Of a stretch of 35,684 nt of DNA, positions 1 through 35,684 are shown piece by piece. Source of the stretch: Candidatus Bathyarchaeota archaeon A05DMB-2. GTDB lineage: Archaea; Thermoproteota; Bathyarchaeia; Bathyarchaeales; Bathycorpusculaceae. Under the pieces are notes generated by a model. That model worked only from the letters and a program-made list of their open reading frames with translations. It searched no databases and was not told the DNA's origin. The translations under genes were made by a program, and so were the position numbers. The stretch is taken from NCBI GenBank assembly GCA_018475625.1, contig JAAKEZ010000015.1, positions 1 through 35,684 of the forward strand, read 5' to 3'. Position 1 is the stretch's first letter. The number at the start of each line of letters is the position of its first letter.

Positions 1-70
1 AGTCTAGTTTGGTCTAGGACATCAGCCTGCCACGCTGACGACCCGGGTTCAAATCTCGGCGACCGCACCA
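1..70 (+). tRNA. tRNA-Gly (GCC), 5' end cut by window edge
   Basis: The anticodon stem tcagc/gctga encloses the loop CTGCCAC, so the anticodon is GCC (glycine). The T arm is ccggg-ttcaaat-ctcgg. The 3' acceptor strand cgaccgc (60-66) is followed by discriminator A67 and an encoded CCA (68-70). The window starts at about tRNA position 9, so the 5' acceptor strand (expected gcggtcg) lies just outside. The D stem GTCT/GGAC is visible in the first 20 bases. No intron is seen in the anticodon loop. Confidence 0.93.
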
Positions 71-140
71 CCAACCCTTACACACTTAGTTTTTGAGAAT
101 GAGCAGCAAGTGCGATTCATCGCTTAAGGAAACAGAAGGA

Positions 141-974
141 CTAAATGTCGTAAGACGGCTGTTCAACAGGTGGCGGTGGCGTTGGAGCGGCAGGTTCAGG
201 TTGCGGCTGTTTCCGTCGTCTTCTCACCATGAGGAGCACAAGTAAAATAGCCACCACGACAGCGGCGACAACTCCGACAATTATTATCAGCAGGTACTGG
301 TCCCAAAATGACGGCTTGTAGTTCTGCTCTGCCGTATCGGCTTGAGCAAGAAGACTGGAGGCGCCTTGCAATGCCGCTATTGCCGCCGCCCAATTCTCTT
401 CTTTCGCTAATTCCAACGCTTGATCAAACTTGGTTTGTGCTTGGTTCTTGAGAGACTTTGCTTCAGGACTTTTATAATTGGCAGAGCTTAGGTCGGCAGA
501 TATTTGGGTTTTTAACGTGTTGTAAGTTTCCTGTGAAGAGCCTCCTGTTCCAATTAAAATCATTAATTCTGTAGAGTCCCATGATAAAGCAGTTGATTCT
601 CCTTGTACTCCGTCAATACCAACATAATAAGTGTGGAATCCCAACGTAACATTGACTGGGATAGAGATTAACATAGGGTCAAAAGTATGTGTTCCCTGGC
701 TTGGGACAGTCACGGGGTTAGATAAGGTAAGACCTAAAAAGCCTGAAGCCATCCAGTCAAAATGTAAACCTACACGTTCGATTGTAAGAGTGTCGGGAGA
801 ATTATTTATGAAAAATATAGTGGCAGTCGCTGTACTACCGGGAAGCGGCGCTTGAGGTTGCCAAAAAACAGACGCGGAAGCCTCTTCTTGGCTGAGAGCT
901 GAAACAACACCACTAAACATGGCACAAATAACGACCAAACAGCCTGCAACAACCAATAGGTGACCTGTTTTCAC
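141..974 (-). CDS. Membrane-anchored exported protein with a beta-sandwich-like ectodomain
   Basis: The 277-aa protein is not assigned to a named family. Residues 1-28 form a signal peptide. Residues ~30-140 look like a beta-rich Ig/CARDB-type ectodomain. Residues ~150-220 are a charged helical region. A strong membrane helix (~227-248) is followed by RRRRK and a Pro-rich cytoplasmic tail of about 25 residues. The arrangement implies an extracellular domain held by a C-terminal anchor. The start is a GTG (974) with GGAGGG 8 bases upstream, and a TATA-like element (tatatata, ~1013-1021) lies behind it. It is divergent from the htrA gene. A role in binding or presenting something at the cell surface is only a guess. 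Confidence 0.8.
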   Translation of the reverse strand: MKTGHLLVVAGCLVVICAMFSGVVSALSQEEASASVFWQPQAPLPGSTATATIFFINNSPDTLTIERVGLHFDWMASGFLGLTLSNPVTVPSQGTHTFDPMLISIPVNVTLGFHTYYVGIDGVQGESTALSWDSTELMILIGTGGSSQETYNTLKTQISADLSSANYKSPEAKSLKNQAQTKFDQALELAKEENWAAAIAALQGASSLLAQADTAEQNYKPSFWDQYLLIIIVGVVAAVVVAILLVLLMVRRRRKQPQPEPAAPTPPPPVEQPSYDI

Positions 975-1259
975 CGACTTCTCCCTCCAACTGCTACCAA
1001 TTGCAGCGTTTTCATATATATACTTTGACCAGAATCGACTCTTTACGGAATAATGTGCAGTTTAATCAGATTACAACCGTATAACTAAATCAATTGCCAG
1101 GGAACACTTAACCATGAGGGATTATTGGAGCTAAATCTGGATGTAATTCTGGAAAATTTTTTAATAACGGTTTGGAACTCAGGGCTTCACGAGAATGATG
1201 GAAATGAAATGCATGACACTATCCAACTAAAGCCTTGAGGGCTCCAATGGTGAATTTTG
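975..1259. promoter_or_regulatory. Divergent intergenic region
   Basis: This 285-base spacer lies between two divergent genes for exported proteins. The tatatata tract near 1013-1021 suits the leftward gene. An A/T-rich stretch (~1157-1168, aattttttaataa) could serve the rightward gene. GAGG at 1237-1240 is a possible but distant ribosome binding site for the gene starting at 1257/1260. No coding region is supported in the spacer. Confidence 0.4.
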
Positions 1260-2471
1260 ATGGAACCTTCATCGCTTCCTCACACTTCTACAAAATCAAG
1301 GGCAAACCGTACTTATGTGGCGGTAATTTTAGCTGCTGTTTTGTGCAGTCTGTTAGCCGGCGGATTCATCGGTTATGTATGGAGCAACTCGGCAGTTTCT
1401 GATCGCCTAATCGACTTACAAAACCAGGTTAATGCTTTGAGCAGCGCTGGCAACTTGAACTACCAAGTGATTCCGGATAACGTTTCGCTTTCGCAGCTTT
1501 ACCAAAACGTCCGTGATTCAGTGGTGATGGTTACAGGCGTATTGGTACAGAACACGTTTTTTGGCCAGCAGCTTACTGTAATTCAAGGTTCAGGATTCGT
1601 AAACAACTCCACTGGGCGCTTTGTCGTCATCACCAACTTTCATGTAATTGACGGAGCGGAAAACATCAGCGTGACCTTTAGAGATGGAGATGCGTACGCT
1701 GCAAGTGTTTTGGGCTCTGATGCCTATGCTGACCTTGCTGTGCTTTCAGTTTCCGCCCCAGAAAGCGAGTTTAAACCGCTACAACTTGCAAGTTCTTCAA
1801 CGCTAAACGTCGGCGATTTTGTGGTGGCTATTGGTTGCCCATATGGGTTGACAGGCTCGATGACCACGGGTATAGTTAGCCAACTGGGCAGAACTATAAC
1901 AGAATCATCCACTGGCGGCTACAGCATCGCGAACATCATTCAAATCAGCACACCGATTAACCCAGGCAACTCAGGCGGTCCATTACTGAATGATAAAGGC
2001 CAAGTAGTTGGCATCACAACCGCAGGTATCGCCGACTCTCAGGGAGTTGCATTCGCCATCCCCTCGAACACAATACTACGCGAAATGACCTCCCTAATCG
2101 ATACTGGCACTTACACACAACACCCCTGGATAGGTCTCAGCGGAACAGACATGACATACAACATAGCTAAACAGACGGGGCAAAATGTAACATATGGCAT
2201 GCTTATAACTCAGGTTGCCAGCGGCGGACCTGCCGATAAAGCCGGGCTCAAAGCAGGAACATCGCAAGCGGTCATCGATGGAACCCGCATAACCGTGGGT
2301 GGAGACATTATCGTCGCGATTAATGGAAATAGAATCGTTAACGGAGATGACCTATCAACGTACCTTGAAGAGAACACGCTGCCAAACCAGACAGTAACAG
2401 TCACAATAGTGAGGAACGGTGCCACAATGGATGTTTCTTTAACTTTGGGAACGCGTCCCCCTCCAAGTTAG
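1260..2471 (+). CDS. HtrA/DegP-type membrane-anchored serine protease with PDZ domain
   Basis: Trypsin-fold protease of the S1C (HtrA/DegP/DegS) type, which degrades or checks misfolded proteins outside the membrane. Counting from the TTG at 1257, residues ~20-42 form an N-terminal membrane anchor. The triad is visible as H129 (ITNFHV), D159 (AYADLAV) and S239 (PGNSGGP). Residues ~290-395 form one PDZ domain, with GMLITQV, GGPADKAGL and GDIIVAINGNRI. The length (~404 aa) fits a one-PDZ member. The start is either TTG 1257 or ATG 1260; TGA at 1236 rules out anything further upstream in frame. Its topology suggests envelope protein quality control. Confidence 0.95.
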   Translation: MEPSSLPHTSTKSRANRTYVAVILAAVLCSLLAGGFIGYVWSNSAVSDRLIDLQNQVNALSSAGNLNYQVIPDNVSLSQLYQNVRDSVVMVTGVLVQNTFFGQQLTVIQGSGFVNNSTGRFVVITNFHVIDGAENISVTFRDGDAYAASVLGSDAYADLAVLSVSAPESEFKPLQLASSSTLNVGDFVVAIGCPYGLTGSMTTGIVSQLGRTITESSTGGYSIANIIQISTPINPGNSGGPLLNDKGQVVGITTAGIADSQGVAFAIPSNTILREMTSLIDTGTYTQHPWIGLSGTDMTYNIAKQTGQNVTYGMLITQVASGGPADKAGLKAGTSQAVIDGTRITVGGDIIVAINGNRIVNGDDLSTYLEENTLPNQTVTVTIVRNGATMDVSLTLGTRPPPS

Positions 2472-2649
2472 CCCAGTCAGCAGTAGATGAGGTGTCGTTA
2501 AAAACGCGACATTTAAATCTGGCTGTTTTGAGACGAAGCACAGCAAGTATCTTCACAGCACTTTTAGCAACCAAAAACAACTAAAAAGGAACTAATTTAC
2601 TTTTCAACACTGTTGGGTCTGGATAGCATGGCGCTTGGATGTGCTACGT

Positions 2650-5600
2650 TCAGTTTTTACACTTTCGGCGATAAATAACCGCCACCAAGAGGGTTAAAAC
2701 AACAATTATCAGGGGCAATGCCGAGGGTAGCTCGGGGATAACGTCAGCCTGAACGGTGACTGTGATGCTGCTTGTAGCGGTATTGCCTGCCACGTCTTGA
2801 ATCGTCAGCGTCACGGTATATGTTCCCGGATTTGTATAGGTGTGGGTTGCTGTTTTTCCTGTTCCTGTAGTTCCGTCGCCGAAGTCCCAAATGTAACTGA
2901 CCACACCCTCGTTATCGGCGCATTCGCCAGCGTCAAAAGTCACTCTTGAGCCAGAAGACACGGTTTGAGCATACGCAACTGGCTTTTCGGTGTCAAGCGT
3001 GATGGAGTTGCTGAAGGTGGAGATGAAGCCTGCGTTATCTCTGACTTGGCAGAAAACAGTCTTCAGCCCGTCGCCGTAAGTTAAAACCCAGCTCTTGATG
3101 GAAACAGGCGATTCCCACTGTTCTGTGTCCCATACGCCGTCGTTGCTGAACCGCATCTGAGAGATGCCCGAAACCGTATCAACCGCCGCCAAAGTTAACG
3201 TTACAACACGTGAGCCCGTATAACTTGCGCCATTGTTTATCTTCAACGAGCCCGTCGGCGGCGTCTTATCTAATTTAATCTGGGTTAGCATTTTATGAGG
3301 CAGTTCTTCGACTCCAGCGCCGTCAACGCTCCAGTACTCAAGAATGTTGTTAGCGCTCTCCGTCGTAATAGCGGGTGGACCATCCACGGCAACGTTTTTG
3401 ATTGGTCCATTGTTGATTCTGTAATAGGTTGCTCCGATGCCGTTCCCATCGTCAGTACACGTCAACATTATCGTGAAGTCAGAGGTGTGCCACAATCCGT
3501 CGTAGTTGTCGGATGTAACTGGAGAGGGCAAAACCGTGACCGTAAAGAGAAACTCGACGTTCGCGTCCAAGACGCTTATAACATGTGTTCCAGTGCTCGC
3601 AGCTGGCACAGTAAGGGTTTTGTTAAAGAACCCAGATTCATCAGCCACTGCAACATCCAAATCGGCGCCATCCCAGCGCAACACCACGCTACCTGGAGCG
3701 AACCATTTCCCAGCAACAGTAAGCGGATGACCTGCTGCAACTTGGACCGTTGCCGTAAAGTCTGTGGTGTTGCCGTATAGCCCTGCAGCAATCATGCTGC
3801 CTATCTGGGCTAATCCTCTTCGGAATTCGTTGAAGGGTGTGGTCGCGTTATAATATGCGCCGTCGCCGTTGTCTTGTGCTCGGAAAACTATGGCGTCAAA
3901 AAGCGCGGGGTTGTCCCCTGCAGGTTGGCTTTGAATAAGGTCAGGTGCGACTGTGTTATAGGTGAAATGTCCCGTTGAGTCAACTGCTGTGTTGTTGGCG
4001 ATTGAGACCCATTTTGAAGTGACTGGGTTAAGGTAGGTGATGTTTGCGGAGCTGCTGGCTAAAAAGCCATATCCATTAATTGTGACAGCTGTGCCCGCTG
4101 AACCTGATGCTGGCGTAACCTGTAAGGTGCCAACGATTGTTATTGATGTATCGGAAACCGCAACTTCAGTTGCCGAAGCATCAGAAGCCTTGAAGAAATA
4201 GCTTTCTCCCGGGATACTGGTCGGCACTGTGCCGTTGACCCAGTTGTAGCCCACTTGCCAGCTTCCACCCGCTGAAGTGTAAGCAGCTATTGCAGAGGCG
4301 TTCAAGTCAGTTATGTTGAATGTTGGACTGTAAGCAATGTCGCCAGTTGATACCTGATAACGATTGTCTCGGCTTACCAACAAATAGAATGCCGTGGACG
4401 ACCACTTCACGTTTCCAAAAAACAGGCTCACGTTGCTTCCAGCGCTCACCTTTTGACCGGGCAAGCTAGGCGAAAGACTGGAGTTTATCAGTATTTTTCC
4501 AAGCGACAGCGTCACGCTCAAATACACAGCCGACGATTGCACGGTTTGGCGCGGTGCATCTGGAGAATCTTCATGAGCCACTGCAAACTTCGTCACGTTG
4601 CCAACAGCGGAAGTGCCAGCGTCATAAACTCTGAGGAAAAACGACCTCCCAAGTACAGTGGGAACGCAATTCATAAACTCTGTGATGTCGAAAACTATGT
4701 TGTTCTGGCAGAAGGGATAGCTGCCTCCGTCTATGTATTGGCTGAAACTTTTTGTTGCGATGGGCGAGGTTGTGTTTCCCAATCCGATTCTAATGTCGCA
4801 TTCATTTCTTAGCGGGTGATCTATCTTGAACGTTGCGAGAAGCTGTGGCTGGTAGTTAACAATATCATAATAGAACATGCAAAATCCGACTCGTTGTTTC
4901 ATGGCTTCGTAGGAAATCCAGTAGAAGCCATCTGGAATTTTCTCTCCCGAGAATCCCACGCCCCATGAATTGGCTATTTTGAATGCGCCGTAGTGCACCG
5001 TGCCGCCTTCGGTGTAGTTTTTGCTGTCGTCGTATCCGACGATGGTGTTAGCGTGGTTCGTGTCCAAATCATTGTAATTATCCAGCGTCCACATATCAGC
5101 GCTTGTAAGAGCCGAGTACTTATCGGAGTCTACGCTTATTGTGGCAAGGTGACCAGAGGCTATCCAATTCTTGAGATTGTCTAATCCTGTGGATGTGCTG
5201 AGACTCATGTATTGAATACCGCTACTGCTGTTGCCACGATAAAGCGCTGCCTCAGTCCACGCCGCTTCCGGAGGCCACGCCGTGTAGGTGGATAAGGTAT
5301 AGGGCATTTTTTCCCATGAACAGGCACCGACGGAACATATGAGTTGGATGGCTTCGGCGTAGGTTAATCCCTTGTCCACTCCGCCGTTGCAGAGGTTATA
5401 GATGAAAGCAGGACTGATTATCTTGCTTTGGTAGATTGCTGTTGGTTGCCCATAGTACCCACCTATCCATGAAGCCCCAGAAAGGTCCCAGCCGTGCTCT
5501 TGGGCTTCCTGAAAAGTCTTCATGTAATAACCCACCGACCAAGCTACACATGAGCCTTGTGAACCTTGATTTCCGATTGGTGGAAACCACGGTGTTGCCG

Positions 5601-5997
5601 ACTGGTCAACTGCGGAGGGCGCGCCGTCGCCTGCTTGGTAATCCACGCTGTCAACTATATATGCAGTTGCCCCGATTTCTTGCCATTCAGCTTCTGTGGG
5701 CGGGCGCAAACCAGTGCCATAGCCATCGACCAGTTGGGTGTAGTTTCGGTCGGGCTCGTAGACTCCGATGCTGTTTTTTAGGTGTTCAAGTTCGGCGGTG
5801 GTGATTTTGTGCTGGGTTATTCGTGCTTTTTCCGCTATTGCCTTTTCTGCATTAATGCTGGTGTCGGTGAGTGTTAATTCAGGTGGAGGTGAAGTGGTTT
5901 TGCCCTCGTTTGGCATCGTGGTTTCGTGGATTATGGCTATGAGTGGGGAAGAGGCAAGTAATAGCAGCAGTAACGTGCTTGGGATTGCCCACTTCAT
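2650..5997 (-). CDS. Secreted papain-like cysteine protease with Ig-like/PKD repeats and C-terminal membrane anchor
   Basis: This is a C1-type peptidase in a 1115-aa modular exoprotein. The signal peptide is at residues 1-22. The catalytic domain (~130-390) has oxyanion Q144 and nucleophile C150 (GNQGSQGSC), H315 (TNHANTIVGYDD) and N343 (IANSWG). Next come several beta-sandwich modules, including an IPT/TIG-like stretch near 625-700 (VTPASGSAGTAVTINGYGF) and an Ig-like stretch with DKTPPTGSLKINNG. A PKD domain (~1005-1083) has YIWDFGDGT and HTYTNPGTYTVTLT. The C-terminus is IPELPS, a membrane helix and YRRK, which resembles archaeal sorting or anchoring tails. Its role is probably digestion of external protein at the cell surface. 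It is intact over 3.3 kb. It lies downstream of proA on the same strand but is probably transcribed separately. Confidence 0.93.
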   Translation of the reverse strand: MKWAIPSTLLLLLLASSPLIAIIHETTMPNEGKTTSPPPELTLTDTSINAEKAIAEKARITQHKITTAELEHLKNSIGVYEPDRNYTQLVDGYGTGLRPPTEAEWQEIGATAYIVDSVDYQAGDGAPSAVDQSATPWFPPIGNQGSQGSCVAWSVGYYMKTFQEAQEHGWDLSGASWIGGYYGQPTAIYQSKIISPAFIYNLCNGGVDKGLTYAEAIQLICSVGACSWEKMPYTLSTYTAWPPEAAWTEAALYRGNSSSGIQYMSLSTSTGLDNLKNWIASGHLATISVDSDKYSALTSADMWTLDNYNDLDTNHANTIVGYDDSKNYTEGGTVHYGAFKIANSWGVGFSGEKIPDGFYWISYEAMKQRVGFCMFYYDIVNYQPQLLATFKIDHPLRNECDIRIGLGNTTSPIATKSFSQYIDGGSYPFCQNNIVFDITEFMNCVPTVLGRSFFLRVYDAGTSAVGNVTKFAVAHEDSPDAPRQTVQSSAVYLSVTLSLGKILINSSLSPSLPGQKVSAGSNVSLFFGNVKWSSTAFYLLVSRDNRYQVSTGDIAYSPTFNITDLNASAIAAYTSAGGSWQVGYNWVNGTVPTSIPGESYFFKASDASATEVAVSDTSITIVGTLQVTPASGSAGTAVTINGYGFLASSSANITYLNPVTSKWVSIANNTAVDSTGHFTYNTVAPDLIQSQPAGDNPALFDAIVFRAQDNGDGAYYNATTPFNEFRRGLAQIGSMIAAGLYGNTTDFTATVQVAAGHPLTVAGKWFAPGSVVLRWDGADLDVAVADESGFFNKTLTVPAASTGTHVISVLDANVEFLFTVTVLPSPVTSDNYDGLWHTSDFTIMLTCTDDGNGIGATYYRINNGPIKNVAVDGPPAITTESANNILEYWSVDGAGVEELPHKMLTQIKLDKTPPTGSLKINNGASYTGSRVVTLTLAAVDTVSGISQMRFSNDGVWDTEQWESPVSIKSWVLTYGDGLKTVFCQVRDNAGFISTFSNSITLDTEKPVAYAQTVSSGSRVTFDAGECADNEGVVSYIWDFGDGTTGTGKTATHTYTNPGTYTVTLTIQDVAGNTATSSITVTVQADVIPELPSALPLIIVVLTLLVAVIYRRKCKN

Positions 5998-6100
5998 TTA
6001 TTTGGCACTTCGAGTTTTCTCTCGTACATATTAAGATAAACTATATTGTGGTAGATAACCCTTATGTTAACCCTTTTCCAGGGCTAAAGCAATGCAGCCA

Positions 6101-7342
6101 TTATTTCCTGATTTGCCCACTACCCAATATACAGTACTTCGTAGTGGTCAAGTGCTGAGCGCTCATGGGTCCTCTCGCATGAATCTTCTGCGTGCTGATT
6201 CCAATCTCCGCGCCTAACCCGAACTGGTTGCCATCGGTGAACCGCGTGGAAGCGTTCCAGTAAACCGCTGCCGAGTCTACTTCCCGCATGAAACGCATTG
6301 CCTTCTCAAAGTTCATAGTCAAAATCGACTCGGAGTGCTTGGTGCCGTACTTGTTGATATGCGCAATCGCCTCGTCTAGGTCTTTCACAACTTTTACACC
6401 TATGATTAAGTCGAGGTACTCCGTATACCAGTCATCCTCAGTTGCAGGCTTCACGTGTGGAACAATCTTAATCGTCTGCTCGTCGCCTCTGACCTCAACA
6501 CCTTCCGCCCTAAGTGCGGCAATTGCACGTGGCAAAAACGTTTCAGCTATGCCCTGATGCACGAGAAGCTTTTCAGCAGCGTTGCATGTGCCAGGTCTCT
6601 GGCACTTCGCGTTTATTATGATGGAAACAGCCTTTTCTAGGTCAGCGTCTTCTTCAACGTAGACGTGGCAGTTTCCAGTGCCCGTCTCGATTACGGGAAC
6701 CCGCGCCTTTTCCACCACCGTCTTAATCAGGTCGGCTCCTCCTCGGGGAATCAACACATCCACGTATTCCCTCATCCGCATAAGCTCCTCTGCCACTCCG
6801 CGCTCCGTGGAACTTACCACCTGAACGGCGTCTATAGGCACGTTGGTGCCCGCCAACGCGTCTCTGAGCACATCGCCTATTGTGACGTTGGAGTTTATGG
6901 CGTCAGAGCCGCCTCGGAGAATCACGGCGTTGCCTGATTTGATGCAAATTCCCGCTGCGTCCGATGTGACGTCTGGTCTGGACTCGTAAATAACTCCGAC
7001 GACGCCTAGTGGCACGCGTAGCTGTCCGATTATCAACCCGTTTGGGCGGGTCCACAATTTTTCGATGGCGCCCACTGGGTCTGGCAGCGCAGAGACTTCT
7101 CTTAGGCATCGTGCCATGTTTTCTATCTTGCGCTTATCTAAGGCTAGCCTGTCGAGCAGTGCGGGCTTCAATCCCTTGGCTTTGGCAGCTTCAACGTCTT
7201 CCTTGTTTGCAGAAAGAATCCTGTCCGCGTTTGCTTCAAGAGCGTTTGCCATCCGGCAAAGAGCTGTGTTCTTGGTTTCAGCTGAGAGTTTCGCAAGCTG
7301 ATAAGAGGCAGCCTTTGCTTTTTTGCATATTTCAAGTATCAT
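6101..7342 (-). CDS. proA: Gamma-glutamyl phosphate reductase
   Basis: NADPH-dependent reduction of gamma-glutamyl phosphate to glutamate semialdehyde, the second step of proline synthesis. At 413 aa it matches the family length. Family segments are PLGVVGVIYESRPDVTSD (~111-128), GNAVILRGGSDAINSN (~137-152) and IPRGGADLI (~198-206). The catalytic-cysteine region is KCQRPGTCNAAEKLLVH, with C253 in the position of the ALDH-type nucleophile. The ATG overlaps the proB stop by 4 bases (7339-7342), which indicates translational coupling in a proB-proA operon. No proC is present in the window. Confidence 0.97.
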   Translation of the reverse strand: MILEICKKAKAASYQLAKLSAETKNTALCRMANALEANADRILSANKEDVEAAKAKGLKPALLDRLALDKRKIENMARCLREVSALPDPVGAIEKLWTRPNGLIIGQLRVPLGVVGVIYESRPDVTSDAAGICIKSGNAVILRGGSDAINSNVTIGDVLRDALAGTNVPIDAVQVVSSTERGVAEELMRMREYVDVLIPRGGADLIKTVVEKARVPVIETGTGNCHVYVEEDADLEKAVSIIINAKCQRPGTCNAAEKLLVHQGIAETFLPRAIAALRAEGVEVRGDEQTIKIVPHVKPATEDDWYTEYLDLIIGVKVVKDLDEAIAHINKYGTKHSESILTMNFEKAMRFMREVDSAAVYWNASTRFTDGNQFGLGAEIGISTQKIHARGPMSAQHLTTTKYCILGSGQIRK

Positions 7343-8469
7343 TTTTCGCCCTCTGAAAGATGTATATTCCTATGCTCAATAACGTCTTTAGGTCGAGTTA
7401 TTCCCAGTTTTTTCTTGACCTGAGTAATCTTTAGCCCTTTTATACTATTTAACTCTCCGCTGTTGTAGTTTGGATTTCCTCTCGCGAATTCAACGTTGTT
7501 TTCGTCAACTAAACTAACAACGTCTCCAACGTTGAAGTGTCCTACAACCTTGGTTACGCCCACAGGCAGGAGACTGGAGCCTTCGAGTATGGCTTTTTTT
7601 GCGCCTTCGTTGACGAAGATTTGACCTTTCACTGAAGCGCCATAAGCTATCCACCGCTTTACTGCGGGCAGTCGACCATGCGGCTTAAAGTACGTGCCGA
7701 TGTGTTTGCCTGCGAGGATGTCGATAAGTACGTTTTCTCTTCGTCCGTTAGCTACCACAACGGGTATGCCGCATTTGGTTGCAATTTCTGCTGCCTTAAC
7801 TTTGCTCTGTATGCCGCCTCTTCCCAAGCGGCTTTTCCCATTTAACGTGTTTTTCAGTTCCTGCGTGATGTTTTCGATGGTTTTTATTACTTTTGCCTCT
7901 GGTTTTTGGGGGTCAGTCGTGTATATACCGTCAACATCAGACAGAATTACAACAAGGTCTGCGCGGATGGCGCTGGCTACGAGAACCGAAAGTATGTCGT
8001 TATCGCTGAAGTTCACCCTGTACCCTTCGGTCAGAGGCGTTAACTCATCCACAGAGGTGACATCGTTCTCGTTCACGATAGGTATAACACCTAGTTTTAG
8101 AAGCATCTCCAGCACGTTGCAGGTGTGCACATAGGAAGCTCTGTTAGAAAGGTCTTCCGCGGTGAGAAGAATCTGCGCCACTTTCAGCCCATGCTCGTTG
8201 AAGAGCTCACGGTACTTAGCCATGAGCACACTTTGCCCCGCAGCCGCCGAGGCTTGCTGAAAAACAATGTCGTTAGGCTTGGGAGGAATACCCAGTTCAG
8301 CGATGCCAGCCGCCACAGCTCCGGAAGTCACCAAAACAATCTTGTCGCCCTGCTTGACCGCGGATGCTAATTGGTTGGTTAGCCTGCGCATCTCTTCTTC
8401 GTCAAGTTTTCCTTCGCTGGTTGTTATGCTGCTAGTTCCAACTTTTACCACGACTAACCTTGACGACAT
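7339..8469 (-). CDS. proB: Glutamate 5-kinase with C-terminal PUA domain
   Basis: ATP-dependent phosphorylation of glutamate, the first and usually proline-inhibited step of proline synthesis. The amino-acid-kinase fold is shown by VVVKVGTSSIT at the N-terminus, LVTSGAVAAGI, NENDVTSVDEL, FSDNDILSVLVA, LSDVDGIYTTDPQ and RGGIQSKVKAA. The last ~90 residues form a PUA domain, as in bacterial ProB. The reading frame extends to an ATG at 8478, but AAAAGGG ends right at that codon and sits 9 bases before the ATG at 8469, so 8469 is preferred (376 aa). The gene is divergent from pelota. Confidence 0.95.
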   Translation of the reverse strand: MSSRLVVVKVGTSSITTSEGKLDEEEMRRLTNQLASAVKQGDKIVLVTSGAVAAGIAELGIPPKPNDIVFQQASAAAGQSVLMAKYRELFNEHGLKVAQILLTAEDLSNRASYVHTCNVLEMLLKLGVIPIVNENDVTSVDELTPLTEGYRVNFSDNDILSVLVASAIRADLVVILSDVDGIYTTDPQKPEAKVIKTIENITQELKNTLNGKSRLGRGGIQSKVKAAEIATKCGIPVVVANGRRENVLIDILAGKHIGTYFKPHGRLPAVKRWIAYGASVKGQIFVNEGAKKAILEGSSLLPVGVTKVVGHFNVGDVVSLVDENNVEFARGNPNYNSGELNSIKGLKITQVKKKLGITRPKDVIEHRNIHLSEGEK

Positions 8470-8604
8470 TTTCGGCATCCCTTTTGTGCAGTTATGCCCA
8501 TCTTCCTTAAAAACTCAGTCCCATATAATATTGTGAAGCGCTATGGAAACGTACAATTTTTCCGCAGCGCCTTCAAACATAAAGCTGGTCAGGAACGCAC
8601 AACC

Positions 8605-9690
8605 GTGAAGATAATAGAAAAAAACCTAAGGCAGGGCTTCGTAAAGGTCGTTCCAACCTCTGAAGACGATCTTTGGCACTTGTACAACGTCATCTTTAAG
8701 GGCGATGAGGTTTACGCTTTCTCTTCAAGAGCGATTAAAACTGACCAAGAGTACTCTCGTCCCAAAAGCGCCGAGCGCGTCTCAGCATTCATGGGCGTCA
8801 AGGTCGAATCGGTGACATGGGACAAGTTCTTGGGCAAGTTGCGAGTGCACGGGATAATCTGCCATGCGCCAGAAATCATCCCAACAGGCGCCCACCACAC
8901 GCTCAACATAACCTTGAACCAGCCCCTAACAATTGTGAAGAAAGAGTGGTCCCCACACTTGCTCGATAGATTGAAGCAGGCAAGCTTAAGCGAGAAGCCC
9001 ATGATAATCTTAAGCATAGACGATGAAGGCTTCGCGTTAGCCGAAACCAGACAGTACGGCATAGAAATAAAACTGGAAGAACGCATAAAACTGCCAGGAA
9101 AGCATGAAGCAGAAAAAAGAAGCAGCGCAACCAAAGAATACTTTAACCGCGTAATCGCCAGCCTAACCCAACTGTGGACGCCCGCGCACAACCCCATCAT
9201 AATCGTGGGCGTGGGTTTCTTAAAAAACGACTTTGCGAAATTCTTAGCTGATGAAGCCGTGGAAATCTCTAACTCAGTGGTAGACGTGAAAAGCGTGAAC
9301 AACGATGGAGTAGCAGGAATCTATGAGGCATTGCGCTCTGGCGTTCTTCTGAAATCTGCAAAACAGTTGCGTATAGTTGATGAAACTGAAATCATGGAGG
9401 AAGTTATGAAACGCCTCGGCAAAGACGAGGGCACGGTCACTTATGGACTAGAACAGGTGGAAGCAGCAGCTAATCTGGGCGCCGTTGAAAAACTAGTTGT
9501 GGCAGACACCATGTTACGTGATGCTGTGGATGAACAGCGGCTCAAAATAGAAGAGTTAATGCATAGCGTGGAGCAGCGCCGCGGGACCGTGACTGTCGTC
9601 AGCACAGAACACGAAGCAGGAGCCAAACTCCTCGCTCTTGGCGGGATCGCCGCGCTCCTCAGGTTTCCTATCCATCGTGAAACTTCATGA
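8605..9690 (+). CDS. pelA: mRNA surveillance protein Pelota (Dom34)
   Basis: Ribosome-rescue factor that enters the empty A site with an aEF1A-type GTPase and lets ABCE1 split stalled ribosomes. The N-terminus KIIEKNLRQGFVKV, followed by SEDDLWHLYNVI, is the Sm-like domain 1. The central eRF1-like domain contains PIIIVGVGFLKNDFA and has no GGQ, as expected for Pelota. Domain 3 ends TVVSTEHEAGAKLLALGGI. The open frame continues upstream to 8494, but the family begins at this sequence. A GTG at 8605 with AGGA 10 bases upstream gives 361 aa, close to the archaeal norm. A TATA-like box (catataatatt, ~8521-8531) precedes it. Confidence 0.93.
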   Translation: MKIIEKNLRQGFVKVVPTSEDDLWHLYNVIFKGDEVYAFSSRAIKTDQEYSRPKSAERVSAFMGVKVESVTWDKFLGKLRVHGIICHAPEIIPTGAHHTLNITLNQPLTIVKKEWSPHLLDRLKQASLSEKPMIILSIDDEGFALAETRQYGIEIKLEERIKLPGKHEAEKRSSATKEYFNRVIASLTQLWTPAHNPIIIVGVGFLKNDFAKFLADEAVEISNSVVDVKSVNNDGVAGIYEALRSGVLLKSAKQLRIVDETEIMEEVMKRLGKDEGTVTYGLEQVEAAANLGAVEKLVVADTMLRDAVDEQRLKIEELMHSVEQRRGTVTVVSTEHEAGAKLLALGGIAALLRFPIHRETS

Positions 9691-9740
9691 TTACGTTTTT
9701 TTGCCATGGAAAAGCCGTTAAACTTTCTGAGTTAACTGCT

Positions 9741-9780
9741 TATAAATAGATTACGTTATATACCCGTATCTATTTAAATA
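9741..9780 (+). promoter_or_regulatory. Tandem TATA-like boxes upstream of the TBP gene
   Basis: Three TATA-like elements follow each other: tataaata (9741-9748), ttatatac (~9756-9763) and tttaaata (9773-9780). Given the usual ~25-base spacing, the first two would start transcripts around 9770 and 9785, giving leaders of 15-30 bases that include GTGAG before the ATG at 9800. The third would start at about the start codon itself. Because the gene encodes TBP, clustering of its own binding sites is suggestive of autoregulation. Confidence 0.5.
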
Positions 9781-9799
9781 GACAACACACGTGAGTTGA

Positions 9800-10360
9800 A
9801 TGAGCAGAAGAAAACCGATAATCTCAATCCAGAATATCGTAGCTTCAGTATCCCTGAACCAGAAGATAGACCTGCAGAAAATAGTGGAAAAGTTCCCGCA
9901 AACCGAATACAACCCCAGCGTTTTTCCAGGTCTGGTCTTCCGCTTGAAAAAACCGAAGACTGCCACTTTAATATTCGGCACGGGCAAGATGGTCTGCACA
10001 GGCGCCAAATCAGAGAAAGAATCTCGAAGCGCTGTGGAAAAAGTTGTGAAGGAACTCAGAGGGCAAGGAATCCAGATAACAGAGAAGCCCGTCGTTAACA
10101 TCCAAAACATCGTTGCTTCCGCGGAGTTGGGCGGCGAAATTGACCTTGAAAGCCTTGTGTTCAAACTCCCCAGAGTCATGTACGAGCCGGAGCAGTTTCC
10201 AGGCGCCGTCTACAGGATGGACGACCCGCAAGTTGTGTTCCTAATCTTCTCGGCAGGCAAGCTCGTCTGCGTCGGCGCCAAGAAGGAAGAGCAGGTCTAC
10301 GAGGCGGTTGACAAAATCCAGAAGTTGCTTGAAGATAAAGAGCTAATCTACTACCCGTAA
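9800..10360 (+). CDS. tbp: TATA-box binding protein
   Basis: General transcription factor that binds and bends the TATA box to recruit TFB and RNA polymerase. The 186-aa saddle consists of two repeats: ~7-90 (IISIQNIVASVSL...) and ~98-180 (VVNIQNIVASAEL...). The four DNA-intercalating phenylalanines are present at F42, F59, F133 and F150, in the motifs F-P-G and IF-x-x-GK. KMVCTGAKS and KLVCVGAKK are the family signatures. There is no acidic C-terminal tail beyond ELIYYP. GTGAG lies 4 bases before the ATG. The 3' end overlaps the convergent nucleotidyltransferase gene by 10 bases. Confidence 0.98.
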   Translation: MSRRKPIISIQNIVASVSLNQKIDLQKIVEKFPQTEYNPSVFPGLVFRLKKPKTATLIFGTGKMVCTGAKSEKESRSAVEKVVKELRGQGIQITEKPVVNIQNIVASAELGGEIDLESLVFKLPRVMYEPEQFPGAVYRMDDPQVVFLIFSAGKLVCVGAKKEEQVYEAVDKIQKLLEDKELIYYP

Positions 10361-10971
10361 TTTTGAGCCATCTTTTTCATTTTTCTTCGTACTGCAGGAT
10401 TCTCGTCAGCCAACCGCTTGAGCGCCATTTCAAACGTCTCATCAGCAGACAGTTCCCTCTTAATGAAGACGCCTGTTCTGCCCACCTCATCACGCTTCAA
10501 CAACGTCCGCACTCGGTCTCGCACGGTTTCAACCGATATCCCGAGAGTTTTGGCCGTTTGCTCTTCCTTGCCGATGATGCTGCTTTCCACATGCCCTTTC
10601 TCCGTGGGTTCAATTAACATCAGCCGCTTGTCCACTCCTGTAACACGCGCACTTGCGTTTAGCTGAGCGAGGTTTGCTTCGCCGCCGAACCTGTAAAACT
10701 CAGTTTCCACTTTCCGCATCCGTATCAGAGGAAACGAAATACTTGTACGCGGGTCAATTTCGATGTAGGCTTTCACGGCGTATGTTGGCGTCGCCTGAAC
10801 CATCACCCGAGAACTGACGTGGATTCTGGCTTTTTCCAGCGCGGTTTCCACGAGAAACGAGGACTGCGGCTCACGTATGAAAACATCTACGTCGCTGTTC
10901 TTGTTCACGTCACCTCGGGCAACGCTGCCATGCACTGACGTCTGCAGGTGGAGGCTGTCGAGTGCCGCCAT
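10351..10971 (-). CDS. Predicted nucleotidyltransferase (COG1665-like), N-terminus uncertain
   Basis: The signature HGSVARGDVNKNSDVDVF is the G-S-x(n)-D-x-D metal-binding motif of the DNA polymerase beta superfamily. Downstream lie a beta-rich region (YAVKAYIEIDP) and a helical C-terminus with an HTH-like part (TAKTLGISVETVRDRVRTLLKR). The exact reaction is unknown. The first ATG in frame (10971) leaves only ~16 residues before the motif. The frame stays open upstream to 11088 and reads KEVIYDSKHWALLTELREK, which looks like a genuine family N-terminus but has no ATG, GTG or TTG. An ATG in another frame at 11051 would join it if one base were restored. The true start is therefore probably near 11051. 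Convergent with tbp (10-base overlap). Confidence 0.83.
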   Translation of the reverse strand: MAALDSLHLQTSVHGSVARGDVNKNSDVDVFIREPQSSFLVETALEKARIHVSSRVMVQATPTYAVKAYIEIDPRTSISFPLIRMRKVETEFYRFGGEANLAQLNASARVTGVDKRLMLIEPTEKGHVESSIIGKEEQTAKTLGISVETVRDRVRTLLKRDEVGRTGVFIKRELSADETFEMALKRLADENPAVRRKMKKMAQNYG

Positions 10972-11165
10972 TATGTTATTGGCTTTTTCTCGGAGCTCCG
11001 TTAAAAGAGCCCAATGCTTGCTGTCGTAGATAACTTCTTTGTACTCTGCATGCCTTGTTGGTTTGGTCGCCGTTTGCGTCGCCTCTCTTTATGCTTTTAG
11101 TGTGTAGGGTTTATTTAGTTAATTTGGCAATTCAAAACACGACATACACGTGAAGTCTGATAAAC

Positions 11166-12110
11166 ATGAACGTTACCGATAATCGCTGCAACGCTTGCAA
11201 CCGCCGAGAAGCCTTTTTTTTCAGACCGTACTCTGGAGAAAGGCTCTGCCGAAAATGCTTTGCCGAATCAATTGAAGCGAAAGTGAGGGCGACCATCACC
11301 AAATACCGCATGTTCCGGTTTGATGACAGAATAGCTGTGGCGGTTTCCGGCGGCAAGGACAGCCTGAGTCTCCTGCATGTGTTATCCAAGATGGAGCGGC
11401 GCCATCCAAAGGCTTCGCTTGTAGCCGTCATCGTTGATGAGGGTATCAAGGGCTACAGGGATGAGGCGTTGAGGATTGCAGTGGAAGCTTGCAGAAAGCT
11501 AGGGATAGAACACCATGTCGAGTCGTTTAAGGGACTTTATGGCTTCACACTTGACGAGATAACCGCGCAGAAGAGTCAGAGAGACGAGCGGGAGCTTACA
11601 TCCTGCGCCTACTGTGGTGTTCTGCGGCGGAGAGCACTCAACGTGGGGGCTCTTGCGGTTGGGGCGAACAGAATTGCCACGGCGCACACGTTGGATGATG
11701 AAGTTCAAACAGCGTTGATGAATATTTTCCGCGGAGACATTTCACGGTTGGCTAAGGAAAAGCCTGTAACGGATGAGGTGCATCAGCGGCTCGTACAGAA
11801 AGTGAAGCCCCTCTGCGAGATTCCGGAGAAGGAGAGCGCCTTGTACGCTTATGTTAAAGGCATCAGGTTTCAGGATACGCCGTGTCCCTACGCTTCGGAA
11901 GCTTTGAGGAATGATATCCGCGCGTTACTTAACATGATGGAGGAGAAGCATGCTGGGACGAAATTCACGGTTTTCAAAGCTATGGAGCGCATCCGTCCCG
12001 CGCTGGTTGACGTCGCCAAGAACGACGGCTTCAGATACTGCGCAGAATGCGGAGAACCTGCTTCAGCTGAACTCTGCAAAGTGTGCGAAATGCTGCGGCG
12101 CATGAGTTAG
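11166..12110 (+). CDS. ttuA: tRNA 2-thiolation protein, TtuA/Ncs6 family
   Basis: ATP-dependent tRNA sulfurtransferase that adenylates a uridine and replaces its oxygen with sulfur. In order: an N-terminal zinc finger (C8, C11, C28, C31), the PP-loop SGGKDS (61-66), and three cysteines expected to hold an Fe-S cluster (C147 and C150 in CAYCG, C240 in TPCPY). TAHTLDDEVQT lies at ~172-182. A second C-terminal zinc finger has C292, C295, C304 and C307. The 314-aa length fits TIGR00269-type proteins. Whether it modifies position 54 (TtuA) or wobble 34 (NcsA) cannot be decided from the sequence. Its 3' end overlaps the convergent DUF1922 gene by 4 bases. Confidence 0.94.
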   Translation: MNVTDNRCNACNRREAFFFRPYSGERLCRKCFAESIEAKVRATITKYRMFRFDDRIAVAVSGGKDSLSLLHVLSKMERRHPKASLVAVIVDEGIKGYRDEALRIAVEACRKLGIEHHVESFKGLYGFTLDEITAQKSQRDERELTSCAYCGVLRRRALNVGALAVGANRIATAHTLDDEVQTALMNIFRGDISRLAKEKPVTDEVHQRLVQKVKPLCEIPEKESALYAYVKGIRFQDTPCPYASEALRNDIRALLNMMEEKHAGTKFTVFKAMERIRPALVDVAKNDGFRYCAECGEPASAELCKVCEMLRRMS

Positions 12111-12316
12111 AGCTGCGTGCGGTTGAAGCCTTTTTGTTTTTTCAGTTCTCGCAGAACTTCTGAAGCCGTGAAAGCGTCTTCGGCTGAAGCCAGTTTTCTG
12201 GCGCTTTTTGTGTCTATTCGCGCGCCGCAGTAGGGGCAGGTTCTTGTTTTTTTATCTCCAGCCGCGAGAAGTAAGCCGCTGCATCGGCTGCATTCTATGA
12301 TGTTTGTTTGTCCCAT
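12107..12316 (-). CDS. DUF1922-like zinc-ribbon protein
   Basis: Small archaeal zinc-ribbon protein of ~69 aa with unknown function. C-S-R-C and C-P-Y-C form the metal knuckles. They are followed by the motif ARKLASAEDAFTASEVLREL, which closely resembles the beta-sheet-then-helix layout recalled for DUF1922 (e.g. a Methanothermobacter member ending RADDFEEASELVRKLQ). The frame is open to 12349, but ATG 12316 has AAAGG 8 bases upstream and starts just before the first knuckle, so it is preferred. It is convergent with ttuA and overlaps its stop. A link to RNA or tRNA metabolism is inferred only from position. Confidence 0.75.
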   Translation of the reverse strand: MGQTNIIECSRCSGLLLAAGDKKTRTCPYCGARIDTKSARKLASAEDAFTASEVLRELKKQKGFNRTQL

Positions 12317-12384
12317 GTCATGTACCTTTTCCGAAAGACTTTTCCACACACAATTAGATAAAGTTAGGGAGGCGCGAGCGTACG

Positions 12385-12744
12385 ATGAGCGGGGAAAGCC
12401 CGAGAAGGAATCAGCATTTGATGGAGCTTGCTGTGCGGTACTTTAAGAAGGAAGGATACAAGGTGAAGAGTGAAAGCACAGTGCTTGAAGGTTACAGCGG
12501 CATCAGCAGGCAGTTTGACTTGATTGTCCAAAAGGGACGTGCAGAGCAGGGTGTCTGGATTCGCGACTGGAACCGCACTATAGGCGTCAACATAATAATA
12601 GGCTTGGACACGGCTTCGGAGGATGTGGGGTTATCCAATCCCATATTGATTGGTGAAAAGTTCAGCGACCACGCCAAGTCTTACTCGAACAGACGTAAAA
12701 TCACTTTGTTGACGAAGCAGAAGATTGCTATGAGCCTCAGGTAA
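12385..12744 (+). CDS. Small restriction-endonuclease-like (PD-(D/E)XK-like) protein
   Basis: The 119-aa protein reads like the N-terminal half of an archaeal Mrr/restriction-endonuclease fold: a helix (LMELAVRYFKKEGY), a strand (KVKSESTVLEG), then GISRQFDLIVQKG, which holds the Asp of the nuclease core. The usual following E-x-K is not clear; VWIRDW stands there, so activity is doubtful. The remainder (GVNIIIGLDTASEDVG, PILIGEKFSDHAKSYS) resembles the later helix-strand part of these domains. AGGGAGG lies 12-13 bases before the ATG. A role in nucleic-acid repair or processing is only a guess. Confidence 0.65.
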   Translation: MSGESPRRNQHLMELAVRYFKKEGYKVKSESTVLEGYSGISRQFDLIVQKGRAEQGVWIRDWNRTIGVNIIIGLDTASEDVGLSNPILIGEKFSDHAKSYSNRRKITLLTKQKIAMSLR

Positions 12745-12760
12745 ACGAGAGAAGGAAATT

Positions 12761-13351
12761 ATGAAAAGAAAAAAAGCTGCTTTGGCAGTAATCCCTGTTG
12801 CGACTGTAATTATTGTTTTTTGTGCTGGGACTGTTTTCTGTGACGAAAAGTTACCCTTTTTCAAGAAATCTAACCGTTAGACCGATTGAAACGAATCTTG
12901 GTGGTCCCCTTGAAGCTGTTTACTATGCTAATTTTACTGATTCTAACAATTATGTTGGGGCATTATTTTTAAGGATGGAATACAGTCCGCCTAACCAGTC
13001 TTCAACAAAATATACCTGAGCATCAAGCGTAATACAAATGTTGAGATAGATTCCATGGCTCTGCGGTTTCGTTCGCCGAAAATACTAACAGTCTATCTTG
13101 AAACTAACAATCCTCGGGGCGTTACTTACACCTTTTCACTAGAACACCTCGATACTTACGTTGTTAGCATCGATGATTTCGGAGAATTAGGTCGCATGAA
13201 TGGCGACGTAGATTTTAACTTTATATTGCACACAAGCGAGGATGAACCTAACGAATTATTCTTTTCAGCAGATGTTTCTATGCATTACAAGATGCCGCTG
13301 CAGTTGACAACCTTGAAAGCACATGCCTCCACCAACACGTACATTCCGTAA
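12761..13351 (+). pseudogene. Broken gene for a membrane-anchored beta-rich protein (two compensating frameshifts)
   Basis: An ATG at 12761 preceded by GAAGGA begins KRKKAALAVIPVATVIIVF, a clear membrane or signal segment. The frame then stops at TAG after SNR. Continuation is in the next frame, from about 12835 (YPFSRNLTVRPIETNLGG to ~13000). The original frame then resumes with NKIYLSIKRNTNVEIDS and runs to 13351 (...STNTYIP). Together the parts make a plausible protein of ~195 residues with one anchor and a beta-rich ectodomain. Two single-base changes, one near 12835 and a reverse one near 12995, would be enough. It is either decayed or carries two sequencing indels. The family is unknown. 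Confidence 0.6.
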
Positions 13352-13356
13352 GGCGT

Positions 13357-13944
13357 TTAGGCTCTTAAGTACTCTTCGGTTAAGCCTTCGCGTTCCAGCA
13401 TGCCCAGCCAGTCCACGCAGCCCACCCCGCATTTCTTGTTTTCGTTTAGGACGGCGATGATTTCGTCCACGACCACATCCACTGTTTTTCCCGTGATGTC
13501 CAATTCGCACACCTTTTCTTTTCCGTGTTCCTGCAGCGCCTCGATTAGGCAGACGTCTAGGATTTCTGAGGCGAGGTTTTCCCAGAGCTTGTTGCCTTGG
13601 AAGCCGCATTTTTCCATGAAGCCACGTAGTTCTATGGGATTTCTGCGGAGGACGAAGATGCGGGTGACGTAGTCTTTGGGGACGACCGCGGCGGCGAAGT
13701 GTCCGTCAACTATTATGGCTGGTTTTTCCTCGGCGTCTATGGTTTGGCGCATCTCCTTAAGCATCTTTTGCTCGTTGATTATTATGGTGTTGCGTTCAGC
13801 GTCTTTTTCCATGGTTAGGTTGTGTGTTTCGGCGAACTCTGTTAGGTTGATGTAGCGTGCGTTTAGCCGTGTTGTGAGTTGTTTGGCTGTGGTGGTTTTG
13901 CCGACGCACGGTGTACCTGTTATGAGGATGACGCGTTTTTCCAT
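13357..13944 (-). CDS. AK6/Fap7-type adenylate kinase family NMP kinase
   Basis: Small P-loop nucleoside monophosphate kinase of the AK6 (hCINAP/Fap7, COG1936) type. The eukaryotic relatives act in late small-subunit ribosome maturation and also have adenylate kinase activity. The Walker A motif GTPCVGKTT occupies residues 10-18. VDGHFAAAVVPKDYV (~79-93) and FVLRRNPIELRGFMEKCGF (~98-116) follow the AK6 NMP-binding and LID layout. The C-terminus (~175-195) has an extra KKCGVGCVDWLGML tail, common in the archaeal members. At 195 aa the length is normal. It stands alone, divergent from the GNAT remnant. Confidence 0.9.
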   Translation of the reverse strand: MEKRVILITGTPCVGKTTTAKQLTTRLNARYINLTEFAETHNLTMEKDAERNTIIINEQKMLKEMRQTIDAEEKPAIIVDGHFAAAVVPKDYVTRIFVLRRNPIELRGFMEKCGFQGNKLWENLASEILDVCLIEALQEHGKEKVCELDITGKTVDVVVDEIIAVLNENKKCGVGCVDWLGMLEREGLTEEYLRA

Positions 13945-14120
13945 AATTGGTATTAGGTGCAGGTGATAGTTATTATTTTTGTTTTGGAGTGTCGAAAAAC
14001 AAATTGAATATTTCTAGTTATTTTTTGGTTATTTTTCCAACTTTCCCATCCAAATAGCTCGTGATTTGCTAGCTCATTATTTTAAAGACGGATGCCTATG
14101 ATATTTCAAAACAATAGTGG

Positions 14121-14617
14121 TTGCACATATATATACGAGAAACAACCGACACTGATCTAAACGATATATTATCCGTAGAACGTGAAGCTTTCAACTCCAA
14201 TAAAGAAGCCAACTTGACAAAGGATATGTTAGCGGACCCAATCGCAAAACCGCTCTTATCGCTTATGGCATTTATTGAGGGGCGACCTGCAGTGTACACT
14301 CTCTTCACCAAAGCGCACCTCTCTAACAATCCCAAGGTTGCAGTTTCGTTTTTGGCTCCGTTGGCAGTCGTACCTGAGTTTCAAAGACAGGGAGTCGGCG
14401 GTAGTCAGGTGTGGATTTAGTGTTTGTGGCGGGACATCCTGATTATTATCCGCGTCATGGATTCGCGCCAGCGGGCAAACTCGACTTCGAGACGCATCAT
14501 CCGATTCCTGAAAAACATGCTGACGCATGGATGGTTCAAGCGCTTTGCCAGGATGTGATTTGCTCTGTTTCGGGCAAAGTAATTTGCTGTGACGGGTTGA
14601 ATAAGCCTCAGCTCTGA
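14121..14617 (+). pseudogene. GNAT N-acetyltransferase pseudogene with internal deletion
   Basis: The first part, from a TTG at 14121, reads IRETTDTDLNDILSVEREAF and then LAPLAVVPEFQRQGVGG, the acetyl-CoA-binding motif A start of YhbS-like (COG3153) acetyltransferases. At about 14402 the frame changes. Motif B resumes as VDLVFVAGHPDYYPRHGF, followed by the usual end AWMVQAL. The helix of roughly 18-20 residues that normally joins motifs A and B is missing, so this is more than a one-base error: the CoA site is interrupted. A TATA-like run (catatatata) overlaps the beginning. It is probably nonfunctional. Confidence 0.75.
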
Positions 14618-14684
14618 CGAGAATGATGGAAGGTTTTATTGCTCTGCGGTGAGCCCTCTCCCTAAGTGCGAGTTTTGACGGGTA

Positions 14685-14692
14685 TGTTTATT
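14685..14692 (+). promoter_or_regulatory. Possible TATA box of the RNase P RNA gene
   Basis: TGTTTATT lies ~25-30 bases upstream of the predicted RNA 5' end (14716), the expected archaeal spacing. The match to a consensus TATA box is moderate. Confidence 0.35.
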
Positions 14693-14715
14693 GGTTGCAA
14701 CTGCGCATCCTATTG

Positions 14716-15037
14716 TGGGCTGGCGAGTTGGTGTGTGGCTTTCGGGCCCTGAAAATGTTTGAAGGGTCTGAGGAAACTCCGCCCACGCGTAGAATTGCAG
14801 TCCTCTGGACAGGGCGAGAGCCTTGGCAACGGAGCAGAAACGACACGTCCACGCGGTACATGTCTGTGATGCGCCTGTAAAGCGTTGAGTTTACCGTGTG
14901 GAAGCGGTGAAACGGCCGTCCTGCAAGTGGAAAGGGCAAACAGACGCCGATGAGGAATCTACCGGAAGGCGCGGGTAGCCCGATTAGCCGAATGTCACAA
15001 AAAACAAAAGGCGGGTTACGTCCAACACACCAGCCCA
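14716..15037 (+). ncRNA. rnpB: RNase P RNA
   Basis: This is the catalytic RNA that removes tRNA 5' leaders. Ends were set by P1 pairing: tgggctgg (14716-14723) with ccagccca (15030-15037). Close to the 5' side stands the conserved box GAGGAAACTCCGCCC (14770-14784). Close to the 3' side lies ACAAAAGGCGGGTTACG (~15004-15020), the conserved partner that closes P4. CTGCAAGTGG, AGGGCAAACAGACGCCGATG and GGCGCGGGTAGCCCGA fit the middle conserved regions and the P10-P12 area. The length of ~322 nt is typical of archaeal type A. Short reading frames on both strands here are incidental. Confidence 0.92.
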
Positions 15038-15041
15038 TGTG

Positions 15042-15065
15042 AAAAACACTGTTTTTGTTTTTGTT
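15042..15065 (+). terminator. Terminator after RNase P RNA
   Basis: AAAAAC-ACT-GTTTTT forms a small hairpin (15042-15056) immediately followed by more T runs to 15065. It starts five bases after the P1 helix. Confidence 0.55.
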
Positions 15066-15192
15066 CCGCTGCTTTTTGGTGCGTTAGTTTTTAAATAGTT
15101 GAATCGTGTGAATCGTGATTATCATACCTATGCTTCAACTAGTTCCTCGACCGAGAGCAAGAACGCCAGTTCTTTCTGTGCTTCCTTGAGGT

Positions 15193-15204
15193 AGCTTAAA
15201 ATAG
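15193..15204 (+). promoter_or_regulatory. TATA-like box before the SGNH hydrolase gene
   Basis: GCTTAAAATAGA lies ~55-60 bases upstream of the ATG at 15256 and would give a leader of about 30 bases containing AAGGA. A second run, TTTTTAAATA (15088-15097), has no clear gene to serve within its ~25-base reach. Confidence 0.35.
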
Positions 15205-15255
15205 ACGTGTGTTCAATTTTTGGGAAACAACTGACTGGGGAAATTAAGGACGGCC

Positions 15256-15924
15256 ATGGCCACTGCCAAAAAGACGTTGCTGGCGTTTGGAATTGTTATC
15301 CTTATAATGACGTCGTCTTCAATGGTCCTGTTTTTGGCAAGCGGCAACGTGAACAATGCTGGCCAAATTCGCGTGGCGTGTGTAGGGGACAGCATTACAG
15401 AAGGGTCAGGATACACTGTAAGTCTGCAAGCCATGCTTGGCGCCGGATACCTGGTGGGTAACTTCGGAGTTTCCGGGTCAACCGTAATGCTAAGCTCGGA
15501 TAAACCATACATGAATCAACTGGCGTTCCAGAAAGCGAAGATGTTCCAACCTTCCATCGTGGTGATTATGCTAGGCACCAATGACGCCAGACAAAACGTG
15601 ACTAAATTAGTCGACAAGTTTCAAGCTGATTACAGGAGGCTGATTGAGGCATACCAAACGCTTGAAAGCGACCCTGAGATTTGGCTAGTGAAGCCTCCTC
15701 CAATATTCGAAAATAACTTGAACTTGAACAACACGAACCTGGAGAAGGACGTGATCCCCAGTATAGACCAGGTGGCAAATGAACTTGACTTGTCCACGAT
15801 TGACATTAACCAGCTTTTATTAGAGCACCCTGAGTACTTCGGCGATGGCGTTCATCCCAACAGTGAAGCCGCATATCTAATTGCTAGTGAAATCAGTCAA
15901 GCTTTAGCTTCCAACGGGTCCTAA
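15256..15924 (+). CDS. Exported SGNH/GDSL-type hydrolase
   Basis: Esterase or lipase-like hydrolase, exported or membrane-anchored. Residues ~6-29 form a signal or anchor helix. All four SGNH blocks are visible: block I VGDSITEGSG with nucleophile S46, block II G74 (NFGVSGST), block III GTND with N109, and block V DGVHP with D197 and H200. The length of 222 aa is usual for single-domain members. AAGGA lies 6 bases before the ATG. The block III and V spacing resembles carbohydrate-esterase/sialate-esterase-like members, so the substrate may be acylated polysaccharide, but this is inference. It stands alone on this strand. Confidence 0.92.
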   Translation: MATAKKTLLAFGIVILIMTSSSMVLFLASGNVNNAGQIRVACVGDSITEGSGYTVSLQAMLGAGYLVGNFGVSGSTVMLSSDKPYMNQLAFQKAKMFQPSIVVIMLGTNDARQNVTKLVDKFQADYRRLIEAYQTLESDPEIWLVKPPPIFENNLNLNNTNLEKDVIPSIDQVANELDLSTIDINQLLLEHPEYFGDGVHPNSEAAYLIASEISQALASNGS

Positions 15925-15989
15925 ATTAGCACCTTTTAGGTGACGTGGGGTTATGGGCATTGCGTTTTGTAAAAAGGAGGAATGGGCCG

Positions 15990-16610
15990 TTATTGTCTGG
16001 TTAGTATGAGGCTGTTGGTTGCAGTGTAGACCTCTTGCTCGTACGCCATGCTCCAGTGGTCGCTCCAAGTTGCTGTAATTATATCGGTGGTGAAGTTGCA
16101 TTCGGCTACGGTTCGATCTCCTGTTTTGAGTGTTAATCGTGTCCCGCTGATTATGCCTTTGAGAAACATCGGTGAAACATCAGGCGTGTATCCTGAATCC
16201 GCGATTAATTGGCGGTTAGAAACCGTGAACTGCACCTCAACGTCTACGACATTTTCGTCGCTTGTCGCGGTGATAGTCCAAATCATGCTGCGGTTCTCTG
16301 AGCCTACTTCTTGGAGTACGCCGAAGGTTTCGAAGTCTGTTCTGATGTAAAACGTTACGGGAAACGCAGTTTTCCATGTACCCTCCAATTCCCTTGCCGG
16401 AGTCAACGATGTAGCGCCCTGTGTATCCGTGTTTGTTGACGGTTGAAATTCATCAAAAAAGCCCAAATAATAAAATGAAGCAAAAACAACAACAAAAGCT
16501 ATGATTATTATCGCTACGGTTTGCAATTTTGACAATTGCTTCGGAGCTTGTTTACCAGAGTCAGCCACGGTCAACCAATTCACCATTCTTGAATCAGACC
16601 GCATAAGCAA
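15990..16610 (-). CDS. Membrane-anchored protein of unknown function
   Basis: The protein has at most 206 aa. A single membrane helix (~31-51, VAIIIIAFVVVFASFYYLGFF) is followed by a Thr/Ser-rich linker and a beta-rich ectodomain (~72-206) with repeated short strands such as FETFGVLQEV, SMIWTITAT and RLTLKTGDRTVAEC. It resembles other anchored ectodomain proteins of this organism but no family is recognised. Possible starts are TTG 16610, ATG 16604 and ATG 16586 (MVNWLTVADS); none has a clear ribosome binding site. It is convergent with the SGNH gene. Confidence 0.72.
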   Translation of the reverse strand: MLMRSDSRMVNWLTVADSGKQAPKQLSKLQTVAIIIIAFVVVFASFYYLGFFDEFQPSTNTDTQGATSLTPARELEGTWKTAFPVTFYIRTDFETFGVLQEVGSENRSMIWTITATSDENVVDVEVQFTVSNRQLIADSGYTPDVSPMFLKGIISGTRLTLKTGDRTVAECNFTTDIITATWSDHWSMAYEQEVYTATNSLILTRQ

Positions 16611-16756
16611 TTAACCGTTATGTCGCCAAAATACTTCTGCTGAATACATAGCTACTCTCCAGAGTGATGGTACAATTTCTTTATCTAAGGGGCTATAGAG
16701 TGCCCTCAAATACTATTTTTTCAACGGGCTTTGTGACTGCTTACACACAATCACGT

Positions 16757-16776
16757 ATATTTAATACTGTTTTATA
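16757..16776 (+). promoter_or_regulatory. TATA-like box before the eqolisin gene
   Basis: tatatttaat (16757-16766) and gttttata (16769-16776) lie 45-65 bases upstream of the ATG at 16821, giving a short leader if used. Confidence 0.35.
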
Positions 16777-16820
16777 GGTAGTAGATAGTAGCACAGTACA
16801 CTTGTAACGAAATACTGCAA

Positions 16821-17633
16821 ATGTGCAAAGGTGGAAAACAGCTGCAGAAAATAAGGATGATGAAATGGCGAACTCGCGTATTCTTGCTGGCGGTCATCTG
16901 GATACTGCTGCTTGTGGCTTCCGTACTTTTCCTCTCGTTCTTGCTGGAAAGGTTTAGCAGCAGCCCTCATCCAATTGGCGCGGTGAGTCTGAACTGGTCA
17001 GGATACTCCATTTCTTCAGACTTGGCAAACTCTGAGCCACACGTGTTCAGCGTTAACGCTTCATGGAAAGTACCTAAAGTAACCGTTTCAGCAACGGACG
17101 CTTACTCGTCAGCTTGGATAGGAATCGGTGGACAACAAGACAAAACCTTAATCCAAGTGGGAACCGAGCACGACTCCATAAACGGGCAAGAATACTACGC
17201 TGTTTGGTATGAATTGCTGCCTGAAAACGTAGTCACGATATCGAACATGACCATATCTCCAGGCGATACCATCATGGCTTCAATCAACCTAATCGACCTG
17301 GAACAGCAGGAATGGTCCATCCAGATAATCGACGTGACAAACGGGCAAGAATTTAACCAAGACTGCTGCATTATCTACAATTCATCACTGCTAACAGGTG
17401 AATGGGTGGTTGAGAGACCCACGGTGAACAATCAACTCAGCAACTTGGCAGACTTTGGAAGCGTCACCTTCACCGATGCCCATGCTATGGTAAACAACAG
17501 CATTGGAGTAATGGGAAGTTTTCCAATATCAAAATTCACGATGCACAACGACCAGTACGTTGCATTAACCACTGTCTCACCCATCAGCGCCAACGGCTCC
17601 AGCTTCAGCGTTAAATACTTGACAAGCCGCTGA
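16821..17633 (+). CDS. Eqolisin (peptidase family G1) glutamic endopeptidase, membrane-anchored
   Basis: Glutamic peptidases cut proteins with a Gln/Glu dyad, usually at acidic pH. A membrane anchor or signal helix lies at ~19-42. The G1 landmarks follow: NWSGY (58-62), WIGIGG (99-104), Q112 in LIQVGTE as the likely catalytic Gln, AVWYELLPE (127-135), and E194 in GEWVVERP as the likely catalytic Glu. The C-terminal strand VTFTDAHAMV also fits. The full length of 270 aa includes ~50 residues of anchor, so the mature domain of ~210 matches the family. It has unusually close Cys182-Cys183 residues. The start could also be the ATGs near 16857-16863. Confidence 0.88.
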   Translation: MCKGGKQLQKIRMMKWRTRVFLLAVIWILLLVASVLFLSFLLERFSSSPHPIGAVSLNWSGYSISSDLANSEPHVFSVNASWKVPKVTVSATDAYSSAWIGIGGQQDKTLIQVGTEHDSINGQEYYAVWYELLPENVVTISNMTISPGDTIMASINLIDLEQQEWSIQIIDVTNGQEFNQDCCIIYNSSLLTGEWVVERPTVNNQLSNLADFGSVTFTDAHAMVNNSIGVMGSFPISKFTMHNDQYVALTTVSPISANGSSFSVKYLTSR

Positions 17634-17646
17634 ACAAAGACGGCTT

Positions 17647-18204
17647 TTAAGGCTCTCTTAGCTGCGTTTCCGCTGCCTTCTCAGCAACGTGACGTCCCCA
17701 TGCCTCTATGCTGCTCCAGCATCTAGTATCGTATATTTTGCTGGTGTCCAACCCGTTCTTCAGCAGATTCCGCCTGTTAACTCTTATTATGATGTCAACG
17801 AGTAAACCATGGCTTCTGCTGAAATCCAAGAACCCGCCGAAAAACCCATACGAAATCGGGCGCAGACCATATTGGTCCGCCACGCTCCATAAATATGCTT
17901 GTTTGGCTTTTTCCCGAGCTTCGTCTTCGCGGTCAGCCATCTGGCAACTGACAAACAACGCCGTCTTCTTATTCCTCAATGCAGTCGCGTTTTTCTCAAG
18001 GAACCGCAAGGTTTCCTTAGTCCACTTGTCAGCTCTTACGCCACTCCCAACAATGACAAGATCGTACGTGTCAACTTTCGGCACGTTCGCTTTGGCGTCG
18101 ACAACGTCGACTGCGTAGCCCGATTTCTGTAAAGCTTCTCCAATCTTCTCGGCTATGCCGACTGTGCCTCCCCACCTAGTGCCGTAAACCACAAGAGCCT
18201 TCAT
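17647..18204 (-). CDS. Flavodoxin-domain protein (COG4635, HemG-like)
   Basis: Flavodoxin-fold FMN protein. The phosphate-binding loop YGTRWGGTVGIAEKI lies at residues 7-21. VIVGSGVRADKW (~50-61) and KKTALFVSCQMADRE (~79-93) form the two flavin-contacting loops. Members of this group include menaquinone-dependent protoporphyrinogen oxidase of E. coli, but the archaeal proteins are usually of unknown redox role, so no haem function is claimed. At 185 aa the length is normal. The ATG at 18204 has GGTGA 6 bases upstream. It converges on the eqolisin gene with a 13-base gap. Confidence 0.88.
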   Translation of the reverse strand: MKALVVYGTRWGGTVGIAEKIGEALQKSGYAVDVVDAKANVPKVDTYDLVIVGSGVRADKWTKETLRFLEKNATALRNKKTALFVSCQMADREDEAREKAKQAYLWSVADQYGLRPISYGFFGGFLDFSRSHGLLVDIIIRVNRRNLLKNGLDTSKIYDTRCWSSIEAWGRHVAEKAAETQLREP

Positions 18205-18342
18205 TATGCTTCACCATGGCGGCTTCTGTTTATTTTCAGCGCTTCTAACCAATCGTAGTTCAACCCTGAAGCTACTTATTAATCATCTGCTCTACCTATG
18301 CTGTTTTAAATGTAATCTCCCAAAGTGGCAAGGTAAACAGCA

Positions 18343-18447
18343 TTGCAGCTGACATTGAACTCCGAGCCTCTCGTTAAAAAGGATAAAGAGTTCAATGCGT
18401 TGCCGAACAGCGCGATGGGGATTGAGAAAAAACTAGAAGAGGGTTAA
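18343..18447 (+). pseudogene. Possible 3' remnant of a gene
   Basis: A frame open from TTG 18343 to TAA 18447 reads SEPLVKKDKEFNALPNSAMGIEKKLEEG, a compositionally convincing protein C-terminus with no upstream body: the frame is closed by TAA a few codons before. It overlaps the PRC-barrel stop by a few bases. It may be a truncated gene or chance. Confidence 0.25.
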
Positions 18448-18725
18448 GGTGGTCTCAAGTAGATGCGAAGTTGTCCTCTCGAGACTTGAAGGTCTATTCC
18501 GCTGTCCTTGGTGATGGCTTTGGAAGCTGGTCCGACAGCTGAGATGGCTAGAACGTTCCGGAATGATGCGTTCACGCCGAGCAACTCTTTTGCTGCTTCT
18601 TTTGTTAATTCGATTTCAAAATGGGTGATTTTCCATTCTTCTCCATCAACAAGAATATCTTTGACTTTTCCGACTTTTAACCCTTCACAGTACACAGGCT
18701 GTTCCATTAGTTCGGTGTATTTCAC
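18444..18725 (-). CDS. PRC-barrel domain protein
   Basis: Single PRC-barrel domain of ~93 aa, a small beta-barrel found in RNA-processing (RimM) and photosynthetic proteins and common as a stand-alone protein in archaea. The pattern GLKVGKVKDILVDGEEWKI followed by ITHFEIELT is the core barrel, and the end VSRGQLRIYLRPP completes it. A TTG at 18743 is in frame, but GGAGG is 9 bases before the GTG at 18725, so this start is preferred. A TATA-like box (cttataaac) lies upstream near 18770. Function unknown. Confidence 0.85.
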   Translation of the reverse strand: MKYTELMEQPVYCEGLKVGKVKDILVDGEEWKITHFEIELTKEAAKELLGVNASFRNVLAISAVGPASKAITKDSGIDLQVSRGQLRIYLRPP

Positions 18726-18818
18726 GTATTTTCGCCTCCGCAACTTCGCTTTTTTATTCCACTTGTAAGTTTATAAGACTTATTATGCAAAAGCAAAAAC
18801 AGTCGTTAAGAAGGCTTT

Positions 18819-19172
18819 TTAAGTTGTTTCCAGCCACGTTTTAAGCTGATTCGCGCTTATCCCCTCGCCCAACCTTGCATCCAGTCTTCTGCAAACCTTT
18901 CCCTCTTTGAAGAGAATGACTGTTGGAACAGAATCTATTGAATAGTCGTCCCACAACGGATTGTCATAGTCATCCACGTTAACGCGGAGAGCACAGGGAA
19001 AATCGCGGTTTGAGACTGCTTTGCCAAAAACCTCCAGAAAGCTTCTGCAGTAGGGGCACCAAGACGCGTAAAACAGGGCGAGAACAGTCTGGTTCTTCCG
19101 CAACTCGCTGTCCAAGTCGCGTTTGTTGTTTACTTCAATCATAAGGTTTTTCTTAGACGCGCCATGTTGCAC
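18819..19172 (-). CDS. Thioredoxin-like protein
   Basis: Thioredoxin-fold thiol-disulfide protein with the active site WCPYC (C39 and C42 counting from the GTG at 19172). VNVDDYDNPLWDDYSIDSVPTVILF includes the cis-proline segment typical of the fold. The central residues PY are unlike classical GP and closer to glutaredoxin-type centres. The start is GTG 19172 or ATG 19142. TTTTAAAA lies ~21 bases before the GTG, so a leaderless message starting there is possible. Its electron donor is not in the window. Confidence 0.88.
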   Translation of the reverse strand: MQHGASKKNLMIEVNNKRDLDSELRKNQTVLALFYASWCPYCRSFLEVFGKAVSNRDFPCALRVNVDDYDNPLWDDYSIDSVPTVILFKEGKVCRRLDARLGEGISANQLKTWLETT

Positions 19173-19317
19173 TTAAACATGTCGTTTTAAAAGGAGAATA
19201 GCTGAAAATTAAGCGACTGGAAGCTTGGAAAGCTAGCTCACGAAAACGGTTGGTTACTGATTGGTTGGCATGTTTAGGGCTTTAGTCAGCCTCGCATGTC
19301 TGTCGCAGTTTAGGTAT

Positions 19318-19535
19318 CTAGTGTTTCAAGTCTTCGATTCTGTGTTTCTTGGCTTCAATTTCCATTGTGATTTTCTGATGCAGTTTTATTTCAGTGTTAA
19401 TGAGTTGTGCTTTCTCGTCCAGCAGGGTTAAGCTGTCATCTTTTGTTAGTTGGCATGGTTCAGGTTTTTCTGGAGCGCTGTATTCGGTTTCGTTTGGGGT
19501 TTCTACCGCGTTTTCTTGTTCGGTTTTTTGAACAT
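19318..19535 (-). CDS. Small coiled-coil protein requiring a -1 frameshift (or one missing base)
   Basis: An ATG at 19535 begins ATG TTC AAA AAA CC and stops after ten codons. Re-reading one A of the A6 run (plus-strand T6, 19524-19529) gives MFKKTEQENAVETPNETEYSAPEKPEPCQL, followed by a long helix (DSLTLLDEKAQLINTEIKLHQKITMEIEAKKHRIEDLKH) up to TAG at 19318. The corrected product is 72 aa. No ATG, GTG or TTG exists early in the long frame. The helix has heptad-like hydrophobics and looks like a coiled coil. It is divergent from the Pelota-like gene, with a TATA-like element (ttatatat) ~40-50 bases upstream. The shift could be an assembly indel, slippage, or decay. Confidence 0.55.
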
Positions 19536-19689
19536 TTCGAACACTTTTACGCCTCGAATTGAATCTGATGTATCAATATATAATGTGCAGTATTCCCCAA
19601 AAAAAGGACAATCTCGAAAACCGACTACTCCACAAAAGCAACAGCAATATACCGCAACATACATCATATCAGAAGCCAGGTGAAACCCA

Positions 19690-20415
19690 TTGAAATCAAA
19701 AAGAAGATACAAACGCGGATACCCCGTCGCAATCCTCGCAGCAATAGAAGAAAACCAAGCAACCCTCTGGAAAATCTTCAGCAGTGTCGTCAAACATGAA
19801 AAAAACATCCAACTCAACGGCGCCAGAAGCAACCCGAAAGTCCTGTACAACTTCCACGAAGCAATCGTAAACGCCCTAAGACCAACATTGAAAGAAGGCG
19901 TCAGAAGCATAATAATCGCAGCGCCAGCGAGAACTAGCCACGCCCAAACGTTCATAAACCACGTTCACGAGCATCACACTTGGCTCAGCCAAGGTCCAAA
20001 CAAAGCCGCAATCGCCCAGATAACTGGCTCAGTCAGCACTCCGTCTCAGGTGGCAGCACTGATACGCACGCAAGCGTTCCAGCAGATAATCAGCGAAACC
20101 GCTGATGAAGAGACAGAAAACCTAATCGCCCTGCTGGAAAAACGCCTCAACACAGCAGACCAGAGTAGCGGCGTGCTGTTTTCGCTTGAAGAAGCCGAAG
20201 ACCTAATTCTCCAACGTCAAAAGCCAAGCAGCGCTAAACCTGAATATCTCCTGCTCACCGACAAGTACCTCGCGGACACGCGTGAAAAAAGCAGGCTGCA
20301 CAGGCTCATGCAAATCGCGGCAAACAAGCATGTCAAAACAAGGATGATTGACGCAGAATCGCCAGCGGGAAAAAGGCTTACACAACTAGGCGGAATTGTC
20401 TGCTTAACCCAGTAA
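19690..20415 (+). CDS. Pelota/eRF1-like protein lacking the N-terminal domain (Vms1/VLRF1-like)
   Basis: Residues ~8-130 follow the central eRF1/Pelota RNase-H-like domain (AILAAIEENQATLWKIF, YNFHEAIVNALRP, GVRSIIIAAPARTSHAQTFINHV). Residues ~140-241 follow domain 3, and the end MIDAESPAGKRLTQLGGIVCLTQ mirrors STEHEAGAKLLALGGI of the real Pelota encoded at 8605-9690. Domain 1 is absent and there is no GGQ loop. The basic N-terminus MKSKRRYKRGYPV could contact RNA. Such shortened paralogues recall Vms1-like release factors that hydrolyse peptidyl-tRNA on split ribosomes. That function is an inference. The start is TTG 19690 with AGGTGA 7 bases upstream. Its 3' end overlaps the HisA-like gene by 12 bases. 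Confidence 0.75.
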   Translation: MKSKRRYKRGYPVAILAAIEENQATLWKIFSSVVKHEKNIQLNGARSNPKVLYNFHEAIVNALRPTLKEGVRSIIIAAPARTSHAQTFINHVHEHHTWLSQGPNKAAIAQITGSVSTPSQVAALIRTQAFQQIISETADEETENLIALLEKRLNTADQSSGVLFSLEEAEDLILQRQKPSSAKPEYLLLTDKYLADTREKSRLHRLMQIAANKHVKTRMIDAESPAGKRLTQLGGIVCLTQ

Positions 20416-21138
20416 ACCCTCACGCTTCAGCGCGTCTGGCGAGATTTTGCCCGAGTGCAAAGCCGTAGCCAACAAAACGCCGGAAACGCCCAGATTTTTC
20501 AGCGCTACCAAATCTTTGATGTTCCGAACCCCTCCGCCCACAAGCACTTTAATGCTTAAGCAGGCTAGCGCCTGCCTCAGAACAGGCATGTTGACGCCTT
20601 TGCCGCTGCCAACCCGCGCTAAATCCAGCAAAATAACTTGGTTCACGCCCATCTCTTGAAATGTATGCAGTAAAACCATCGGTTGCGCACGCACAGCATC
20701 GTTTAGCTTGCTGAGCACCTTGCCGTCCACCATGTCAAGGCTAACCACAACCCTGTCTTTTCCGAGAGCTTCAACTGCGTCTGCGACAAAATCAACATAC
20801 TGCAGAGTCTCGGTTCCAATAACAACCTTCGCAACGTGACTATCCATAAGCTTCCTCGCCCTTTCAATGTCCGCCACGCCAGCGTCAACCATCAGATCCA
20901 GCCCCATCCCATCCGCGATCTGTCGAAAAAATGAAAAATTCGTTCGCCCACCCATAATGGCGTCTAAATCAGCCACATACAACTCGCTGAAGCCCAGCGC
21001 TGCAAGCGCTTTGGCAACGTTCACGGGCTCTGCAGAGGAGCATAGGACGCTCTTGAGTGGCCGGTACTCTTTTCTTCTGCCTCGGACAGCGTGAACTGCC
21101 ACACCGTTCAGAACATCCATAACGGGTATTACCTTCAA
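20404..21138 (-). CDS. HisA/HisF-related TIM-barrel protein (COG1411)
   Basis: TIM-barrel sugar-phosphate isomerase-like protein of 244 aa. The barrel is shown by IPVMDVLNGVAVHAVRG (D8), ELYVADLDAIMGG, LMVDAGV, VVSLDMVDGKVL (D135) and IKVLVGGGVRN, with the C-terminal phosphate-binding GVLLATALHSG. HYRPLKSVLC-like wording after the first strand matches the COG1411 group rather than true HisA, and the ligand-loop tryptophan of HisA is not visible. The group is known from organisms with H4MPT-linked C1 metabolism. It is head-to-head with the methanofuran operon, so a role in making or recycling C1 cofactors is a fair inference. The start is TTG 21138. Confidence 0.85.
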   Translation of the reverse strand: MKVIPVMDVLNGVAVHAVRGRRKEYRPLKSVLCSSAEPVNVAKALAALGFSELYVADLDAIMGGRTNFSFFRQIADGMGLDLMVDAGVADIERARKLMDSHVAKVVIGTETLQYVDFVADAVEALGKDRVVVSLDMVDGKVLSKLNDAVRAQPMVLLHTFQEMGVNQVILLDLARVGSGKGVNMPVLRQALACLSIKVLVGGGVRNIKDLVALKNLGVSGVLLATALHSGKISPDALKREGLLG

Positions 21139-21245
21139 CTGTTATTCTGCCCCAGTTTTCAATTGGCGTGACCGGTAGAAAAACCTATTTCACACGCAGC
21201 AAAAAGCTTAAAGGCACAGGCTCTCCGTCATGAATATGACCCAGA

Positions 21246-21980
21246 TTGAAGCTACTGATAAGTCCAAATGATGAAAAAGAAGCAGTGGAAGCCATCGCTG
21301 GCGGCGCAGACATCATAGACGTCAAGAACCCAAAGGAAGGCGCGTTAGGCGCTAATTTCCCATGGATAATTAGGCGAATCAGAGAATTAACACCACGAAA
21401 CATCGAAGTCAGCTGTGCACTCGGCGAAATGCCCAACTGTCCAGGCGCCATGTCGCTGGCGGCTTTAGGCGCGGCAACAATAGGCGTAAACTACGTCAAA
21501 GCAGGCCTCGCAGGGCTCAAAACATCCGACGCTGCAGTGGACCTTATGCAAAACATCACCAGAGCTATCAAAGACTACAACCCTTCAATCAAGGTGGTTG
21601 CGGCAGGCTACGCAGACGCTGAACGGGCAGGCGCCGTCGACCCCTTGCTGGTGCCTGAAATCGCCTACAAAGCTCACGCTGATGTGGCGATGCTGGACAC
21701 TGCGGTGAAGGACGGCAAAAATCTCTTCGCTTTTCTGTCAGTAGACCAGCTTAGAACCTTCGTTTCTGCCGCGCATGGTTATGGGTTAATGGTGGCGTTG
21801 GCGGGCGCGTTAAGGAAAGAGGATTTAGCCGCGGTTCAGGCGTCGGGTGCTGATGTGGTGGGCGTGCGAAGTGCCGCTTGCGCTAACGGCGACCGAATCA
21901 GCGGACGCATCACTCGGGAAAAGGTACGAGAACTCGCCGAAATCGTCAAACGTGCAAAACTGCAAGCATGGAGCCCTTGA
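21246..21980 (+). CDS. mfnB: 4-(hydroxymethyl)-2-furancarboxaldehyde-phosphate synthase
   Basis: Makes the furan ring of methanofuran by condensing two glyceraldehyde-3-phosphates. It is a DUF556 TIM barrel of 244 aa. The catalytic lysines described for the Methanocaldococcus enzyme are found at the same numbers: K27 (IIDVKNPKEGALG) and K155 (MLDTAVKDG), with D25 and D151 beside them. GVNYVKAGLAG and CPGAMS are further family segments. The start is a TTG at 21246 without a clear ribosome binding site; TTAAAG ~40 bases upstream may be the promoter. It is the first gene of mfnB-A-D-F-E. Confidence 0.95.
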   Translation: MKLLISPNDEKEAVEAIAGGADIIDVKNPKEGALGANFPWIIRRIRELTPRNIEVSCALGEMPNCPGAMSLAALGAATIGVNYVKAGLAGLKTSDAAVDLMQNITRAIKDYNPSIKVVAAGYADAERAGAVDPLLVPEIAYKAHADVAMLDTAVKDGKNLFAFLSVDQLRTFVSAAHGYGLMVALAGALRKEDLAAVQASGADVVGVRSAACANGDRISGRITREKVRELAEIVKRAKLQAWSP

Positions 21981-21983
21981 CTT

Positions 21984-23135
21984 TTGCGAACTAAAGGGTT
22001 GAGCAGGAAAGCGGTGCTGGCGGAGCTAACGAAGGCTCGGGAGCAAGACTTGAAGTACGCGGACGGCAAAATCCTTTGCTCCATGTGCACCGAACCCCAT
22101 CCAATGGCGAAAAAAGCTCAGCAACTTTTCTCAAGCTCAAATCTAGGCGACCCGGGCCTGTTTCCGGGAAGCCGACGCTTGGAAAAAGAAGTCATTAAAA
22201 ATTTGGCGTCGCTTCTTAACGGCGAGGACTGCGTCGGCTTCTTGGTTTCAGGTGGGACAGAGGCAAACCTGCTGGCGCTGTTAGCTGCAAGAAACCGGGC
22301 AAACGTCAGCAATCCTGAAGTGGTCTTGCCTGAATCAGCTCATTTCTCGTTAACTAAGGCATGCAAGTTGCTGGGATTAAAGGCTGTCCGCGCAAGCTTA
22401 GACGCCTCGTTTAGGGTTGACGCATCATCCGTGAAGAAACTCGTTAACGAGCGCACGATTGCCATAGTCGGCACGGCAGGCACAGCTGAACTTGGCGCGG
22501 TCGACCCGATTGGCAAGCTTTCCGAAATAGCTCTAAATCACGGCGTTTATCTGCATGTGGACGCCGCCTTTGGCGGTCTCATACTCCCCTTCCTTAAAAA
22601 TGCTGGCAGTAACGAGGCGGCGTTTGATTTTCAATTAAAAGGCGTTCAATCAATAACCGTTGACCCGCACAAGATGGGGTTAACCACGATTCCCGCGGGC
22701 GGGATCTTGTTCCGCGACCGTGCGATTTTGAATTACCTCAAGACGGAAACGCCATATTTGACTGAAGACCGCCAGTACACGTTCGTGGGAACAAGACCCG
22801 GCAGTTCAGCCGCAGCCGCGTGGGCTGTTTTTCAAACGTTAGGTCGAGAAGGATTCGAGAAGACCGTTAAACACTGCATCGGCTTAACAGAGCGTTTGGC
22901 GTCTGGGCTTAAGGCGCTTGGCTTTACGCTCGTCGCTGAACCCACGCTGAACATCGTGGCTTTCCGCGGCGTCGGCACGAAGGTTCTTTCGGAAAAGCTG
23001 CGCGAGCAAGGCTGGCTCATCTCCTACGTTCCGCGCCTTGACTGCATCCGTTTAGTCGTGATGCCTCACGTGAAGAGGTGGCATGTGGTTGCTTTCCTAG
23101 AGAACTTGAACGCCATTAAAGAGGAAAGCTTTTAG
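21984..23135 (+). CDS. mfnA: L-tyrosine/L-aspartate decarboxylase
   Basis: PLP enzyme of the group II decarboxylase family that makes tyramine for methanofuran; relatives also make beta-alanine for CoA. The PLP site is DPHKMGL with Schiff-base K230; HVDAAFGG (191-198) supplies the ring-stacking His and the pyridine-binding Asp. LVSGGTEANLLAL (88-100) is the phosphate-binding segment. GLFPGSRRLEKEV at ~58-70 is typical of the archaeal MfnA clade. At 383 aa the length is normal. The start is TTG 21984, three bases after the mfnB stop, with GGAG ~11 bases upstream. Confidence 0.95.
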   Translation: MRTKGLSRKAVLAELTKAREQDLKYADGKILCSMCTEPHPMAKKAQQLFSSSNLGDPGLFPGSRRLEKEVIKNLASLLNGEDCVGFLVSGGTEANLLALLAARNRANVSNPEVVLPESAHFSLTKACKLLGLKAVRASLDASFRVDASSVKKLVNERTIAIVGTAGTAELGAVDPIGKLSEIALNHGVYLHVDAAFGGLILPFLKNAGSNEAAFDFQLKGVQSITVDPHKMGLTTIPAGGILFRDRAILNYLKTETPYLTEDRQYTFVGTRPGSSAAAAWAVFQTLGREGFEKTVKHCIGLTERLASGLKALGFTLVAEPTLNIVAFRGVGTKVLSEKLREQGWLISYVPRLDCIRLVVMPHVKRWHVVAFLENLNAIKEESF

Positions 23136-23176
23136 GCATGCGGTTTTCTCTGTCGATTCTAGAGGATTAATGAGCT

Positions 23177-24415
23177 GTGAAGCTTCTGGTCTTTGAGCAC
23201 GCTTCAGGAGGCGGCTTCGCCGACGCACCTTTACCGCAGGGTGTTTTGACCGAAGGGGTCGCAATGCTGCGTGCGGTGATCGCAGATTTTAAAGCCGCTG
23301 GGCACGAGGTGACAACTTTGCTTGATTCCCGCGTTGCCACGTTCAGCCCGCCCTTAGAATCTGACTTTGTCGTTTCTGTTTCGTCTCAGCAAGAAACAAA
23401 GGAGGCGTTGCGAAGACTCTCTGAATCCGCAGACGCTGCTTGCGTGATTGCGCCTGAAACCGATAAGGCGTTGCAGTTACATGTGGCGAGCTTGGAACAG
23501 ACTGGCGTGACGCTGCTAAACTGTTCATCCCGCGCCATCGAGGAAGCAGGAGATAAAGCCGTTCTTCACGAGCACCTCAGGAGGCTTGGCGTGCTCATGC
23601 CCGAAACCATGGTGCTCAGTGTGCAGGATGGGGTAACGGAAATCAAGCGGGCGGTTGACAATCTCGGTTTTCCCGCGGTTTTCAAGCCTTTGGATGGGGT
23701 TAGTTGTCTTGGCTTAAGCGTCGTCCGCAGTGAAGCTGAAGTGGGTGGTGCGGTTAGCAAGCTAAAGCGAGAGTCAACTAGCAAGCATTTTTTGGTTCAG
23801 AAACTGGTTAATGGCGTGACTGCGAGCGTTTGCCTAATCTCCACCGGCGACGAAGCTTTGCCTGTCAGCTTGAACAGACAGGACGTCACGCTTGGGGCGT
23901 CCAACGCCGTTTCAAGTTACGATGGGGGGTTAGTTCCACTTGACAGCCCGCTCAAATGCGACGCTTTTGCTGTGGCGAAGAAAGTTGTAGAGTCCTTTCG
24001 GGAGCTACGGGGGTTTGTGGGGGTTGATTTGGTTCTGACCGACGAGGAACCTGTGGTGGTGGAGGTGAATCCTCGCTTAACCATGTCCTATGTCGGGTTG
24101 AGAAACGTTACAAATTTTAATCTTGCTCATGCCATCGTCAACGCGGTTTTACTTCGGCAACTGCCAGCTGATATGCAAACGTGCGGTTACGCCTATTTCT
24201 CGAAAGTAACTGTGCCCTGCACCAAAGCCGATGCGTTTCGAGAAGCCTGCAGGATGAGCCAGGTGGTTTCTCCGCCTTTTCCTTTTAGAGGAGATGACTC
24301 TGCATGCGCAATTCTCTTATGTCGCGGCTCAACAGTAAAGGAAGCTTTGGCGCGTTTCAGCGAAGCTAAAAAGCAGTTCTTCACCACCATAAATGGAGGC
24401 AGACAGCGTTGGTGA
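23177..24415 (+). CDS. mfnD: Tyramine-glutamate ligase
   Basis: ATP-grasp ligase that joins the gamma-carboxyl of glutamate to tyramine. The N-terminus KLLVFEHASGGGFADAPLP and then GVLTEGVAMLRAV is the characteristic archaeal start. The ATP-grasp core is at ~105-310: DKAVLHEHLRRLGVLMPET, GFPAVFKPLDGVSCLG, HFLVQKLVNG, and metal-site VVVEVNPRLTMSYVGL. The length is 412 aa. The start is GTG 23177, with AGAGG about 11 bases upstream. Its last 7 bases overlap mfnF. Position between mfnA (tyramine source) and mfnF (user of the product) supports the assignment. Confidence 0.93.
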   Translation: MKLLVFEHASGGGFADAPLPQGVLTEGVAMLRAVIADFKAAGHEVTTLLDSRVATFSPPLESDFVVSVSSQQETKEALRRLSESADAACVIAPETDKALQLHVASLEQTGVTLLNCSSRAIEEAGDKAVLHEHLRRLGVLMPETMVLSVQDGVTEIKRAVDNLGFPAVFKPLDGVSCLGLSVVRSEAEVGGAVSKLKRESTSKHFLVQKLVNGVTASVCLISTGDEALPVSLNRQDVTLGASNAVSSYDGGLVPLDSPLKCDAFAVAKKVVESFRELRGFVGVDLVLTDEEPVVVEVNPRLTMSYVGLRNVTNFNLAHAIVNAVLLRQLPADMQTCGYAYFSKVTVPCTKADAFREACRMSQVVSPPFPFRGDDSACAILLCRGSTVKEALARFSEAKKQFFTTINGGRQRW

Positions 24416-25485
24416 ACGTGATTGGCTGGGACATAGGCGGCGCCAACACCAAAGCAGCCTTCATCAGCATCAGTAACGGCTGTGTCGAGGCACTTAAGGT
24501 TGCAGTCGAGTACTACCCAGTTTGGAAAGACCCTGAAAAGCTTGCAACAGTTCTTTCGCAGCTTAAGGAGAAGCTAAGCGGCGGAGCAAGACTTGACTGC
24601 GCTGGGGTGACTATGACGGCGGAGCTTTCTGACGCGTACCAGACTAAGCGAGAAGGCGTCACCCGCATATTAGAACACGTTGCCCGAGCCTTTGCGGATA
24701 TACCTGTTTTCGTTTTGGATATGGACGCCGAGTTGAGGTCGCTTAGCGAAGCCAAAAAGGAGCCCCTTAAGGTTGCCGCGGCGAATTGGGCAGCCACAGG
24801 CTGGCTGGTCGCTCAACAGATTGCAAACTGCGTTGTGGTTGACGTTGGAAGCACGAGCACCAGCATCATCCCCGTGGTGGGCGGGAGCGTTTCGGCGGTG
24901 GGTAAAAATGATTTGGAGAAACTTATGTGCGGAGAGCTCGTGTACACTGGAAGCTTGCGCACGAATGTCGCGGCAATCGTCGATTCCATTCCTATCAGAA
25001 GGGGTGTAGCTCGGGTTTCGTCGGAGCTGTTTGCGCAGTCAGGTGACGTTCACTTGGTTCTGAGGAACATCACGGCAGAGGAGTACACTGTTGAGACGGC
25101 TGACAGCCGCGGGAAAACAAGAGCTGAAGCAATGGCTCGGCTTGCCCGGGTTGTCTGCGCCGACACGGAAATGCTGACGGAAAAGGAAATTACCCAGATG
25201 GCAACGTACATCCATGAACGCCAGACCGCACAGATAGCAGGCGGACTAAGACAAGTTTACTCACGCGCAGCCCGCATCTCTGGTGGGAAGGTTCCCGTGG
25301 TTGTCACAGGGTTGGGAAGAGATTTCTTAGCGAGAAAGGCAGCTGAAAGTATAGGAGTTGAAGAAATCGTGAACCTTGGCGAATTAGTGGGAAATGCCGG
25401 GGCTACTTCAGCGTCGCCTGCTGTTGGTGTAGCCCTGATGGCCGCAGGCAAGATTGAAGGTGTGGCTCCAAGATGGATGCCATAA
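24409..25485 (+). CDS. mfnF: APMF-Glu synthase (H4MPT-linked C1 transfer pathway protein)
   Basis: Condenses the activated furan (F1-diphosphate, the MfnE product) with gamma-glutamyltyramine to form the APMF-Glu core. It has the ASKHA (actin/hexokinase-like) fold: GWDIGGANTKAAF at the N-terminus is the first phosphate loop, CVVVDVGSTSTSIIPVVGG (~139-157) is the second, and VPVVVTGLGRDF is the adenosine-type motif. MTAELSDAYQTKREGV (~69-84) is a family signature. The length is 358 aa. GGAGG is 9 bases before TTG 24409; GTG 24412 is the alternative. It overlaps mfnD and mfnE. Confidence 0.94.
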   Translation: MVNVIGWDIGGANTKAAFISISNGCVEALKVAVEYYPVWKDPEKLATVLSQLKEKLSGGARLDCAGVTMTAELSDAYQTKREGVTRILEHVARAFADIPVFVLDMDAELRSLSEAKKEPLKVAAANWAATGWLVAQQIANCVVVDVGSTSTSIIPVVGGSVSAVGKNDLEKLMCGELVYTGSLRTNVAAIVDSIPIRRGVARVSSELFAQSGDVHLVLRNITAEEYTVETADSRGKTRAEAMARLARVVCADTEMLTEKEITQMATYIHERQTAQIAGGLRQVYSRAARISGGKVPVVVTGLGRDFLARKAAESIGVEEIVNLGELVGNAGATSASPAVGVALMAAGKIEGVAPRWMP

Positions 25486-26138
25486 TAAAGGTGGGAGGTA
25501 GCTTAGCCGAAGAGCCAGAAGCGCTTCGGGCTTTATGCAGCAAGTTAAGCGAGTTAGCCAAGAGGCATACGTTAGTTGTGGTGCCTGGAGGCGGCAAGTT
25601 CGCAGACACTGTGAGGGATGTTGACCAGCGTTTTTCTCTTCCATGTGATGTTTCGCATAGGATGGCAATTTTAGGCATGGACCAGTTTGGGCTGCTGCTG
25701 TCAGCCGTCACGCCAGTTTCCATTGTTTCACGCACACCAGACGATTTAGAGGGAATCTCCTCAATGGGTAAGGTGTCGATTTTTCTGCCGTCGCATATGA
25801 TGTTGAAGGAAGACCCGCTGGAGAATTCTTGGGACGTTACGTCAGACTCCATAGCCGCTTACATTGCCAAACGCCTAGGCGCTGCCAAAATCATTTTAGT
25901 CACCGATGTTGACGGAATTTTCACGGAAGACCCAAAGAAAAACGCAAGCGCCAAGCTAATCCCAGCGATTTCAGCCCAGACGCTGCTGAAACTGGGCCGA
26001 AGGACAAGCGTCGATAAATTCCTCCCTAAACTGCTTCTGGAAGTGTCGCTGGATTGTTACGTGGTCAACGGGAAATACCCGATGCGGATAAGCCAAATCA
26101 TGGAAGGACAAAGAACACCATGCACGCGCATAACATAG
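25473..26138 (+). CDS. mfnE: [5-(aminomethyl)furan-3-yl]methyl phosphate kinase
   Basis: Amino-acid-kinase-fold enzyme that phosphorylates the aminomethyl-furan phosphate to a diphosphate, ready for MfnF. IIKVGGSLAEEP (~4-15) and LVVVPGGGKFADTVRD (~34-49) are the phosphate-binding loops; SWDVTSDSIAAYIAKRLGA and ILVTDVDGIFTEDPKKN form the nucleotide part. The length of 221 aa is typical. The ATG at 25473 lies inside the mfnF end (13-base overlap), showing tight coupling. The last gene of the operon; mfnC (the aminotransferase) is not found after it. Confidence 0.94.
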   Translation: MDAIIKVGGSLAEEPEALRALCSKLSELAKRHTLVVVPGGGKFADTVRDVDQRFSLPCDVSHRMAILGMDQFGLLLSAVTPVSIVSRTPDDLEGISSMGKVSIFLPSHMMLKEDPLENSWDVTSDSIAAYIAKRLGAAKIILVTDVDGIFTEDPKKNASAKLIPAISAQTLLKLGRRTSVDKFLPKLLLEVSLDCYVVNGKYPMRISQIMEGQRTPCTRIT

Positions 26139-26505
26139 CGTTTTGCGGACACAATGTTGAAATGGGTAAACTCATACTTCAAAGCTTATACGCACGTGAG
26201 ACTTGGTTAAGAAATCGATAAAACACTTCAACTAAAACTCTCACATAATCTTCTTGCATATTTTCCTCTAAGCTCAGTTGAGCGTAAGGTTAAGAGGGTC
26301 AACCTTTTCGACTCTGATTTAATATCAAAAACTTAGGATTCTTTGTTCAAGGTGACTCGTGTCTAATGGCATTTGAACCAGTGATAAAGCAATTACCCAG
26401 CCTCAAAATATTAACTGTTGCCCTCTTCTTCAGATTAAAAGAAACCCCGGAGGCTAAATGTTAAAAGTTATGTTTGGTATAGAGTAGGAGAGGTGCTCTA
26501 GCAAA
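26139..26505. other. Gene-less stretch of ~370 bases
   Basis: No protein of credible composition is seen on either strand. GGTTAAGAGGGTCAACC (near 26292-26308) has short complementary ends (ggtt/aacc) and might form a weak hairpin. A Shine-Dalgarno-like GGAG near 26451 precedes a nine-codon frame only. AGGAGAGGTG at 26486-26495 is the probable ribosome binding site of the next gene. Confidence 0.4.
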
Positions 26506-26925
26506 ATGCCGAACAGGAGGCGTTTGATCGCGTGTACACTCGAAGTGGTCGCAGGCGTGCTCCTTTTGCTCTCGGGAATCCACGGTCCCACAGGAACCTA
26601 TGAACTGATTAATGAACAACTGCCAAACTATATCCAAAACCAGCAAGTCCTCCAAGTGGTCAACACACTCATGCTAATACTAATAGCCATATCATTGGCG
26701 GGCGGATTCGCCGTCATCGCAGGCGGCATATTGATTTTCCTGAACCGCGTGGGCACGGGCAAATTTATAATCAGCTTAGGAGCAGGCGTGGGCTTGCTCT
26801 GGCTGATACTGCTCGCAATCACATTAATCACGACGCAGCAGGTAGCCGCCGTCATAGCGGAGTACAGCAGCATAGGCTGGGCAGGCATAATCTTGGCTTT
26901 TGCAGCGAGGATAATCGCGAAATAG
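26506..26925 (+). CDS. Small integral membrane protein
   Basis: The 139-aa protein has four likely membrane helices at ~8-26, ~50-76, ~84-108 and ~113-137, with a short exposed loop after the first (GIHGPTGTYELINEQLPNY). The N-terminus MPNRRRL is positively charged, so it would lie inside. Gly pairs such as GGFAVIAGGILI suggest close helix packing. No enzymatic motif is seen. AGGAGAGGTG sits ~10 bases before the ATG. It is not obviously linked to the mfn operon. Confidence 0.75.
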   Translation: MPNRRRLIACTLEVVAGVLLLLSGIHGPTGTYELINEQLPNYIQNQQVLQVVNTLMLILIAISLAGGFAVIAGGILIFLNRVGTGKFIISLGAGVGLLWLILLAITLITTQQVAAVIAEYSSIGWAGIILAFAARIIAK

Positions 26926-27005
26926 CAGGTTAACAACCCCCAATTTTCTTTTGGCAATCTTCAATACGGAAGGAAAACTTTGTAATTCACTGATAGATAA
27001 AAGGC

Positions 27006-27290
27006 TTAGCGCGCCTTGCATTCCCTGAGGTCGCGCAGTTCATCCAGCGTCTTGTTCAGCACCGCCGTTTCCTTAATCCCCTTAATCGTCGAAACGGGCA
27101 GGCAAACCGTAACTTTCCCAAGGAAAGGCACTTCAAAACCCAGCGCATCCGTCGCCTCATCATTCAAGCTGACGTAAAAGTGTGTAACCATCCATGTGTT
27201 CGTGTCCACTTCAGCGCTGTGCATTTCGCCGAGAACAAAACCGTCCGCGGTGACTACTCGTCTCCAAAATAGTTTAGCTATCTCAACCAT
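27006..27290 (-). CDS. PRC-barrel-like small protein
   Basis: A 94-aa protein built like a PRC barrel: RRVVTADGFVLGEMHSAEVD, then WMVTHFYVSLN, and VPFLGKVTVCLPVSTI near the end, with a charged helical tail (ELRDLRECKAR). It resembles the protein at 18444-18725 in layout (x-G-x-V/L-G-x(4)-D, then W-x-V/I-T-H-F) and is probably a distant paralogue. A TATA-like sequence (catataaac) is ~30-40 bases upstream of the ATG, so the leader is very short. Confidence 0.75.
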   Translation of the reverse strand: MVEIAKLFWRRVVTADGFVLGEMHSAEVDTNTWMVTHFYVSLNDEATDALGFEVPFLGKVTVCLPVSTIKGIKETAVLNKTLDELRDLRECKAR

Positions 27291-27333
27291 ATAGAATCAC
27301 ACTGTCAAGTACGGAAGCGAGGTTTATATGTCT

Positions 27334-28056
27334 TTACAGGCAACGCTCAAGCGCCGCAGGCAACTCGCTCAAGCGTTTTATGGTTTGGTCTGGGCATGCC
27401 TGCTCCACTTCCTTTTGCACGCGGCGCTCGATGAAAACGGTTTTCATGCCAATGCTCTTCGGGCCCGCCACGTCCGCATCTACCGTGTCGCCCACAAATA
27501 TTGTCTCTTCAGCTGCCACGCCCAGTTTCTCCAGCGCTTTCTTGTAAATTTCTGGACTCGGCTTTCGTCTGTTAACCGCGGCAGAAACCACCACCACGTC
27601 AAAAAGCCCAGCTAACCCGTGCTGCTCCAGTAGTTTGTGCACGCACTCGGGGATGGCGAAGTTCGATACTACACCAAGACGGTATTTCCCATGAAGCTTG
27701 CGTAAAACCGCTTCGGTGTCATCGTCGATGCGTACGTAAGTCATGAATTCTTCGCAGAACGCCAGCGTTGCCCGAAACACTACGGGGCTGTCAGCGTCAA
27801 ATTTGTAGCCTAAGATCCGCAGCGCATCTGCAATCCGCACGTTGAAGTGTGGCTCCGCCAAGGTTGGGTCAGCCTCGGTGTAAAGCGCGTCGCGTGCCTT
27901 GACGTATGCCCGCCTGAAATCCGTGAAAGACACGTCTATGCCGCTGTCCACTAATGAATGGTACGCTCGTTTCAGCGAAGGATTGTAGAACATGTGGTCC
28001 TTTTCGATTAGCATAAGCGTGTCGAACATGTCGAAGAGTACGGCTTTCACCGACAT
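27334..28056 (-). CDS. HAD-superfamily hydrolase
   Basis: Haloacid-dehalogenase-type phosphatase. Motif I is VLFDMFDTL, with the first Asp as nucleophile (a D-x-F-D-T variant). A helical cap follows (~30-110). Motif II is LGVVSNF, motif III lies at the Lys of RRKPSPEIY, and motif IV is VGDTVDADVAG. Length ~240 aa. The frame runs to 28122, but the ATG at 28056 places motif I at residue 9, as is usual. TTTTTATG lies ~25 bases before it, consistent with a leaderless message. Substrate unknown. It follows the glycosyltransferase gene on the same strand. Confidence 0.88.
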   Translation of the reverse strand: MSVKAVLFDMFDTLMLIEKDHMFYNPSLKRAYHSLVDSGIDVSFTDFRRAYVKARDALYTEADPTLAEPHFNVRIADALRILGYKFDADSPVVFRATLAFCEEFMTYVRIDDDTEAVLRKLHGKYRLGVVSNFAIPECVHKLLEQHGLAGLFDVVVVSAAVNRRKPSPEIYKKALEKLGVAAEETIFVGDTVDADVAGPKSIGMKTVFIERRVQKEVEQACPDQTIKRLSELPAALERCL

Positions 28057-28106
28057 AGCAAACGCCCAGCAAGCATAAAAAGCGTTAACCCTTAAAACTC
28101 TTCTCT

Positions 28107-29612
28107 TCAACCAACATGCCATTTTCCATTGTTGCCCATGAGGTAGCTGACAACGCTGCGGGAACGGGCAACCACGTTAACCAGCCGCAACAACGGGTAT
28201 AGGGGCGTGTAAAACAGTAGCCACCCGTAACGCACGCTGTTGTAAGCGAAGCGGAGTGCAATCGCATGACCGACCACGCCGATGATTAGACCGTAAGGGA
28301 TGAACACTAGCAGGTTTAGCGCAAACAGCAGGCGGTCAGGCGCGAAAAGCCATAGGAACGGAAACGCGATTAACGCGGCTAAATCCACGAATGCGCCTGC
28401 GTACTCGAACACGTAACAGTACCAGAGTAGCACCGTCAACCACGACCGCCGACCCATCAAGTCACGGTGAATCCCCAGCGTGTTGTGCAGCCACCCCGTG
28501 AACCACCGCAACCGCTGATGCCACAACGCACTAAGCGAGAACGGCGCAACCGTGGCGCTCCGCGCCGCGCTCATGTACCCGATTTTCGCGCCTTTCTTGT
28601 GCATCTCCAACGTGATTTCCAGGTCTTCGGTGACGCTACGGATGTCTTTTTCCGACAAAACTTCGCGCAGCAGGTCCGCATCGTAAACGCCGATGGCGCC
28701 TGAGACCACGAGCACGTTGTCGCCTAAGCCTTGAGCGCAGCGCCCAACAGCCAAGCCGTGACTGTACTCCAGACGCTGCAGGGTAACGTAGAGGTTTCCT
28801 TCGCTGCCCTGGCCGTTCGGGTGCGTAAAGCCGGTGACGGCCTTTTTTCCGTTTGCCAATTTGTAATCTACAAGCCCGACCAGCGTGTCAGGTGCCCACT
28901 CTGAATCCGCGTCCACGATGGCGATTAATCCGCCTAACGCGCGGTTTATGCCTGTCCTTAAAGACTCGATTTTGCCGAGGTTGGCGGTGTGACGCACGAC
29001 CTTGCTGCGAATATGCGGATGCTCAGCACGGGCAAGCTGCACAGCGGACCACGCCACTTCGTATGTGTAGTCGGTGCTGCCGTCGTCTACAACTATGACT
29101 TCGCAGAGGCCGTCGTACTTTTCCGCGCACTTGAATAGACTTGTCACGCACGCGGCGATGTTTTTTTCCTGGTTGAAAGCAGGAACCACGAAGGACACCA
29201 TGGGATAGAACGAGCTTTTAGCGGTCTTGTATCTGCGCCGCGCGAAAAACGCGGCTATGACCCAGACGCCTGCCACGCCAATGGCGACGAAAGTGTACCA
29301 GGTGTAGAAGAAGCGGATTGCGCCGGTCCACACTATGTTGGCTGGTTGTTCCGCCGCGGTGTAGCTGAAGAGATTTCTGATTATCCAGAGGGCGACGGAG
29401 GGGAAATATAGCCATGAGAGAAACGCGAGGATGAACGGCGCAATAAACGCTAAGTAAGCTATCCTGAAGCGTTTGGGAAGTGTCATACCTTTCGGTGCCT
29501 TCATCCTTCTCAAGAGTAAATGGCGTCGCTTGCAGATAAAGCACGTATTCCCGAAGAAGCAATATTCCAGACGACACATAGCCGTTTTCACAAACCTATA
29601 AATCCAGAGCAC
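28107..29612 (-). CDS. Membrane-bound family 2 glycosyltransferase
   Basis: Processive-type GT2 related to cellulose, hyaluronan and poly-GlcNAc synthases. Counting from the longest frame: membrane helices at ~50-80 and ~100-122, then the GT-A domain with VSFVVPAFNQEKNI (139-152), VVDDGST (174-180), VDADSE (233-238), acceptor-base TED (328-330) and QRLRW (366-370). Three to four helices follow (~390-480). All catalytic motifs are present. The true start may be the ATG near 29504 or 29486, because the first 36 residues look unlike the family and GAGAAGG lies just there. It probably makes or exports a surface polysaccharide; the polymer is unknown. Confidence 0.9.
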   Translation of the reverse strand: MLWIYRFVKTAMCRLEYCFFGNTCFICKRRHLLLRRMKAPKGMTLPKRFRIAYLAFIAPFILAFLSWLYFPSVALWIIRNLFSYTAAEQPANIVWTGAIRFFYTWYTFVAIGVAGVWVIAAFFARRRYKTAKSSFYPMVSFVVPAFNQEKNIAACVTSLFKCAEKYDGLCEVIVVDDGSTDYTYEVAWSAVQLARAEHPHIRSKVVRHTANLGKIESLRTGINRALGGLIAIVDADSEWAPDTLVGLVDYKLANGKKAVTGFTHPNGQGSEGNLYVTLQRLEYSHGLAVGRCAQGLGDNVLVVSGAIGVYDADLLREVLSEKDIRSVTEDLEITLEMHKKGAKIGYMSAARSATVAPFSLSALWHQRLRWFTGWLHNTLGIHRDLMGRRSWLTVLLWYCYVFEYAGAFVDLAALIAFPFLWLFAPDRLLFALNLLVFIPYGLIIGVVGHAIALRFAYNSVRYGWLLFYTPLYPLLRLVNVVARSRSVVSYLMGNNGKWHVG

Positions 29613-29623
29613 TGACTGTACTT

Positions 29624-29963
29624 ATGAAAGATGCAGGCGGAGAACTCTGAACCATGGAGGACTTGTCCAAGTATTACACTATGCTCAGAGACCCAACGCG
29701 GCGGAGAAATAGAAATCCTATTTGCACATGAGAAAGTCGGGTTCAAATAACTCTGGGACACGCTAAGTTTGGGCGTGGGCACCTTCTACTACCAATTGGA
29801 CATGCTTTCTGAATTCGTGGTGCAGGAAAAACAGCGCAGGTATTACCTCAACGAGCGTGGGCAAATGCTGCACCGCATTCTGAAGGACGGGGTGTTTCTG
29901 CGCCTTGGTTTCCGCTGCGTCTGCTTTGGGAAGGATCAGCTTGAATTGCCTATGGGTTTTTAA
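29624..29963 (+). pseudogene. Winged-helix transcription regulator pseudogene
   Basis: The pieces read MKDAGGEL-stop-TMEDLSKYYTMLRDPTRR. After a +1 frame change near 29700 comes GEIEILFAHEKVGFK-stop-LWDTLSLGVGTFYYQL, and then MLSEFVVQEKQRRYYLNERGQMLHRIL. This is a classic archaeal ArsR-like winged helix: a DPTRR-I-EIL start, a recognition helix near VGTFYYQL, and a wing. Two in-frame stops (TGA 29648, TAA ~29749) and one frameshift make it dead. A TATA box (cctataaat, ~29595) still stands ~25 bases before the ATG. Confidence 0.75.
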
Positions 29964-29998
29964 ATTAAGTTGCAATATGATCTAATGTTGATTTCACC

Positions 29999-31177
29999 GT
30001 GACAAGTGTCAGTTCGTTGCTTAGAAACAGGTATTTATGGAGTATCATACTGGTTTCTTTGATGATTGGTGCTCTTTTTATAACCTACGGTTTTTTCGGG
30101 GCAAGCCCATCAAAGAGCGATGTCTCTGGAGTTCATGTGGGAGTGGATGTGGCTTATGACAACGTCACAGAAATCAAACAGCTCGTGGATGAAATCAGCC
30201 CATACACGAACCTTATCGTTATCGGAAGCCAAGGAATAACCTTCGACGTTGCAAAGTTAAACGAAGTTTGCTCGTACATTTACGATAGAGGCATAGATTT
30301 CATGATTTACATGCATCCAGAAAATACCTCTGAACGCATCGAAGGTCAGCGGCAATGGCTGGCAGAAGCAAAAACCCGGTGGGGACAATCGTTTTTGGGG
30401 TTGTACGCTTTCGATGAGCCTGGCGGGCGTCAACTGGATAATGATGAATACACGGCGCTTAAAGACTGGTCAGCGAACAACTTTACAGACGCAGCAAATC
30501 AGTATATCAGCCGGATGAACACGATTCTGCAACACGTGATTAAATATAATTATGGCGATGATTGGCCGTTGATGACTTCAGACTACGCGCTTTACTGGTT
30601 CAATTACAAAGCAGGATATGACGTGGTTTTTGCAGAATTCGGCTGGAACTACAGCAGACAGTTAAATGTGGCGCTCGCCAGAGGCGCAGCCAACGTCCAA
30701 GGAAGGGACTGGGGCGTCATGATTACGTGGACTTACACTCAGCCGCCTTACCTTGGATCTGGCAAGGAACTTTACGACGATTTGGTTCTGGCATACGAAA
30801 ACGGCGCCAAATATATCCTGATTTTTGACACGAACGAGAATTACACGCATACCACTCTCCAACCAGAACATCGCGATGCGTTGAAACGGTTCTGGCAATA
30901 CGCCGTGGACAATCCCAGACCGAGCGCCTCACCTACCGATAGAGTCGCATACGTGCTCCCGAATGGTTACGCATATGGTTTTCGTGGCCCATATGACAAG
31001 ATTTGGGGATTGTGGCAAGCCGACGACTTCTCATTCGCCATAAGCACCGAAGTTGGCGGTCTAATCAACAAGTACCAGAACAGATTGGACATAATATATG
31101 ATGACGGGTTAGAAGCCAATAACACATACGGGTACAGCCAGATGATTTTCTGGAACGGAACAAGCTACATTCAATAA
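29999..31177 (+). CDS. Exported glycoside-hydrolase-like TIM-barrel protein
   Basis: Residues ~13-34 form a signal or anchor helix, followed by a ~350-residue domain. Strand-end acidic residues fit a glycosidase barrel: VHVGVDVAYDN, MIYMHPENT, LGLYAFDEPGG (D139-E140), VVFAEFGWNY (E213), WGVMITWTY and AKYILIFDTNENY. E140 and E213 are the most likely catalytic pair, but no GH family can be named. The last ~80 residues (VAYVLPNGYAYGFRG) resemble the glutamine-amidotransferase-like end seen in some glycosidases. The start is a GTG (29999) with no Shine-Dalgarno sequence. It lies near the GT2 gene but divergent. Confidence 0.72.
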   Translation: MTSVSSLLRNRYLWSIILVSLMIGALFITYGFFGASPSKSDVSGVHVGVDVAYDNVTEIKQLVDEISPYTNLIVIGSQGITFDVAKLNEVCSYIYDRGIDFMIYMHPENTSERIEGQRQWLAEAKTRWGQSFLGLYAFDEPGGRQLDNDEYTALKDWSANNFTDAANQYISRMNTILQHVIKYNYGDDWPLMTSDYALYWFNYKAGYDVVFAEFGWNYSRQLNVALARGAANVQGRDWGVMITWTYTQPPYLGSGKELYDDLVLAYENGAKYILIFDTNENYTHTTLQPEHRDALKRFWQYAVDNPRPSASPTDRVAYVLPNGYAYGFRGPYDKIWGLWQADDFSFAISTEVGGLINKYQNRLDIIYDDGLEANNTYGYSQMIFWNGTSYIQ

Positions 31178-31260
31178 GCAGAGCATATAGTTCTAGTTTC
31201 CTAGAAGCGCGCTTCAGTCGCATTCGAGTTTTTTGGAAGCGATTTTCTTAAGAGGGCGTT
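31178..31260 (+). other. Short spacer
   Basis: No gene or clear signal is seen here; an A/T run (gagttttttgg) could help end the upstream transcript. Confidence 0.3.
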
Positions 31261-31783
31261 TTGCATAGCTTTTTTCTCGGTGGGCAAGCAGTGAAAGGCA
31301 CAAAAGGCAAGGCAGCAACAATTTTCCCTACGTTTTTGCTGTTTTTAACCGCAATCCCAATACAATATCCAATAATGCCAACGCTGAAAACATTACATGT
31401 GCCAACGGGGCAGTCAGCTATGGTCGAGAGGATCATGGTGGAAAATTCAGTATGATCTGATCCTGTGATGATGCCGTCCAGCGGGAAACCCAAATTCTTG
31501 ACAATCAATACTACGGGGAAAGTATGAAGCAAATTCTCCGATGGTGCAGGAGCGTATGATGACAAAGTACGGCATGCATGGGAACATAATGCAACGGCGC
31601 AGGATTCAGCAACGGATAAGAAGCGCATATTTGAATTGGCTTTCAGATTTTCGTCCATCCTTCCTTCCGTTTAGCGCGGCTTGGTGGAACCTCACAGACG
31701 CTGTTGAGGTCACGCGAGAAGGAAGCGTATCTTACCTTTCCTTCAACTTTACGCTTGTTGACGCGCCTGCAGTGTTAACATGA
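31261..31783 (+). pseudogene. Decayed gene with two in-frame TGA codons and a frameshift
   Basis: One frame from 31261 reads KGTKGKAATIFPTFLLFLTAIPIQYPIM (a membrane helix) on to AMVERIMVENSV, then TGA (31453). It continues SDPVMMPSSGKPKFLTINTTGKV, then TGA (31525), and then SKFSDGAGAYDDKVRHAWEHN to TAG near 31672. The next frame picks up with FSAAWWNLTDAVEVTREGSV and SYLSFNFTLVDAPAVLT (stop 31783). The whole is a plausible anchored beta-rich protein of ~170 residues. Two nonsense codons in the same frame as coherent sequence argue for decay of a real gene. The opposite-strand frame (31248-31658) looks less protein-like. Confidence 0.45.
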
Positions 31784-31850
31784 TTGATGTTTGAAGCCTT
31801 ATATTCTTTTTCGCATTTGGAAGAGGAATATTCTATTCAGGGAAAAAGGC

Positions 31851-31868
31851 TTATATATGCTATATATG
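31851..31868 (+). promoter_or_regulatory. Duplicated TATA-like element
   Basis: ttatatat-gc-tatatatg: two overlapping TATA-type cores with nearly the same sequence, followed by ggtatag, which makes ctatatatggtatag a loose palindrome. It lies ~45-60 bases upstream of the 37-aa gene, at a position suited to a ~30-base leader. Confidence 0.5.
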
Positions 31869-31913
31869 GTATAGCCTGATATAAGATACATTCACTTATG
31901 AAGGAAGGCTGAA

Positions 31914-32027
31914 ATGAACTACCAAGACAAAGAAGAAATCCGCTGGCAAGTTGTAAAAGCCATGATAGACGAATTCCCAGCACTAAAGAAAAAAGTCAAA
32001 AAATACATTGCACAAACAGAAAACTAG
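31914..32027 (+). CDS. 37-aa small protein
   Basis: An ATG at 31914 preceded by AAGGAAGG with a spacing of 5 bases opens a 38-codon frame: MNYQDKEEIRWQVVKAM, IDEFPALKKKVKKYIAQTEN. It has a charged N-terminal helix, an FPALKK turn and a Lys-rich amphipathic second helix, so a helical-hairpin DNA/RNA- or protein-binding peptide is conceivable. A strong TATA region lies upstream. No homologue is recognised. The strength of the promoter and ribosome binding site is the main reason for calling it. Confidence 0.6.
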   Translation: MNYQDKEEIRWQVVKAMIDEFPALKKKVKKYIAQTEN

Positions 32028-32090
32028 AACACAAACTTCTAAAACATAAAACGTTTTTCAGTCCCAAAGCTTAGCAGCATAAAGAAACAA

Positions 32091-32423
32091 TTAACTTTTC
32101 CGAAGCAGGTTCTGCGGCGGAAACTTGGCACCGTTTTTACTATTCGCTTCTTCTGTCAACAATTCCGTCAACTCAACATACCGCTGCAAGAACGCTAAAC
32201 CCTTCGCCGTCACCCCGTACATTTCTTTCCGATTATCAACAAGCTTGTTCAACAATTTGATTTTCAGCATGAACTTGAGGTACTCGTTGAGCTGCGCGAA
32301 GCTAAGGTTTGCCTTGTACATTATTTGGGTTTTTAGGGCTCCGTCCTTCGCGATTTCCAAGATTTCGGCGATTATGGAAAGCTTGTCTCTTCTTTTGGGT
32401 GAATCCTCAGTCCACGAGTTCAC
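32091..32423 (-). CDS. Winged-helix DNA-binding protein (archaeal HTH_45-like)
   Basis: A 110-aa single-domain regulator. RRDKLSIIAEILEIAKDGALKTQIMYKANLSFAQLNEYLKFMLKIKLL is the standard archaeal winged-helix core (I/L-pattern helix, then K-T-Q/E-I-M-Y, then recognition helix A-x-L-S-x-x-Q-L). The wing is KEMYGVTAKGLAFLQRY. The start is GTG 32423 with GAGGG 8 bases upstream. Its target is unknown. It converges on the 37-aa gene, and its own promoter lies in the 173-base space shared with the phosphodiesterase gene. Confidence 0.88.
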   Translation of the reverse strand: MNSWTEDSPKRRDKLSIIAEILEIAKDGALKTQIMYKANLSFAQLNEYLKFMLKIKLLNKLVDNRKEMYGVTAKGLAFLQRYVELTELLTEEANSKNGAKFPPQNLLRKS

Positions 32424-32596
32424 TTCTATTTCCCTCTTTTAGAACTGTCTTCTATAACTGAGTTAAACGCGGAGTATTTTAAGTCCTGTTTCGCAAGTCT
32501 GCATATTCCAAAGACAGCAATATGATACAAACTGCACACAACGCAACATAGAAAACCTTTACTTCAACCAACCAGAAAAAATAAGCCGGTGACAAC

Positions 32597-33094
32597 ATGC
32601 GTATAGGAATAATCTCAGACACACATGACAACCTGCCGATGGTTGAAAAAGCCATAAAACGACTAAACAAAGAAAAAGTCAACCTCGCCCTCCACGCAGG
32701 AGACTACGTCGCACCATTCGTAATCCCAAAATTCAAATCATTAAACGCAAAACTCATCGGCGTCTTCGGCAACAACGACGGTGACCACGAACTCCTCAAG
32801 AAACGGTTCAGCGAAACCAGCAACTGCGAAATACGCGGAAGATTCGCCTTCATAGATGCTGACGGCTTCAAAATCGCAATGCTTCACGGAGATGAACCAC
32901 AACTCCTCGACGCGCTAACTACCTGCGAAAGCTTCGACGCCGTAGTTCACGGACACGCACACACCACTGACGTCCGCAAGAAAGGAAAGACCCTAATCAT
33001 AAACCCCGGCGAAGTCTGCGGGTACCTAAGCGGCAAGAGCACACTCGCCCTACTGGACACTGAGAAAAAGGAAGCAAGAATAATCCAAATATAA
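32597..33094 (+). CDS. YfcE/MJ0936-type metallophosphoesterase
   Basis: Two-metal phosphodiesterase of 165 aa, the usual length. Metal ligands follow the calcineurin pattern: D8 and H10 (IISDTHDN), D36 (HAGDY), N60 (GNND), H97 (LHGD), H118 and H120 (VHGHAH). MJ0936 cleaves simple phosphodiesters; the natural substrate is not known. A GGTGA-type site stands ~4 bases before the ATG. It is the last gene before the 23S rRNA leader. Confidence 0.92.
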   Translation: MRIGIISDTHDNLPMVEKAIKRLNKEKVNLALHAGDYVAPFVIPKFKSLNAKLIGVFGNNDGDHELLKKRFSETSNCEIRGRFAFIDADGFKIAMLHGDEPQLLDALTTCESFDAVVHGHAHTTDVRKKGKTLIINPGEVCGYLSGKSTLALLDTEKKEARIIQI

Positions 33095-33477
33095 CCCTCC
33101 TTAAACCCTGTGTATGCGCTAAAAAACGCCAGTGCACCAGAGTATATAAAAAGCTATAGTCTTATAGAGGGGTACAACTCCCAAAAACAGCAACAAAACT
33201 GAACCACACCAAAAACCAGCAGTCAGCAGCCATACTCCAGCAACATTCAAAACCCTTATACCACACGACACAACACTTATATTAGCGACAAACGCTTCTA
33301 AAACAATCCAGCAACATAGAACATGCCATCCAAAACAGATGCAACTCCGCATCCGCACGGATGCAGGAGTGAAGGGTGAAATGAGCCTAAAAACTCATCA
33401 TGACACCACGCACAGGCAATAACAACACACCAAAGCAAGGTATTCACCAAACGCCAAACAGACACTACCATAACGGC
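33095..33477 (+). promoter_or_regulatory. Leader/promoter region of the 23S rRNA gene
   Basis: The plus strand here is C/A-rich and poor in G and T between ~33175 and 33300, unlike its surroundings. TATA-like boxes occur at 33143-33150 (tatataaa) and 33278-33285 (ttatatta); starts would fall near 33170 and 33305. The hairpin listed below follows the second. No tRNA and no 16S rRNA 3' end is found before the 23S start. Confidence 0.55.
33344..33370 (+). other. Strong hairpin in the pre-23S leader
   Basis: ACTCC-GCATCC, loop GCAC, GGATGC-A-GGAGT: 11 base pairs with a single bulged A. A second smaller stem (atgag/ctcat) follows at about 33380-33397. It may be a processing or antitermination element of the rRNA transcript. 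Confidence 0.55.

Positions 33478-35684
<2,207 letters not shown>

Follow-up and report, generated by a model that had tools for sequence, protein, structure and literature searches.

The window, a 35,684-nucleotide stretch of DNA from Candidatus Bathyarchaeota archaeon A05DMB-2 (Bathyarchaeia), carries five genes assigned to methanofuran synthesis, mfnB-A-D-F-E, which lie in this order and all on the plus strand between positions 21246 and 26138, and a sixth conserved gene, hisL, which is divergent from mfnB and was missing from the earlier five-gene description of the locus. The features are as follows:

20404–21138, minus strand: hisL, HisA/HisF-like (beta-alpha)8 protein, 244 aa, kin of Orf17 and MJ0703 (TIGR00734, PF00977); candidate methanofuran gene
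21139–21245, no strand: divergent intergenic region, 107 bp between hisL and mfnB, presumed to hold promoters for both
21246–21980, plus strand: mfnB, (5-formylfuran-3-yl)methyl phosphate synthase, 244 aa, TTG start (NF002573 and PF04476)
21984–23135, plus strand: mfnA, PLP-dependent tyrosine decarboxylase, 383 aa, TTG start (TIGR03812)
23177–24415, plus strand: mfnD-like, homologue of ATP-grasp tyramine–glutamate ligase, 412 aa, GTG start (best match NF040722)
24409–25485, plus strand: mfnF, coupling enzyme for furan and glutamyl-tyramine, 358 aa, TTG start (TIGR03123, NF040623)
25473–26138, plus strand: mfnE, putative aminomethylfuran phosphate kinase, 221 aa, ATG start (best match NF040622)

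The mfn operon and its host

The five genes are tightly spaced, with gaps of 3 bp (mfnB/mfnA) and 41 bp (mfnA/mfnD) and overlaps of 7 bp (mfnD/mfnF) and 13 bp (mfnF/mfnE). They were assigned by the best informative match in a search of NCBIfam and Pfam profiles, and in every case this match was an Mfn family. MfnA (TIGR03812, 502.9 bits, cut-off 299.4) and MfnF (TIGR03123, 333.3 bits, cut-off 244.1) scored above their cut-offs, and MfnB reached 268.3 bits with PF04476 and 328.5 bits with NF002573, slightly below the equivalog cut-off of 341. Measured against equivalog cut-offs trained on methanogens, MfnD (NF040722, 118.6 bits, cut-off 400; also PF02655, 108.8 bits), MfnE (NF040622, 187 bits, cut-off 300; runner-up UMP kinase, 61.8) and, with the stricter model NF040623, MfnF (255.6 bits, cut-off 520) stayed below. 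MfnD and MfnE are therefore putative assignments that take best match, position and co-occurrence as their sole basis. The mfnD-like protein has an additional C-terminal stretch of about 75 residues; its homologues, at 40 loci, have a median length of 414 aa. The order of the operon and its reading frames, as given in the earlier note, were confirmed, and the catalytic residues named there are indeed in place: in MfnB, Lys27 and Lys155 are present together with Asp25 and Lys85, all four being invariant in an alignment of 16 relatives, and Lys230 of MfnA sits in a DPHK motif and corresponds to the PLP lysine. As five consecutive genes belong to one pathway and the cluster is kept in dozens of related genomes, this arrangement is not due to chance.

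Compared with mfnA-F of Methanocaldococcus jannaschii, the locus shares five of the six enzyme families and the catalytic residues of MfnB and MfnA, and it differs in its non-methanogenic host, its organization as one compact operon with adjoining hisL, its MfnD-like protein, which is weak against the methanogen MfnD model, and its lack of mfnC. A gene for the MfnC aminotransferase was found neither in the cluster nor as a common element of the neighbourhoods of its relatives, and the host genome encodes alanine-, LL-DAP-, aspartate-, HisC- and CobD-like aminotransferases, none of which is named as MfnC by the profiles, so no candidate could be singled out.

The start codons (TTG, TTG, GTG, TTG and ATG from mfnB to mfnE) had been taken as a sign of deliberately low translation. 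This proposal found no support: mfnB starts with TTG in 30 and with GTG in 11 of 51 relatives, and the choice of start codon is thus a habit of the group and not a local signal. A scan of the 107-bp intergenic region gave no sigma-70-like site, which is uninformative as the host is an archaeon.

The host genome is 96% complete, and McrA was not found in it, in agreement with the prediction of a probable non-methanogen. FwdD-B-A-C and Mch are encoded side by side in one operon on another contig (C20), and two Ftr genes are present. The predicted C1 chemistry dependent on formylmethanofuran is accordingly supported, neither of the two outcomes that the earlier note named as refuting it having been seen, and by analogy with published relatives (PMC7886697, PMC10477458) the host may operate the full archaeal Wood-Ljungdahl route. 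These enzymes also bear on the idea that the cluster yields not a formyl carrier but some other furan compound, a role that may fall to those MfnB homologues that Streptomyces plasmids carry outside an mfn context. For this locus we regard it as very improbable, since the cluster also holds mfnA, D, E and F, the host has Fwd, Ftr and Mch, and every class genome with mfnB or mfnF carries at least two of the three C1 markers FwdB, Ftr and Mch. The operon as such is an ordinary methanofuran cluster; the interest lies in its link to hisL and in related genomes that lack mfn genes.

hisL, a HisA-like gene linked to mfn genes

The best match of the hisL product is TIGR00734, with 163.8 bits against a cut-off of 179.85 (a proteobacterial homologue scores 106.5 and one from Methanobrevibacter 202.2), and PF00977, the family that also contains HisA and HisF, is matched with 163 bits. 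The AlphaFold model (pLDDT 93.5) has the fold of the phosphoribosyl isomerases HisA/PriA (TM-score about 0.85), and both aspartates, Asp8 and Asp135, are conserved. On this basis hisL could be seen as a paralogue of HisA from the histidine pathway that adjoins mfnB by chance, so that only the five listed genes form a unit, and its position next to genes for a pelota-like protein and a thioredoxin instead of mfn genes in several genomes would fit. Several observations make this reading highly unlikely. Identity to HisA/PriA is 23–25%. Two signatures, GxRxxY close to the N-terminus and DxG instead of GGG in strand 3, occur in the listed members of the hisL family from Bathyarchaeia, Asgard archaea, methanogens and Proteobacteria and are absent from HisA and HisF. 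In a phylogenetic tree the family, including its proteobacterial and methanogen members, is split from HisA/HisF (branch 100/99), and contig C15 of the host carries hisA as a gene of its own. On account of this gene, the differing motifs and the differing clade, the reading of hisL as an ordinary HisA was rejected. Loss of a phosphate site through the exchange of GGG for DxG was also considered and dismissed, as the final glycine is retained; we claim a change in charge only.

The genetic environment of hisL likewise argues against chance. It adjoins mfn genes in 37 of 51 class loci and is distant from them in some genomes, and the linkage survives several rearrangements and spans two domains. 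At least five arrangements were found (> and < giving gene direction): hisL< mfnB>, as in the window; mfnB> mfnE< mfnF< mfnD< hisL>; mfnD> hisL> mfnB> mfnF<; mfnB> mfnE< mfnF< mfnD< hisL<; and, in an Odinarchaeote, mfnB> mfnE< mfnF< hisL> mfnD<. The second, present in other Bathyarchaeia, recurs identically on betaproteobacterial plasmids of Aquabacterium and Azoarcus, while ATP-grasp<hisL> occurs with mfnF in Thiodictyon and Paraburkholderia. The methylofuran cluster of methylotrophic Pseudomonadota (orf22/21/9, myfA, orf17) resembles the locus in grouping mfnB, mfnE, mfnF, an ATP-grasp ligase and the HisA-like Orf17; the locus differs in having mfnA and in the divergent orientation of hisL and mfnB, and its cluster shows no sign of a second ATP-grasp ligase (MyfB). 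The pelota-like gene at 19690–20415 (plus strand) was rejected as a further partner, since its linkage is confined to 22 loci of a single family and it does not occur in the other arrangements.

Distribution of hisL, mfn and C1 genes in the class

In a survey of 151 genomes of the class, hisL was called at 274 bits or more, the next class of matches (HisA/HisF) following from 158 bits. By this measure hisL is present in 49 of the 51 genomes with mfnB and in none of the 100 without it, counts that come from related and hence not independent genomes. In addition to the 49, one mfnB-containing genome (G125) has a hisL cut off by the end of its contig, and in another, 98% complete (G004), mfnB, mfnF and mfnA are present and hisL was not found. 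In three genera (g3, g33, g57), some genomes lack mfnB, mfnF and hisL jointly and their sister genomes hold all three.

Mch, Ftr and FwdB are each far more widespread (120–126 of 151 genomes), from which we conclude that hisL tracks methanofuran synthesis and not the C1 pathway. This is also relevant to a function in the synthesis of tetrahydromethanopterin (H4MPT), as once suggested for MJ0703, in which case hisL would accompany mfn genes through joint use of the cofactors. Genes for H4MPT and methanofuran do adjoin each other in bacteria; Mch, however, occurs in 120 genomes and hisL in 49, each of which also has mfnB. Moreover, deletion of Orf17 in M. extorquens, the only organism in which its need has been shown, by deletion and complementation, abolished methylofuran and not dH4MPT, methenyl-dH4MPT still being made by the mutant (PMC8141765). 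A role in H4MPT synthesis is therefore disfavoured and appears very unlikely.

The converse relationship fails. While mfn genes are absent from all 23 class genomes without FwdB, Ftr and Mch, mfnB, mfnF and hisL are not recognizable in 65 of the 113 genomes that have all three C1 enzymes. The presence of C1 enzymes does not imply that of mfn genes.

Putative role of hisL and its significance

Taking gene content, synteny, co-occurrence and residues together, the locus is very probably the methanofuran module of a non-methanogenic Bathyarchaeon, with hisL as a further functional member. Published in vitro work reportedly accounts for the methanofuran core with MfnA-F and invokes no HisA-like protein, and hisL, judged from sequence comparisons, is probably a further, unexplained step of the pathway. 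Following published biochemistry of the Mfn families, MfnB would condense two triose phosphates to formylfuran phosphate, which an unlinked aminotransferase in the role of MfnC would aminate, and MfnE would form the pyrophosphate. MfnA and MfnD would provide glutamyl-tyramine, and MfnF would couple the two halves to methanofuran for use by Fwd, Ftr and Mch, whose genes lie at other sites of the genome. For hisL we infer both the need for it in archaea and its chemistry: most likely, it would be an early-acting TIM-barrel isomerase or lyase on a phosphorylated furan precursor, before coupling by MfnF.

Orf17, needed for methylofuran in M. extorquens and without known function (PMC8141765), was left out of the proposed methylofuran pathway for the latter reason. 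As the data from Bathyarchaeia indicate, proteins of this family take part in making the furan carrier, and not H4MPT, in archaea as well, and this role thereby becomes testable in genetically tractable methanogens. Even odds may be given to a broader view with two separate parts. In the first, hisL (the TIGR00734/Orf17 family) would be a missing enzyme of furan-carrier core synthesis, widely conserved in archaea and bacteria, that catalyzes a step outside the present pathway. In the second, over half of the Bathyarchaeia that encode the full set of formylmethanofuran enzymes would acquire methanofuran, or substitute something for it, by a route yet to be recognized. The 65 genomes with FwdB, Ftr and Mch and no recognizable mfnB, mfnF or hisL suggest that the cofactor is scavenged, made by an unknown pathway or replaced by another carrier, and for such organisms the statement that the archaeal Wood-Ljungdahl pathway is present should not be read as evidence of their own methanofuran synthesis.

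Methanofuran operon and host genome

The proposal in the earlier note of an mfnB-A-D-F-E operon in a probable non-methanogen was followed up by profile searches, and all five ORFs are present in that order and at the coordinates given there. The relevant features of the window are:

8494-9690, full-length pelota gene
19690-20415 (+), gene for a short pelota-like protein that matches only the C-terminal part of the pelota profile
20404-21138 (-), HisA-like gene (TIGR00734/PF00977), here termed hisL
21246-26138, mfnB-A-D-F-E

The best informative match of each ORF is the expected Mfn family. MfnA and MfnF (TIGR03123) exceed the curated cut-offs and MfnB scores slightly below its own equivalog cut-off; since MfnD and MfnE are clearly below theirs, which were built on methanogens, these two were assigned by best match, position and co-occurrence. 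As had been claimed for the catalytic residues, K27 and K155 of MfnB are intact and, together with D25 and K85, invariant among 16 relatives, and K230 of MfnA is found inside DPHK. The cluster lacks mfnC. Reading low translation into the start codons was an over-interpretation. The operon itself is ordinary and its genes had been read correctly; the gene that was overlooked is hisL.

The host genome (2.48 Mb, 96% complete) encodes FwdD-B-A-C adjoining Mch on one contig (C20) and two Ftr proteins on another (C37), and no McrA was found in it; this upholds the view of the organism as a non-methanogen that uses formylmethanofuran. For related Bathyarchaeia, the complete archaeal Wood-Ljungdahl route has been published (PMC7886697; PMC10477458). 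The nearest public mfnB locus is from 'Candidatus Bathyarchaeota archaeon' (92% protein identity), and Bathycorpusculum MAGs are also among the matches. The family match of FwdB (locus L008) is split in two pieces within one open frame by an insertion of ~47 residues near profile position 170 (G000:C20:353702-353842), as in most genomes of this order; other orders show one piece.

Linkage of hisL to the mfn genes

The divergent hisL gene lies directly upstream of mfnB, with 107 bp between them. Its 244-residue, HisA/HisF-like product (TIGR00734) is modeled by AlphaFold as a TIM barrel (pLDDT 93.5) with HisA/PriA as closest structures; no chain of the hisL family is among its PDB sequence matches. 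Aspartates 8 and 135 are invariant and correspond to the acid-base pair of HisA. Bathyarchaeal, Asgard, methanogen and proteobacterial members share two motifs, GxRxxY close to the N-terminus and, where strand 3 ends, DxG in place of the GGG of HisA/HisF; in the tree, a branch with 100/99 support separates them from HisA/HisF.

All co-occurrence counts were taken over one set of 151 genomes from the class. Mch is found in 120 of them, Ftr in 126 and FwdB in 121; mfnB and MfnF each occur in 51, MfnA above cut-off in 35 and hisL in 49, always with at least 274 bits. After these, scores drop to 158 bits or less and the matches belong to HisA/HisF. hisL is present in 49 of the 51 mfnB genomes versus none of the 100 others. 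Of the two exceptions, G125 carries a hisL that is truncated where its contig stops, and in G004 the gene is truly absent. Fisher's test gives p = 9e-38, but because the genomes are related, the stronger point is that within three genera (g3, g33, g57) mfnB, mfnF and hisL are missing together while sister genomes retain all three.

At 37 of the 51 mfnB loci hisL is in the neighborhood, either divergent from mfnB as in the window or in the orders mfnB> mfnE< mfnF< mfnD< hisL>, mfnD> hisL> mfnB> mfnF< or mfnB> mfnE< mfnF< mfnD< hisL<. In an Odinarchaeote the order is mfnB> mfnE< mfnF< hisL> mfnD<, a Baldrarchaeote carries hisL ~4 kb from mfnB, and at many Methanobrevibacter loci a TIGR00734 gene is located ~5-6 kb from mfnB. 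Plasmids of Aquabacterium and Azoarcus show the order of one bathyarchaeal group, mfnB> kinase< mfnF< ATP-grasp< HisA/HisF-related>, and Thiodictyon and Paraburkholderia have its ATP-grasp<hisL> part with mfnF. Streptomyces plasmids, e.g., NZ_CP108584.1 (L182), bear mfnB homologues (~48% identity) adjoining aldehyde and alcohol dehydrogenases and unaccompanied by other mfn genes, possibly for a furan natural product; on one Streptomyces plasmid, neither hisL nor any other mfn gene lies within 8 kb of mfnB. The short pelota-like gene is conserved next to hisL in 22 loci.

Possible function of hisL

Orf17 of Methylorubrum extorquens, a relative of hisL, is needed for methylofuran but not for dH4MPT synthesis; the mutant lacks glutamylated intermediates, so Orf17 acts early, and no activity has been assigned to it (PMC8141765). 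MJ0703 was named as its Methanocaldococcus jannaschii homologue (PMC8141765). Full-text searches found no further literature on Orf17 and methylofuran or on MJ0703. Participation of hisL in archaeal furan-carrier synthesis is probable. Its chemistry is more tentative: the leading candidate is an isomerase- or lyase-type step that would act on a phosphorylated precursor ahead of coupling.

Of 52 genomes that carry mfnB, mfnF or both, 24 have no MfnA above cut-off, and these may contain a tyrosine-type rather than a tyramine-type carrier, resembling M. extorquens in this respect.

Genomes with C1 enzymes but without mfn genes

FwdB, Ftr and Mch occur together in 113 genomes, of which 48 have mfnB or mfnF and 65, including single-contig and 100%-complete assemblies, lack mfnB, mfnF and hisL altogether. 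In contrast, Methanimicrococcus lost mfnBDEF along with the methanofuran-using enzymes (PMC9723798). The 65 organisms must either obtain methanofuran by scavenging, synthesize it with genes not yet known or rely on a different carrier. One genome of the window's order (G115, 1.9 Mb) has five Mch and six Ftr matches and neither mfnB nor mfnF. What the analysis adds is a link between hisL and the mfn genes that spans domains, and a large group of genomes that encode enzymes using methanofuran but none of the known genes for making it.
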